Shown one piece after another: positions 1 to 53,485 of a stretch of DNA of 53,485 nucleotides. The DNA is from Bacillota bacterium (lineage in GTDB: Bacteria; Bacillota; Sulfobacillia; JAJYWN01; JAJZPE01), in assembly GCA_036504675.1 (NCBI GenBank), contig DASXUT010000004.1, positions 1 through 53,485 of the forward strand. The letters are read 5' to 3'. How positions within the stretch are numbered: position 1 is the first letter of the stretch; every line of letters starts with the position of its first letter. Both the position numbers and the translations under genes were made by a program. The notes beneath the pieces are model-generated. The model was not told the DNA's origin and made no database searches. It saw only the letters and a program-made list of their open reading frames with translations.

Positions 1-229
1 GACCGACCCGGACTCCGTCCCTGGCGGCCCGCTTTCTGGCCCGGTCGAGCATGCCCGGACTGATATCGATGGCCTTCACTCTGGCCTCCACCGGGTAATG
101 GGGGAAGTTGGCGCCCGCGCCGACCCCCAGTTCGAAGAGCCAGGCCCAAAGGTCGTAACGACGCTGAACGTGATCCAGCCGCCGGAGACGGGTCGGTCGA
201 TCCACCGGCCCGCGGTGGTCAGGGGTCAA
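1..229 (-). CDS. Class I SAM-dependent methyltransferase, N-terminal part (runs off the left edge)
   Basis: On the minus strand the reading frame gives the glycine-rich SAM-binding motif ELGVGAGANFPHYP, followed by AIDISPGMLDRARKRA, as in UbiE-like class I methyltransferases of the small Bacillota type. The 3' end lies beyond the window. The best start is a TTG at 229 that overlaps the comB stop codon and follows a G-rich Shine-Dalgarno sequence; a GTG at 205 is possible. Family members normally have about 30-35 residues between the RRYDLWAWLF segment and the LGVG motif. Here the two are fused directly, so the gene appears to carry an internal deletion and may be inactive. It would be co-transcribed with comB. 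Confidence 0.6.
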   Translation of the reverse strand, partial: MTPDHRGPVDRPTRLRRLDHVQRRYDLWAWLFELGVGAGANFPHYPVEARVKAIDISPGMLDRARKRAARDGVRVG

Positions 230-1053
230 TCCGGCCCCTCCCCCCGGCGCAGCCGGATGATCCCTTCGCTCCACACCGGGACCACGGGGATCGAATCGAG
301 AAGGGCACAGTAGTCGAGGTCGGCCGCGAAACCCAAGGACTGCAGATCCTGGCCGTGGTGGATCCGCCGGAGGGCTTCGGCCGGCCGGCCGCGGTAGTGG
401 CTGGCGATGGCCAGGGTGGCCCAACTGAGGTCGTCGTAGTCAGCCTCGAGGTCATAGCCGTCCAGATCGGCCGCCTCGGGCAGGGCTTCGAGGATCAACC
501 CCGCGGCCAGGGCATCCTCAAGGGAGAAGCTGCCCCGGGTGCCGGCGCAGATGATCACCAGGTCCCGACCCTCAGCGATGACCGCCCGGGCGACGGCCCC
601 GGCGTTGAGGACCGCTCCCATGAAGACCCTGGCGGCGGTCGAGGCGGCATGGACGGCCCTCGTCCCGTTGGTCGTGGTCAGGATGATGGTCTTGCCGGCG
701 ACCACGTCGGGAGTGTATTCGCGAGGTGAGTTGCCGAGGTCGAAGCCGGGGATGAGGACGGCCTTGCGTTCGCCCCCCAGGAGGACCCGCCCCCCGGGCA
801 TCGTTCGGGCCAGGGCCCGGGCTTCTTCGGGGGTGAGGACGGGGATGACCCCGTGGGCCCCGGCCGCCAGCGCGGCCACGATCGTGCTGGTCGCTCGAAG
901 GACGTCGATGACCACGGCGGTCAGACTGGGCAGAGCCGGGTCGCCGGCACGGTCGGCGGCCTCTTCGGCGGTTCCCCAGACGGCTACTTTCAGTTGCAGA
1001 CGGTGAGGCCGCTCAGGGTTGTGGCCCCTCCGACCGGTGATCGATTCAGCCAA
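226..1053 (-). CDS. comB: 2-phosphosulfolactate phosphatase family protein (ComB)
   Basis: The 275-residue product has the ComB signatures VIDVLRATSTIVAAL near residues 48-62, LLGGERK and GFDLGNSPREY near 91-112, and TTTNGTRAV near 125-133. ComB hydrolyses 2-phosphosulfolactate to sulfolactate, a step of coenzyme M synthesis in methanogens. In bacteria without coenzyme M the true substrate is often unclear, and no other coenzyme M gene is visible here. The start is uncertain: the TTG at 1053 adds about 20 residues upstream of the usual N-terminus, which begins near LKVAVWGT, where only CTG codons are available. It overlaps the downstream methyltransferase, suggesting an operon. Confidence 0.85.
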   Translation of the reverse strand: MAESITGRRGHNPERPHRLQLKVAVWGTAEEAADRAGDPALPSLTAVVIDVLRATSTIVAALAAGAHGVIPVLTPEEARALARTMPGGRVLLGGERKAVLIPGFDLGNSPREYTPDVVAGKTIILTTTNGTRAVHAASTAARVFMGAVLNAGAVARAVIAEGRDLVIICAGTRGSFSLEDALAAGLILEALPEAADLDGYDLEADYDDLSWATLAIASHYRGRPAEALRRIHHGQDLQSLGFAADLDYCALLDSIPVVPVWSEGIIRLRRGEGPD

Positions 1054-1164
1054 TCATCGTCACTCACTTTCGTCTGAGGGCTGCAGGGGCGCCGGGCTCC
1101 GGCCGGGCAGGACTCTTCCCTGCTACCGGCGAAATGCCCCGGCGAAGGGCGAAGGGGGACGGTC

Positions 1165-1863
1165 ATGCGCGGCCACCGCTTCAGGCATCTGCTTTCCAAA
1201 CAGAACAGCGTCGACTTCGCCCGGCTCGAGCCGGGGGACATCGTCCTGTGCGCCAACCCGCACGACGCCTCGCTCCTGCGAACTTTTCTCTTCTGGTCGC
1301 ACGCCGGCCTCTACACCGGCCTTCCTGAAGCGGCCAAGGCCTTCGTCGACGCGGTCGATCTGCCGGTCCGACGCCGGAGCGAGCGCCGGCTCCCCTGGCA
1401 AAGGGTGCGCTTCACAAGCAAGCGTATGTACCTATCATACGTCGATATTCTGGTCCTTCGTGTGGACTGCTCGAAGGAAAAACGGGAAGCAGCCGCCGCC
1501 TTCGCCGTGGCCCAGGTCGGCAAGCCCTTCCCTCGTCACCTCTTCAGGACCTTCTTCCGGCTCCATGACCAGACTGCCTTCACCTGCACGTCCCTGGTTT
1601 ATCATGCCTACCGCGGGCAGGGCGTGGACCTGTCCCCCCGAATCCTCCTCGGCCGGACCATCCCCTGGCCTTCATCCCTGGCCCGGCACCCCCGAATCGA
1701 GGAGGTCGCCCGGGGGACGCGCTGGCGCCCGATCCCCCTGTCCGTTCGCAATTGGCGCCCGATCATCCAGCGCCTGTGGTTCCGTTACGTCATCCGGACG
1801 CAGATCATCCTCAATCTGAAGCCGAGCCGGCCCGCTCCGGAGCCGGGCGAGGCGCCCCGATGA
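1165..1863 (+). CDS. YiiX/YebB-like permuted NlpC/P60 cysteine hydrolase
   Basis: The 232-residue protein has the layout of circularly permuted papain-like hydrolases of the YiiX/YaeF group. An N-terminal GDIVLC strand is followed by the histidine in FWSHAGLYTG near residue 46, and the catalytic cysteine lies in FTCTSLVYHAY near residue 140. Family members hydrolyse amide or ester bonds, often near the cell envelope, but no signal peptide is visible here. The ATG at 1165 has a GGGGGA ribosome binding site. The 3' end overlaps the convergent transporter gene by 53 bases. The substrate cannot be told from sequence. Confidence 0.7.
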   Translation: MRGHRFRHLLSKQNSVDFARLEPGDIVLCANPHDASLLRTFLFWSHAGLYTGLPEAAKAFVDAVDLPVRRRSERRLPWQRVRFTSKRMYLSYVDILVLRVDCSKEKREAAAAFAVAQVGKPFPRHLFRTFFRLHDQTAFTCTSLVYHAYRGQGVDLSPRILLGRTIPWPSSLARHPRIEEVARGTRWRPIPLSVRNWRPIIQRLWFRYVIRTQIILNLKPSRPAPEPGEAPR

Positions 1864-3211
1864 AACGCCTCGGCCAGTCGGAGACCCGGCGCCTGTCCGG
1901 AGGATAGGCCAGAAAAACCAATCCGGCAAGGAAGAAGAAGAACCCGGCCGCGGGGCCCATCAGGTAGATCCCGGCCGGGTTTTGCATGCTGTAGCCGAAG
2001 CGGCCAAAGAGCCATCCCAGGACAGCCGTGGAGACGGCCATGGCCGCGTTCTGTAGGATGTTCTGGACGCCGTAGTACATAGCCTCTCGGCGTTTGCCGG
2101 TGACCAGCTCGTCGAAGTCGATGCAGTCCGAGATGAGCGGGTTGGGTAGCATGTAGAGGGCCGACAGGGGCACGCCGACAGCGGCCATCAGGGCCAGGCC
2201 CTGGACCATCGGGGAGAACGGCAGAGGTACCCGCCCGACCAGGAAGAACAGTGGAAAGAGGGCGGCGATGGCCAGGATGGCCCAGGTGTAGAGGCGCTTC
2301 TTGCCGACCCTGGGGGCCAGCTTGGACATCAGCGGGAAGCAAGCCACAGCCGTCGCCAGGTGAGCTCCGAGGAACAGCCCGACCGACCCCTCGGACTGCT
2401 TGAGGACCACGGTGACGTAATACGGGAGCCCGCCCATGACGGCGTTAAAGCCGACGTAGAAGAGGGCCATGTTCAGCTCATAGGCCAGGAACGGACCGTT
2501 CGTGAAGGTCTTCAGGAGCATGTCCCAAAAGCCCATCCCAACCGCGTCCCGGGCGGTCTTGGGGGTCTCCCTTATGGTCAGGAACGGAAGGTAGATGAGG
2601 ACCAGGGCGACCGCCCCCATGGCCCAGGCCATCCCCCTGAACCCAAACCGCTCGATCAGCAAGCCCGAGCCCACGGCGGCGATGGCCGTGGTGACCATGG
2701 CGAAAAAGGCCCCCCAGGTCGAGACGCCGATCCGTTCATCATCGGTGCGGGCGATCTCGGGCAGGAGGGCCATCAGCGGGTTGAAGACCGCGGTGTAGAA
2801 AACAAAGAACGCGTTGATAACCATCGCGAAGTAGATGGTGTTGGCCAGGCTCACCTGGCCATGGGGCGGAGTCCAGAGGAGCCAGTAGATAATCACCATC
2901 GGCAGGCCGAGGCCCAGGACATAGGGCATCCGACGTCCGAAGCGTCCGGTCGTCCGATCGCTGAGGAAGGCCACGGGCAGGTCGGCCAGGGCATCGACGA
3001 TCCGGCCGAGGAGCAGGATGGCGGTGAAGGCGGCGATGGGGATGAGCGGCGTGCCACCCTTCCCCGGCGGCGGGGCGTAGAAGTACATCACCCACGTGAC
3101 GACCGTGGTGTTCAGCAGGAGCCCGGAACTCGTCCCGGCGGCGTAGGTGATCATTTGGATCGGTCGCAGGGGCCGACGGGAGGTCCGGGACAGGGTCTGG
3201 TCGTCCCTCAT
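1811..3211 (-). CDS. MFS transporter of the GPH (MelB-like) cation symporter type
   Basis: This 466-residue, roughly 12-helix membrane protein has the hallmark GPH motif after helix 2: GRIVDALADLPVAFLSDRT followed by GRFGRRMPYVL. In melibiose/glucuronide-type symporters this region forms the cation site and the cytoplasmic loop. The ATG at 3211 is preferred over upstream in-frame codons because it follows an AAAGGGGTG ribosome binding site. The likely substrate class is a glycoside or similar small solute, but there is no neighbouring sugar enzyme to specify it. It is convergent with the YiiX-like gene and overlaps its end. Confidence 0.8.
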   Translation of the reverse strand: MRDDQTLSRTSRRPLRPIQMITYAAGTSSGLLLNTTVVTWVMYFYAPPPGKGGTPLIPIAAFTAILLLGRIVDALADLPVAFLSDRTTGRFGRRMPYVLGLGLPMVIIYWLLWTPPHGQVSLANTIYFAMVINAFFVFYTAVFNPLMALLPEIARTDDERIGVSTWGAFFAMVTTAIAAVGSGLLIERFGFRGMAWAMGAVALVLIYLPFLTIRETPKTARDAVGMGFWDMLLKTFTNGPFLAYELNMALFYVGFNAVMGGLPYYVTVVLKQSEGSVGLFLGAHLATAVACFPLMSKLAPRVGKKRLYTWAILAIAALFPLFFLVGRVPLPFSPMVQGLALMAAVGVPLSALYMLPNPLISDCIDFDELVTGKRREAMYYGVQNILQNAAMAVSTAVLGWLFGRFGYSMQNPAGIYLMGPAAGFFFFLAGLVFLAYPPDRRRVSDWPRRFIGAPRPAPERAGSASD

Positions 3212-3298
3212 GGGGTCACCCCTTTCCCGCCGGAGTTCTTCGCCGCCGACGCCCCCCACCCCTTCAGCGGGGGGGGGTTTGTCCAGGATGGGCGCCTC

Positions 3299-3778
3299 CT
3301 AACTACGACGTTTGGCGGCAATCGCGGTGAAGGCGGCGAGGAGGACGCCCGCCGCGATGAACATGCCGACGGCCCCAAGTAGCTGACCGAACACCAAGAG
3401 GGCCAAGCCGGCCAGGGTCATCAGGCCGTTGGTCCACAGATCGACCCCGGCCATCTCCCCCCCGCCCATCTTCCAGACGAAGTGGAGGTGGCTGACGTAA
3501 CGCACGGCGAGAAGGATGACTAGTAATGGAGCCAGCGGTGACGCCCAGAGGTCGCCGTTTCCGTTCCTCAGGCCGTCCCACAGCCAGAGGGCCACGCCGA
3601 CCAAGGAGACGACGTTGAGGGTCAACGAAGCGCTCTTCTGGTCGGCCGCGATGGCCCGTTCGTCGGCGGCGACGGTCCCGCTTCGACGGGCCCGCCAGGC
3701 GGTCCAGGCGAGGGCCCCGAGCACGGCGACGACGGCGGCGCCGATGGCGATGAGGTAGGTCAAGATGGTTGGGTTCAT
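3299..3778 (-). CDS. DUF2178-like membrane protein, second of a paralogous pair
   Basis: This 159-residue protein has four hydrophobic segments. A conserved acidic patch AADERAIAADQKS separates the first from the second, as in DUF2178-type proteins that sit beside small Xre regulators. It is clearly related to the upstream gene product: both share DER, then about 28 residues to a W-D/I pair, SPL-PL, and a WKMGGG or WRMGGG motif in the third helix region. Its ATG overlaps the upstream gene by four bases, so the two are translationally coupled. The function is unknown; the context suggests a membrane module under control of the Xre protein. Confidence 0.65.
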   Translation of the reverse strand: MNPTILTYLIAIGAAVVAVLGALAWTAWRARRSGTVAADERAIAADQKSASLTLNVVSLVGVALWLWDGLRNGNGDLWASPLAPLLVILLAVRYVSHLHFVWKMGGGEMAGVDLWTNGLMTLAGLALLVFGQLLGAVGMFIAAGVLLAAFTAIAAKRRS

Positions 3779-4329
3779 TGTTTGCCTCCTTCAGATGTCG
3801 GAGAGCTAGGCCCGGATCCGGCTCGGCCATCGGGCGAGACGCGCGGCCGGGTGTAGCCGGTGGCCCAGAAGACTATGGTGAGAACAACCGAACTGATGAG
3901 CATATACCAAGCTCCAGCGATTTGTCCAGTAAAGAGGAGGCCCAGGGCGACGGCGGCCATTAGCAGCGTCGTCCAGGGTCGGTCGCCAAGGATGTCCCCA
4001 CCGCCCATTCGCCAGGCGAAGAAGGCGCGGCTGGCCAGGAAAGCGACAAAGAAGGTGGCGATGAGGGGCGTCAATGGCGAACGCCATGGGCCGGTCCGTA
4101 GCGACGAACCTTCCCACGGACGGAGATCGATGATCCAAAGGATGAAGGCGGCGGTGACGACCACCCAAAGCGTGGCTTCGGAGCTTCGAAAGCGAATCTC
4201 CTTGGTGCGCTCGTCTGGCGCCTCGCTGAAGCCTCGCTTCCGCCAGCCGGTAACGATGATCGATAGGGCGGCGGCCGAACCAATAGCCGCTCCCAACAGT
4301 TCTGGCCAGTGTCCAGCCCAACCTTCCAT
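3775..4329 (-). CDS. DUF2178-like membrane protein, first of a paralogous pair
   Basis: The 184-residue protein has four predicted membrane helices, the APDERTKEIRFRSSEATL segment after helix 1, SPLTPLIATFF in helix 3 and FFAWRMGGGD. It matches the next gene in layout and motifs, so the pair probably arose by tandem duplication. The ATG at 4329 overlaps the stop of the Xre regulator (TGATG), indicating coupled translation of the three-gene operon. The C-terminal tail is polar and low in complexity. No enzymatic motif is visible, so no function is assigned beyond membership in an Xre-linked membrane protein family. Confidence 0.65.
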   Translation of the reverse strand: MEGWAGHWPELLGAAIGSAAALSIIVTGWRKRGFSEAPDERTKEIRFRSSEATLWVVVTAAFILWIIDLRPWEGSSLRTGPWRSPLTPLIATFFVAFLASRAFFAWRMGGGDILGDRPWTTLLMAAVALGLLFTGQIAGAWYMLISSVVLTIVFWATGYTRPRVSPDGRAGSGPSSPTSEGGKQ

Positions 4330-4547
4330 CAGCCCTTCCTCCCCTTCGGGCCGTATTCGAAGATGCCCTCGATCGGGCGACTGAAGAATCTCGCCAACTT
4401 GAAGGCTAGCTCCAGAGTGGGGTTATACTTGTCGTTCTCGATGGCGTTGATCGTCTGGCGGGTCACCCCGACCTCGGCGGCCAGCTGATCCTGGGTCAGC
4501 CCGTCCGCGTCGCGCAGTTCCCTGATGTAGTTCTTCAGATGGGTCAC
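4329..4547 (-). CDS. Small Xre-family transcriptional regulator (YozG-like)
   Basis: This protein of about 72 residues is a single helix-turn-helix domain. It has the family pattern DGLTQDQLAAEVGVTRQTIN, then AIENDKYNPTLELAFKLARF and IEGIFEY. Such stand-alone Xre regulators usually repress their own operon, which often encodes small membrane proteins, as here. No ATG exists near the N-terminus. I chose the GTG at 4547; a TTG at 4565 is also in frame, but it would lie only about 11 bases from the predicted transcription start and inside a putative operator. Two palindromes in its promoter are the likely binding sites. Confidence 0.85.
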   Translation of the reverse strand: MTHLKNYIRELRDADGLTQDQLAAEVGVTRQTINAIENDKYNPTLELAFKLARFFSRPIEGIFEYGPKGRKG

Positions 4548-4559
4548 CCCCGCCGTTGG

Positions 4560-4577
4560 TGTCAAAAGTTCTTTACA
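4560..4577 (-). promoter_or_regulatory. Candidate operator O2 of the Xre regulator
   Basis: Read on the minus strand this is TGTAAAGAACTTTTGACA, an imperfect dyad differing at two of 18 bases from the copy at 4606-4623. It falls around the predicted transcription start. The repetition, the dyad symmetry (TGT-AARA--TYTT-ACA) and the position suggest the binding site of the Xre protein encoded just downstream. Confidence 0.55.
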
Positions 4578-4582
4578 CCCAT

Positions 4583-4611
4583 ATCCTATCCAACCCCGAT
4601 CTTCTTGTCAA
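4583..4611 (-). promoter_or_regulatory. Promoter of the Xre/DUF2178-like operon
   Basis: On the minus strand a perfect -35 TTGACA (4606-4611) is followed after 17 bases by TAGGAT (4583-4588), a four-of-six match to the -10 consensus. Transcription would start near 4576 and give a short leader before the regulator gene. Confidence 0.65.
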
Positions 4612-4623
4612 GACTTCTTTACA
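4606..4623 (-). promoter_or_regulatory. Candidate operator O1 of the Xre regulator
   Basis: The minus-strand sequence TGTAAAGAAGTCTTGACA is a dyad, TGTnAAGA-nn-TCTTnACA, whose right arm contains the -35 hexamer. Binding here would block RNA polymerase, consistent with autorepression. The second copy lies 46 bases downstream. Confidence 0.6.
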
Positions 4624-4795
4624 TCGCCCCGGCTCGTTCCGGCCCCGGGCGAGTCCGTCCTCATCGTCGAGGAGGTCGATACGGGCGGCCGAATACGGAA
4701 GAAGGGTGACCGTAGCTTGGTCCCCTTCCCCGCTATGACATCCAAACTATGAAGTTGGTCATGCACCCGGACCGGACCGGCAAGCACGCACCGGC

Positions 4796-5407
4796 CTAAA
4801 GCTTGAGACTGATCGTCAACCCGTCACCGATGGGTAGAATCGTGCTATACAGCCTCGGGTCGGCGAAGACGATCTGATTATAGCGATGGACCGGGTCGCT
4901 GAGAGCTGCTGGCACCCCCATTGGCTTGAACGAGGCGTCATCGGCGACCACCAGGCCACCCGGCCTGACCAGGGCGATGCACCGTTCGAGCATCTCCGGG
5001 TAGAGGGCCTTGTCGGAGTCCTGGAGGATGAGGTCGAAGGGGCCGGCCAGCCGTTCGGCGACCTCTTTGGCGTCCCCCCGGATCAGGTCGACGTAGCCGG
5101 ACAGGCCGGCGGCGGCCAGGTTCTTCTGGGTCTCGGCGTACAGGTCGGGCCTGAGCTCGATCGAGGTCAGGTGGCCACCCGTGGCCTTGACGGCGGTCGC
5201 CAGCCAGACCGTCGAATAACCGAGGCAGGTACCGAACTCGAGGACCCGCTTGGCGTTTGCCATCCTGATCAACAGGCCGAGGAGGCGGCCGACATCCGGG
5301 CCGATGGTCGGTTGGATGTCCTCGCGGGCCTCATCCTGCTCGGCGATGGCCCGCAAGTATGGGTGGTCGAGTCTGACGAAGTCATGGATGTAAGTCAGCT
5401 TGTCCAA
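4796..5407 (-). CDS. O-methyltransferase of the COMT/Methyltransf_3 family
   Basis: The 203-residue protein has the typical order of bacterial class I O-methyltransferases: RVLEFGTCLGYSTVWLA (SAM motif I, about residues 54-70), SIELRPDLYAETQKNL (motif with the acidic ribose-binding residue), DLIRGDAKEV, FDLILQDSDKALYPE (metal-binding DxDK-like region) and LVRPGGLVVADD. The TTG at 5407 is chosen because AGGTGG lies six bases upstream; an ATG at 5431 lacks such a site. Members methylate catechol-like hydroxyls with Mg2+, but the acceptor here is unknown. It appears to be a single-gene unit. Confidence 0.85.
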   Translation of the reverse strand: MDKLTYIHDFVRLDHPYLRAIAEQDEAREDIQPTIGPDVGRLLGLLIRMANAKRVLEFGTCLGYSTVWLATAVKATGGHLTSIELRPDLYAETQKNLAAAGLSGYVDLIRGDAKEVAERLAGPFDLILQDSDKALYPEMLERCIALVRPGGLVVADDASFKPMGVPAALSDPVHRYNQIVFADPRLYSTILPIGDGLTISLKL

Positions 5408-5612
5408 TTGTCCCACCTCGTTGCCGCACATGCAGGACGGCGTATGGTAAGCTTTGACTCCACGAGTGTCTCGGGGTCAGTATGCCATGGCCGAACCAAG
5501 GTCGGTTCTCAATGTCACTGATTGGGCCAACAGGAACGGATCCCATCATTGCACTGCTTTGGATTGAGGTGGCGAGCGGTGTCGAATATTGTCATTCAAT
5601 TCCAAACTTTTA

Positions 5613-5642
5613 TTGGCAGGAAATTGGTAGTAGGGGCATAAT
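5613..5642 (+). promoter_or_regulatory. Candidate promoter of the PHP-domain gene
   Basis: TTGGCA (5613-5618) and CATAAT (5637-5642) are separated by 18 bases, in an AT-rich stretch about 45 bases upstream of the start codon. Each hexamer matches five of six consensus positions. Confidence 0.5.
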
Positions 5643-5684
5643 ATACCAACTGGTCCCAAATTGTTATATCAAGGAGGACTGCGT

Positions 5685-7259
5685 ATGCGTCTTGTGGCAA
5701 GAAGAGTCGGAGTGCTCTTGACTTTCGCTTTGCTGCTTGCTACCCTTTCGGCGTCTCCCGTCGTGGCCCAAGGCGTACCCCCAGAGTCGGGCGTCTACAT
5801 CCAAAAGTCTCTGCAGTTCTTCGATGTCAGCGCGACCGAGATTCCGATTGGAGCCGTGGTCGCCAACTTCGCAGGCAACCAGTCTACAGTCATAAGGGTC
5901 AAAGTAAGCGTTGGACCTTCGAGTGTTCAACAAGTAGGCACGTGGCGCGCCCTTGAGGTTGGGCAAACGTTCTCGGATCGGCCATCCTTCGAACGTGCTT
6001 GGGAAGCCCATCAGTCTCCGGGTACAAAAGTCGGTTCGGTCTCCGCTTTGGCAAAATCAGTAAACGAACTACTTCTCTCTTCAAGCAGCAAGTTTGACTC
6101 CATATGCATAAATGTACCCAAACCAGTTGGAGCAAAGCCTGGGGATAAGTACGCAGTAGCCGTCGAAGCTACTCTTGACTCGGGGCAGACCATGACATCT
6201 ACTGCAACAGCCGTGGCTCAATCCGTCAACGCCCCCTCCGGCTGGATTCTTGGGGATACTCACATACACTCGACATACTCGGATGGCATACAGCTATCCG
6301 ATATCAGAACACGGGCAACGAGCCTGGGGCACTCCTTCACCTATGTTACCGACCACATCGATCTCATTAGGTCTGGTGCCGGGTGGCTCAACTACTATCT
6401 CAATGTTTCCAACGCTTCCGTGCTCCCGTATGTGATGGTACCTGGCCTTGAAGTCACCTGTAGTGATGCAAATGGCGATGGGAAATACGACGGCGACGCA
6501 CTGGGGTATGGGCTGCCGTCGGATCGTGATCCGGTGAATGTCCAGAACAAGAGCCAGGGATGTGCCCTAACGGTCAGCAGTATCCAGGACTATGGTGGAT
6601 TTGCCTCCGCCGGTGTGGCTCACCCCAGTGGCAACCCTTCATGGGCATACAAAGGGACGGGCTATAAGAGCGTCCAGACCCTCGGCGACCCGTTCACCAA
6701 CGGCGATAGTCAGCCATTTTGGACGGACTCGATAGGGACTTATCCCAACTCCTGCAGGCCGGCGGCCACAGCTGGCTCGGATCTGCACTACTCTTGGCAG
6801 TCAATGGGCCCTGCCACATGGTTGTACTCGCCCGGCTGGTCTTCTGCGACAACGGTAAGCGCCAAGCAGAGCGCTGTTTCACAGGCCCTCTTTGAGGGCA
6901 AGAGTGCAGCCACGGAAGAAGCAGACCTGGCCCATTTTCTCCTGGGAGGCCAATACCCTGGCGCAGACATTTTCGCTGCAGCTGGCACTACGGCCTACTA
7001 CAGTGTCTATCTCTATGCTCCCAACAACGGCTATCAGGTTCAGATGACCTGGGACTTCTACCGCGGGCTAACCCGCATAAACGGAGGTACGACCCCCGTC
7101 CTATCAAGCGGATCAAGCTATTCCTGGGCCAACCTAGCTACGACCGCGCAGTCGGGAAGGTATGGCTATTATCTTGTCGTGCGGTTCGATTATCTGAGCG
7201 GGGGAACCGTGGTGTTCTCGAACACAGCGTATTGCGGTCCCAGCTACATACACCAGTAG
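5685..7259 (+). CDS. Exported PHP-domain metal-dependent phosphoesterase-like protein
   Basis: The start at 5685 has a textbook AAGGAGGA site six bases upstream. The product (524 residues) begins with a signal peptide (RRVGVLLTFALLLATLS, cleavage likely after VVA). A PHP domain occupies about residues 185-375 with the metal ligands GDTHIHSTYSDG, YVTDHID, VPGLEVTC, VAHPSGNP and AGSDLHY. The full ligand set suggests an active metal-dependent hydrolase acting outside the membrane. The C-terminal 120 residues look like a beta-rich binding domain. Base composition is clearly more AT-rich than most of the window, a hint of transfer. The substrate is unknown. Confidence 0.8.
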   Translation: MRLVARRVGVLLTFALLLATLSASPVVAQGVPPESGVYIQKSLQFFDVSATEIPIGAVVANFAGNQSTVIRVKVSVGPSSVQQVGTWRALEVGQTFSDRPSFERAWEAHQSPGTKVGSVSALAKSVNELLLSSSSKFDSICINVPKPVGAKPGDKYAVAVEATLDSGQTMTSTATAVAQSVNAPSGWILGDTHIHSTYSDGIQLSDIRTRATSLGHSFTYVTDHIDLIRSGAGWLNYYLNVSNASVLPYVMVPGLEVTCSDANGDGKYDGDALGYGLPSDRDPVNVQNKSQGCALTVSSIQDYGGFASAGVAHPSGNPSWAYKGTGYKSVQTLGDPFTNGDSQPFWTDSIGTYPNSCRPAATAGSDLHYSWQSMGPATWLYSPGWSSATTVSAKQSAVSQALFEGKSAATEEADLAHFLLGGQYPGADIFAAAGTTAYYSVYLYAPNNGYQVQMTWDFYRGLTRINGGTTPVLSSGSSYSWANLATTAQSGRYGYYLVVRFDYLSGGTVVFSNTAYCGPSYIHQ

Positions 7260-7552
7260 AGCTGTCGACCGGATTTTGCGCGGGCTTGATGGCAAGCTCT
7301 TCCGTCTTGACCGGGAGAGCTTGCCGATTGTTGGCAGTAACCGGACACCGTCGTCCCGGAAGCACAAAGCCCCGGGAGTAACCGACAACCATATTCGATC
7401 GTCTAGAACAAAAGGAACCCACGTGACATCGAAGAATATGGGGACTTGGACATGTGCCGTGGTGCCTGGTTCCGGCAAATCCGATGGGGAAGGAATCCAT
7501 TTGAGCTTTCAGAGAGGATATGGCGCCGAGGGGCGCTAGGCAGGTGGTGGCC

Positions 7553-9427
7553 TTGAGGAGACGGCTCCGACTCGCGACCCTAGTCGCCAGCGTCGGCGCA
7601 GCCGGGGCGATGGTGTGGCTGGCGCATAGGCAACCACCCGTCGTCTTGGGGCCACAGTTCCGACTGCTGTGCTTGGGCATCGGCACGTTCATATGGCCGT
7701 CGGTGCTCTCCCCCTGGCTCGGGCGCTTGCCCAGGCGGTGGCGACCGTGGCTGGCCTGGATTGCTGTGCCTTTGGCCTTCTGGATCCAGGGTGAGCCTCT
7801 TGTTGGGTTCGTACACGGGTTCCCAGTGCCGAACACTGGCCTCTTCCTTTTTATCATCACGGCGGGGGTCATGGCTTCAATCATGGCGGAACTCGCCGCC
7901 GGCCAGTTGGTTCGCGGTATGTATTGGTGGCTGCCCAGCGTGGCGCTGCTTGTAGCCATCGCCGCGCAGGTCCTGACGGGGTTCTCAGTGACCAGGGTCA
8001 TCGGCGCAGCACCCGGGAAGGTGCTTGTCAAGGATCTGACCCTGGCCGAGACAAGCATGATCAGCGGCGTACCCCCCACGGAGCGGCACCTTGAGGGCTT
8101 TTCACGGGACAATGTCATCTTCGTTTTCGCCGAAGACACCGTTGTCCGCTGGACTGAAACCGATGGTTTCAAGACCCGGCATCTGCCCCTTCGAGCCGGC
8201 GGACTGGAAGTCCGGGTTGATGGGGAGCGCTTCTACCTCTTGGAGAAGAGCACGGGGCGGATAAGGTGTCTTGATCCTGATGGCCGCATCCTCTGGGAAA
8301 CGGCAGAGCTCGGATCGGCAAATCAGGTTGTGTGGACGGAGGGCAACGTTTGGCTCTTAGGCTACCCCGCCGCCACGGTGCAGCCTGACCAGGTGAGGGT
8401 GCGACTGTCGGCGGTCTCTCTTGCAGACGGGGTTTGGGGAATCTTTGAGGTCAAGCCGCCCGAGGGAACCCGGTGGTCCCCACCGACGCCCTTCGTAGAG
8501 TGGGCCTACCTGGCGGCGTGCGGGAACACCGCTGCCGTCGTGGGCTTCGCCTTTCCAATCGACGGGCCGGGAAGCCAGACTGAACCCCGTGCCTTCGCCG
8601 TCAAAGCCAACCTCCATGGGATCTCACCAAGGGAGACGGACCTCTCGCCGTTGCCGGTTCGGGCAACTGCTCTGCCGGAGGTCGGACGGAGTCCCCTAGG
8701 GGTTTTCGAGGACACCCTCATCTACATCGGTGAGCAGCTCTATCTTGCGGCCTACGACCTTAACAGTGGGAACCAGTTGTGGTCTCAGCCCTTGCCGAGC
8801 AGACTCGCCGAAGCCGAACTCCACCTGACCCCGTCTGAGGTGGTTCTGAGCGGCCAGCAAAGCTCCTCAGCCGGAACAGCAGACTCCAGCGCAGTCCGCC
8901 GTGGGCTGTTGGTCGGCTATGACCTGAGGTCGGGTAAGGAGGCCTTCGTCCACGAATTCCCGGAAGAAGCGGTTCGCGCTGAACCAGTCGGGCATGATCT
9001 TGTTGTCATCGGAGACGAAGGGACTGTGACAAGGATTGGGCTCGGGGGACGAGTAGAATGGACCCAGCAACTTGGTCCGGGCTGCCGGCTCCTCTGGATG
9101 AGCAAAGCCACAGACCAGCTGGCCCTATTCGAGCCGGAATCGCGCAAGGCCCCGGCGGTGCTGCGCCTCTCCGATGGAGCCATCCTATCCAGGCAAAGCA
9201 ATGTCGTCAATAGCTTTGACTACCTTCTCAGTGACCGGACGCTCGTTAGGCTTCGCAGCCCCGGTGCGCCGCGTCAAATGGTCCTCTTGGTGAAGGGGGA
9301 CGACGTTCAGATCCTGGACTTGCTGAAGCAGACGAACTCGGTTCTGACGACTTCCAGTGCCATTCTGGCGGTCGGCGCGGAGGGGTCAGAGATCACTTTC
9401 TACCTATTGCGGCCCGCCCGTCAATAG
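7553..9427 (+). CDS. Membrane-anchored PQQ-like beta-propeller protein
   Basis: About 120 N-terminal residues form four hydrophobic helices. The rest consists of repeated blade-like strands such as GRIRCLDPDGRILWE, YLAAYDLNSGNQLWSQ, GYDLRSGKEAFVHEF and RIGLGGRVEWTQQL, typical of PQQ/WD-type propellers. These usually serve as extracytoplasmic binding scaffolds rather than enzymes. The TTG at 7553 is preferred because AGGTGG precedes it by five bases; an ATG at 7520 has a ribosome binding site too close to be useful. The gene follows the PHP gene after about 290 bases and ends at a good terminator. No family name can be given. Confidence 0.55.
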   Translation: MRRRLRLATLVASVGAAGAMVWLAHRQPPVVLGPQFRLLCLGIGTFIWPSVLSPWLGRLPRRWRPWLAWIAVPLAFWIQGEPLVGFVHGFPVPNTGLFLFIITAGVMASIMAELAAGQLVRGMYWWLPSVALLVAIAAQVLTGFSVTRVIGAAPGKVLVKDLTLAETSMISGVPPTERHLEGFSRDNVIFVFAEDTVVRWTETDGFKTRHLPLRAGGLEVRVDGERFYLLEKSTGRIRCLDPDGRILWETAELGSANQVVWTEGNVWLLGYPAATVQPDQVRVRLSAVSLADGVWGIFEVKPPEGTRWSPPTPFVEWAYLAACGNTAAVVGFAFPIDGPGSQTEPRAFAVKANLHGISPRETDLSPLPVRATALPEVGRSPLGVFEDTLIYIGEQLYLAAYDLNSGNQLWSQPLPSRLAEAELHLTPSEVVLSGQQSSSAGTADSSAVRRGLLVGYDLRSGKEAFVHEFPEEAVRAEPVGHDLVVIGDEGTVTRIGLGGRVEWTQQLGPGCRLLWMSKATDQLALFEPESRKAPAVLRLSDGAILSRQSNVVNSFDYLLSDRTLVRLRSPGAPRQMVLLVKGDDVQILDLLKQTNSVLTTSSAILAVGAEGSEITFYLLRPARQ

Positions 9428-9460
9428 CGGATGTTTACTCTGGCAGCCATTTCCAGCCAA

Positions 9461-9494
9461 GAGGCTCGACCCCAAGGGGGCGAGCCTCTTCTTT
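9461..9494 (+). terminator. Rho-independent terminator after the propeller gene
   Basis: GAGGCTCG and CGAGCCTC form an eight-base stem (9461-9468 with 9481-9488) closed by a further CCCC/GGGG pairing and followed by TTCTTT. Confidence 0.75.
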
Positions 9495-9546
9495 GACCTC
9501 GTTCAGGGATTCGGTCTTCGCACCGAGTCCGGTGCAAGTCTTCGTC

Positions 9547-11031
9547 TCAGTTCGGCCCAAGCGGCAGTGGGCCGGTGACCCCGTTCCGCGCGGCCACTTC
9601 CCGCATGGCCCGGTCGAGCCGGTCCATGGCCGCCGGCGGTGGCGGTGAGCCGGGATGCTTATCCAGGATGTCGTGGGCGATGCGCAGGGCCGCGGAATAC
9701 GTGTCGAGGCTGCCGGCCTCCTGCCAGCCGCGGCGGTCATGGCGATCGAAGGCCGCGCTGGGCAGGTCGATCTCCTTGCGGTACCAGCGCCGGGTGTGAG
9801 CCAGGCTTAGGAAGTAGCCCCCCGGGCCGGCCGCCTTGATGACGTCCACGGCGAGCGTCTCGGGGTTCACCTCGACCCCGCGGAGGGCCCGGTAGATCTG
9901 GCCGCAGATGTCGTTGTCGATGACCAGCTTGGCCAGACTGATGGTGTTGACGAAGTCGATCAGCCCGGGGCCGGAGATGATGTTGACCCCGGCCAACGCG
10001 GCGAGCATCCCGGACAGGGCCGTCTCCGCCCCCGACTGGGCATCGACCATCTTGCTGTCGCTCAGGGCGGCGTAGGTGTGGGTCGGAAGCCCATAGTACT
10101 TGCCCATCTGGGCCGAGGCCATGCCGATGAGGGTGGCCTCGACGGCCGAGAGCGGCGTCGTCCCGAAGCGCATGTCGAAGACGACCGGGGCTCCGCCCCA
10201 GACGACTTTGGCCCCCTCCTTGGCGCACTCGGTCAGGACCACCCCGGCCAGGGTCTCGGCGGTGTGCTGGACCACGGAACCGGCGATGGTGGCCGGGGAG
10301 GCCGCGCCGGGCATGGGCATGGAGACGAACTCGATGGGCAGGCCGGCCCTGGCCCCATCGATGATGTTGTGGGCGGCCAGATTGGCGAACTTGAGGGGCG
10401 GCGACGGGCAGACGTCAAAGACCGCGCGGGGTTTCTTGGCCAACTCCTCCGGACTGCCGGCGACGGCCGCCAGGACGTCCTTCATGTCGTGCAGCCCCTG
10501 GACCGAGAAGGCCCCGGTGACGATGGGCTTCTTCGAAGCCCGGAGGATGATGTACAGACGATAGGTGTCGGCGATCTCGTTCGGGGCATCGTGACAGACG
10601 ATGGCCGTAGCCTGCGTCCCGATGTGCGGCAGGGCGTCGGTCAGGCGGACGACCTGGTCGAGGTCGGCGGCCGTGGAGTCGCGGGCGGTCACCCCGTCGT
10701 CCTCGAGGAAGCGAACGGCACAGGAGCCCGGGTCGAAATGAACGCGATTACCGCCGATCAGCGCGGCCGGCCGGCCGGCCCCGTCGTACAGCTGGAACTG
10801 CTCCGGCGCGGCGATGATGGCTTTCTCGACCATGGAGGCAGAGATCTTGGCGATCTTCCGCCCGGCGTCGATCTCGGCCCCGTTGGCGGCCAGCAGATCG
10901 AGAGCGGAGTTCGAATCGATGAATACGCCCGTCTCCGCGAGGACCTTGATGGCGGCCTCGTGGACCTGCAGCACCTGGTCATGGGTGAAGGGTCCGAGCA
11001 GCGGGACTTGTGACAGGTCGAACTTGCCCAT
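9547..11031 (-). CDS. Non-pyrrolysine MttB-family corrinoid methyltransferase
   Basis: The 494-residue protein belongs to the trimethylamine methyltransferase superfamily (COG5598). It has LAETGVFIDSNSALDLLAANGA at the N-terminus, VHFDPGSCAVRFLED, and the conserved FDMRFGTTPLSAVEATL and AGVNIISGPGLIDF region. The frame is open throughout with no in-frame TAG, so this is one of the non-pyrrolysine members. In characterised cases these demethylate quaternary amines such as glycine betaine, proline betaine or carnitine. The ATG at 11031 follows GGGGAGG. No cognate corrinoid protein (MtbC type) or RamA-like activator is in the window, so partner and substrate are unknown. Confidence 0.85.
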   Translation of the reverse strand: MGKFDLSQVPLLGPFTHDQVLQVHEAAIKVLAETGVFIDSNSALDLLAANGAEIDAGRKIAKISASMVEKAIIAAPEQFQLYDGAGRPAALIGGNRVHFDPGSCAVRFLEDDGVTARDSTAADLDQVVRLTDALPHIGTQATAIVCHDAPNEIADTYRLYIILRASKKPIVTGAFSVQGLHDMKDVLAAVAGSPEELAKKPRAVFDVCPSPPLKFANLAAHNIIDGARAGLPIEFVSMPMPGAASPATIAGSVVQHTAETLAGVVLTECAKEGAKVVWGGAPVVFDMRFGTTPLSAVEATLIGMASAQMGKYYGLPTHTYAALSDSKMVDAQSGAETALSGMLAALAGVNIISGPGLIDFVNTISLAKLVIDNDICGQIYRALRGVEVNPETLAVDVIKAAGPGGYFLSLAHTRRWYRKEIDLPSAAFDRHDRRGWQEAGSLDTYSAALRIAHDILDKHPGSPPPPAAMDRLDRAMREVAARNGVTGPLPLGPN

Positions 11032-11241
11032 CGTCGCTACCTCCCCGTCGTCGGCATGATCGTCCCCATTCCGCGGGATCATCCACCAATCGAAGCAAGA
11101 ACCATGCCCGAGGGCCTGCATCAGCCCCAAGTGGCTCCGGCCGGCGCCGGCGGCGCCGGGCTCGCCCTCTGGCGGACGAAAAACCGGCGGATGACCAAAT
11201 CCCGGCAGCTGATTCAGCCCCAGTCGGCCAGCCGGCCGATC

Positions 11242-11712
11242 CTACTGGCGGGGGGCGAACTTGGCCGTGATCACCTCTGGGTCGATGGCCACCACCGCAC
11301 AAGACCCGACCTTGCGGTCGGGGATCGGCCCGGCCATTCCGTACCGTTTGACGATCGCCTTCAAGGCCTCGAGTTTCTCCGGGCCGTCAGGTACCTCGCG
11401 GGCCCGCCCGAAGATGACGACGCTGCGGTAGCCGACCCCGGCCTCGCAGGGATCATCGCAGTGGTTGAGGCCCAGGTAGTCCAAGGCTTCGAAGCAGACC
11501 CTCGGCTCACGCCTAAGGTTGTCGAGCTTGTCCCCCTCCAGGGCGCTGTGCCAATAGACCTTCCCATTCACCCAGGCGAAGGTCAGCGGGACCACGTACG
11601 GGTAACCGTCGGCGCCCACCGTCCCCAAATGGCCCACGGGTGCGCTCCGTAGGACCTCCTCGCCCACCTCCGGCCCAGCCGCCCTGATGGTCCTCCGGAT
11701 CTTGCCCCTCAT
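11242..11712 (-). CDS. PPOX-fold FMN-binding protein (NimA/pyridoxamine oxidase-like)
   Basis: The 156-residue protein has the split-barrel flavin pattern GHLGTVGADGYPYVVPLTFAW, YWHSALEGDKLDNLRREPRV and a GYRSVVIFGRAREV strand. It resembles 5-nitroimidazole reductase-like and pyridoxamine 5'-phosphate oxidase-like proteins. It probably binds FMN and acts as a small reductase or oxidase. The ATG at 11712 is preceded by GGGAGGGGG; the open frame further upstream is low-complexity. It is transcribed away from mntH, and the minus-strand terminator at 11831-11862 separates it from any transcript arriving from the right. Confidence 0.8.
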   Translation of the reverse strand: MRGKIRRTIRAAGPEVGEEVLRSAPVGHLGTVGADGYPYVVPLTFAWVNGKVYWHSALEGDKLDNLRREPRVCFEALDYLGLNHCDDPCEAGVGYRSVVIFGRAREVPDGPEKLEALKAIVKRYGMAGPIPDRKVGSCAVVAIDPEVITAKFAPRQ

Positions 11713-11803
11713 CCCCGAGATCCCCCTCCCAGGTTGACGGCGGCCGGGTGGACCGCCTCCTCCGGACTTCGACATCGGCGCCGGGAATCCCCCCAGGAGC
11801 CTC

Positions 11804-11832
11804 CTGACCACGGCTCTATCCGGCCAGATAAT
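11804..11832 (+). promoter_or_regulatory. Candidate sense promoter for mntH
   Basis: CTGACC (11804-11809) and GATAAT (11827-11832) are 17 bases apart. Both hexamers are imperfect but acceptable. Transcription would start just before the strong hairpin at 11839-11862 and give a structured leader of about 120 bases. Confidence 0.35.
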
Positions 11833-11862
11833 GGAAAAGCCACCGCCCCGCAGGGCGGTGGC
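11831..11862 (-). terminator. Minus-strand intrinsic terminator just beyond the 5' end of mntH
   Basis: GCCACCGCCC (11839-11848) and GGGCGGTGGC (11853-11862) form a perfect ten-base stem with a four-base loop. Read on the minus strand it is followed by TTTTCC. No minus-strand gene lies directly upstream; the nearest is DUF441, 1.7 kb away beyond mntH. It is therefore the natural end of an antisense transcript over mntH. Confidence 0.7.
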
Positions 11863-11877
11863 AGCCCTCTCCGGGCG

Positions 11878-11957
11878 GCCATATCCTGTAGAGAGCAGCC
11901 TTTTTGACGGAGCGGTCTTGGCGGGCGGCACCGTCGGCGCTGCTGGGGGGATATGGC
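11878..11957 (+). promoter_or_regulatory. Structured mntH leader that can hide the ribosome binding site
   Basis: GCCATATCC (11878-11886) pairs with GGATATGGC (11949-11957), GCAGC (11895-11899) with GCTGC (11939-11943), and GACGG (11906-11910) with CCGTC (11931-11935), giving a long nested stem. The 3' arm carries the GGGGGG ribosome binding site of the TTG at 11958. The fold is seen directly; its regulatory role is inferred, and I do not recognise a known RNA class. Confidence 0.4.
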
Positions 11958-13346
11958 TTGCCTTTGCCACAGGCCCTAGACGAAACCGCGACCCTGCCTT
12001 TCCCGGCCCAGGGCTCGAGGGCCCTGGGGTCCTCGGCCCTGGAATCCTCGGCCTCGACCTCCGACTCGGCGCAGCTCATAGCCCTTCCCGAGCGGACTGC
12101 CGCGATTGCGGCCATCCGGCGATCCGGGGTGGCGGGCCGCCTGGCCCGTCTTTCGGCCTTCTTCGGGCCCGCCTTCATCGTCAGCGTGGCCTACATCGAC
12201 CCGGGCAACTTCGCGACCAACCTGAGCGCCGGCTCGGCCTTCGCCTATAGCCTCGTCTGGGTGGTCCTGTGGAGCAACCTGGCGGCCATCTTTCTCCAAA
12301 CGCTCTCGGCCAAACTCGGGATCGCCACCGGAAAGGCTCTCCCCGAGCTGTGCGGTGAACTCTTCTCCCCGAAGGTCAACTGGCTCCTCTGGTCGGTCGC
12401 CGAAGTCGCGGCCATGGCCACGAATCTGGCCGAATTCCTCGGCGGTGCCCTCGGCTTCTATCTTCTCTTCGGACTTCCTTTGCCATGGGCCGGTGTTCTC
12501 ACCGGTCTGGTCAGCCTGGTCATCACCGGTCTCGACCGGTTCGGCCAGAAGGCCGTCGAATGGGCCATCACCGCGCTGGTCGGCGTGATCAGCCTGGCCT
12601 ATGTCCTCGAGATCTTCCTGGCCTCCCCGGACTGGGGCCAGGTCGCCATCCACACCCTGGTCCCGGGCCTCAACCGCGATAGCGTCTTGGTGGCCGTGGG
12701 CATGCTCGGCGCCACGGTCATGCCCCACGTCATCTTCCTGCACTCCCAATTGGTCCAATCCCGTCGGGATCCGTCGACCCTGGCGTCCCTCAGGCGCCAT
12801 CTGAGGATGGAGAAGATCGACGTCGCCGTGGCCATGAACGTGGCCTTCTTGATCAATGCGGCGATGGTCGTCGTCGCGGCCGCCGTCTTCCATTCCCGGG
12901 GCATCGTCGTCACCTCGATCGAGCAGGCCCACATGTCTCTGGCGCCCCTCCTCGGAGCCTACTCGGGAATGGCCTTCGCCGTCGCCCTCCTGGCTTCAGG
13001 TCTATCGTCCTCGGCCGTCGGGACCATGGCCGGTCAGGTCATCCTCAAGGGTTTCGTCCCGATCAAGGTTCCGGCCGCCCTGCAAAAGCTGATCCCGATG
13101 GTCCCGGCGATGACCATCATCGCCACCGGGACCGACCCCGTCAAGGCCCTCATCCTCAGCCAGGTTTCGCTGAGCTTCGCCCTCCCCTTCGCGGTCATCC
13201 CGTTGCTGGTCATCACCGGCCGCCGGAAGGTCATGGGGCCCTTCACGAACAGCCGGCTGACCAGCGGTGTGGGCTATCTCGTGGCCCTGGCCATCGTCCT
13301 CCTGAACCTGGTGCTCCTCTACCTGACCTTCAGCGGCGCGGCCTGA
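11958..13346 (+). CDS. mntH: Nramp-family manganese/divalent metal importer
   Basis: The product (about 462 residues, 11 helices) has the Nramp metal-site motifs AYIDPGNFATN in helix 1 and ATVMPHVIFLHSQL in helix 6, plus SGLSSSAVGTMAGQ in a later helix. Aspartate and asparagine of DPGN and methionine of MPH coordinate Mn2+ in MntH proteins, which import it with protons. The first 50 or so residues are low-complexity and the start is uncertain. The TTG at 11958 has a G-rich site; a GTG at 12129 would begin just before helix 1. The antisense strand carries a Mn2+ riboswitch immediately downstream of the stop codon. Confidence 0.9.
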   Translation: MPLPQALDETATLPFPAQGSRALGSSALESSASTSDSAQLIALPERTAAIAAIRRSGVAGRLARLSAFFGPAFIVSVAYIDPGNFATNLSAGSAFAYSLVWVVLWSNLAAIFLQTLSAKLGIATGKALPELCGELFSPKVNWLLWSVAEVAAMATNLAEFLGGALGFYLLFGLPLPWAGVLTGLVSLVITGLDRFGQKAVEWAITALVGVISLAYVLEIFLASPDWGQVAIHTLVPGLNRDSVLVAVGMLGATVMPHVIFLHSQLVQSRRDPSTLASLRRHLRMEKIDVAVAMNVAFLINAAMVVVAAAVFHSRGIVVTSIEQAHMSLAPLLGAYSGMAFAVALLASGLSSSAVGTMAGQVILKGFVPIKVPAALQKLIPMVPAMTIIATGTDPVKALILSQVSLSFALPFAVIPLLVITGRRKVMGPFTNSRLTSGVGYLVALAIVLLNLVLLYLTFSGAA

Positions 13347-13360
13347 CGGCTATCATTGAA

Positions 13361-13396
13361 AAGGCCTTTACCTCAGGACTCATCCTGAAGTAAAGG
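13361..13396 (-). terminator. Terminator of the Mn2+ riboswitch expression platform
   Basis: On the minus strand CCTTTACTTCAGGA (13396-13383) pairs over 14 bases with TCCTGAGGTAAAGG (13378-13365) across a TGAG loop, then CCTTTTC follows. The left arm starts with CCTTTAC, which is also the 3' strand of the riboswitch closing helix, so the two folds exclude each other. Confidence 0.8.
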
Positions 13397-13501
13397 TCTG
13401 GCTCCCGAGCCTGAGGGCTCGCCGGCAGGACGGGCGGTTGTGGGCCGCCAGCATGTCGCCTCTGCCGACAGATCGTGGATCTGTGAGCTACTCCCCCTTA
13501 C
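13390..13501 (-). promoter_or_regulatory. yybP-ykoY manganese riboswitch aptamer, antisense to mntH
   Basis: Reading the minus strand from 13501, GTAAGG opens helix P1 and is followed by the conserved loop GGGAGTAGC. Next comes a hairpin ACAGATC/GATCTGT (P2). P3 begins CGGCAG, contains GCGACATGCT, is capped by GGCGG/CCGCC and closes with CTGCCG. A hairpin GAGCC/GGCTC (P4) and then AGACCTTTAC, the diagnostic 3' strand of P1, complete the fold. This four-way arrangement and both conserved loops match the Mn2+-sensing yybP-ykoY class, which turns genes on when Mn2+ is high. The aptamer lies 99 bases past the DUF441 stop and 43 bases from the mntH stop, pointing into mntH. Confidence 0.8.
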
Positions 13502-13599
13502 GGAGAATAACCCGGCGATTCAGTTCTGCTCTAGTCTATGCCCGCGTCCGGGAATGGTGCAGGCGGCCTCTTCCGGCCCCGGGCCCGGGAGCCGGGGCC

Positions 13600-14055
13600 C
13601 TATTTCCACAACCGGAAAAGGCGGAAGAAGAGGGCGGTCACGCCGGCCGCCGCCAAGGGCCCCATCGGCACCCCGCGCAGCAAATAACAGCCGATGATTG
13701 TCCCGACCATCAGCCCGACATTCGCGTCGGGCTTGTCTTTCAGCAGCTCGATTCCCTGGGCCCCCAGGTAGGCGGCGATGGCCCCGCCGACCAGGGCCAG
13801 AAACCCGCCCCAGGAGACCATCATCTTAAGGGCCTCAACGAGCTTGACCCGCCCGTAGGCAAAGGGAACGAAGATGGCCATGACCAGGAAAAGCAGGCCC
13901 AGGTTGAGGCCGTGCTGGTCAAGGAAGGGAAAGACGTCCGAGAAACCGAGGATCTTGAGGGCCAAGAGGATCACCGAGGCCTCGATGATCAGATGGTTGT
14001 GGCCGAGAAGCCCCAGGCCCAGGATGACTAGGAGAAATAGATATTCCTGGTTCAA
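13600..14055 (-). CDS. DUF441 (UPF0756, YtwI/YeaL-like) membrane protein
   Basis: The 151-residue hydrophobic protein has four to five helices and the DUF441 landmarks: an N-terminal LLGHNHLIIEASVILLALKIL, then VPFAYGRV and ALVGGAIAAYLGAQGIELL, and a C-terminal GTIIGCYLLRGVPMGPLAAAG. Length and order fit the family (about 150 residues). The start is a TTG at 14055 after GGGAGG. The function of the family is not established. The Mn2+ riboswitch lies downstream on the same strand, so transcription from this gene could also feed the riboswitch. Confidence 0.85.
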   Translation of the reverse strand: MNQEYLFLLVILGLGLLGHNHLIIEASVILLALKILGFSDVFPFLDQHGLNLGLLFLVMAIFVPFAYGRVKLVEALKMMVSWGGFLALVGGAIAAYLGAQGIELLKDKPDANVGLMVGTIIGCYLLRGVPMGPLAAAGVTALFFRLFRLWK

Positions 14056-14174
14056 GCCGGCCGCCGCCTCCCGTCCCGAGAGCGCCCCTCAAGCCCATGT
14101 ATATGGCGAAGTGGAGGGGTAAATGTGGCCGGGCGGAAAACTGGTCCTTTAGGCCGGGATCGGCGGATCCGGCC

Positions 14175-15413
14175 TTATCTCATCCTCCTAAGGAGGAGGA
14201 GGTCGACCCGGCCGAGGACGTAGACTCCTAGGAGCAGCAGGACGATGTCGCCCGTGGAATGACTGAGCTTCTTGGGCTCACAGCCGGCCAGCCCATCCAG
14301 CAACCGCGGCACGAAGCTTTGGAAGTCCGGGTAGAGGTTGCGATTGTCCTGATACTCTCGGAGGATGGCAACGACCTCCCTGGTCAGGTAGAACCCCAGG
14401 GACTCGTTGTACCTGATGGCCGTCTCGACATCGCTGTGGCTGGCGATGACCGCTCGGGCCTTGAACCGCTCATAGATGTAGATCATCGGCACGCCACGGT
14501 CTTCCGCGGCCAGGGAGGTCACAGCTCGAAGGACCTGCTCGTTGAAGAAGGTAACCGGGTCGGTGTAGGCCATCCTGCGCATCGCCCGCCGCACCGGCTG
14601 GAAGAGGAAGCCAAGGGCCTCAAGACGGGACCGGTCCGGGGCCAACGCGGGGTTGACGAAGGAGTGCCCCCATTCGTGGATGGCCTGGGCTTCCAACTCC
14701 GGTCCGGTCGGGAGGTCCGGGTCGCCGGAACTGCTCCCCTGAGCCCTGACAATCTGGAAGACCAACCGCTCCCCTCCGGTTCCGGTCAAGAGCGGGCCGT
14801 AGCCGCCGCCCGGGAACAACGATGGGGCCAGGACGACGTGGTACTCGCTCGCCTCGGCCCCGAAGAAGGCCTCGAGCCAGTCGATGACTTTCTCTCCGTC
14901 GAAAGTCGTCCCGTTGACCCATTCCGAGTACTCGTCCCGCCATCGGACGACGAAGTCGCTGAAACCGGACCTCGCAGCGAGGTCCTTGAGGGCCAGCCGG
15001 AAGGCCTCGAGGCGGTCCCGTCCCCCGGCCCTCTGGACCAGATAGTCGTCATAATCGTAGACGAGGTTCAGGTCCGGCAGGGGACCGAGGTGAAGGATGA
15101 AGGTCGGCGGGGCATCGTAGGCGAAGCCATCGCGGGTCAAGGCCTCAGCCAGGCGGATGGCCTCATGATCCCGATATCGAGAAAAGAACCCCTTCAACGC
15201 GCCGAAGTAGGCGGAACCAGTCCCCTCGGGGTGGCCGACCTTCATCCAGCTGGTCTGGGCCAGCACCCCGGCGAGTAGCTCCAACTCCGGGCGGACCTCG
15301 ACGCTGTAGCGAGGTGCTGCGGCCGTGGCCAGGCCCCCCGGGCCTCCGGCCCAGATGGTCGCGATGAAGGCCAGAACAAAGGCCAACCGAGCGAGCCACC
15401 GACGTCGTCGCAT
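14175..15413 (-). CDS. DUF4932-type exported zinc metallopeptidase-like protein
   Basis: The 412-residue protein starts with a signal peptide (LARLAFVLAFIATIWAGG) and carries IHEWGHSFVNP near residue 250, a zincin-type HExxH-like motif (HEWGH) as in DUF4932 proteins. A hydrophobic segment near the C-terminus (DIVLLLLGVYVLGRVDLLLL) could anchor it in the membrane. Metal-dependent peptidase activity is inferred from the motif only. It is the last gene downstream of the Xre/NfeD/flotillin/PspA set on the same strand, separated from pspA by 151 bases that include a weak terminator, so it may be partly co-transcribed. Confidence 0.65.
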   Translation of the reverse strand: MRRRRWLARLAFVLAFIATIWAGGPGGLATAAAPRYSVEVRPELELLAGVLAQTSWMKVGHPEGTGSAYFGALKGFFSRYRDHEAIRLAEALTRDGFAYDAPPTFILHLGPLPDLNLVYDYDDYLVQRAGGRDRLEAFRLALKDLAARSGFSDFVVRWRDEYSEWVNGTTFDGEKVIDWLEAFFGAEASEYHVVLAPSLFPGGGYGPLLTGTGGERLVFQIVRAQGSSSGDPDLPTGPELEAQAIHEWGHSFVNPALAPDRSRLEALGFLFQPVRRAMRRMAYTDPVTFFNEQVLRAVTSLAAEDRGVPMIYIYERFKARAVIASHSDVETAIRYNESLGFYLTREVVAILREYQDNRNLYPDFQSFVPRLLDGLAGCEPKKLSHSTGDIVLLLLGVYVLGRVDLLLLRRMR

Positions 15414-15522
15414 ACCCCGGGCTCCCTTCGGAGGATCGTCGTCCCGGCGCCGCCCTCTCCCAGGCTACCTCGAGAATCGGCCACAGGTTTCTGGCCTTCG
15501 GGCCACCTAGAGGGCGAAATGA

Positions 15523-15559
15523 GGGAAAGGGGGACGACCTCTCGGTCCTCCCCCTTCCC
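15523..15559 (-). terminator. Hairpin terminator or attenuator after pspA
   Basis: On the minus strand GGGAAGGGGGAGGACC (15559-15544) pairs with GGTCGTCCCCCTTTCCC (15539-15523) across GAGA. The tail TCATTTCG is poor in T, so termination may be partial, allowing readthrough into the DUF4932 gene. Confidence 0.5.
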
Positions 15560-15564
15560 TGCCT

Positions 15565-16236
15565 TCAGACCCCGGCCTTGCCCGACCGCTTGACCTTCAG
15601 CTCGGCCAGTTGCCGGTCGAGCAAGTCGTCCTTCTCGAGCTTGGCGAATTTCTCCTCGAGCGACTCCTGGTGCATCTCCTGGGTCGCTTGAGCCTTTAGT
15701 TCGATATCGGTGATCTTCTCTTCCATCCGCCGGAAGGTGCTCAGGGGATCGGTACCAGAAATCCTGGCCCGACTCTCGGCCACCCGCTTGCCGGTCAGGG
15801 CCCGGCGGTTCTGGGCGATGAGAAGGTCCTTCTTCGCCTCGGCCTCGGTGATCTTCGCTTCCAGGCCGGACAGGGCCTGCTTGAGCACCTGGACCTGCTG
15901 TTTCTGTTCCTCCCACTGTTGCTTGAACCCGTCGGCGATGGCCTGGTGCGCGTTGCGCCGTTCCAGGGCTCCCTTGGCCAAGTCGTCCTGAGCCTTGTCG
16001 ACGGCCAACCCGGCCTTGTCTTCCCACTCTCTGGCCGCCTGGACGTTCTCGCCGTGACGCTTCTCCAGCTTCCGCTCGTCCGCGATGGCGATGGCCACCT
16101 GGGTCTTGACCTGGATCAACTGGTTCTGCATGTCGAGGAGGACCTGCTTGATCATCTTCTCCGGATCTTCGGCCCGATCGATCAGGTCGTTGAGATTGGC
16201 GCGGATCAGCGTGCTGACTCTTTCCAATAGGTTCAC
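15565..16236 (-). CDS. pspA: PspA/IM30-family phage-shock protein
   Basis: The 223-residue, almost entirely helical protein matches PspA/LiaH/Vipp1. It has an N-terminal amphipathic LLERVSTLIRANLNDLIDRA, then EDPEKMIKQVLLDMQNQL and coiled coils rich in K, E, Q and A through LALVDKAQDDLAKGALERR-like repeats and LIAQNRRALTGKRVAE. These proteins form ESCRT-III-like scaffolds that stabilise damaged membranes. The GTG at 16236 follows GGAGGGAAGAAGG. Location directly behind flotillin and NfeD suggests that the three act together at the membrane. Confidence 0.9.
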   Translation of the reverse strand: MNLLERVSTLIRANLNDLIDRAEDPEKMIKQVLLDMQNQLIQVKTQVAIAIADERKLEKRHGENVQAAREWEDKAGLAVDKAQDDLAKGALERRNAHQAIADGFKQQWEEQKQQVQVLKQALSGLEAKITEAEAKKDLLIAQNRRALTGKRVAESRARISGTDPLSTFRRMEEKITDIELKAQATQEMHQESLEEKFAKLEKDDLLDRQLAELKVKRSGKAGV

Positions 16237-16306
16237 CCTTCTTCCCTCCTTTGCCTGGGATAAGGGGGCCACTCGACCTGTGGTGTCGGCCTTTTCTAAA
16301 GGGTCC

Positions 16307-17812
16307 TTACTCCTTCGGGGCGGTCCTGGCGGCCTTCTCGACGGTCGCGGCGACCTGAGCCTTGGCTGAGTCGTCCTTTGCTCCCCCGATCGCCTTGCCG
16401 ATGGCCGGCACCTGGCTGAGGAGGTCGGCGATCTTGATCCCAGCAAGGGCCTCGAAGAGCGGTGGGACCTGAGTGATCATCTTGGCGATGTCGCCGGTGA
16501 CCTTCGAGGCGCCGGCGGCCTCGCCGTCGTTGGAGAGGATGACGATCTTCTCCGTCTTGGCCAGCGGTTCGGCCATGTTCTTGACCACTTCGGGGAACCC
16601 GGTGAGGAGCTTGTCGAGGATGGCCGCTTGGCCATAGTGCTGGAAGGCGGCCGCCTTGACCTGCATCGCGTCGGCCTCAGCCTCGCCCTTGGCCCGGATG
16701 ATCTCGGCCTCGGCGTTGCCCTTCAGCCGGATGACGTCGGCGTCGGCCTGGCCCTGGAGCTTGACCGCCTCAGCCTGGCCTTCAGCCTCGGTTATCGCCT
16801 GCTTGGCGGTGGCCAGGGCGATGGTCTCCACCCGTTGCCGCTCGATCTCGGCCGACTTCAGGACGGTGGCGATCAGCTCGCGCTCCCGGCGCTGAATCTC
16901 GGCATCCTGGACCTTGATCTGCTCTTCCTTCTGGACCCGCTCGATCCGGACTTGTTCAGCCATGACCTGTTGCTGCATCACGTTGGCCTGGATGTCGTAG
17001 GCCTTGTCGGCCTGGGCCTGCTGCTTGCGGACGGACGTGTCGTAGTCGGCCTTCTTCAGGGCCAGGTCCTTCTGGGCCTCGGCCTGGCGGGTCTGGGAAG
17101 CGTTCTCGACGATCGACCGTTCCTGATCGGCCTTGGCCTTGGCCGTGGCCGCCTCGAGGCTGGTCTCGGCGCGGCGGACGGCGGTGTCCCGCTCGGCCTC
17201 GGCGATGGCGATGTCGGCCGCCTTCTTGATTCGAGCCACGTCCGGCTTGCCCATGTTGATGATGTACTCGTTCTTGTCGCGGACCTCTTTGATGGTGAAG
17301 GAGATGACCTCGAGCCCCATCTTGTTCATGTCGTCGGCGCAGGTGGTCCGCATCTTATCGGCGACCATCTCGGGCTCCTTGACGATCTCTTCCACCGAGA
17401 GCTGACCGACGATGCCCCGGAGGTGGCCCTCCATGACCAACCGGATCAGGGCCTCCCGCTCCTCGGGCCGCTTGGTCAGGAACTGCTCGGCCGCCGTCCG
17501 GACACTCTCCGGGTCGGACCTGACCTTGATCTGGGTGACCGATTCGACGTTGACGCCCACCCCTTGCTTGGTGAACAGGTCCTGCTGCGGGGCGACGTCA
17601 AAGGACATCAACTCGAGGGACAGTTCCCGGCAGCTCTGGATCATCGGCCAGACGATGGCCCCGCCCCCTTGGACGATGCGGGTGCCGCCGAAGCCGTAGA
17701 TGATCAAGGCCTGGTTTGGCCCGACCTTCCGGAACATGCTCGACAGCAAGGCCAGGATGAAAAGCAGACCGACGACGAGCAGCCCGGAGATGATCAACAC
17801 GGTGTTGAACAA
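16307..17812 (-). CDS. floT: Flotillin-like SPFH-domain protein (FloT/YuaG type)
   Basis: This protein of 501 residues has an N-terminal membrane anchor (VLIISGLLVVGLLFILALLS). An SPFH domain (about residues 30-200) includes GPNQALIIYGFGGTRIV and GVGVNVESVTQIKV, and a long coiled coil is rich in EA repeats such as EAERDTAVRRAETSLEAA and GEAEADAMQVKAAAFQ. The order equals B. subtilis YuaG/FloT. It oligomerises in functional membrane microdomains. The gene begins seven bases after the NfeD stop, as in yuaF-floT operons. Confidence 0.92.
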   Translation of the reverse strand: MFNTVLIISGLLVVGLLFILALLSSMFRKVGPNQALIIYGFGGTRIVQGGGAIVWPMIQSCRELSLELMSFDVAPQQDLFTKQGVGVNVESVTQIKVRSDPESVRTAAEQFLTKRPEEREALIRLVMEGHLRGIVGQLSVEEIVKEPEMVADKMRTTCADDMNKMGLEVISFTIKEVRDKNEYIINMGKPDVARIKKAADIAIAEAERDTAVRRAETSLEAATAKAKADQERSIVENASQTRQAEAQKDLALKKADYDTSVRKQQAQADKAYDIQANVMQQQVMAEQVRIERVQKEEQIKVQDAEIQRRERELIATVLKSAEIERQRVETIALATAKQAITEAEGQAEAVKLQGQADADVIRLKGNAEAEIIRAKGEAEADAMQVKAAAFQHYGQAAILDKLLTGFPEVVKNMAEPLAKTEKIVILSNDGEAAGASKVTGDIAKMITQVPPLFEALAGIKIADLLSQVPAIGKAIGGAKDDSAKAQVAATVEKAARTAPKE

Positions 17813-17819
17813 ACCTGCG

Positions 17820-18533
17820 TCACTCCTCTCTCTTGTCTTCCTTGTCTTTGACGAACTCTGACCAGGGTTGGATCACGGCCAGGCCGTTGACGTAACCGGT
17901 GATGACCACTTCTTCGCCCCGTTTGATCGCCCGGCCGTCCTCGGCCCGGGCTCCCGACGTCCGCCGGGTCCCGGCCAGCGAGTAGACGATCTCGCCGGCC
18001 CCTCCCTGGCGGATCGTGGAGGTCACTTTGGCGATGGTCCCGGGGAGGTAGTAGTCATCCGGGTCGAGCACCCGCTGCCCCGGCAGGAGGAACTTGGCCA
18101 GGAAAAAGAAGACGATGCTCGCCCCGACCAGACCACCGCCGACGGCGACGAACGCCACCATCAAGGCCACCAGCCGCGAGTAGACGTGGAGTAGGTAGCC
18201 GATACCCCCGAACCAGGTGACGAAGGACATCACGGTCCCGAAGTTGAAGGGCGAGATCGCCGTCTCGGCTCCGTGAGCCAAGCCGCCGTGGACTCCGTCC
18301 GCACCGTGGGCCCCGTCACCAAGATGGACCCCATGCCCGCCCACATCGCCAAGGTGACCGACGTCCGCGACGTGCCCGCCGACTTGGCCGCCGAAGTCGT
18401 GGCCCCCGAGGTCGACGTGGGGGGCATGGGGAAGGTGAAGGCTCAAATCGAAGAAGCCGAAGAGGAACGAGATGGCCGACAGGCCAAAGCCGACCAGAAA
18501 ACAGACCATGTAGAAGGCGCTTAGGGTGTCCAT
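17820..18533 (-). CDS. NfeD-like (YuaF type) membrane protein with a histidine-rich loop
   Basis: The 237-residue protein has a first helix (YMVCFLVGFGLSAISFLFGFF), a glycine/histidine-rich stretch at about residues 33-90, two more helices, and a C-terminal OB-fold-like domain (GTIAKVTSTIRQGGAGEIVY, RGEEVVITGYVNGLAVIQP) typical of NfeD proteins paired with flotillin. The rich loop holds eleven histidines in about 56 residues, in repeats such as GGHVADVGHLGD and VHLGDGAHGADGVH, which is not usual for YuaF and could bind metal. The position immediately upstream of floT supports the assignment. Confidence 0.85.
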   Translation of the reverse strand: MDTLSAFYMVCFLVGFGLSAISFLFGFFDLSLHLPHAPHVDLGGHDFGGQVGGHVADVGHLGDVGGHGVHLGDGAHGADGVHGGLAHGAETAISPFNFGTVMSFVTWFGGIGYLLHVYSRLVALMVAFVAVGGGLVGASIVFFFLAKFLLPGQRVLDPDDYYLPGTIAKVTSTIRQGGAGEIVYSLAGTRRTSGARAEDGRAIKRGEEVVITGYVNGLAVIQPWSEFVKDKEDKREE

Positions 18534-18577
18534 TCAAAACACTCCCTTTTTCAGGGGGCGGCTCGGTGGCCGGCCCG

Positions 18578-19132
18578 TCACTCCTTCAGCACGTCCAAGA
18601 GGTCCTTGGCCACTTCGGGGAGCTCGGTAAGTCTCCGGAGCAGGCATAGATAGGTCGCCGGGTCCTCGGCCTCGGCCAGCTTCAGCAGGGCTGCCTGGAC
18701 CCCGGCCCCCAGTTCCGGATGCTGCGCCGCGCTCTTGAGCCACCCGCGCAAAGCGTCGTCGTCGCCGGGGCCGGTCAGGGGCTCGTCTTTCCCGGCGCTC
18801 GGCGGCTCACGCGCGGTCGAAGCCGCGGGCGCCCCCGCGGCCCCGGCGGGCCCCAAGAGTGGCCCGGTTCGGAGCTCTTCCTGATAATCCTCGGGATCGC
18901 TGACCAGGTAGCCGGGATGGACCTTGAAGAACTGCGCCAGCAGGTTCCTCGTGGTCATCGTCATGTGCTCCCTGGCTCCCGATTCCAGTTGCGACAGATA
19001 GGCCTGACTGATCGTCTTGCCCAGGCTTTCTTCCATCAACCGGACGGCCTCCGCCTGGGTCAATGCCCTGTCCTTGCCTCGAACAAGACCTTCGACCAGC
19101 CGCAGATGCTTGAGCTTGTCGGCGAGCCGCAT
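18578..19132 (-). CDS. Xre-family regulator heading the flotillin operon
   Basis: This 184-residue protein has an N-terminal helix-turn-helix (KLKHLRLVEGLVRGKDRALT, SLGKTISQAYLSQLESGARE, TTRNLLAQFFKVHPGYL). A disordered Ala/Pro/Gly-rich linker and a helical C-terminal domain ending RRLTELPEVAKDLLDVLKE follow. The ATG at 19132 is preferred because GGAG precedes it at good distance. A strong promoter with two identical dyads lies just upstream. The arrangement points to autoregulation and control of the NfeD, flotillin and PspA genes behind it. Confidence 0.8.
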   Translation of the reverse strand: MRLADKLKHLRLVEGLVRGKDRALTQAEAVRLMEESLGKTISQAYLSQLESGAREHMTMTTRNLLAQFFKVHPGYLVSDPEDYQEELRTGPLLGPAGAAGAPAASTAREPPSAGKDEPLTGPGDDDALRGWLKSAAQHPELGAGVQAALLKLAEAEDPATYLCLLRRLTELPEVAKDLLDVLKE

Positions 19133-19223
19133 CGCGGTTTCTCCACTTCCCGTCACGCTTGACCTATGGCCGGCTGCTGTTCACTCTTGGGCAGGCGATT
19201 GGCACGGGTCACCCGCCGGCCCA

Positions 19224-19253
19224 AGTATAGCAGATTGCTAAGAAGAATGTCAA
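19224..19253 (-). promoter_or_regulatory. Promoter of the Xre/NfeD/flotillin/PspA operon
   Basis: On the minus strand TTGACA (19248-19253) and TATACT (19224-19229) are separated by 18 bases. Both hexamers are close to consensus, making this one of the clearest sigma-A-type promoters in the window. Confidence 0.75.
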
Positions 19254-19275
19254 GCGATTTTAGCAATCTGCTATA
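19226..19275. promoter_or_regulatory. Twin dyad operators flanking the -35 box
   Basis: TATAGCAGATTGCTAA (19226-19241) and TTAGCAATCTGCTATA (19260-19275) are perfect inverted copies over 16 bases. Each contains the smaller dyad TAGCA-N3-TGCTA (19228-19240 and 19261-19273). The centres are 33 bases apart, about three helical turns. One site overlaps the -10 side and the other lies just upstream of the -35 box. This is a typical repressor layout, most likely for the Xre protein encoded downstream. Confidence 0.7.
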
Positions 19276-19317
19276 TCAGCGGCGAGGACGGGCCCTCCGG
19301 CCGCCCCCGCCCATCGC

Positions 19318-21420
19318 TCACCCGATCCTGATCCTGGCGTCCACCGCCCGGCACCCCTGGCCTTCCGGGAAGGCCAGGAGGGGGTTGACATCGATCTCGC
19401 TGATCTCCTCATTCTCAGCCACCAGGACGGACAACCTCAGGAGGGCCTCGACGACGGCGCCGAGGTCGACCGGCGGCCGCCCCCGGACTCCGCGGAGGAC
19501 CTCGTAGCCACGAATCGACCGGACCATCCTCTCGGCTTCGGTTCGCGACAGAGGAGCCAGGCCTATGGCCACATCCTTAAGAACCTCGGTAAAGATGCCA
19601 CCCAGCCCGAACAGGACGATCGGGCCGAAGGCCGCATCCCGCTTGGCCCCGAGGATCAACTCCTGGCCGCCAGTGAGGTAGCTTTGGACCAAGACTCCCT
19701 CGGGCGAGGCCCCCACCCGTTCGACCGCGCGGATGACCTCGGCGAAGGCCGCCGTCACGGCCTCTTCCCCGGTCAGGTCCAAGCGGATGACCCCGGCTTC
19801 GGACTTGTGGACCAGACCCCTGGCGAGGGCCTTGAGGGCCACCGGGTAGCCGATGGCCGCGGACGCCGCCGCGGCCTCCTCGGCCGTTCGGACCGCCCGC
19901 CAAGGCGCCGCCGGCAGGCCGTAGGCCTCGATGACGGAGAAACTCTCGGCCCCGAGGAAGGCCCCCCGGGGCGCTGCCGTGATGACCCGCCGGACGGCCG
20001 CCCGATCAACGTCGGCGAAAGTGGCCGGTCCCTCCGGCGCGCGCCCCTGAATCTTTCCATAGTACTGGTAGAGCCTGGCGAGGGCCCGGACGGCCCGCTC
20101 CGGAGACCCGTAGACGGCCGTCCTCCGGCTCTCTTCGGCCGACCGGGCGGTCGCCTCGGCCCCGGCCCCATAGAGCCACCAGACGATGGGCTTGTCTCGC
20201 CTGGACTCGGCGGAGGCCTTGAGGAAGGGCGTAACGTCCAGGGACGGGAACGGAAATGACCCGCCGATGGCCAGCACCGCGTCGACGTTCGGGTCGCCGA
20301 CGGCGGCGTTGAAGATGTCCATGAAGATCTGGGGATAAAACTTGCCGATGGCAGCCGGCCAGACATCGAGGGGGTTGGCCGGAGGCATCCAGGTCGGGTA
20401 GATCTCCGCCAGCTTGGCCAGCGTCGGCCCGGTGAACTCGGCCAATTGCAGCCCGTATTTCTCGCAGGCATCGACGGCCATGATTCCGCCACCTCCGGTG
20501 GTGGTGACGATGGCCACCCGCGGACCGCGGAGGGGAGGCAGATGGATGAAGGCCTTGACCGCGTCGTCGAGATCGTCGACGTCCTCCAGCTGGATGATCC
20601 CAGCCCCCCGGAAGGCAGCCTCGTAGACCTGGTACTCGCCGGCCAGCGAGCCGCTGTGCGAGCCGGCCGTGGCCGCCCCGATCTTGCTCCGGCCGGTCTT
20701 CAGGGCGAGGACCGGTTTTTTGGGCGTGATCCGGCGGGCCAGGTCGTAGACCACCCGCCCATCCTTGATTCCTTCGACATGCATGGCGATCAGCCCGGTC
20801 CGCTCGTCCTCGCCCAGGTAACGCAGGGCCTCGTAGAAACCGAGGTCGGCCGAGTTGGCCACGTCCACGCCCAGGCCCAGCCCGACCGTGGGGCCCAGGT
20901 CGAGGGCGATGAAGAACCCCGTCTGACAGATGACGCTGGCCGGCAGGGGTTGCCGGCGGACGATCGGCATGAACGAACTGGAAAACCGGTCGAAGATGTT
21001 CAGGGTGCCCAGGGTGTTCGGTCCCATCAGGCGGATCCCCGCCCGCCGGGCCTCGGCCATGAACTCCTCCTGCAGCCGGGCGCCGACCTCGTCGGCCTCG
21101 CCGAAGCCCTGGGTCACCAGGACCACTGCCTTGATCCCCTTCTCGCCGCATTCTCGCACAGCCCTTGGCACCAATTCCCTGGGGAGGGTGATGATCGCCT
21201 GGTCCGGGACTTCCGGTAGGTCCAGGGCCGAAGGATAGCACTTGAGGCCAAGGATCTGATCGGCCTTCGGGTTGACCGGGTACAGCCGCCCCGGGTAGCC
21301 CATGTTCACCAGGTTGTCAAGGATGTTGAACGCGCCCTCGCCCGTCGCTCTTGATACTCCGATGATGGCTACGGATTTTGGGTTGAAGAAGAGCTCCATG
21401 AGCTTCGGGTCATAGGCCAT
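19318..21420 (-). CDS. Acyl-CoA synthetase, ADP-forming (fused alpha and beta subunits)
   Basis: The 700-residue protein has the full domain order of NDP-forming acyl-CoA synthetases: a CoA-binding Rossmann domain (NPKSVAIIGVSR, PVNPKADQILGLKCYPS), a succinyl-CoA ligase-like domain with the phosphohistidine loop TAGSHSGSLAGE near residue 260, and a C-terminal ATP-grasp domain (AIGYPVALKALARGLVHKSE, GGQELILGAKRDAAFGP, EIDVNPLLAF). It interconverts acyl-CoA, ADP and phosphate with the free acid, CoA and ATP, and would fit energy conservation from acyl-CoA made by the enzymes at 37-47 kb. It ends 42 bases before the flotillin promoter region. Confidence 0.88.
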   Translation of the reverse strand: MAYDPKLMELFFNPKSVAIIGVSRATGEGAFNILDNLVNMGYPGRLYPVNPKADQILGLKCYPSALDLPEVPDQAIITLPRELVPRAVRECGEKGIKAVVLVTQGFGEADEVGARLQEEFMAEARRAGIRLMGPNTLGTLNIFDRFSSSFMPIVRRQPLPASVICQTGFFIALDLGPTVGLGLGVDVANSADLGFYEALRYLGEDERTGLIAMHVEGIKDGRVVYDLARRITPKKPVLALKTGRSKIGAATAGSHSGSLAGEYQVYEAAFRGAGIIQLEDVDDLDDAVKAFIHLPPLRGPRVAIVTTTGGGGIMAVDACEKYGLQLAEFTGPTLAKLAEIYPTWMPPANPLDVWPAAIGKFYPQIFMDIFNAAVGDPNVDAVLAIGGSFPFPSLDVTPFLKASAESRRDKPIVWWLYGAGAEATARSAEESRRTAVYGSPERAVRALARLYQYYGKIQGRAPEGPATFADVDRAAVRRVITAAPRGAFLGAESFSVIEAYGLPAAPWRAVRTAEEAAAASAAIGYPVALKALARGLVHKSEAGVIRLDLTGEEAVTAAFAEVIRAVERVGASPEGVLVQSYLTGGQELILGAKRDAAFGPIVLFGLGGIFTEVLKDVAIGLAPLSRTEAERMVRSIRGYEVLRGVRGRPPVDLGAVVEALLRLSVLVAENEEISEIDVNPLLAFPEGQGCRAVDARIRIG

Positions 21421-21756
21421 TACCCGAGCGGTTGCCGTGACTACGCACCCCCTGCGGATTGGGTATTAGCTCCACGACCGATGGATTTTTCCGAGACCCG
21501 CGGCTCCGTGGTCAGCGTCCGGATGCCCAACCCCCCCCCCAGGGTGGACGGATTCTCCCCGGCCGTCCCGACTTCCTATCGAACGGCGGCGGTTTGGTGG
21601 GGCGGGCGAAAAGCTGTCGAACAGCGATGGTGGAACCCGAGAAAAACGGGGAAAACCTTTCGACATGGCCGGCCATCGGCAGGAGACGAGACCCGCGCGG
21701 CGAACGCTTGTTCGTATGACTGATGATGGCCCCCCTATCCGTCAAGGAGGTGCACC
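21421..21756. other. Gap between divergent genes with a C10 tract
   Basis: I see no gene here. The stretch holds a run of ten C residues (21531-21540) followed by AGGGTGG, and must contain the promoters of the divergent acyl-CoA synthetase and DinB-like genes, none of which is clear enough to place. Confidence 0.4.
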
Positions 21757-22215
21757 ATGGATTCCAAGATTCTGCTTCACCGGTGGGAACAAAGCCGGGC
21801 GGCCTTCCGCAAGCTGGCTGAAGGCATTCCGCCCGGGAAAGAGGGCTTCCGGCCGACTCCCGAGACCATGTCCCTGGTCGAGCTGGTCCTCCACGTGGCA
21901 TCGGCCGAGAAGACGGCCGTCGACGCGCTGACCGTCATGCCGGGTCAGTGGAAATGGGAGACCGGCCTCGACGCGAAGCACTACCCGACCATCGACCAGG
22001 CCCTCGACGCCCTGGACCGGCAGAGTGGCGAGACTCGCAAGTACCTGGCCGCCTTGAGTGACGATGACGTGGCCTCCCGGGTCAGGACCCCGTGGGCCGA
22101 GACGACCATTGAAGACCTCTTCTACGACTGGATCATCCACGAGGTCCACCATCGGGGCAACCTCATCACCACTCTGAGACTGGCCGGAGTCAAGCCCGCC
22201 AGCGTCTACGTCTGA
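21757..22215 (+). CDS. DinB/YfiT-family four-helix metal-binding protein
   Basis: The 152-residue protein fits the DinB superfamily, with a histidine in LVELVLHVASAEKTA near residue 49 and the paired ligand motif DWIIHEVHHRGNLITTL near residues 128-145, which together form the three-histidine metal site. Members include thiol-dependent transferases using bacillithiol or mycothiol, and many uncharacterised ones. The ATG has a near-perfect AAGGAGGT site. The gene ends shortly before a clear terminator and appears monocistronic. Confidence 0.85.
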   Translation: MDSKILLHRWEQSRAAFRKLAEGIPPGKEGFRPTPETMSLVELVLHVASAEKTAVDALTVMPGQWKWETGLDAKHYPTIDQALDALDRQSGETRKYLAALSDDDVASRVRTPWAETTIEDLFYDWIIHEVHHRGNLITTLRLAGVKPASVYV

Positions 22216-22292
22216 TCTGACGGCTCGCCGGCGCCTCGTCCTCGTCCCCCGCGACGTCCTCTGCGACGACAGGTTTCCGCGAAGCGAGAAAG

Positions 22293-22323
22293 CAGGCGCC
22301 TAACCTGTGGGCGCCTGTTTTCT
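22293..22323 (+). terminator. Terminator after the DinB-like gene
   Basis: CAGGCGCC (22293-22300) pairs with GGCGCCTG (22310-22317) and is followed by TTTTCTT. It also separates the DinB-like gene from the restriction-modification pair. Confidence 0.8.
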
Positions 22324-22405
22324 TGTGGATGCCGACCTCAAAGGCTGGCTTGAAGGAAAACTCTTGACTAGCTACGAATCCGAAAGAGAAGGGGTGGAGG
22401 CGGAC

Positions 22406-24049
22406 GTGGCCCTTTCGAGGCCAGAGAAGAAAACAACAGGGAGCTACTATACAGGCACTGCGGTGGCCCGGTTCCTGGCGTCTTGGGCAATCCGCGGAGC
22501 GACTGACCGAGTCTTGGAGCCCAGCTTCGGCGCGGGGGTCTTCCTTCAAGCGGCCGAGGAGAGGCTGCACGAGCTTGGCGGGGCTGGGACTATCGTTGGT
22601 GTTGACGTCGACACCGATGCCTGGCAGTTGGCGAGCCGCTCATTCAGTCGCGTGAAGCTCATAAACGAGGATTTCTTCATGGTTAGCCCCGCTTCGTTAG
22701 GGGCTTTTGACGCCGTGATCGGGAATCCGCCGTTCATCCGCCATCACTACTTCAACGGGGAAACCAGAAGCCGCGCCTTGAGACAGGTCAGCGACCTCGG
22801 GGTTAGAATCCCGGCTTTGGCAAGCGCTTGGGCCCCCTTCATAGTAATGGCGGCCAGTCACCTTACTCGCGGTGGACGGCTTGCCATGGTGGCGCCGCTC
22901 GAGCTTACCTATGCCAACTACGCTAGACCGGTCGTTGGATTTCTAGCTAGGTCCTTCTCAGCCATAACCTGCTTGACTTTCGAAGAACCCCTTTTCCCAC
23001 AGCTTAATGAAAGTACCGTGCTCCTACTGTGCGACGGCTTCGGTGGGTCTTCGCGGTCCGTGGAGATCCGCAGGCTGAGCTCGACCAAGGCCTTGGACAA
23101 CACCGTTTCGTCGCCGGGTCACCGGGTGAACGTCGATGATTGGGTGGACGGCTCCTTCCGAGCTAGGCTTGTTGACGTAGGCTCTGAGTGCGCCGAGCTT
23201 TACACGACACTTCTCAGCCGGCCTGAAGTAATATCTTTGGGTCGCTTTTTCGTCATCACAATCGGCTACGTGACAGGCGACAACTACTTCTTTCACCTTA
23301 CCGAGCAGGATGCCGTGAGAAAAGAAGTACCGTTCACCGATCTCACCCTGGCTGTTCGACGCAGTTCGGACCTCCTCCGGGCCGGCTTGTCGCTGGTCCC
23401 TGAGGACGCCCTGACGCTCCGCATGAATGGATCTCACTGGTTGTTCAACCCGGCTGACGGACTAGCTTCGGGCTCCGCCATTCACGTCCATGATGGCGAA
23501 AAGTCTGGGGTCATGAGTCGATTCAAGTGCCGGTCCCGGAGTCCATGGTACCGCGTTCCCGGCGTCCGCGTACCCGACATGCTTATGAGTGTCTTCAGCA
23601 GCGGTGGCCCAAGACTGGTCGAAAACCGCGCCGGGGTCGTTGCCGCGAACAGCGTCCTCACGCTAAGCGATCGCCCGGGCTCGAGAATCGACCATGAAGT
23701 CTTGGCGGCCTCATCCTTGACCAGCCTGGCCCAACTGGGCGCTGAGGTAGAGGGCCACGTCCTTGGGGGGGGAGCCCTCAAGTTCGAGCCATTCGAAGCC
23801 AAGAGGTGGGCTTTGCCAAGTGAGTGCGTCCTATCTCGCGATGAGCTAAAGCAAATTGATGTGGCCCTCAGGGCCGGAAGGCTTGTCGAAGCCCGGGACC
23901 TCGCCGACCAGTACGTTTTGGTCAGGGTTCTGGGGTTGGGCGTTGGTGAGCTAAACGCCCTTAGGCTGGGGCTTGGCAAGCTGAGAGCACTTCGCAAGCA
24001 TCGGAGGACAAACCGTGCTGGAACAGGGGATCCTCAAGGCGAGACCTAG
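22406..24049 (+). CDS. Type II DNA adenine-N6 methyltransferase (Eco57I/N6-MTase type)
   Basis: The 547-residue protein has the gamma-like order of N6-adenine methyltransferases: GSYYTGTAVARFLASW, then the SAM motif VLEPSFGAGVFL near residues 37-48, GVDVDTDAWQLA, and the catalytic DAVIGNPPFIRHHYF near residue 110. A long C-terminal target-recognition part follows. The GTG at 22406 is chosen because GGAGG lies five bases upstream. It modifies DNA so that the partner nuclease, whose start overlaps this gene by 35 bases, spares host DNA. Composition is more AT-rich than the neighbours, suggesting transfer. Confidence 0.85.
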   Translation: MALSRPEKKTTGSYYTGTAVARFLASWAIRGATDRVLEPSFGAGVFLQAAEERLHELGGAGTIVGVDVDTDAWQLASRSFSRVKLINEDFFMVSPASLGAFDAVIGNPPFIRHHYFNGETRSRALRQVSDLGVRIPALASAWAPFIVMAASHLTRGGRLAMVAPLELTYANYARPVVGFLARSFSAITCLTFEEPLFPQLNESTVLLLCDGFGGSSRSVEIRRLSSTKALDNTVSSPGHRVNVDDWVDGSFRARLVDVGSECAELYTTLLSRPEVISLGRFFVITIGYVTGDNYFFHLTEQDAVRKEVPFTDLTLAVRRSSDLLRAGLSLVPEDALTLRMNGSHWLFNPADGLASGSAIHVHDGEKSGVMSRFKCRSRSPWYRVPGVRVPDMLMSVFSSGGPRLVENRAGVVAANSVLTLSDRPGSRIDHEVLAASSLTSLAQLGAEVEGHVLGGGALKFEPFEAKRWALPSECVLSRDELKQIDVALRAGRLVEARDLADQYVLVRVLGLGVGELNALRLGLGKLRALRKHRRTNRAGTGDPQGET

Positions 24050-24710
24050 GCCTCTAGACGAAGGGACTGATTCCGAGAAGAGAGTTTACGGAACGAGGCT
24101 ATCGGGGGCCATCGCATCAGTGGTGGCCGCGGACTTGAGAGCCCATGGCCTCACCGACTGTCTTCCCAATCCGCCAAGGGGAGTTGAACGGGAGTTTGCC
24201 GGAGGCATCGGTGCGAAGAAGGTCGACGTTTCCTGGTCTTCGGAGGAGGCTGGCCTTCTCCTGGCAATCTCGATAAAGACGATCAACTTCGCCGACCGGA
24301 AGACTGGCAACTACCAGAAGAACCTGACCAATCGCCGGGGGGATATGTTGTTCGAAGCGGTCACCCTCCACCGTAGATTCCCCTATGCCGTTCTCGGCGG
24401 GCTACTGTTCCTTCATTGTGGGGCTGAGAAAGACCAAGGCAAGGAGCGCCAATCCACCCTGGATAACGCGCATGACCGCTTCCGCCTGTTTACGAGACGG
24501 CAGGACCCCGGAGACCGAGAGGAACAGCTTGAACGGATGTGGCTCGCTTCCTACAGCGATGACCCAGCCGTCGCAGTCCTCTACGAAGCCGGCAAGCCTG
24601 GTGAGCCAATCTTGTGGAACACAGCCAGAGACGAGCTTCTTCGGATGGTTGCCGAACGGAACCCGGATCATCTTGTGTATGCGAGCGGAAACTTGACAAG
24701 GCGGCGATGA
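24015..24710 (+). CDS. Type II restriction endonuclease-like protein (PD-(D/E)xK type)
   Basis: This 231-residue protein overlaps the methyltransferase gene and starts at a GTG with GGAGGA upstream. REFAGGIGAKKVDVSWSS followed by LLLAISIKTINF gives the D...(S)xK arrangement of the PD-(D/E)xK nuclease core, with a preceding glutamate. A serine takes the usual second acidic position. The coupling to the methyltransferase, the AT-rich composition and the core motif support a restriction enzyme; the recognition site cannot be inferred. The C-terminal half has no motif I recognise. Confidence 0.7.
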   Translation: MLEQGILKARPRPLDEGTDSEKRVYGTRLSGAIASVVAADLRAHGLTDCLPNPPRGVEREFAGGIGAKKVDVSWSSEEAGLLLAISIKTINFADRKTGNYQKNLTNRRGDMLFEAVTLHRRFPYAVLGGLLFLHCGAEKDQGKERQSTLDNAHDRFRLFTRRQDPGDREEQLERMWLASYSDDPAVAVLYEAGKPGEPILWNTARDELLRMVAERNPDHLVYASGNLTRRR

Positions 24711-24729
24711 GACAGGTGTCCATAGAGTG

Positions 24730-25473
24730 ATGGCTGAGACTGCTGACGTTGCACGTCTGGCCCGGCTGTTACGCGAGTCAAGCCATGCCGTGGCCCTGAC
24801 CGGGGCCGGGATCTCCACGGAAAGCGGTTTGCCCGACTTCCGCAGCCCGGGCACAGGCCTCTGGGAGACCGTCGACCCGATGGCCTATCTCTCCACTGAG
24901 GCCCTGGAGCGCCGGCCGGAGCTGTTCTACTCGACCGGGATGGAACTCCTCGGTGCCCTTCGGGAGGCCCAGCCAAACCGGGCCCATCTGGCGTTGGCCT
25001 CGCTGGAGAAAGCCGGCCGCTTGAAGGCCGTGATCACCCAGAACATCGACGGGCTCCATCACAAGGCCGGTTCGCAGAGGGTCTTCGAAGTCCACGGGCA
25101 CTTGCGAAGCGGGCATTGCCAACGTTGCCGTTCCACCGTCGCCTTCTCGGTGTTGGCGGACAAGGCCCGGGCCGGTGAGGTCCCTCCCCGCTGTGACCGC
25201 TGCGGCGGCGTCCTCCGCCCGGACGTGGTCCTCTTTGGCGACCCCATGCCCGAAGCCTTCGACTTGGCCGCCCGCGAGGTCCTGGGGAGCGACCTCCTCC
25301 TGGTCGTCGGCTCGAGCCTGCAAGTGGCCCCCGTGGCCTATCTTCCTCAGTACGCCACTAATCTGGCCATCGTCAACCTGACGCCGACCCCCTACGACGG
25401 CCTTGCCGGCGTGGTCATCCACGACCAGGCCGGTCCGGTCATCGAAGCGCTCGCCCAAGCGGTCCTCAGCTGA
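24730..25473 (+). CDS. Sir2-family NAD-dependent protein deacylase
   Basis: The 247-residue protein has every sirtuin landmark: ALTGAGISTESGLPDFR near residue 22, TQNIDGLHHKAG near 105, VHGHL with the catalytic histidine, a zinc site CQRC...CDRC, VVLFGDPMP, and VVGSSLQVAPV. It removes acyl groups from lysines using NAD+ and may reverse acetylation of acyl-CoA enzymes. The ATG at 24730 is chosen; a GTG directly before it is also possible. It starts 19 bases after the restriction gene, but its high GC matches the chromosome, so association with restriction is probably only positional. Confidence 0.92.
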   Translation: MAETADVARLARLLRESSHAVALTGAGISTESGLPDFRSPGTGLWETVDPMAYLSTEALERRPELFYSTGMELLGALREAQPNRAHLALASLEKAGRLKAVITQNIDGLHHKAGSQRVFEVHGHLRSGHCQRCRSTVAFSVLADKARAGEVPPRCDRCGGVLRPDVVLFGDPMPEAFDLAAREVLGSDLLLVVGSSLQVAPVAYLPQYATNLAIVNLTPTPYDGLAGVVIHDQAGPVIEALAQAVLS

Positions 25474-25489
25474 CAACAATCGCAACAAG

Positions 25490-25514
25490 AAGGACCACGC
25501 GGCGCGCGGTCCTT
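25490..25514 (+). terminator. Terminator after the sirtuin gene
   Basis: AAGGACC (25490-25496) pairs with GGTCCTT (25508-25514), extended by CGCG/CGCG inside the stem. The tail CGTCGTTCTT is only moderately T-rich. Confidence 0.55.
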
Positions 25515-25529
25515 CGTCGTTCTTGAGGC

Positions 25530-26270
25530 TCATCGGCGGGGGCCGTCCGTCGCCCCCCACTCATCGATCAGGCCAACCAGTTGCGCCATGGTGGAGACGG
25601 TCGCCGTCGGGCCAGCCTCGTCGATCAGCTTCGGGTCCGACCGGCTCCAGCCGACGGCCACCGCCCTAGCCCCGGCCGCCTTGGCCGCCAGGACATCGGC
25701 CGGGCTATCCCCGACCATCACCGCCTCGACGGGCGCGATGCCCAGCCGCTCCAGGGCAGTCAGGACCGGTCCCGGGTCTGGTTTGTGCCTGGGGCAGTCC
25801 TCGAGGGCGATGACGTGGTCAAAAAAGGGAGTCAACTGGAACAAGTCGAGGCCCCGGTGAACGGTCAGCCGCATCTTCGAAGAGACGACTGCCATCCGCA
25901 GCCCAAGCGCTTCGAGGGCCTGAAGGGCCTCGCGGACGCCCGGGAAAAGCTTGGTCAGCCGATCATGCTCGGCCAGGTTGTGCTGGCGATAGACGGTGAT
26001 CAGCTCGTCCAGCCGCTCGGCACAGACTTCGGCCATCGTGACGGTCAAAGGGTCTCCCAGGTGGGCCATGACCCAGGCCTCGTCGATCTCGCGCTCGAGG
26101 CAAACCCGTGCCGTGTGGCGGTAAGACGCCAGGATCAGCGCGATCGTGTCGAGGAGGGTCCCATCGAGGTCGAAGAGGACGGCCTTGATTCGCGCTCCCG
26201 GTTCTGTCCTCAGCCCTGTTGGGCTGTCGTCCCTTGTCTCGATGATCCCATCAGTCCTTTCCGCGATCAT
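25530..26270 (-). CDS. HAD-superfamily phosphatase (PpaX/Gph-like)
   Basis: The product (246 residues) has the HAD motifs AVLFDLDGTLLDT near residue 30, AVVSSK near residue 125, KPDPGPVL with the conserved lysine, and VMVGDSPADVLAAKAAG. A helical cap lies between motifs I and II (class C1). Size and cap resemble pyrophosphatase PpaX and phosphoglycolate phosphatase. The ATG at 26270 lies inside the end of the upstream nuclease-like gene, overlapping by 20 bases, so the two are coupled. The open frame further upstream is not used. Confidence 0.85.
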   Translation of the reverse strand: MIAERTDGIIETRDDSPTGLRTEPGARIKAVLFDLDGTLLDTIALILASYRHTARVCLEREIDEAWVMAHLGDPLTVTMAEVCAERLDELITVYRQHNLAEHDRLTKLFPGVREALQALEALGLRMAVVSSKMRLTVHRGLDLFQLTPFFDHVIALEDCPRHKPDPGPVLTALERLGIAPVEAVMVGDSPADVLAAKAAGARAVAVGWSRSDPKLIDEAGPTATVSTMAQLVGLIDEWGATDGPRR

Positions 26271-27873
26271 TGGGTGCCGGCTCCCGGAGTGAGCCATCGG
26301 CGAACTCGTAGCTCCGGCCGACCTCCGGCCAGACCACCAAGGGCCAGTCGGAGTCACCCGGACGGTCGAAGAAATCGGGGCTCTCGGTGTGCACGGGCAG
26401 GAGGTAACGGGGTCTGATGGTCCGGATGAGATCCTCGAGGCCCGGGCCGTGGATGTGACCGGAGGCGTGGAAACCCTTCTCACGGCTGGGGTCGCCGGCC
26501 ATCGTCAGTCCGAAGTGGTTCACCCAGTTGCGCAGGCGGGCCAGGTCGATGGCCATCTCCTCGCTGAAGGCCTCGCTCGAGGAGTAGACGTAAGTTCCGC
26601 CCGAGGGGCGGATGTCGATCAGCTCTGAGAGGTCGAAGAAGCCGAAACACAGGATGTAGTCGGCCTGGCCGGCGGCGATGTCGCGGGCGGTCTTGACCTT
26701 GCCGGCGTATCGCTCAAGCAAGGTCCGTTCCCACGTCTCGCGGCTCAGCCGGGCCTCGCCGTAGACGACGAAACCATCCTCGGTCAGCGGGTCGGGTGTG
26801 GCCGGGTCGGCCTTGGCCATGGCCTCTAGGAGGAAAGCGTCCTTGGCCGTGATGGCCAGGCGCCGGCCGGTCTCCCGGGCGATGCGGAGGAAGGTCAGGA
26901 GCCTCTCGACGTTGCGGGGCCCGAAGTCGGCCACGACCAAGCCCCGCTCCTTCGTGACGGCGACCCGGGCGCGGTTATAGACCTCCTCCTCGGCCACCGG
27001 GCGGTGAGTCGACGGATGCGTCCCTTCGCTGATCAGGATGAACGGCTTGAGCCGCGCGGCGGCGTCGCGGAAGGCTTCGGTCTGCCCCCTCCCCTGCCCG
27101 TGCAACCGCAAATCGCCGGTGTAGACCAACCACCCTTGGTCGGTCTCGACGGCGAAAGCGCCCGCCCCGGGGATCGAATGATCGACCGGGAAGTAGGCGA
27201 GCCGTAAACCTCCGAGGTCGAAACGGCTGGGGCCGGCAAGCCCTCCGTCGCCAACCTCGCGCAGCATCTGTGGGGTCATCCCCCGGGTGCTTCCCCCCTG
27301 GCCCCAGAAGGGCAAGAGATTCTCGGGCACCGGGCGGTCGACGACCCGGAAAGGCCTTTGTCGGTAAGGGACCTTCTTGTAGTGACCGGGGGTCAAGAGC
27401 CCGTCCCTACCCTCGCGTGGGGTGGCGTAGCAGACCTCGCGTTCGAGGTCGTTGGGGGCGGAATCCTGAGCGGCCTTGGCGATCACCGCCGTGACCAGCC
27501 CGGTGTAGACCGGGATGTCTGGGTCGAGGAAGGAAATGTAGGCGGAGTGGTCGAGGTGGGCATGGGTCAGGACGACCCCGTCCACCTTCACCGTTCTGAA
27601 CCAGGGGTGACGGCGGTAGCGGTCCCAGAGCCGCCACTCAGGCAGGTCCAGGTCTCGCCGATAGAGCCCGGCGAGGGGCGGCAGGAGCCCGAACTCGAGC
27701 AGGTCGACCAGGCCGAGGGCCGACCGCGGCTTGAGGAATTCCTCGAAGAACCGCCCCCGCCCCGCGAATCCCATCCCGAAGTCGAGGAACATCGACCCCC
27801 GCTCGGTCTCGACGAGGATCTTGTTCCCGCCGATGACCCCCGCGCCGTCGTAGACCGTGATCCGCAGGCTCAC
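26251..27873 (-). CDS. Metallo-beta-lactamase/beta-CASP ribonuclease-like protein
   Basis: This 540-residue protein has the metal site VVLTHAHLDHSAYI near residue 105, FPVDHSIPG and VYTGDLRLHG, then beta-CASP motifs ISEGTHPSTH and, near the C-terminus, HASGHIHGPGLEDLI with LLPVHTE. This is the layout of RNase J-like nucleases, with a larger insertion after the first strands. The start is the GTG at 27873 behind GGAGGGTGG. It may process RNA, but a specialised role is possible because the sequence differs from housekeeping RNase J. The HAD gene follows with overlap. Confidence 0.75.
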   Translation of the reverse strand: MSLRITVYDGAGVIGGNKILVETERGSMFLDFGMGFAGRGRFFEEFLKPRSALGLVDLLEFGLLPPLAGLYRRDLDLPEWRLWDRYRRHPWFRTVKVDGVVLTHAHLDHSAYISFLDPDIPVYTGLVTAVIAKAAQDSAPNDLEREVCYATPREGRDGLLTPGHYKKVPYRQRPFRVVDRPVPENLLPFWGQGGSTRGMTPQMLREVGDGGLAGPSRFDLGGLRLAYFPVDHSIPGAGAFAVETDQGWLVYTGDLRLHGQGRGQTEAFRDAAARLKPFILISEGTHPSTHRPVAEEEVYNRARVAVTKERGLVVADFGPRNVERLLTFLRIARETGRRLAITAKDAFLLEAMAKADPATPDPLTEDGFVVYGEARLSRETWERTLLERYAGKVKTARDIAAGQADYILCFGFFDLSELIDIRPSGGTYVYSSSEAFSEEMAIDLARLRNWVNHFGLTMAGDPSREKGFHASGHIHGPGLEDLIRTIRPRYLLPVHTESPDFFDRPGDSDWPLVVWPEVGRSYEFADGSLREPAPNDRGKD

Positions 27874-27910
27874 AAAACCACCCTCCAAGCCGACTCTCCT
27901 GCGTATGGGT

Positions 27911-28072
27911 TCACCTCAGACGCCCGCCCTTCCTGCCGGCCTGTGGGCCAACGGCGAGGGCCGGGCGCTTGGGGGAGCCATCGGCCTGAACCGGCCGTCC
28001 GCCAATCATGACAACGGTCAGAACCGCGATCAGTAAGGTCTGACGGAACCCGTAGCGTCTCCAAGTGCCCAT
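27911..28072 (-). CDS. Possible small secreted or membrane peptide
   Basis: This 53-codon frame starts with ATG after a GGGGG stretch and has the shape of a signal peptide: a basic start (MGTWRRYGFRQ), a hydrophobic core (TLLIAVLTVVMIGG) and PVQA before a polar, basic tail. It sits 37 bases upstream of the nuclease-like gene on the same strand and downstream of a TTGACA hexamer (28171-28176). No homologue is known to me, and it may be chance. Confidence 0.3.
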   Translation of the reverse strand: MGTWRRYGFRQTLLIAVLTVVMIGGRPVQADGSPKRPALAVGPQAGRKGGRLR

Positions 28073-28475
28073 TTTTCGGCCCCCAGACCACCCGCCCGCT
28101 ATCAGAACCCTCAAGCGAATGCAAAAAAAGGTGCTGTGACCGCTCATATAGAATTGATATTAAACTCTATTGTCAAGGCCACTGCCAGGTTGGGCATTCC
28201 CTTCCGTTGCTGTGCAGACCTGGATGATTCTTCCGAAATTGTGGGGGAGCGACCCAGGTTTTCCGCCAGATTCTCCCCGCTTGGCGCAGTCTCGGGTGCG
28301 TTGCAGGGCCAGGAGCTGTGCTATAATGACAACGATGCGGCGCCAGGTGGCAATTGCTGAAATCACGGGACGAATGAGACCAAACCGCTGAAGCCCGCTG
28401 ACCCGGCACCGGCGACAAGGTGGCAACTATCGCGACAACTGCTCAACAATTCGCTTTCCTTGGGGGCATCTGCTG
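28073..28475. other. AT-rich gap with divergent promoters
   Basis: No convincing gene lies in this gap apart from the small minus-strand frame just to the left. A minus-strand TTGACA (28171-28176) precedes an AT-rich run with TATATG 20 bases away. A plus-strand extended -10 promoter stands at 28301-28327. The leader of about 140 bases before the YezD-like gene has no fold that I recognise. Confidence 0.4.
28301..28327 (+). promoter_or_regulatory. Extended -10 promoter of the YezD-like gene
   Basis: TGCTATAAT (28319-28327) is an extended -10 element with a perfect TATAAT. TTGCAG (28301-28306) stands 15 bases upstream, a short spacer that the TG extension can offset. Confidence 0.6.
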
Positions 28476-28673
28476 ATGAGCATGGCCCACAGCCATGAGA
28501 CGGCCTTCCCGGCCGATCGGGCTTTCCTCCGCAAGCTCATGGATGATGAGTGGTTCAACGAGCTACTTCGGTTCCTCAAGGATACTCGCTTCGGCAGTTT
28601 CACCGTCGTGGTCCAGGACGGCAAGGTGATCGGCTACGATGAGTTGACCAAACGGCGGATCGGTCGGTCCTGA
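28476..28673 (+). CDS. YezD-like (DUF2292) small protein
   Basis: The 65-residue protein ends with the DUF2292 signature: a helix (WFNELLRFLKDTRF) followed by GSFTVVVQDGKVIGYDE, matching the RYGSVTIVIQDGKVVQIE pattern of YezD. The family is widespread in Bacillota and has no established function. It has its own promoter and is followed by a gap of about 290 bases before the peptide transporter, with no clear terminator. Confidence 0.75.
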   Translation: MSMAHSHETAFPADRAFLRKLMDDEWFNELLRFLKDTRFGSFTVVVQDGKVIGYDELTKRRIGRS

Positions 28674-28964
28674 CCGCCACCGGGAACGCTCCTCGTGACC
28701 CGGGCTCAGATCCGTTTTGTTCCGCTTCACCAGAATAAGGGAATATCGGGCCGACCGGGAAACGGAGGCCGCGATCTGCCCTTGCTCCGCCTGTTCGCGG
28801 GGGAGTAAGGGGAAATTTCGCGCCTCTTCGTTTTTTTTCGGCGAAGGCCCGTCGTTCCAATCGGGCGTCCGACTCCCAGGTGTCGCAGCCCCAGAGGCCC
28901 AGTTCGACCGCCGGGGGCAAAGAGCCTTTCCGGCGGAATTCCAATGTCGAAGGGAGAGCGAACT

Positions 28965-30584
28965 TTGAAGGTCAAGAAGTTCACCGTCATTGCCCTTCTG
29001 ATCGTGGCCCTCATCGCCACGACAGCCCTGGCCGGCTGCTCTTCGGGTTCCTCCAGCAAGAGCAAGCTGATCATCGGTTCCCTCCAGGAGCCGAAGGACA
29101 TCAACCCGCTGACCAGCGAAATGGTCGCCTCGGCCGAGGTCGAGACCCTGATCTACGAGCCGCTCGTCCAGATCACGGACAAGCTCGAGTGGATCCCGGC
29201 CCTGGCCAAGGAAGTCCCGACGACCGCCAACGGCGGCGTGTCGACCGATGGCAAGACCATCACCTACAAGCTCCGTAACGATGTCAAGTGGAGTGACGGG
29301 AAGCCCTTCACCTCGAAGGACGTCAAGTTCACCTGGCAGGCGATCATGGACCCGAAGACCAACGTCGTTTCCCGCTCTGGTTATGAGCTCATCGGCAGCA
29401 TCGACACCCCGGACGACTACACCGCCGTCCTCCACATGAAGGATGTCTACGCCGATTTCCTTTCGATGTTCAACATCGTCGTCCCCGAGCACGTCTACGC
29501 CGGTAAGGACCTGAACAACGACCCGGGTTGGAAGACCCCGGTCGGCACCGGCCCGTACACCCTGACCAAGACCGAGGAAGGTAGCTACCTGGAGTTCACC
29601 GCCAATAAGAACTACTACCGCGGCAAGCCGAAGGTCCAGACGATCATCTACAAGATCGTCCCCGATACCAACGTCATGTTCACCCAGCTCCAGACGGGTG
29701 AGGTCGACGGCTTCCTGAGCTTCAACTGGAACCAGCTCCAGCAGATCCAGGGGCTCAAGAACCAGCAGGCCTTCGTCACCCCGGGCTTCCTCTGGGAGCA
29801 CATCGACCTCAACGAGAACGACATGAAGGACCTGACCAAGCCCAGCATCTTCGCGGACGTCAAGGTCCGCCAGGCGATCATGTACGCCTTTGACCGCAAG
29901 GCCGTCGTCGATACGGTCATGTACGGGCGGGTCCAGATCGCCAACGCCGACCAGGTCCCCATCTCGCCCTACTACAACGATAACGTCACCAAGTACACCC
30001 GCGACGTCGCCAAGGCCAAGGCCCTCCTGGCCGAGGCCGGCTGGAAGGCCGGTTCCGACGGCATCCTGGTCAAGAACGGGAAGAAGTTCGAGTTCACCCT
30101 GGGCACCACCGCCGGCAACGCCTCCCGGGAGAAGATCGAGCAGATCTTCCAGCAGAACCTGGCCGAAGTCGGGATCAAGGTCAACATCAAGAACGCTGAG
30201 GCGGCTGCCTTCTTCGAGGCCACCCAAAAGCGCCAATTCGAGGCCGCCCTCTACGCTTGGCAGTCCGGCGTCGATCCCGACGACCTGACCCTGTGGCACT
30301 CCAAGCAGATCGGCGAGGGCCAGAACTACGTCGGCTACAAGAACGCCGAGCTGGACCAGTTGCTCGATCAGGGCCAGAAGACCATGGACGTGGCCCAGAG
30401 GAAGCAGATCTATCGCCGGGTCCAGGAGATCCTGGCCACCGAGCTGCCGACCATCTTCATCTATTACCGGGCCACCCTCGATGCGGTCAACACCGGCCTG
30501 AAGAACTTCAAGCCCAACCCGACCCTGAGGACCAACTTCTGGAACGCCTGGGAGTGGGAGTTCAACCGGGTCGCCGCCCAGTAG
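28965..30584 (+). CDS. Peptide ABC transporter substrate-binding lipoprotein (DppA/OppA-like)
   Basis: The 539-residue protein is a family 5 solute-binding protein. A lipoprotein signal (KFTVIALLIVALIATTALAGC) ends in the lipobox LAGC. Typical segments follow: LIYEPLVQITDKLEW, YKLRNDVKWSDGKPFTSKDV, VGTGPYTLTK and VRQAIMYAFDRKAVV. The TTG at 28965 is preferred over the ATG at 28944 because GGGAG stands eight bases before it and it begins exactly at a normal lipoprotein signal. It captures oligopeptides or related solutes outside the cell for the permease encoded downstream. Confidence 0.92.
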   Translation: MKVKKFTVIALLIVALIATTALAGCSSGSSSKSKLIIGSLQEPKDINPLTSEMVASAEVETLIYEPLVQITDKLEWIPALAKEVPTTANGGVSTDGKTITYKLRNDVKWSDGKPFTSKDVKFTWQAIMDPKTNVVSRSGYELIGSIDTPDDYTAVLHMKDVYADFLSMFNIVVPEHVYAGKDLNNDPGWKTPVGTGPYTLTKTEEGSYLEFTANKNYYRGKPKVQTIIYKIVPDTNVMFTQLQTGEVDGFLSFNWNQLQQIQGLKNQQAFVTPGFLWEHIDLNENDMKDLTKPSIFADVKVRQAIMYAFDRKAVVDTVMYGRVQIANADQVPISPYYNDNVTKYTRDVAKAKALLAEAGWKAGSDGILVKNGKKFEFTLGTTAGNASREKIEQIFQQNLAEVGIKVNIKNAEAAAFFEATQKRQFEAALYAWQSGVDPDDLTLWHSKQIGEGQNYVGYKNAELDQLLDQGQKTMDVAQRKQIYRRVQEILATELPTIFIYYRATLDAVNTGLKNFKPNPTLRTNFWNAWEWEFNRVAAQ

Positions 30585-30602
30585 CCACCAGCCCACAGCT
30601 AT

Positions 30603-30639
30603 CCACCGGGCCGCCCGCCTGGGACGGGCGGCCCGGTGG
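30603..30639 (+). other. Strong stem-loop between dppA-like and dppB-like genes
   Basis: CCACCGGGCCGCCCG and CGGGCGGCCCGGTGG form a perfect 15-base stem around a seven-base loop, but no T-run follows. Such a structure often protects the upstream messenger and gives more binding protein than permease. Confidence 0.7.
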
Positions 30640-30764
30640 GCCCCACACCGCATTCCTGATCGGGACCGTTGGCCGCGCCACCACGCGCATCCGGCAGCCC
30701 ACCTCGGACTGACTGAGAATGCCCTCGGGTTCGCGCGGCCAATGCCATACAAGGGGGCAAACCA

Positions 30765-31721
30765 ATGCGGACATACGTGATCCGCCGAATCCTACAGGCC
30801 ATACCCCTGCTTTTAGGGATCACGGTCATCTCCTTCCTCGTCATGAGGCTGACCCCGGGAGACCCGGTGTCGTTGATGTCCATGAGCCCCCACGTGACCC
30901 CGGAGGATATCGAGCGGATGCGCCGCAACTTCGGTTTCGACCAGCCGCTTTACATCCAGTACTTCAAATGGCTTTGGGCCCTGGTCAGGGGTGACTGGGG
31001 AATCTCCCTCGGGCGGGGCCGGCCGGTCATCGACATCATCGCCGCCCGCCTGCCCAACACCCTCCAGTTGATGGCCGTGTCCTTCGTCCTCTCCGTCGTC
31101 CTGGCCATCCCGATCGGCATCCTCTCGGCCACCAAGCGCTACTCGATCTTCGACTACTCGGCCTCGACCCTCTCCTTCTTCGGGGTGTCGATGCCAGTGT
31201 TCTGGTTCGGACTGATCCTCATCATCATCTTCGCCGTCAAACTGAGGATTCTGCCGTCGGCCGGGATGATCAGCGTCGGTGCCGACAGCACCGATCTCAT
31301 CGACCGCTTGAGGCACCTGGTCTTGCCTTCCCTGGTCCTCTCCCTCGGGGGGATCGCCGGCTGGAGCCGGTACATGCGCTCGTCGATGCTGGAGGTGGTC
31401 CGCCAGGACTTCATCCGCACGGCCCGGGCCAAGGGACTCGCCGAACGGGTGGTCATCTACAAGCACGCCCTAAAGAATGCGATGATCCCGGTGATCACCG
31501 TGATGGCCCTGGAGATTCCGGGGTTCTTCACCGGGGCGGTGATCACCGAGACCATCTTCGCCTGGCCGGGCATGGGTCGGCTGTACTATGACTCGGTCAT
31601 GTCCCGCGACTACACCGTCCTGATGGCCATCCTGACCGTCGGCGCAGCCCTGGTGGTCGTGTTCAACCTGATCGCGGACATCGCTTACGGGTTCTTCGAT
31701 CCGCGGATCAAGTACGACTGA
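30765..31721 (+). CDS. Peptide ABC transporter permease, DppB/OppB type
   Basis: The 318-residue membrane protein has six helices. The N-terminus RRILQAIPLLLGITVISFLV and MRLTPGDPV are typical of DppB. The cytoplasmic coupling loop RTARAKGLAERVVIYKHALK followed by NAMIPVIT is the EAA motif that contacts the ATPases. The C-terminus YGFFDPRIKYD is also family-specific. It forms a heterodimeric channel with the next gene's product. Confidence 0.93.
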   Translation: MRTYVIRRILQAIPLLLGITVISFLVMRLTPGDPVSLMSMSPHVTPEDIERMRRNFGFDQPLYIQYFKWLWALVRGDWGISLGRGRPVIDIIAARLPNTLQLMAVSFVLSVVLAIPIGILSATKRYSIFDYSASTLSFFGVSMPVFWFGLILIIIFAVKLRILPSAGMISVGADSTDLIDRLRHLVLPSLVLSLGGIAGWSRYMRSSMLEVVRQDFIRTARAKGLAERVVIYKHALKNAMIPVITVMALEIPGFFTGAVITETIFAWPGMGRLYYDSVMSRDYTVLMAILTVGAALVVVFNLIADIAYGFFDPRIKYD

Positions 31722-31738
31722 GGGAGGTGACGAGAGCC

Positions 31739-32659
31739 GTGGCAACTGAGACGCAAGTCGCTGCCGAGGCCCCGGTCGTCGTCGCGCCCGTCCAATCCCC
31801 CGGCCGGATGATCTGGCGCCGTTTCAAGCGACACAAACTGGCCGTGGCATCCGCCGCCTTCTTGGTCTTCCTGGCCTTCGCCGCCCTGGCCGCACCCCTG
31901 GTGGCGCCCTACAATTACCAGACCCAGGACCTCACCGCCGGCCATCAGCTGATGCCGCCCGGCTCCCCGGGGCTGCCCGGCTCCCCGGTGCACCTCCTCG
32001 GCACCGACGAACTCGGCCGAGACATCCTCTCTCGCCTGATCTTCGGTTCCCGCGTGTCGCTGGGGGTCGGCTTCGCCTCGATGGCCGTCTCACTGGTCAT
32101 CGGGATGGTCATCGGGTCCATCTCCGGCTACTACGGGGGCCTGATCGACAACCTCCTGATGCGCTTCACCGACATGGTCCTGGCCTTCCCCGCCCTCTTC
32201 CTGTTGATCGTCCTGGCCGCTTTCATCGGACCCTCGGTGATGACCATCACCCTGATCATCGGCGGCCTTTCGTGGATGGGCGTGGCCAGGTTGGTCCGAA
32301 GCTCCTTCCTGTCCCTCAAGCAGCAGGACTTCGCCGAAGCCGCCAGGGCCCTTGGGCTCAAGGACCAGCAGATTATGATCGGTCACATCATGCCGAACGC
32401 CTTCGCTCCGGTCATCGTCGCCGCGACCCTGGGCGTGGCCTACGCAATCCTGTATGAGTCGGCCCTGTCGTACCTCGGGCTTGGGGTTCAGCCGCCCCTG
32501 CCGACCTGGGGAAACATGCTGTCCACGGCCCAGTCCTACATGCTGACCATGCCCCTCCTGGTCGTCTTTCCGGGGCTGGCGATCTTCCTGACCGTCCTGG
32601 CCATCAACTTCCTTGGTGACGGGCTGCGCGACGCCCTTGACCCGAGGCTGAAGGAGTGA
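31739..32659 (+). CDS. Peptide ABC transporter permease, DppC/OppC type
   Basis: The 306-residue protein begins with a short polar tail and the DppC element [20 protein letters not shown]. It then has [20 protein letters not shown], the coupling loop [20 protein letters not shown] and the terminal [16 protein letters not shown]. The GTG at 31739 is chosen because GGAGG lies nine bases away; another GTG at 31727 sits directly on the ribosome binding site. It starts 18 bases after dppB. Confidence 0.93.
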
Positions 32660-32666
32660 CCATCTG

Positions 32667-33686
32667 ATGCCGCCGCTGGTCGAGGTCAAAGACCTCCATA
32701 CTGAGTTCCACACCGAAGACGGTCTGGTCAAGGCCGTCGACGGGGTGAGCCTGCACATCGACCGTGGGGAGACCCTTGGTGTCGTCGGCGAATCGGACTG
32801 CGGCAAGAGCGTCACCGCCCTGTCGATCATGCGCCTCATCGCCTGGCCGCCCGGGAAGGTCGCTTCCGGCCGGATCACCTTCGACGGGCGCGACATCCTC
32901 AAGCTCCGCGAGGACGAGATGCGGAAGATCCGCGGGAACGACATCTCGATGATCTTTCAGGAGCCGATGACCTCGCTGAACCCGGTCTTCACCGTTGGCG
33001 ACCAGATCGCCGAGGCCATCGAACTGCACCAGCGCCTGAAACGCAGGGAAGCGATGGACAAGGCTGTCGAGATGCTCCGGCTGGTCGGCATCCCCCTCCC
33101 CGAGCGGCGGGTCAATGAGTACCCGCACCAGATGTCCGGGGGGATGCGGCAGCGGGTGATGATCGCCATGGCCCTGTCGTGCAACCCCAAGCTGCTCATC
33201 GCCGACGAGCCGACGACGGCCCTCGACGTCACCATCCAGGCCCAGATCCTCGAGCTGATGAAAAAACTCAAGCAGGAGCTGGGCACGGCGATCATGCTGA
33301 TCACCCATGACCTCGGGGTCGTCGCCGAGATGGCCCAGCGGGTCGTGGTCATGTACGCCGGCAAGGTGGTCGAGGAATCCCCGGTCGTCGACCTCTACCA
33401 GCACCCGCGCCACCCCTACACCCAGGGGCTCCTGATGTCGATCCCCCGCTTGAACGCGCCAAAGGAACGCCTCCACGTCATCGAGGGGGTCGTCCCCAGC
33501 CTGATGAACCTGCCGCCGGGTTGCCGCTTCGCCTCCCGGTGCCCCGGCGTCATGGACCGTTGCCGCCGTGAGGATCCCGTCTTGCAGGTGGTCGGCGGCA
33601 ATGGAGACGGCACCAAGCATGCCGTCTCCTGCTGGCTCAACGACGGCAAGGGCAGCGACGCGAAGGAGGCCCTGGCCAATGGCTGA
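32667..33686 (+). CDS. Peptide ABC transporter ATPase, DppD/OppD type
   Basis: The 339-residue ATPase has Walker [14 protein letters not shown] (a slightly unusual DC pair for the common GS), Q-loop [12 protein letters not shown], signature [15 protein letters not shown], Walker [13 protein letters not shown] and the H-loop ITHDLGVV. The C-terminal cysteine cluster [19 protein letters not shown] is the iron-sulfur-type motif of OppD/DppD proteins. It pairs with the next ATPase, and its stop overlaps that gene by eight bases. Confidence 0.93.
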
Positions 33687-34725
33687 TGACATCCTGGTCC
33701 GCGTAGAGCATCTGAAGAAGTACTTCCCGGTGATGGGCGGCATCCTGGCCCGGCCGGTCGGATACGTCCGGTCGGTCGACGACATCTCCTTTGATGTCCC
33801 CCGGGGCAAGACCTTCGGTCTTGTCGGTGAGTCCGGCTGCGGCAAGACGACCACCGCCCGGCTGGTCCTCAGGCTCCTCGAGCCGACTTCCGGCCGGATC
33901 CTCTTCGAAGGCCGCGACCTGGCCAAGATGGGCCGCGAGGAGCTCCGCAGACAACGCCGGGAGATGCAGATCGTCTTCCAGGACCCCTATGCCTCGCTCA
34001 ACCCGCGGATCCCCGTCGAGCAGATCGTCGGCGAGGCCCTCGAAGTCCACCGCATCGCCAAGGGCAAGGCCAAACACGACCGGGTCATGGAACTCCTGGA
34101 GATGGTCGGTCTCCGGGCCGAGCAGGCCCGCCGCTACCCGCATGAGTTCTCGGGCGGCCAGCGGCAGCGCATCGGGGTGGCCCGGGCCCTGGCCCTGAAC
34201 CCGAAGCTGATCGTGGCCGACGAGCCGGTTTCGGCCCTTGACGTCTCGATCCAGTCGCAGATTATCAACCTCCTCGAGGACCTCCAGAAGAGGCTCGGTC
34301 TGACCTACCTGTTCATCGCCCACGACCTGTCCGTGGTCCGCCACATCTCCGACGTCGTCGGCGTGATGTACCTGGGTAAGATCGTCGAACTGGCGGCGGA
34401 GAAGGACCTCTACGACAGCCCGCTCCATCCCTACAGCCGGGCCCTTCTCTCGGCGGTGCCCATCCCCGACCCGCTGCAGCACCGGGAGCGCATCGTCCTC
34501 GAGGGCGATGTGCCGAGCCCGGTCCACCCGCCAGCCGGCTGCCGCTTCCATACCCGTTGCCCGATCGCCATCGACCGCTGCAAGGCCGAGGAACCGGCCC
34601 TCCGCGACCTCGGCGGGGGCCACCAGGTGGCCTGCCACCTAGCCCGCGGGGCCGAAAACACGGCGGCCGACTCAGGCCCCCCTCCCCGGCCCTCCCCGGC
34701 CTTCCCCGCCCCGGCCTCGACCTGA
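33679..34725 (+). CDS. Peptide ABC transporter ATPase, DppF/OppF type
   Basis: This 348-residue ATPase has Walker [15 protein letters not shown]-loop [12 protein letters not shown], signature [15 protein letters not shown], Walker [14 protein letters not shown] and H-loop IAHDLSVV. The C-terminal [19 protein letters not shown] ends a DppF-type protein, followed by a Pro/Ala-rich tail of about 25 residues. The ATG at 33679 has GGAGG ten bases upstream. It completes a five-gene transporter operon. It closely resembles the orphan ATPase at 48753-49751. Confidence 0.93.
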
Positions 34726-34749
34726 CGAAGTGACGCCGAAGCAACAAAA

Positions 34750-34801
34750 GAGGCCCTTGCCGGCGGCCCCGAGAGACGGGGGCGGGCGGCAAGGGCCTTT
34801 G
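34750..34801 (+). terminator. Bidirectional terminator after the peptide transporter
   Basis: AGGCCCTTGCCG and a GC-rich inner part pair with CGGCAAGGGCCT around 34751-34799. TTTGCG follows on the plus strand and TCTTTTGTTG on the minus strand, so it works in both directions. Confidence 0.75.
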
Positions 34802-34805
34802 CGTC

Positions 34806-34883
34806 AGCTTCGCCTGCTCTGCCCGGGTCCAAATCTTGAAGCGTCGGACCATCTCCTGCAACTGCGTGGACCCTTCGGCCAGG
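34806..34883 (-). pseudogene. Relic of the 3' end of a methyl-accepting chemotaxis protein gene
   Basis: The minus-strand frame reads [18 protein letters not shown], a common ending of chemoreceptors, and then runs on into unrelated residues. A stop codon lies directly upstream at about 34884, so only the last 20 codons or so survive. The terminator at 34750-34801 would have served this lost gene. Confidence 0.4.
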
Positions 34884-34977
34884 GATTATCTGGATCGAAA
34901 GCCGCTTTTGGCTGGGCCGTTTCACGCCCGCATCATACTCCCTGATCCGCCGGATCGACGAGCGGATCGCGGCCGAC

Positions 34978-36108
34978 CTACCGCCCGACGAGCCGGGAGG
35001 TCACGGGGAATCGCCTTAGAAGACCGCTGGTCAAGGACGAGAGGCCCAACGCGCCCGCAACTTCGAGGCCGAAACGTAGCGTGGTCGAGACCGGCCCCAC
35101 GGCCGCGGCCAGCCGCTCGAGGCCGTCCAGGACCAGCGGGTGGATGAGATAGATGCCGAAGGATTCGCGGCCGAGAGCGATGAAGAGCGGCGGGAGCCAG
35201 CGCTGCCCGCGCCACCCGTGCCACCGGCCGGAGGCCAGAGCAAGGAAGTAGGCCCCCGCCGTCAGGGAGTAGAGGGTCCAGATCAGGACCGAGGTCAGGC
35301 CGGCCGCCCCGGAGGTGGCCAGGCGGGCCCAAGGCGACCCGGCCGGGCGGAGCAGCACCAAGAGGGTGAACCCGACATACAGCCCGGCGGTGGCCCAGAA
35401 GGCCGCCGCCAGGCTCTTCTCATGCCCGGAGGCGAACCGGCGGAAGGCCGGCAAGCGCAGGCCGGCTAGGAGTCCGGCGCTGAAGAAGACGAAGTAGGTC
35501 AGGAAGAAGCGGTCACTAAAGGCCCACCCGAGACGACGGGCGCCGAGAGCGTAGGCCAGGTGGATGAGAGCGGCCCCGAGCAACGCGACCAGTGGCCGCC
35601 CGGCCAGGGCTCGACCCATTGCGAGGAGGAGCGGGAAGAGCAAGTAGAACTGAACGATGATGACCACGAAGTACAGGTGGTAGTACGCGGTCCCGAGGAA
35701 GAAGACCCGGGCGAGTCCGGCCCACCAGGCTCTGGTAGCCAAGGTGGCCAGGGCGGCTGGGAGGCCATCGGGCCCGGCCGCCGCGAGGGTCGAATAGAGC
35801 CAGTAGATGGCCGTCCACGCGGCGTAGGGAACGACCACCGTGGCCAGACGCCGGCGGTAGAAGGTCCGGCCGCTGAATGGCCCCACCGAGTAGCGATGGC
35901 CCAGGACCAGCCCGCTGACGAAGACGAAGAGCGGCACGCCGAAGAGGACCAGGCGGGTCAGCCCGAAATAGACCGGATAGAGCCGGGAGGCCGGTGTCAG
36001 CGCGCCCTGGGCGATGGCCGAGGAATGGATGATGACCACGGCAACGATCCCCACCGCCCGCAGGACGTCGGGCTCTGGTAATCTTTGCTCGGGCATGGCT
36101 CTTGGCAT
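34978..36108 (-). CDS. Membrane acyltransferase of the acyltransferase-3 (OafA/WecH) family
   Basis: The 376-residue protein has about ten helices. An N-terminal catalytic histidine lies in [18 protein letters not shown] near residue 25, then come [17 protein letters not shown] with [21 protein letters not shown], and [11 protein letters not shown] near the end. These mark the acyltransferase-3 family, which acylates sugars, glycopolymers or peptides at the membrane. The ATG at 36108 follows GAGAGG; a second ATG lies four codons on. It is divergent from the CPBP protease gene. Confidence 0.85.
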
Positions 36109-36273
36109 TGGCAAGCCTCTCTCCCCCAACTGTCCCCCAGGCTCCGATCCGGCAAGAAAAGCGCGACCGCCCCGAAAGACCCGCCCTCCCCGCCACCCCG
36201 GACAGGGGCAGGAGCCGGCCGCGGCCGGGTCGAAGTGAGAGCTGCCAGAATGATTCGAAGCGGAGGGATCGCC

Positions 36274-36936
36274 ATGGCCAGACCGGTCAAACCCGGGAAG
36301 CCCGCCTCTCGACCGAACCGCCTCAGGGCGGCGGCCCAATTCGCCGGCACCCGCCGGCAGCCGAGCGTCGTCACCATGGCCCTGATTTCGATGGTCTTCT
36401 TCGGCACCCTGGGCATCTTCGTGGCCTGGGTGGTCAGGCAGCCGATCCGGTTGGCCGCCTTCGACCTCACCCTTCGCGGGGTGCTGCTGGCGGCGGGAGG
36501 GGCGGCCGTCTGTTTCGTCATCGCCGTGGTCATGTACTCCCTCTGGCCGGCCCTGAGGGTGACCACCGACGGCACCGCGGTCGAGGTCATCCGGACCTCC
36601 CTGGCCCAGGTCGGCTGGTTCGGGATGCTCCTCAGCGTGACCCTGCCGCCGATCGGCGAGGAGATCCTCTTCCGCGGGGCCATCCAGCCGGTCGCCGGCC
36701 TGACCCTCACCTCCGCCCTTTTCGGACTATCCCATGGCGGATGGGCCAAGGTGACCTGGCCCTATGCTGTCTCGGCGGCGATTTCCGGTCTCGTCCTCGG
36801 AACGGTCTATCAGTTGACCGGCTCGCTGATGGCCTCCATCCTCACCCACATGGTCTATAACGTGGCCGTCTCGGTCGGCATGGCCGAACGCTGGTGGCCC
36901 TTCGGGGTGGGCGTGCCGGCCGGCCCGATGAAATAG
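36274..36936 (+). CDS. CPBP-family intramembrane metalloprotease (CAAX protease-like)
   Basis: The 220-residue membrane protein has the three CPBP motifs: IGEEILFRGAI near residue 130, ALFGLSHGGW near 155, and ILTHMVYNVAV near 195. These provide the glutamates, histidines and asparagine of the active site. Bacterial members process peptides or protect against bacteriocins. The ATG at 36274 is preferred because GGAGG stands eight bases away. It ends before a stem-loop terminator. The substrate is unknown. Confidence 0.85.
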   Translation: MARPVKPGKPASRPNRLRAAAQFAGTRRQPSVVTMALISMVFFGTLGIFVAWVVRQPIRLAAFDLTLRGVLLAAGGAAVCFVIAVVMYSLWPALRVTTDGTAVEVIRTSLAQVGWFGMLLSVTLPPIGEEILFRGAIQPVAGLTLTSALFGLSHGGWAKVTWPYAVSAAISGLVLGTVYQLTGSLMASILTHMVYNVAVSVGMAERWWPFGVGVPAGPMK

Positions 36937-36954
36937 GCACCCAGTTGCGCAAGA

Positions 36955-36980
36955 GCCCGGGCCGCTGGCCCGGGCCCATT
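36955..36980 (+). terminator. Stem-loop terminator after the CPBP protease gene
   Basis: GCCCGGGCC (36955-36963) pairs with GGCCCGGGC (36967-36975) and is followed by CCATTT on the plus strand. The minus strand gives TCTTGC, so it may also serve the etfBA pair. Confidence 0.6.
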
Positions 36981-37038
36981 TCGTCGGTGCTCGGAGCAAA
37001 GACGCCTGCCGACCGCTTGGACGTCGCTCCTTGGCTGT

Positions 37039-38016
37039 CTAGCCCTTGCGCTTCTTGACTTCCTCGGTCACCGCCGGGACGACTTCGAAGAGGTCGCCGA
37101 CGATGCCGTAGTCGCAGATCTTGAAGATCGGGGCGTCCGGGTCCTTGTTGACGGCCACGATCACCTTGGACGAAGACATCCCCACCTGGTGTTGGATGGC
37201 CCCGGAGATGCCGCAAGCGATGTAGAGGTTCGGGCCGACGACCTTGCCGGTCTGCCCGACCTGGTCACTGTAAGGCCGCCAGCCGGCGTCGACGGCCGCT
37301 CGCGAGGCGCCGACGGCCGCGCCGAGAAGGTCAGCCAGCTTCTCGAGGATGACGTAGTTCTCGGGGCCCTTCATCCCCCGGCCGCCGGAGACGATGACAT
37401 CCGCCTCGAGGACGTCGACGCGCTCCTTCTTGGGGACGATGGTCTCCTTGACGGTCGCTCGGAAGTCCTTGTCCTCGAGCTTCGGGGCCACCTTGATCAC
37501 TTCGCCGGACTTGCCGTTGGCGGTCGCCGCCGGGAAGACGTTCGGACGGATGGTCAGGAGGATCGGGTCGCCCTTGAAGCCGAGCTTGACCTGAGCCTTG
37601 CCGGCGTAGACCGGCCGGGTGGCGACGAGTTCCCCGTCGCCCTCCAGACCGATGACGTCGCCGGCGAGGGCCGCGCCGAGCCGCGCCGCGAGGCGGGCGG
37701 CCAGATCCTTGGCCAGCACCGAGACGCCGAAGATGACCACGGCCGGGCCGTTCTCCTTGATCAGGTCGCCCAGGACGCGGGTGTAGGGTTCGGTGTTGTA
37801 GTCCTTGAGTCGCTCGTCTTCGGCCACGTAGACCAGGTCCGGCCCATACTTGGCCACTTCCTCAGCCGCGGCCCCGACGTCGGCCCCGATGACCACGGCC
37901 GCGAGCCTGACGCCCCGGGCGGTGGCCAGTTGGCGGCCCTTGCCGATGGCTTCGAGGGAGATCTTGCGCGGCTTTCCGTCCCGCGCTTCGACGAATGCCC
38001 AAATGTCCTTAGCCAT
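37039..38016 (-). CDS. etfA: Electron transfer flavoprotein alpha subunit, canonical
   Basis: The 325-residue protein has the N-terminal domain [15 protein letters not shown] and the full C-terminal FAD-binding motif: [35 protein letters not shown], then [18 protein letters not shown]. It accepts electrons from acyl-CoA dehydrogenases through its FAD together with EtfB. It follows etfB after 14 bases. The intact motif contrasts with the second, ferredoxin-fused copy at 40929-42041. Confidence 0.93.
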
Positions 38017-38030
38017 GTTCGCTCCCCCTC

Positions 38031-38810
38031 TTACAGGATCTTGGCCTCTTCGGCCAGGAGTTTGACGAGCTCGGGGGCGGTCTCCGCGGCGGCGCCGGTC
38101 AGGACCTTGTTCTTCCGCGCCTTGGACGGCACGAACATCTCCTTGACCTCGACCTTGGCGCCCTCACCGGCCAGGCCCAAAGCCTGGGCGTTGTGAACCC
38201 TGATCTCCTTCTTCTTGGCCTTCATGATCCCCATCAGGGCCGGCAGACGCGGGTTGTTCAACCCCTTCTGGGCGGTGAAGACCGCCGGCAACCTGACCTC
38301 GATGACCTGGCTGTAGCCGTCCAGATCGCGGGTCGCGGTGGCGGTCCCGGCACCCTTGTTCACCTCGAGCTTGGTGACCAAGTTGACCACCGGGATGTCT
38401 AGGAACTCGGCGACGGCCGCGCCGACGTAGGCGGCATCGTCGTCGACCGCCTGCTTGCCGGCGAGGATCAGGTCGTAGTTGCCGGCCTTCAGGGCCGCCG
38501 CCAGAGCCTTGGCGGTGACATAGGGATCGGCGCCCTCGAAGGTCGGGTCGGAGACGAGGATGGCGTCGTCGGCGCCCAAGGCTAAACAGGTCCGCAGGGC
38601 TTCCTGGGCGCGCTGTGACCCGAGGGTGACGGCGGTGATCTGGACGTCGCCGAGGCGCTCCCGGAGAAGGAGGGCCTCCTCCATGGCGAACTCGTCAAAC
38701 GGGCTCACCACGCAGGTCACGCCTTCTTCGTTGATCTTCTTGTCCCCCGGTTTGACCTGGATCCTGGTCTCCGTGTCCGGGACGTGCTTAACCAGGACTG
38801 CTACTTTCAT
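38031..38810 (-). CDS. etfB: Electron transfer flavoprotein beta subunit, canonical
   Basis: The 259-residue protein begins MKVAVLVKHVPDTETRI and has SPFDEFAMEEALLLRE, TLGSQRAQEALRTCLALGAD and LILAGKQAVDDDAAYVG, typical of EtfB, which binds AMP or a second FAD and docks on dehydrogenases. The ATG follows AAGGAGG. The gap upstream contains an ACTAGAC motif shared with two other promoters of the acyl-CoA genes. Confidence 0.93.
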   Translation of the reverse strand: MKVAVLVKHVPDTETRIQVKPGDKKINEEGVTCVVSPFDEFAMEEALLLRERLGDVQITAVTLGSQRAQEALRTCLALGADDAILVSDPTFEGADPYVTAKALAAALKAGNYDLILAGKQAVDDDAAYVGAAVAEFLDIPVVNLVTKLEVNKGAGTATATRDLDGYSQVIEVRLPAVFTAQKGLNNPRLPALMGIMKAKKKEIRVHNAQALGLAGEGAKVEVKEMFVPSKARKNKVLTGAAAETAPELVKLLAEEAKIL

Positions 38811-38915
38811 GGTCGGCCTCCTTCTTCACCTCAGACCTTGCCAATGCCATCCAGACCCACTGGCTCGGCCGCGCCGCAGGTCGGTGATGACGGCTGTGCC
38901 TGTCGGTACAAATAG

Positions 38916-38924
38916 GTCTAGTAT
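38916..38924 (-). promoter_or_regulatory. ACTAGAC motif upstream of etfB
   Basis: The minus strand reads ATACTAGAC. The same ACTAGAC heptamer appears at 40235-40243 and 47349-47357, each within the promoter of an acyl-CoA-metabolism unit, and is a candidate half-site for the MarR protein at 40279-40800. The match here is shorter than at the other two sites. Confidence 0.35.
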
Positions 38925-38996
38925 TTCGAGGGCGGTCGGACCAACTCCTGCCTTGCGACCGCCCCGTGGACCTGCCCTTTTTTTGGCTATTCGGAC

Positions 38997-40193
38997 CTAG
39001 ACCCGTTCGACGACCGCGGCGATCCCCATGCCGCCGCCGATGCACAGGGTCACCAACCCGTAACGGGCGTTGCGGCGCCTGAGCTCATGGATGATGGTCG
39101 TCAGCAGCTTGGCCCCCGTGGCCCCGAGCGGGTGTCCGAGGGCGATCCCCCCGCCGTTGACATTGACCCTCGGGTCGTCGACCATCCGCCATTCCTTGAG
39201 GACCGCCAGGGCCTGGGCCGCAAAGGCCTCGTTCAGTTCGACCAGGTCGATGTCGTCCATCGTCAGGCGGGCCTTATCGAGGGCCTTCTGGCAGGCCGGA
39301 ACCGGCCCGATGCCCATGATCGATGGCTCGACGCCGGCCGCCGCGAAGCTGACCACCCTGGCCATGGGCGTCAACCCCAGAGCGGCGGCCCTGGTCGCGC
39401 TCATCAGGACGACGGCGGCGGCCGCATCGTTCATCCCCGAGGAGTTACCCGGCGTCACCGTGCCGTCCTTCTTGAAGGCCGGGCTCAGACGGCCCAGCCC
39501 CTCCAGGGAGGAATCCGGGCGGGGATGCTCGTCGGTGTCGAAGCTGAGCGGCTCCTTGCCCTTCTGAGGGACCGGGACGGGAACGATCTCGTCCTTGAAA
39601 CGGCCTTCGCGGATGGCCGCGACGGCCTTCTGGTGGCTGGCGACGGCAAAGGCGTCCTGTTCCTGCCGGGTCGTGTGGTACTTCTCGGCCAGGTTCTCGG
39701 CGGTCAGCCCCATGTTCATGGCGCCGAACTTCTCCGGCGGCGCGGCCCGCTCGGAGTTGCGGACGAAGGGGTCGAGGAGCTGCACGTGGCCCAGGCGGAA
39801 GCCGAGACGGGCCTCGGCGAAGTAGTAAGGGGCTCGGGTCATGCTCTCGGCCCCTCCGGCGACAACGATGTCGGCGTTCCCCGTCTGGATCTGCATCGCC
39901 CCGTTGACCACGGCCTGGAGGCCCGAGCCGCACTGGCGGTGAACCGTGTAGGCGGGGACGGTGATCGGGACGTCGGCCCACAGGGCGGCGACGCGGGCCA
40001 GGTTGGGCGCGTCGTTGGTCTGGAGGACGTTGCCCATGATGATCTCGTCGACCGCCCCCGGGTCGATGCCCGAGCGATGGATGGCCTCTCTGACGGCAAT
40101 GGAACCGAGGATCTCCGGGGGGATATCCCTGAGGGCGCCGATGTACCGGCCGGCCGCCGTCCGTACGGCGCTGGTGATGACGACATCCTCCAT
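38997..40193 (-). CDS. Acetyl-CoA C-acetyltransferase (thiolase), first copy
   Basis: The 398-residue protein has the thiolase active site: nucleophilic cysteine in [12 protein letters not shown] near residue 88, [28 protein letters not shown] with the histidine, and CIGGGMGIA with the second cysteine. It condenses two acetyl-CoA or cleaves 3-ketoacyl-CoA. The ATG has AAAGGAGG. It is divergent from the MarR gene and has a paralogue at 46023-47210 with the same length and motifs. Confidence 0.93.
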
Positions 40194-40197
40194 GCCC

Positions 40198-40227
40198 TTG
40201 CCTCCTTTGGATGGGCGATGTTATAAT
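40198..40227 (+). promoter_or_regulatory. Promoter of the marR-like gene
   Basis: TTGCCT (40198-40203) and a perfect TATAAT (40222-40227) are 18 bases apart. The opposite strand of the same region must serve the thiolase gene, so the two promoters overlap. Confidence 0.6.
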
Positions 40228-40234
40228 TTTGGCG

Positions 40235-40243
40235 AAACTAGAC
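40235..40243 (+). promoter_or_regulatory. AAACTAGAC motif at the marR/thiolase promoter
   Basis: AAACTAGAC stands seven bases after the -10 box, on the transcription start. The identical nonamer occurs at 47349-47357 (minus strand), again next to a -10 box. A role as MarR operator half-site is inferred. Confidence 0.45.
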
Positions 40244-40278
40244 GCTGTTCCACAAACTGATCGACCCAGGAGATGGCG

Positions 40279-40800
40279 ATGGACCTACCATTCGTCTCGG
40301 CGATCCAGGAGCTCTTTCCCAGGGTGATGCGATACCTCGAAGCTGAAGAGATTCGTGAGCTGACCGGCCTCGGGGTGACCCCCGGCCAGATCAACGCCCT
40401 CTTGGTCCTGTATTTCACGGACAACGCCACCATGGGTGAGTTGGCCACTGAGATGTACCTGACTGAGAGCGCCTGCACCAGGCTGGTGGACCGGCTGGTC
40501 AAGACCTTTCTGGTGCGGCGGCGGGACGATGAGAAGGACCGGCGGGTCGTTCGGGTGTCCCTGACCTCCTATGGGCGACAGCTGGCGGAGCTGGTCAACG
40601 CCAGGCGCCAGCGCCGTTTCTCCGAACTCGCGAAGGGACTCGCGGCGGAGGAGCAGGGCATGCTGATTTCATCGCTGCGGGCCATCCTGCGGGTGTTCAA
40701 AGAGCAGGAGGCCGAGCGAAACCGGCACGAGGCGGAGAAGAACGCCGAGTCCGCGGGAACGAAGCCACAGCGCCGGGGCCGCCAGCCCAAGGAGACCTGA
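40279..40800 (+). CDS. MarR-family transcriptional regulator
   Basis: The 173-residue protein has the winged helix order of MarR: TPGQINALLVLYF, TMGELATEMYLTESACTRLV and DRLVKTFLVRRRDDEKDRRVVRVSLTSYGRQL, with the DxRxxRV wing. The C-terminal tail is highly charged. The second ATG (40279) is preferred because AGGAG lies six bases before it. Its divergent position to thiolase and the shared motif at three promoters suggest that it controls acyl-CoA metabolism, perhaps sensing an acyl-CoA or acid. Confidence 0.85.
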   Translation: MDLPFVSAIQELFPRVMRYLEAEEIRELTGLGVTPGQINALLVLYFTDNATMGELATEMYLTESACTRLVDRLVKTFLVRRRDDEKDRRVVRVSLTSYGRQLAELVNARRQRRFSELAKGLAAEEQGMLISSLRAILRVFKEQEAERNRHEAEKNAESAGTKPQRRGRQPKET

Positions 40801-40843
40801 GCGAACAAGATCGATGATGCCCCCGGCCGTACGGGCCGGGCCC

Positions 40844-40882
40844 GGCTGGCGGTCGCCCCAACAAGGCGACCGCCGGCCTTTT
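40844..40882 (+). terminator. Terminator after the marR-like gene
   Basis: GGCTGGCGGTCGCC pairs with GGCGACCGCCGGCC across CCAACAA, with one mismatch, and is followed by TTTTCC. Confidence 0.8.
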
Positions 40883-40928
40883 CCGTTGGGCCCTCCTGCG
40901 GGGCGGCCCGGCCTGAGGGGCACCCAAG

Positions 40929-42041
40929 TCAGCCCCTGAGCATGGCCTCGAGGACCGCCGCTGGGTCCTGGGCGACGATGAAGTCGGCGACGCTGAGGAG
41001 CCCGACGTCAGCCTTGTCGACCACGGCCACCACGACCCTGGCCTTGGCGATGGCCGCGTTGTGGGTCGTCGAGCCGTCAATCCCGAAAGCCAGGTAGAGG
41101 TGCGGATAGATGGGGCCGGCCGAGGAGTCGACGAGTTGGGTCGGCTTGGCCCAACCGAGGTCGACCGCCTCCTTGCTCGCCCCGACCACTCCGCCGAGAC
41201 GGTCGGCCAGCGACTGAAGCTTGGCGAAATTCCCGGCCGAGCCGAGGCCGGGGCCCCCGGCCACGACCACGCGGGCCTGGGCCAGTGGGACCTCCCGGCG
41301 GGTCGGCTCACGGGAGACCGGTTCGAGGTCCCGCCGCTTGGCCCCGGGCAGTTCCAGGGTCCTGACCTGCCCCCGCCGGGCGCTGTCGCGCCCGACCGCC
41401 GAGAAAGCCACCGGGTCGAGGGAGAAGACGGTCGTCTTACCGGACGGGGTGATCCGCGTCCGGAAGCGACCGGAGTAAACGGGACGATTGGCGTCGACGA
41501 CCTTTTCGCCGTAGGCGGGCATCAGTTCGTCGGCCAGGGAGACATAGGCCGAACCGGCGGCGGCGGCCACCCTTGGCAGGACCCGCATGGTCTCGGCACC
41601 GGCCAGCCCGTAAAGGGCCGAGGGGGCCTCCTTGAGGACCGCCTCGATCAGCAGTCCGGCCGGATCGGCCGGGCCCTTGAGGACGACGACCTCGTCGGCG
41701 CCGGCGGCGAAGAGACGGGACGGGTCGGCGGGCTCAGCGGTGACTATGGCGGAGACGGTCGTCCCCTGCTCGTCGGCGACCGGGCGGACCGCCGTGACGG
41801 CCGCCGGGGACGAGCCCTCGGGGACGTAGACCCACAGCCCGCCGGCCTTGGCCCCGGCCCCCTCCCCGGCCATCTCGATGGCCCCCGGCTGACAGGCTGG
41901 GACGCAGGCCCCGCACTCGACGCAGCTCTCGGCGAAGACGGCCTTCCCGTCGACGACGTCGACCGCGAAGAAGGCGCAAGCCTGAAGGCACAGGCCGCAG
42001 CCGTTGCACTTCTCCGGAACGAGCTTGAGCTTCTCCGGCAA
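40929..42041 (-). CDS. EtfA-like protein fused to a two-cluster ferredoxin, FAD motif degenerate
   Basis: The 370-residue protein starts with a two-[4Fe-4S] ferredoxin domain (CNGCGLCLQAC and CVECGACVPACQPGAI, residues 12-53), then an EtfA body. GASKEAVDLGW is kept, but the FAD-binding stretch is changed: QTGK is replaced by [13 protein letters not shown] by GIDGSTTH, and the N-x-D/APIF segment by VVDKADVGLL. Ferredoxin-fused EtfA proteins occur in electron-bifurcating systems such as CarE. Here loss of the FAD site suggests a different route or a structural role. It overlaps neither neighbour but abuts the divergent EtfB-like gene. Confidence 0.85.
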   Translation of the reverse strand: MPEKLKLVPEKCNGCGLCLQACAFFAVDVVDGKAVFAESCVECGACVPACQPGAIEMAGEGAGAKAGGLWVYVPEGSSPAAVTAVRPVADEQGTTVSAIVTAEPADPSRLFAAGADEVVVLKGPADPAGLLIEAVLKEAPSALYGLAGAETMRVLPRVAAAAGSAYVSLADELMPAYGEKVVDANRPVYSGRFRTRITPSGKTTVFSLDPVAFSAVGRDSARRGQVRTLELPGAKRRDLEPVSREPTRREVPLAQARVVVAGGPGLGSAGNFAKLQSLADRLGGVVGASKEAVDLGWAKPTQLVDSSAGPIYPHLYLAFGIDGSTTHNAAIAKARVVVAVVDKADVGLLSVADFIVAQDPAAVLEAMLRG

Positions 42042-42818
42042 CTAGACCACCCGCCTTTCCCGCAGGCGGCCCAGGAGGATCTGGACCGACTCAGCCACGT
42101 TCGAGCCGGTAATGGGTTCCCTGGCTCGGCGTTTCTGTTCGTTGGAAACGACCCCGCGGGCCTTCACAACCGGGGCTCGCGGGGAGACCTCGACGGTCTC
42201 GATGGGGGCCTTCATCGCCTTGGCCGCGGCCAGCATGTTGGGCTTGCCGGGGGCCGGCGCGGCCGGTCCGACGGTGACCACCGCCGGCCCTTCGATCCTG
42301 TAAGTGACCAGAGCATCGTCTTCCCAAGCCTGGACGGTCAGGCCGCCGGCCCCGCCCTCGAGGGAGCGGGCCCCGGTGACGCACGGTACCCCGAGCAGTT
42401 CGGCCAGCATCGGGCCGACCGCCCCGCGGCCGTACTCGGCCGAGGCCTGTCCGCAGAAGACCAGGACCTTGACGGGTTCGTCACCTGCACCAGGCGCCCC
42501 AGCCACCTTGGAGATGACCTCGGCCAAGCCGCCGGCGACGACCAGCGGATCGACGGCCGCCTCGTCGGCCAGGGGCTGAGCGATCCGGAAGGCCCGGTTG
42601 GCCCCGAAGGCGAGGGCCTGCCGGAAGACCGACTCGTCGGCGGCCGAGACCCACCCTAGGGCGACGACCTCCTCCGCCCCGGCCTTCTTGGCCATCTCGA
42701 GGGCGGCCCGGTCCAGCGCCGGCAGCTCTCGTTGGGCCTCGGAGGTGTCGAGCGCCCCCATCGACCAGAGGATGTTCCAGGTCGAGAAGGCCACCGACAG
42801 ACAGACAAAGGCCTTCAT
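42042..42818 (-). CDS. Divergent EtfB-like protein
   Basis: The 258-residue protein keeps the EtfB core in weak form: LDRAALEMAKKAGAEEVVAL, RQALAFGANRAFRIAQ and LVFCGQASAEYGRGAVGPML followed by GVPCVTGAR. The family start VPDT is replaced by an unrelated stretch (AFSTWNILWSMGALDTSE). It starts with ATG overlapping the acyl-CoA dehydrogenase stop by four bases and directly precedes the ferredoxin-EtfA gene, so the three are coupled and probably form a dedicated complex. Confidence 0.75.
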   Translation of the reverse strand: MKAFVCLSVAFSTWNILWSMGALDTSEAQRELPALDRAALEMAKKAGAEEVVALGWVSAADESVFRQALAFGANRAFRIAQPLADEAAVDPLVVAGGLAEVISKVAGAPGAGDEPVKVLVFCGQASAEYGRGAVGPMLAELLGVPCVTGARSLEGGAGGLTVQAWEDDALVTYRIEGPAVVTVGPAAPAPGKPNMLAAAKAMKAPIETVEVSPRAPVVKARGVVSNEQKRRAREPITGSNVAESVQILLGRLRERRVV

Positions 42819-43963
42819 TTGCCTGACCTCAACAGCTCGCGGGCGATGACCAGCTTCTGAATCTCGTTGGTGCCCTCGTAGATCTTGAGGATCCGGGTAT
42901 CACGGTAGGCCCGCTCGATCCGGTACTCCTTCATGTAGCCGATCCCGCCGTGGACCTGGACCGCCATGTCGGCCACCTCGCAAGCCATCTCGCTGGCGTA
43001 GAGCTTGACCATGGCGGCCTCGCGGGTGACCTTCTGCCCCTGGTCGTACTTCCAGGCGGCGTTGTAGGTCATCAGCCGGGCGGCGTGGATCTTCGTCGCC
43101 ATGTCCACCAGATACCACTGGATGGCCTGGTTGTTGGCGATCGGCTGCCCGAACTGGACTCGCTGCTGGGACCACTGGATGGACATCTCGAGGAGCTTCT
43201 GGGCCCCGCCGACGGCCCCGGCGGCGAGCCCGATCCGGCCGCAGTCAAGGGCCTTCATGGCCGTGACGAAGCCGGCCCCGAACTCGCCGAGGACGTTCTC
43301 CGCCGGGACCTCCATGTCTTCGAAAATGAGCTCGGCCGTGTGGGAGCCGCGGAGGCCCATCTTCTGGTCGATCTTGCCGACCTTGAAGCCGGGGAAGTCC
43401 TTCTGGACGATGAAGGCGGTGACTCCCCCGCGGGCCCCGAGGGACTTGTCGGTCACCGCGTAGACGACCAGGACGTCGGCGATGTTGCCATTGGTGATCC
43501 AGATCTTGCTGCCGTTGATGATGTACTTGTCGCCCTTCCGGACGGCCGTCGTCTGAAGGTTGGCCGCGTCGGAACCGGCGTTCGGTTCGGTCAGGGCGAA
43601 GGCGGCGATCTTCTTCCCGGCGCACAGGTCGGGCAGGTATTTCATCTTCTGCTCTTCGGTTCCGCCGAGGTAGATGGACATGCAACCGATGCCGGTGTGG
43701 GCCCCGATCAGGTTGCCGAAGGGGGCCGAGCCGCCAATCTCCTCGAGAACCAGGCAGTACCCGAGCTCGCCGATCCCCACCCCGCCGTACTCTTCCGGGA
43801 AGGGCAGGCCGAAGAAGCCCATCTCAGCCAGTTCCTTGATGAGTTCGGGCGGGATCTCGTCCTCTTCTTCGATCTTGTCGACGACCGGCAGGATCCGGTC
43901 GTTGAAGTAGTCACGCGCCGTGCGGCGCACCATCTCCAGGTCTTCCGGGATGGTGAAATCCAC
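42815..43963 (-). CDS. Acyl-CoA dehydrogenase, short-chain type
   Basis: The 382-residue protein has all three ACAD domains with IAAFALTEPNAGSD, WITNGNIADVLVV, MGLRGSHTAELIFEDMEVP, MAVQVHGGIGYMKEY and the catalytic-base loop ILKIYEGTNEIQKLVIAREL. The glutamate of YEGTNE at the C-terminal position is typical of butyryl- or short-chain enzymes. It oxidises acyl-CoA (or reduces crotonyl-CoA in reverse) with electrons passing to an ETF. The GTG at 43963 follows GGGGGGG. Confidence 0.93.
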   Translation of the reverse strand: MDFTIPEDLEMVRRTARDYFNDRILPVVDKIEEEDEIPPELIKELAEMGFFGLPFPEEYGGVGIGELGYCLVLEEIGGSAPFGNLIGAHTGIGCMSIYLGGTEEQKMKYLPDLCAGKKIAAFALTEPNAGSDAANLQTTAVRKGDKYIINGSKIWITNGNIADVLVVYAVTDKSLGARGGVTAFIVQKDFPGFKVGKIDQKMGLRGSHTAELIFEDMEVPAENVLGEFGAGFVTAMKALDCGRIGLAAGAVGGAQKLLEMSIQWSQQRVQFGQPIANNQAIQWYLVDMATKIHAARLMTYNAAWKYDQGQKVTREAAMVKLYASEMACEVADMAVQVHGGIGYMKEYRIERAYRDTRILKIYEGTNEIQKLVIARELLRSGK

Positions 43964-43976
43964 GTCGGTCCCCCCC

Positions 43977-44765
43977 TTATTTCCCCTTGAACTGCGGCTT
44001 CCGCTTCTGGAGGAAAGCGGTGATGCCCTCGACGCCGTCCTCGCTCTTGAAGCACTCGACGGACCCGTTGAACTCGACGTCGAGGCCCTCCTCGATCGAG
44101 GCGTCGAGGCCTTGGAAGACGGCCTTCTTGATGGCCGCCATAGCGATCGGGGCCTTGGTCGCCAGCATCCGGCCGACGTTCTTGGCCGTGGTCAGGAGCT
44201 CGCTGTCCGGGACGACCTTGTTGACCAGGCCGACCCGCAGGGCGTCCGGGGCCTTGATCATATCTCCCGTCAGGAGAAGCTCCATCGCCTTGGTCTTGCC
44301 GATCAGCCGCGGCAGGCGTTGGGTGCCGCCCCAGCCGGGGATGATCCCCAGGTTGATCTCGGGCTGGCCGAAGCGGGCGCTCTCGGCGGCGATCCGGAGA
44401 TCGCAACCCATTGCCAGCTCGTTACCGCCGCCGAGACAGACCCCGTTGATGGCGGCGATGACCGGTTTGGGGTAGGTCTCGATGTCGGTGAACAGCTTCT
44501 GACCGTTGCGGATCTGGGCGAAGGCGGCCTCGCCCGGCTCGCCCTGACCGGCCCCGAAGGAACTGATGTCGGCCCCGGCGACGAAGGTATACTGGCCGGC
44601 CCCGGTGATGATGATCACCCGGACCGAGGCGTCGTCGCGGAGTTCCTTGAAGGCCTGGGTCAACTCGCCGATGCACTCCGGGTTCAGGGCGTTGACCGGC
44701 GGCCGGTTGATGGTGATGATCGCCAGTGGGGGCTCCTTCTCCAGGATGATCGTGTTGAAAGCCAT
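43977..44765 (-). CDS. Enoyl-CoA hydratase/crotonase
   Basis: The 262-residue crotonase has the oxyanion-hole segment GQYTFVAGADISSFG near residue 57, the first catalytic glutamate in LGGGNELAMGCDLRIA near 115, and the second in QPEINLGIIPGWGGTQRL near 138. Both glutamates present indicate a true hydratase acting between the dehydrogenase and the 3-hydroxyacyl-CoA dehydrogenase of the same operon. It follows the dehydrogenase-domain gene and has a strong AAGGAGG site. Confidence 0.92.
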   Translation of the reverse strand: MAFNTIILEKEPPLAIITINRPPVNALNPECIGELTQAFKELRDDASVRVIIITGAGQYTFVAGADISSFGAGQGEPGEAAFAQIRNGQKLFTDIETYPKPVIAAINGVCLGGGNELAMGCDLRIAAESARFGQPEINLGIIPGWGGTQRLPRLIGKTKAMELLLTGDMIKAPDALRVGLVNKVVPDSELLTTAKNVGRMLATKAPIAMAAIKKAVFQGLDASIEEGLDVEFNGSVECFKSEDGVEGITAFLQKRKPQFKGK

Positions 44766-44798
44766 GGTCTCCCCTCCTTGTGGATGGCGGAGCCGCCG

Positions 44799-45128
44799 CT
44801 ATTGCGGAGCGCCGCCGGTGTATTCGTAAAACCCTTTCTGGGTCTTGACCCCGAGGTGGCCCCTGGCGACCAGGTCGCGCAGGCGCGAGGAGATGTAGAA
44901 ACGGTTCTCCCCGTACTGCTTCTGGAGGCCTTCCATCTTCTGCAGGACGACGTCAAGGCCCATCTGGTCGGCCATGGCGAATGGCCCGGCGGCGTAGCCG
45001 GCGCCCGCCCGCATGGCCAGGTCGATGTCCTTCATGCTGGAGATGCCCTCGTCCAGCAGCCGGCAGGCCTCGGCGAAGGCGATCAGCTGGGACCGGTCGA
45101 GGATGTTCTGTTCGGCCTTGGGATCCAT
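44799..45128 (-). CDS. Stand-alone 3-hydroxyacyl-CoA dehydrogenase C-terminal domain
   Basis: The 109-residue protein consists of one 3HCDH C-terminal domain: ILDRSQLIAFAEACRLLDEG, AMRAGAGYAAGPFAMADQMGL and ARGHLGVKTQKGFYEYTG. It closely resembles the C-terminal domain of the full enzyme encoded 12 bases upstream and has its own GGAGGGAG site and ATG. In many proteins the two copies are fused as N-C-C. Here the second C domain is a separate gene; it probably stabilises the complex, as it has no NAD-binding part. Confidence 0.8.
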   Translation of the reverse strand: MDPKAEQNILDRSQLIAFAEACRLLDEGISSMKDIDLAMRAGAGYAAGPFAMADQMGLDVVLQKMEGLQKQYGENRFYISSRLRDLVARGHLGVKTQKGFYEYTGGAPQ

Positions 45129-45140
45129 CGGTCTCCCTCC

Positions 45141-45992
45141 TTAGCCCGTGTAGTCGAAGAAGCCTTTGCCGGCCTTGGCCCCGAGGTGACCCGCCTTGAC
45201 CAGTTCGACCAGGTTGTTGGGCGGCGTGAAGCGCTCGCCGTAGGCGGCTTCGAGGGTGCGGGCGGTGTCCAGGGCAATGTCGAGACCCAGCGAGTCGGTC
45301 AGGACGAACGGCCCCATCGGCGCCCCGCCCTTGGCCTTCATCAGGTCGTCGATGTCCGAGTAGGGGGTCCCGGTCTCTTCCTGGAACCTGAGGACCTCGG
45401 CCATCGAGGCCATCAAGACCCGGTTGACCAGGAACCCGGGGCACTCCTTGACGCGGACCGGCAACTTTCGCAAGCTCTCGGTGAACTCGACGGCCGTGTC
45501 CATCGTCTCGTCGCTGGTCTCCCGGCCGGCGATGACCTCGACCAGCTTCATCACGCTGGCTGGGAAGAAGAAGTGGAGACCGACGACCCGCGGCGCCCGC
45601 CTGGTCGCCGAGGCCATCTCGCTGATGGACAGGGCCGAGGTGTTGGAGGCGAGGAGGGTCGTCGACGGGCAGACCTGATCCAGCTCGGCGAAGATCTTCT
45701 GCTTCATCTCCATCTTCTCGGGGACGGCCTCGATGACGATGTCGACGTCCTTGAACTCCTTGTAGTCGACGGCCGGGACGACCAGCCCGATCTTGGAGTC
45801 GGCTTCGCCCTGGCTCATCTTCCCGGACTTGACCCGGCGGTAGTAGATCGACTTGATCCTCTCCAGGCCCTTGTCGACGAACCTCTGCTCGACGTCCTTG
45901 AGGACCACGGGCAGGCCGCTGTACGAGATGACCTGGGCGATCTCTGACCCCATCGTCCCGGCCCCGATCACGGCCGCCTTGAAGATGTACAC
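45141..45992 (-). CDS. hbd: 3-hydroxyacyl-CoA (3-hydroxybutyryl-CoA) dehydrogenase
   Basis: The 283-residue protein has the NAD-binding GxGxxG motif AAVIGAGTMGSEIAQ at residues 6-20, LASNTSALSISEM near 114, the catalytic histidine in RVVGLHFFFPASVMKLVEV near 138, ECPGFLVNRVLM and the C-domain GPFVLTDSLGLDI, GAKAGKGFFDYTG. Length is that of Hbd. It oxidises 3-hydroxybutyryl-CoA or reduces acetoacetyl-CoA. The GTG start at 45992 follows AAGGGGGG. Confidence 0.92.
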   Translation of the reverse strand: MYIFKAAVIGAGTMGSEIAQVISYSGLPVVLKDVEQRFVDKGLERIKSIYYRRVKSGKMSQGEADSKIGLVVPAVDYKEFKDVDIVIEAVPEKMEMKQKIFAELDQVCPSTTLLASNTSALSISEMASATRRAPRVVGLHFFFPASVMKLVEVIAGRETSDETMDTAVEFTESLRKLPVRVKECPGFLVNRVLMASMAEVLRFQEETGTPYSDIDDLMKAKGGAPMGPFVLTDSLGLDIALDTARTLEAAYGERFTPPNNLVELVKAGHLGAKAGKGFFDYTG

Positions 45993-46022
45993 TCATTGAC
46001 CCCCCTTACCGTCGATTGGGTC

Positions 46023-47210
46023 TCAGTTCTCCGGCAGCTCAAGAATGACGCTGCCGCCCTGGCCACCGCCGACGCACATCGTCGCCAACCCATACTTGAC
46101 GCCGCGGCGCCGCATCTCGTAGGTGAGGGTGTTGATCAGGCGCAGCCCGGTGGCCCCGATCGGATGGCCGAGGGCGATCCCGCCGCCGTTGACGTTGGCG
46201 ATGTCGTTGTTGAAGCCCAGCTCGCGCTGGCAGGCCAGGTACTGGGCGGCGAAGGCCTCGTTCAGCTCGATCAGCCCGATGTCCTTGAGCTCGAGACCGG
46301 CCCGCTGGAGGGCGATGCGGGTCGAGTAGACCGGACCGATGCCCATGATCTTCGGGTCGACCCCGGCGAAGCCATAGGACTTGACGTAGGCGAGCGGCTT
46401 CTTGCCGAGCTCCCTGGCTTTCTCCTCGCTCATGACGATGACCGCCCCGGCGGCGTCGTTCATCGGGCAGGCGTTGCCCGGGGTGACCGTCCCGTTCTTC
46501 TCCCGGAAGATGGTCGGGTAAAGGGCCAGACGTTCGAGGGACAGGCCGGCCTGCGGACCCTCGTCGTTGACGACCAGCTCGGGCTCCCCTCGCTTCTTCG
46601 GCACGCTGACCGGGACGATCTCGTCCTTGAACTTCCCCATCCGCTGGGCCATGAAGGCCTTCTTATGCGAAAGGACCGCCCACTCGTCCTGCTCCTGGCG
46701 GGAAATGTTGTACCTTTCGGCCAGCCGCTCGGCGGTCTCGCCCATGATCATCTCGGCGAAGGGGTCGATCAGGCCGCACCAAATGGAGTCGTCGAAGGTC
46801 GTCGGGCGCAGCCTCAGGCCCCACCTGGCGCCGTAGACCAGGTACGGCGCGCCGGACATCTGCTCGACGCCGGCGGCCAAATAAAGATCACCAGCCCCCG
46901 CCTGGATGGCTTGGACAGAGCTGGTGATGGCTTGCAGACCGCTGGCGCAATTCCGTTGGACGCTGAAGGCCGGGGTCTCGATGGGCAGCCCGGCGAAAAG
47001 AGCGATCTGGCGGGCGACGTTGGCTTCCTTCGGCGGCATCCCGCCGCAGCCGACAACGACCTCGTCGATCTGGCTTGCTTCGATCTCGGCCCGCTTGATG
47101 ACTTCCCTGACGGCGACCACCCCGAGCTGGGTGGCGGTCATGTCACGAAAAGCCCCGCCGAAATTGCCGACGGGGGTCCGGCAGGCCGCGGTGATGACGC
47201 ACTTCTTCAT
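46023..47210 (-). CDS. Acetyl-CoA C-acyltransferase (thiolase), second copy
   Basis: The 395-residue thiolase has the nucleophile in SVQRNCASGLQAI near residue 88, [27 protein letters not shown] and CVGGGQGGSVI. It is the first gene of the run thiolase, dehydrogenase, C-domain protein, hydratase, acyl-CoA dehydrogenase and EtfB/EtfA, which together make the four steps between acetyl-CoA and butyryl-CoA. The ATG follows GGGAGGAGG. It is a paralogue of the thiolase at 38997-40193. Confidence 0.92.
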   Translation of the reverse strand: MKKCVITAACRTPVGNFGGAFRDMTATQLGVVAVREVIKRAEIEASQIDEVVVGCGGMPPKEANVARQIALFAGLPIETPAFSVQRNCASGLQAITSSVQAIQAGAGDLYLAAGVEQMSGAPYLVYGARWGLRLRPTTFDDSIWCGLIDPFAEMIMGETAERLAERYNISRQEQDEWAVLSHKKAFMAQRMGKFKDEIVPVSVPKKRGEPELVVNDEGPQAGLSLERLALYPTIFREKNGTVTPGNACPMNDAAGAVIVMSEEKARELGKKPLAYVKSYGFAGVDPKIMGIGPVYSTRIALQRAGLELKDIGLIELNEAFAAQYLACQRELGFNNDIANVNGGGIALGHPIGATGLRLINTLTYEMRRRGVKYGLATMCVGGGQGGSVILELPEN

Positions 47211-47348
47211 GCCGCGTAGCTCCTCCTCCCAAGTCCGCTTGGAATGAGACGCGCGTCGTGCCTGCTATCGCCCCCCTTTTTTGGACGGGGTTGCAGCTTC
47301 AGTTGTAGTGGCGCCGGGTTGAAGAGTGAGGAAATGCGAGTATGTTCA

Positions 47349-47357
47349 GTCTAGTTT
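47349..47357 (-). promoter_or_regulatory. AAACTAGAC motif at the thiolase-led operon promoter
   Basis: The minus strand reads AAACTAGAC directly after the -10 box (two bases away), identical to the copy at 40235-40243. An operator role is inferred. Confidence 0.45.
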
Positions 47358-47358
47358 G

Positions 47359-47388
47359 ATGGTAGCACTGCCAGGCAACATTTGTCAA
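47359..47388 (-). promoter_or_regulatory. Promoter of the thiolase-led beta-oxidation operon
   Basis: On the minus strand TTGACA (47383-47388) and TACCAT (47359-47364) are 18 bases apart. The leader is about 140 bases long. Confidence 0.65.
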
Positions 47389-47519
47389 CGGGGAACTTTG
47401 CAGCCGGAAAATAACTCGCGGGAACGCTGAAGGCCGACCCCTGAGCCTGGCGCCTTACCGGCGCCGGCGGCCGCGGGCCGGCCCTCTGTGGTCGTGGGAT
47501 CGGGGCGGGAGTCAAACGT

Positions 47520-48695
47520 CTAGGACGGCCGGCGGCGCAGAGCCCGGCGGTAATCCTCCTCGGAGTTGATGTTGAGAAAGAGGGTCTTCGGGTCGCCGAG
47601 GGCCCTCACGCTTTGCTCGGCCAGGACGGATAGGCGGACCGCCGGATAGAAGCTGACCACCCGGCGGCGCCCGGCGGCCATCGCCTCTTCGACGGCCGAA
47701 TGGCAGGTCCGGGCATAGGCCGCCACCAGCGGTTCATACTCACCCCCGGCGAAGGGCACGGCCGCATCGGCCCCGGCGGCGACGATCGAGCCGACCCTTT
47801 CCAAGAGGTCGGCCGGGACCAGCGGCTGGTCGCAGCCCATGAAGACGACGGTGCGGTGCCGGGCGGCCAGGAGCCCGCTGTAGATCCCCCCCAGCGGCCC
47901 GTAGCCGGGCATCACGTCGGGCACGACCCGATCGGCATAGGGCCGATAATCATCGGCCTCGCCGGCGACGATGACCACTTCCTCGACCAGGGGGCGCAGC
48001 CTGGCGGCCACGTGGGCGATGAGCGGCCGGCCGCCGAAGTCCAGGAGGGCCTTGTTTCGGCCGAGCCTGGTGCTGCGTCCGCCGGCCAGGATGACCCCGC
48101 TGAAGGCGGGCTTGGGCCCCCCGGGTCCGGCCAGAGCCAGGTGATCGAAGAACTGGGCCCATCTCGCGGACGACCCGGGGCCGAGGACCGGGATGGCCTG
48201 GGGCAGTCCAGGCGGGCGGCTTGCGGCGGCGACCGCCAGGACCCCCGGCGGATAGGACTGCGGGGCGAAGACGGCCCCGCTGAACGGCTTGGCCCGGCCG
48301 CCGCGGACGAACACCTTGGGCAGATGAGACTCCCTGAAGCCCTCGACGATGGTCAGGTCGTTTCGCCCAAAGGCCACGACCGCAAGGTCCAGGGCCTGTT
48401 CGAGGGGGGATGTGCCGGGCTCGACCGGCCTTTCGGCGGCGCTGGCGGCCGTTCCGGAGGCGACGGCGGCCATGGTCTCCGGGCCCACGAGGACGACTCC
48501 GGCCGCGCCGGCCTCGAGGAAGCGGTCGCTATCCCTGGGGGGGCCACCCCGACGGTCGAAGCCGTGGGCGGCGTGCTTGATGACGACAATCCGGCGCCCC
48601 CTCCCGGCCAGGCTGGGAAGGACGCCGGAGATCAAGGTTGTCTTGCCGCTTCCGGAACCGCCGACGACGGCAATCGCCGGGACGTATGGCCTCAT
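47520..48695 (-). CDS. MobB-MobA fusion for molybdenum cofactor guanylation
   Basis: The 391-residue protein joins a MobB-like P-loop domain (AVVGGSGSGKTTLISGVLP at residues 9-27, VIKHAAHGFD, TIVEGFRE) to a MobA nucleotidyltransferase domain (SGVILAGGRSTRLGRNKALL near residue 200, VEEVVIVAG, FMGCDQPLV, LFLNINSEEDYRRA). MobA attaches GMP to molybdopterin; MobB binds GTP and helps. The fused order B then A is uncommon but known. No molybdoenzyme is in the window. The ATG follows GGGAGGAAG. Confidence 0.85.
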   Translation of the reverse strand: MRPYVPAIAVVGGSGSGKTTLISGVLPSLAGRGRRIVVIKHAAHGFDRRGGPPRDSDRFLEAGAAGVVLVGPETMAAVASGTAASAAERPVEPGTSPLEQALDLAVVAFGRNDLTIVEGFRESHLPKVFVRGGRAKPFSGAVFAPQSYPPGVLAVAAASRPPGLPQAIPVLGPGSSARWAQFFDHLALAGPGGPKPAFSGVILAGGRSTRLGRNKALLDFGGRPLIAHVAARLRPLVEEVVIVAGEADDYRPYADRVVPDVMPGYGPLGGIYSGLLAARHRTVVFMGCDQPLVPADLLERVGSIVAAGADAAVPFAGGEYEPLVAAYARTCHSAVEEAMAAGRRRVVSFYPAVRLSVLAEQSVRALGDPKTLFLNINSEEDYRRALRRRPS

Positions 48696-48752
48696 CTCTT
48701 CCTCCCTGATTCAGGGATGCCCGCCGCAAGCCGGCCGGCCCTCTCCCCTCCC

Positions 48753-49751
48753 CTATTCGTCCGCTCGGTGGCAGGCCACCTGATGACCGGGGGCGAGTTC
48801 ACGCATGACCGGTTCTTCGACCCGGCAACGGTCGATGGCCAGCCGGCATCGGGTGTGGAAGCGACAACCGGGGGGCGGGTTGATCGGGCTCGGGACGTCA
48901 CCCTCGAGGACGATTCGCTCCCGATGGTGGCGCGGGTTGGGAATCGGGATCGCCGAAAGCAAGGCTTGGGTGTACGGGTGGAGGGGGTCGGCAAAGAGCT
49001 CCGGCTCACTCGCCGTCTCGACCAGCTTGCCGAGGTACATCACCCCGATGTGGTCGCTGATGTGCTTGATCACCGCGAGATCGTGGGCGATGAACAGGTA
49101 GGTCAGGCCGAACTTGGCCTGGAGGTCGGCCAAGAGGTTGAGGACCTGCGACTGGATGGAGACATCGAGGGCCGAGACGGGTTCGTCGCAGACGATCAGC
49201 TTGGGGTTGAGGGCCAGGGCCCGGGCGACGCCAATCCGCTGGCGCTGTCCGCCGGAGAACTCATGCGGATAGCGCTTGGCGTGGGCCGGGGTCAGGCCGA
49301 CCACCTTGAGCAGCTCCATGACCCGGTCTTCCTTGTCTTTCCCCCTGGCCACCCCGTGAACGGTCAATGGCTCGCCGACGATCTCGCCGACGGTCATCCG
49401 CGGATCCAGGGAACTGTAGGGGTCCTGGAAGATGATCTGCATCTCTCGCCGGAGCCGGCGCAGCTCCTCCCGGCCAAGCTTGAAGATGTCCCGGCCGGCG
49501 AACTTGACCGTCCCGGAGGTCGGTTCTTCAAGCCTCAGGACGACCCGCCCGGTGGTCGTCTTGCCGCAACCGGACTCGCCCACCAGCCCCAACGTCTCCC
49601 CGCGGCGGATGTCGAAGCTGACCCCGTCGCAGGCCTTCACGAAGGCGACGGCCCGGGATATTATCCCGCCCGTCACCGGGAACCATTTGACCAGGTCGCG
49701 GACCTCTACGAGGCTCTCGCCGGAGGTCACGACGGGGCGGGTCTGGGCCAC
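48753..49751 (-). CDS. Orphan peptide ABC transporter ATPase, DppF/OppF type
   Basis: The 332-residue ATPase has Walker [17 protein letters not shown]-loop [12 protein letters not shown], signature [15 protein letters not shown], Walker [14 protein letters not shown] and H-loop IAHDLAVI, then [19 protein letters not shown]. It is very like the DppF at 33679-34725, including a stretch around the signature and Walker B that is almost identical. No permease, binding protein or DppD partner lies next to it, so it is an orphan; it might substitute for the other DppF or be a remnant of a second operon. The GTG start follows GGGGG. Confidence 0.88.
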
Positions 49752-49858
49752 TTAACAGACCCCCTGTCGCTTGGATGGGGCCGCCTTGGATGGGGCCGGG
49801 TCCTTTGCCGGTCGGGATTCGCCCATGGGAGGGCCGAATCCTGCCCCGGCGCAAGAGC

Positions 49859-50213
49859 TCAGCGGCGACGGGACCGCGGGCGACGGGCGGTCGTGTAATG
49901 GTCCTTGTCGGACAGCCCGTTGGGGTTGACGAAATGGGAATTCTTGGCCCCGATCAGAGCGGCCGTCCGGTTCATGAGCTCGGCGAAGGCGGGCGTCCCC
50001 GACCGTCACCAGGTCGTCGAGGCGACCGACTTCCAGGGCGATGACGGCGGTCAGGGCCTTGGTCGTGCTGGCCGGGTACTCCCGCGCGTCGGGGCGCATC
50101 GAATAGAGCCCCTGACCCGTCCGCAGGTCGATGAGGATGGCGCTGCGACGACTGGATGGATGGATGGCCGGAGGAGGGTCCGGCCGGGCGTCTTGGGCAT
50201 TGGGCTGAATCAC
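49859..50213 (-). pseudogene. D-alanyl-D-alanine carboxypeptidase gene remnant
   Basis: The first frame reads AILIDLRTGQGLYSMRPDAR and YPASTTKALTAVIALEVGRL, with the SxxK motif STTK of penicillin-binding carboxypeptidases. It then jumps in another frame to FAELMNRTAALIGAKNSHFV and NPNGLSDKDHYTTA, the next conserved block. Roughly 60 residues including the SxN motif are missing at the join, and the C-terminal half is gone. No signal peptide precedes it. Deletion plus frameshift make it non-functional. Confidence 0.65.
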
Positions 50214-50471
50214 CTAGAATTGCCTTTTCGACGCCCACCTGACCTTCCCTTTCCGGTCTGGAAATAAAGGGTGCTGGTAAACGAGCCCATTGAGAGCGGT
50301 CCGCCGGGAATAGGCACGCAAATCGCCCTTTTCGACGCACTGGACCTTCCGGTTGTCGAAACTTCCTTGGCCCTTGAGACTGGGAGGTCCAAAAATGGGT
50401 AAAAAACCCGGCCCTGTCAGCCGATAACCATAGTGTGGGAGCACGGAAGCCTATCCTTGGGGGGAAGAAAC

Positions 50472-51923
50472 TTGCAGGTTAAAGACCTGGTGGCCACCAA
50501 TATCCCGGTGATCGCGCCGGACACTCCGGCCTCCGCCGCCGCCGCCAGGCTCACTGAAGCCAAATCCCAGTGCGCTCTGGTCATGTCCGGCGAGCGCTTG
50601 GCAGGGTTAGTCTCCGACCAGGAGCTGAGGGCCCTCCTCGCCCGTGGCGGGGTCAACCCGGAGGCCCCGGTCAGCGAGCTGATGGTGCCGGCCAAGAACC
50701 TCTCCCTGGTGACCATGGACACTCAGATGGAGCAGGCCGCCGAGATGATCGCCGAACAGAAGGTGGTCGGCCTGCCGGTGGTCGACAAGGACAAGATCGT
50801 CGGCGTCCTCACCCGCGACACCGTCCTGTCCTACTTCTCCTGGCAGGAGATCTCCGGGCGAGAGCGGGAGGCCTGGGAGCGCCGGGCGGGGATGATCCTC
50901 AAGTCCCTCCATGAGGGACTTATCGTCGTCGACAAGGACCTCGTCATCCGGGAGTACAACGCCGCCGCCGAACGGCTGACCGGCAACAAAGCCGCCGACC
51001 GCCTGGGTCAGAAGGCCCGCGTCGTCAGTGTCAATGACTCGCCGATCTTCAAGGTGATGTCCAGCGGTCAACCGATCTACAGCGAAGAGTCCCAGTTGAA
51101 GGATGGGCGCTGGTTCCTGGCCAACTATGTCCCGCTGATCGAGAGCGGCGAGGTCACCGGGGTCATTCAGACCTTCAATGATATCAGCGACCAGAAAGAG
51201 CTCCAGCGCGAACTCCAATCGGCCCGCGACGAGCTGGACAAGGCCTTCGCCCTGACCCTTCCCAACTCCAAGGTCGAGCACAAGCTGAAGCACTCCCCGG
51301 AGTATCGGGATGTCTACCTTCTCCACAGCAAGAAGATAAAAATCACCGAGGTCATCGCCGACGGTTGCTACCAGCACGTGGTCAACTCGATGCGGGTGGC
51401 GGCCGACCTCAATGACAAGGGCGTCATGAGCCTCATCGGGATCAACAAGGATACCGTCGTCCAGTCGATCATCTTCCACGACATCGGCAAGAGCCAGCCC
51501 CAACTGGCCGTGGGCGACATTGTGGACCCCAAGAAGACCTTCGAGGACGGCTACCTCCACGCGGCCCGCAGCGCCGACATCGCCCAGCACTTCTACAACA
51601 AGGACGCCGACGTGGTTCACCTGATCCGCTACCACCATCACGAAGAGAATGTCCTTCCGTCCGACTTCCCGCCGCAACTCTTGCCGATGCACCGGTTGTT
51701 GCGAGTAATCGACGGCCTGTCGGCTTGCCTGACCCGGCGGAAGGGGTCGTACCGGCTGGCCGCCGACGGATCACGGTTGATCGTCTCGGAGCACAACGGT
51801 CACCCCCAGTTCAACAACGAATGGAGCATCGACTTGTTCACCGGTGAACGGCACATCCTCCAGACCTTCCCGGTCACTGAGGAGAACGGAAATATAGGCA
51901 CACAGGTGTCCGCCGGCGCTTGA
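50472..51923 (+). CDS. CBS-PAS-HD domain signalling protein
   Basis: The 483-residue protein has a CBS pair (about residues 1-115: VKDLVATNIPVIAPDTPASA, VVGLPVVDKDKIVGVLTRD), a PAS domain (about 140-245: LHEGLIVVDKDLVIREYNAA, TFNDISDQKELQ), a short coiled coil, and an HD domain (from about 325: HVVNSMRVAADL, SIIFHDIGKSQPQ, LHAARSADIAQHF, IRYHHHEEN, RLLRVIDGLSA). It may sense nucleotides or redox ligands and hydrolyse a phosphate ester. The TTG at 50472 is chosen because of GGGGGGAAG upstream. The terminator follows immediately. Confidence 0.8.
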   Translation: MQVKDLVATNIPVIAPDTPASAAAARLTEAKSQCALVMSGERLAGLVSDQELRALLARGGVNPEAPVSELMVPAKNLSLVTMDTQMEQAAEMIAEQKVVGLPVVDKDKIVGVLTRDTVLSYFSWQEISGREREAWERRAGMILKSLHEGLIVVDKDLVIREYNAAAERLTGNKAADRLGQKARVVSVNDSPIFKVMSSGQPIYSEESQLKDGRWFLANYVPLIESGEVTGVIQTFNDISDQKELQRELQSARDELDKAFALTLPNSKVEHKLKHSPEYRDVYLLHSKKIKITEVIADGCYQHVVNSMRVAADLNDKGVMSLIGINKDTVVQSIIFHDIGKSQPQLAVGDIVDPKKTFEDGYLHAARSADIAQHFYNKDADVVHLIRYHHHEENVLPSDFPPQLLPMHRLLRVIDGLSACLTRRKGSYRLAADGSRLIVSEHNGHPQFNNEWSIDLFTGERHILQTFPVTEENGNIGTQVSAGA

Positions 51924-51944
51924 CGAAGCGGAAAGCTGCACGAA

Positions 51945-51976
51945 AAAGACGGCTACCCGTGATGGGGGCCGTCTTT
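51945..51976 (+). terminator. Terminator after the CBS-PAS-HD gene
   Basis: AAAGACGGC (51945-51953) pairs with GCCGTCTTT (51968-51976). The inner CCC/GGG pairing extends the stem, and the T residues are within the 3' arm. Confidence 0.7.
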
Positions 51977-52164
51977 GCTATCCGCGACCAGAACAACGCG
52001 TTCTTAATCTTAGCCTCAGATGGGATTGCTTCAACCCGGTTGGGGCTTTGAGTCGTGTTTGTCGGTGACTAGACTCAAAAGGCTGTGATCCCGGGTCCAG
52101 CATGATGCCGGTGCCGGTGTGATCCTCCCGGTCGATGCCGGCGTCGCTGCGGCCTGCTCGTTCT

Positions 52165-52521
52165 CTAAGGGGTAGACCGATGTAGGGACCGCCTGCGAAC
52201 AGGAGGCAAGACGTTGTCGAAGAGTAGCCATAGAGCGTCAATGCCGAACAGAAACCACCAAGCTCTAGTAGCAATCTTGCCCGCGCGGACAGAACGGTCC
52301 CATAAATCCTCTTGATCCTTAACGTTGTATGCCGGATATGTGCCGGAATACTTGCCGAAGACATCCTGCCACTTATATGATGTCCATCTGTCTACCTTGA
52401 ACCGGATTATACCGTCGGAATAGGTCTTGGTGCCAACATAGTCATACCTAAGAACCCATGCTAATACGAGCGCAATCATGAAGATGATGGGTAGCCACTT
52501 AACCCATCTAGCCCCTCTCAC
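52165..52521 (-). CDS. Small membrane protein of unknown function
   Basis: I do not recognise this 118-residue protein. It has an N-terminal helix (WLPIIFMIALVLAWVL), a polar middle with aromatic residues (YDYVGTKTYSDGIIRFKVDR, KYSGTYPAYN), and a second helix (IATRAWWFLFGIDALWLLF). The GTG at 52521 follows GGAGGAGG. The segment is AT-richer than most of the window and near an IS element, in a stretch of low gene density, so it could be acquired. Confidence 0.5.
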   Translation of the reverse strand: MRGARWVKWLPIIFMIALVLAWVLRYDYVGTKTYSDGIIRFKVDRWTSYKWQDVFGKYSGTYPAYNVKDQEDLWDRSVRAGKIATRAWWFLFGIDALWLLFDNVLPPVRRRSLHRSTP

Positions 52522-52577
52522 CTGATCTTGCCTCCTCCCTGTCTCCAGTCAAACCAAACGGCCCCTTGTGTCGCTGC

Positions 52578-53303
52578 CTACTCTACCCGATGACTCCCGG
52601 CGGGACGACTTCCGAGCCCAAAGCATTGACCCAAGGTCTTCAACACCACGTCTCCAAAGGACCAATACCAGTTGAGGGCGGTTGTCACAAACCTGTCGGC
52701 TAGGATAGCAGCACTCTGGGGCGTTGGAAATTCCCACTCGACACCCTTGAACGCGTGGACATGGTTTCGAGAAGTGGTAATCGGTGCGGGACTGTCGACA
52801 GTGCATTGGGGGAGTCTACCTATCCAATCTTGAATTAGGGCAGCAAGTCGCTTCCTTCTTTGGCTCAGCGGTGCAAGATCAGATTCTTGTTCTCCCCAGT
52901 CAGTTGAAAGCCCGATGGCAAAATCCCCGACCTTTCTATCCGCAACCATTCTGAGAACAAAGCGGTCATTGCCATCGAACGGAGTGGCTCCAAACTGGCA
53001 GAACATCGGATTACTCGGTGCTGGCCCCGTTTTGTCCCAGCCCCCGGGGAGGAACCTCCAGCCAGTCAACCTTGGGTCGCGTCTTGCCAGGGATTATACT
53101 TCGATCAGCATACCCAGTCGATCTCCTATTGCGCGTCGGCCCTCAAACGCCCTCAAGAACCTCAGTACCTCCATGTCCGACACGGCGTTGCGCGCATCGC
53201 TTGTCAGCCAGGGGAAAACGGCTCCCCCGACAGTCTGGCCAACGATGAGTAAGAGAGCCGTGTTTCGTGCCTCTAAGTATAGTGGACCCAGAAAACTAGA
53301 CAC
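52578..53303 (-). pseudogene. Interrupted gene of unknown function truncated by an IS3-type insertion
   Basis: The minus strand carries one frame with an in-frame TAA at 53094-53096: an upstream part (VLRFLRAFEGRRAIGDRLGM, LIEV) and a downstream part (SLARRDPRLTGWRFLPGGWD, KTGPAPSNPMFCQFGATPFD, VRKVGDFAIGLSTDW-like continuing to ILADRFVTTALNWYWSF). The reading frame runs up into the IS end at about 53280, so the original N-terminus seems cut off. I do not recognise the family. The downstream 163-codon piece could still be made from an internal start. Confidence 0.5.
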
Positions 53304-53485
53304 GAAGATGGCCGGTTTTAAGTTACAATCGGGGTATGAGGAAAAAGCACTCGCCTGAGCTGAAAGCCCAGATTGTGCTGGAAATGCTCAAGGAAGAGAA
53401 GACGATCACAGAACTGGCCTCCCAGTATGGGCTTCACCCAAACCAGCTCCACCGGTGGCGGAGCCAGGCCTTGAAAAACCTACCC
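53280..53485 (+). mobile_element. Left end of an IS3-family element (runs off the window)
   Basis: GTGGACCCAGAAAACTAGAC (about 53282-53301) resembles the terminal inverted repeat of IS3-type elements and is followed by a short leader with a TACAAT box and a transposase frame. The insertion lies directly against the truncated unknown gene. The right end is outside the window. Confidence 0.65.
53336..53485 (+). CDS. IS3-family transposase OrfA, N-terminal part
   Basis: The first 50 codons read MRKKHSPELKAQIVLEMLKE, EKTITELASQYGLHPNQLHR and WRSQALKNLP, the helix-turn-helix of the IS3 family OrfA that binds the inverted repeats. OrfB would follow after a programmed frameshift but lies outside the window. 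The ATG at 53336 stands behind CGGGG. Confidence 0.85.
   Translation, partial: MRKKHSPELKAQIVLEMLKEEKTITELASQYGLHPNQLHRWRSQALKNLP

Follow-up and report, generated by a model that had tools for sequence, protein, structure and literature searches.

A manganese riboswitch facing the 3′ end of mntH: a candidate antisense control of Mn2+ import in several lineages of Bacillota

The stretch of DNA analysed here, hereafter the window, comprises 53,485 nucleotides of a Bacillota genome and carries on its minus strand a riboswitch of the yybP-ykoY class, with Mn2+ as the ligand taken from the class literature, which points into the 3′ end of mntH, the gene of the manganese importer. Comparison with related loci makes it fairly probable (about 0.7) that this element acts as an ON switch for Mn2+ at the level of transcription, its output being a non-coding RNA antisense to mntH that would lower manganese import. 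Under low Mn2+, the 3′ strand of helix P1 would join the terminator, and the minus-strand RNA would end at the terminator tail, 12-14 nt before the mntH stop codon. Under high Mn2+, the aptamer would retain P1, the terminator would be blocked and the polymerase would run into mntH on the opposite strand. MntH would then fall via polymerase collision and/or the formation and decay of an mRNA-antisense duplex, and a negative feedback loop on manganese import would close. The ligand and the ON logic are those described for the class (PMC11087558, PMC6754395), and the sign of the proposed antisense control fits physiology, high Mn lowering import. An antisense transcript released by Mn2+ had already been suggested in a sequence-only reading of the window, and gene order, selection and recurrence now support that suggestion; that polymerase reads through into mntH, that mntH is affected, and by which route, collision or duplex, are inferences.

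Every aptamer feature that had been read from the letters (P1, L1, P2, P3 with L3, and P4), as well as the terminator, was found on the minus strand (Table 1), which confirms that reading of the sequence. In the 5′ to 3′ direction of that strand, the order is GUAAGGGGGAGUAGC, P2, P3 with its L3 GCGACAUGCU, P4, CCAGACCUUUAC and the terminator, and both the family-typical L1 GGGGAGUAG and the invariant L3 adenosine are present. A single invariant adenosine of L3 confers Mn2+ specificity on this riboswitch class, and the equivalents of the predicted window residue, A13454, are A41 in L. lactis and A48 in X. oryzae (PMC6754395). This alignment column shows no variation across 17 antisense copies, in which 95.8% of the aptamer cells are paired and 10 pairs show double changes (0 of 500 shuffles). 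The folding energy of the aptamer region in the window has a z of -5.3 against dinucleotide shuffles, none of 200 being as good. P3 of the window pairs if A13461 is left unpaired, a one-nucleotide irregularity in common with the copy of a same-family relative (G002), and this unpaired A is at least part of the cause of the low score of the window aptamer.

Table 1. Features of the mntH-riboswitch locus, in coordinates of the window
Feature	Position	Strand	Basis or detail
yybP-ykoY (Mn2+) aptamer	13389..13501	(-)	R1 match, sequence, fold, G002 identity
P1 helix, GUAAGGG / CCUUUAC	13501-13495 / 13396-13390	(-)	sequence
L1 of aptamer, GGGGAGUAGC		(-)	sequence
P2 helix	13484-13478 / 13474-13468	(-)	sequence
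P3 helix and L3, GCGACAUGCU	P3 starts at 13467; L3 ~13458-13450	(-)	sequence
Predicted Mn2+-discriminating L3 adenosine, A13454	13454	(-)	position by homology, PMC6754395
P4 helix	13421-13416 / 13411-13406	(-)	sequence
Intrinsic terminator, expression platform	13358..13396	(-)	14-bp stem 13396-13365, tail CCTTTTC
mntH, Nramp-family Mn2+ importer	11904..13346	(+)	NF001923 508.8 bits, cut-off 430; PF01566
Putative antisense-transcribed stretch on readthrough	11904..13357	(-)	inferred from geometry
DUF441 membrane protein gene	13600..14055	(-)	PF04284 140.9 bits; 99 nt upstream of aptamer
Weak promoter-like site, TGCACC-N17-TAGACT	13514..13542 (approximate)	(-)	7/12 matches; 16% of shuffles as good

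The class assignment does not come from Rfam. A search of the window with RF00080 gave no match at the gathering score and none at E<=10, an outcome that the sequence-only reading had foreseen as counting against it. Membership stands nonetheless through a covariance model, R1, built from 18 canonical aptamers of other loci with the window left out, whose training alignment holds 16 pairs with double changes (0 of 500 shuffles), a covariation that supports the structure. Over the entire 53-kb window, R1 returned a single match, at 13389-13500 of the minus strand (32.9 bits, E 4.5e-7), and it scored the antisense copy of G002 at 31.0 bits. Since this lineage-specific model finds the window aptamer, the silence of RF00080 is a failure of sensitivity: its gathering score is a detection threshold, not a structural feature, and it under-scores this group of riboswitches. 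A canonical Mn riboswitch elsewhere in the same genome (L001, G000:C37 7450-7577), which precedes a GDT1-family exporter gene and also has a terminator, likewise lies below the gathering cut-off of RF00080, with 35.1 bits against 45. Another canonical copy, in G002 (L040, G002:C244 6724-6868), stands before a gene for a predicted multi-pass membrane transporter-like protein and is again below the cut-off. Annotation by RF00080 alone, or by the nearest downstream gene, overlooks such switches.

As for the expression platform, Mn2+ acts in this class by stabilising P1(.1), which blocks the overlapping terminator (PMC11087558). The window shows the matching arrangement, as the sequence-only reading had it: the left arm of the 14-bp terminator is the 3′ strand of P1, residues 13396-13390 beginning the stem, and the T-tract that follows is short. 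This sharing of a strand recurs in each of the 17 aligned antisense copies, whose terminators have 99.1% of their cells paired and 9 double-change cells over the 17 relatives (0 of 500 shuffles). Between 13300 and 13660, no second terminator-like site was found on either strand beside the stem 13396-13365. Termination would yield a discrete RNA of ~150 nt with a palindromic hairpin, so that the element might be thought to act mainly as a small Mn-responsive RNA or as a bidirectional terminator, with no readthrough into mntH. We hold this to be highly improbable: no T-run follows the hairpin on the strand of mntH, G002 and another antisense locus (L088) have a separate hairpin at the mntH 3′ end, and a pure terminator would need no conserved aptamer.

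The comparison within the family involved the genome of the window (G000) and two relatives, G001 and G002; in a further genome, G003, the contig ends before the layout can be read. The layout of G002 is identical to that of the window, with DUF441 (-), riboswitch (-), mntH (+) and PPOX (-). Between G000 and G002, the aptamer is 90.3% identical and the terminator 83.8%, against backgrounds of 50% in the upstream intergenic region, 62.3% at four-fold sites of mntH and 60.5% at those of DUF441, and because of this excess over intergenic DNA and four-fold sites (~62%) the element is taken to be maintained in place, both aptamer and terminator being under purifying selection. Two of the 11 aptamer differences form a compensatory pair (C13464-G13426 to U-A), and the remainder lie, by position, mostly in the loops of P2, P3 and P4. 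The synonymous sites at the 3′ end of mntH showed no clear extra constraint between G000 and G002. In G001, mntH is kept, only the ends of the element remain, and DUF441 is no longer adjacent. This decayed version, together with the canonical copies that precede exporter-like genes in G000 and G002, makes it conceivable that the window holds a stranded copy, a now functionless orphan left behind by the loss or inversion of its exporter gene, as the sequence-only reading had offered for an alternative. However, the selection in place, seen in the high aptamer identity, the compensatory change and the kept terminator, as well as the recurrence of the riboswitch beside mntH in three MntH lineages, disfavour such a relic and leave it very unlikely.

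That recurrence extends well outside the family. A phylum-wide RF00080 search screened for nearby MntH returned two Carboxydocella-like genomes (L068 and L069) with riboswitch and mntH tail-to-tail, whose MntH proteins are 57% identical to that of the window over the aligned part, and a scan of MntH relatives across named genomes added two more antisense cases, L088 and L089. In the Negativicutes-like class (that of G439 and of L089), 300 genomes were searched with R1 and MntH, and 15 of the 18 orthologues with a readable 3′ flank have a convergent riboswitch at ~200-260 nt or less from the mntH stop. The sequence-only reading had left it to related genomes to tell whether the tail-to-tail order persists, and it does so in G002, in the two Carboxydocella-like genomes and in those 15 of 18 Negativicutes-like orthologues. 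On a tree of MntH with 112 loci, 16 have a convergent 3′ riboswitch, and none of the 112 has a sense riboswitch within 700 nt upstream of mntH. The trait falls in three MntH lineages and requires at least 5 changes, a count of state changes that does not distinguish gains from losses; judging from the tree, the layout may be ancient and have been lost several times, or it may have arisen repeatedly. Six canonical riboswitches (G468, G478, G450, G486, G454 and G470), considered as further candidates for antisense orphans, were rejected, as they sit before exporter-like or other sense genes.

Some other arrangements of the same parts were observed in these searches. In four loci (L089 1981-4492, G494:C39, G518:C14 and G530:C41), mntH lies between two Mn riboswitches, one in sense and the other convergent, 2.4 kb away past mntH; in L089 the GDT1 gene sits between the sense switch and mntH, so that the layout reads riboswitch, GDT1, mntH and, facing them, the second riboswitch. 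An antisense-type riboswitch adjoins an incomplete mntH in two loci: in L242 (G442:C10) the gene is truncated to its N-terminal part, whereas in L243 (G452:C3) a C-terminal remnant is left, behind which a YtaF/MntP-like gene lies in sense. An antisense switch has here possibly been re-used as a sense switch. Finally, L244 (G518:C3) and L245 (G494:C8) are apparent operons in which a sense riboswitch is followed by a TerC-like gene and a distant Nramp paralogue, ~23% identical to MntH, and this context suggests that the paralogue may not be an importer regulated like MntH.

With regard to the surroundings of the element in the window, the true start of mntH is uncertain, its Nramp domain running from ~12125, and 43 nt separate its stop codon (13344-13346) from the end of the aptamer, which is on the opposite strand. 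In its geometry, the locus agrees with the antisense-acting riboswitches of a published survey, namely a riboswitch within 500 nt of the 3′ end of its target and in the opposite direction (PMC9943018). The 43 bases agree with the distance given in the sequence-only reading, which had placed the next minus-strand gene at 1.6 kb; on the longest reading, the next open reading frame of that strand lies at 1.4 kb. A weak promoter-like site precedes the aptamer (Table 1), and a stricter promoter scan of the window element neither recovered it nor found a convincing promoter directly upstream; in the copies of the relatives, conserved-looking upstream hexamers scored no better than many shuffles. The scan found no terminator between the DUF441 gene and the aptamer, and for this reason a DUF441 transcript may run into the riboswitch. 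The promoter of the minus-strand RNA could therefore be that of DUF441 or the weak site nearer to the element.

This proximity gives some weight to a different role, in which the riboswitch would be the conditional 3′ end of the upstream DUF441 transcript, with Mn2+ altering the 3′ end or stability of that mRNA and mntH as a bystander. DUF441 precedes the riboswitch on its own strand without an intervening terminator, in an order that G002 keeps, and L088 likewise has a same-strand gene upstream of its riboswitch. On the other hand, the conserved partner of the riboswitch is mntH: mntH is always present in L089, L207-L209, L213, L218, L220 and L069, where the neighbour on the other side of the riboswitch appears divergent and no same-strand gene thus precedes the switch. 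The riboswitch thus has a stand-alone layout in these loci, and in L069 it is for this reason taken as a free-standing unit. All this makes a mere 3′-end function for DUF441 rather unlikely.

A sense product further along the minus strand would be another way to account for the element, either a small open reading frame within the antisense region or one of the genes past mntH, where a PPOX-like gene (11970-11242) is followed by an MttB-like gene. The PPOX-like gene lies on the same strand and is also present in G002, and a partial parallel exists in G452:C3, whose antisense-type switch beside the mntH remnant reads toward the YtaF/MntP-like gene. However, we know of no link of PPOX or MttB to manganese, in L089 the GDT1 gene beyond mntH is on the opposite strand and nothing is evident in sense for more than 2.3 kb, and open reading frames antisense to mntH are most simply shadows of the conserved gene, all of which renders control of a distant sense product very unlikely.

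Two further observations concern this part of the window. Across G000, G001 and G002, the DNA of the mntH 5′ leader (11832-12000, plus strand) is strongly conserved; this leader contains a -10-like ATAATGG, the hairpin GCCACCGC and two distant segments that pair, GGGCAGCCATATCC/GGATATGGCTTGCC. It matched no Rfam family and was not seen at the other loci compared, and it is possibly an undescribed regulatory leader. In addition, the Rfam family PYLIS_3 (the pyrrolysine insertion element of mttB) matches at 9966-10065 of the minus strand, inside the MttB-family gene. This gene is probably a non-pyrrolysine MttB homologue, since no stop codon interrupts its frame of 527 codons.

Antisense control by a Mn2+ riboswitch at an Nramp gene, of which the sequence-only reading knew no case, has a predicted precedent. 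According to the main text of their survey, Serrano-Gutierrez and Merino predicted in 2023 an antisense yybP-ykoY riboswitch at cthm-CFE_2050 of Carboxydocella thermautotrophica 019, the single example given, and counted 5 antisense among 1,912 in this class, with no enrichment (P 1.00) (PMC9943018). As in the window, that Mn2+ riboswitch lies at the 3′ end of a Mn2+ transporter gene, on the opposite strand, and the same logic was proposed for it; the window differs in coming from another genus, and its aptamer is divergent and escapes RF00080. The Carboxydocella thermautotrophica locus is probably of the same type as L068 and L069. In the main text of the survey, we found neither conservation across lineages nor copies invisible to RF00080 nor exchange with MntR (PMC9943018), and a search of the literature found no experimentally tested antisense Mn riboswitch. 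By its sequence features, the window locus thus joins a kind already predicted and experimentally unproven, with an unexpectedly broad conservation.

In the account given by the same survey, antisense riboswitch control has been described experimentally in two cases, with SAM and B12 as ligands (PMC9943018). The SAM riboswitch of the ubiG-mccB-mccA operon of Clostridium acetobutylicum is also a 3′-end switch that gates antisense transcription over its target, unlike the window in its ligand and in its opposite sign, the target being expressed at high ligand. The B12 riboswitch of pocR in Listeria monocytogenes similarly gates an antisense RNA (aspocR) that originates 3′ of its target, whereas its ligand is cobalamin, its sign is again opposite and its target is a transcription factor (PMC9943018). 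With the canonical yybP-ykoY riboswitches, such as that of L. lactis yybP or L001, the window copy has in common the aptamer architecture, the strand that P1 and the terminator share, and the ON logic (PMC11087558). The canonical copies lie 5′ of sense exporter genes, whereas that of the window has no evident sense gene.

A last question is related to the repressor that usually governs this importer. MntR/DtxR is a protein repressor that acts at the promoter and lowers mntH expression in a Mn2+-dependent manner. The antisense element would likewise lower mntH with Mn2+, through RNA instead of a promoter-acting protein, and MntR/DtxR was not found in most of the genomes that bear it. A genome-wide search for PF02742, the metal-binding domain of DtxR/MntR, did not find it in 14 of the 18 riboswitch-bearing genomes, that of the window included; in a control search, 11 of 14 well-known genomes had it. 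In a subclade of the Negativicutes-like class that lacks the riboswitch (L214, L216 and L217), its convergent position is taken by an MntR-like gene, at 10-52 nt from the stop codon of mntH; the best model for its protein is NF003025, with 111.6 bits against a cut-off of 138, and PF01325 and PF02742 are above their cut-offs. Riboswitch and mntR avoid each other in a clade of 47 MntH members, where an MntR-like gene occurs in the mntH flank of 1 of the 16 with the riboswitch and 22 of the 31 others, two of which have a short or missing 3′ flank (Fisher 2.8e-5, a value that ignores kinship). Independent pairs number 4, which is too few for significance in a sign test; nearly all the pairs that differ do so in the expected direction. 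The same-family relative G001 has neither an intact riboswitch nor a detected MntR.

From this distribution, we propose that in most genomes with the antisense layout the riboswitch stands in for MntR. A wider claim, that in several lineages of Bacillota mntH would owe its Mn-responsive repression mainly or solely to the antisense Mn2+ riboswitch, and that this riboswitch would be evolutionarily exchangeable with MntR, is put forward more tentatively, with a confidence slightly short of even. If it holds, RNA and protein sensors would alternate in the control of the same importer, and in one subclade they would even do so at an identical site beyond the mntH stop codon. In any case, given the selection on the element, its recurrence in separate MntH lineages and the trade-off with MntR, what was a single prediction becomes a regulatory strategy that can be tested and that, if true, would answer how bacteria without MntR limit their import of manganese.
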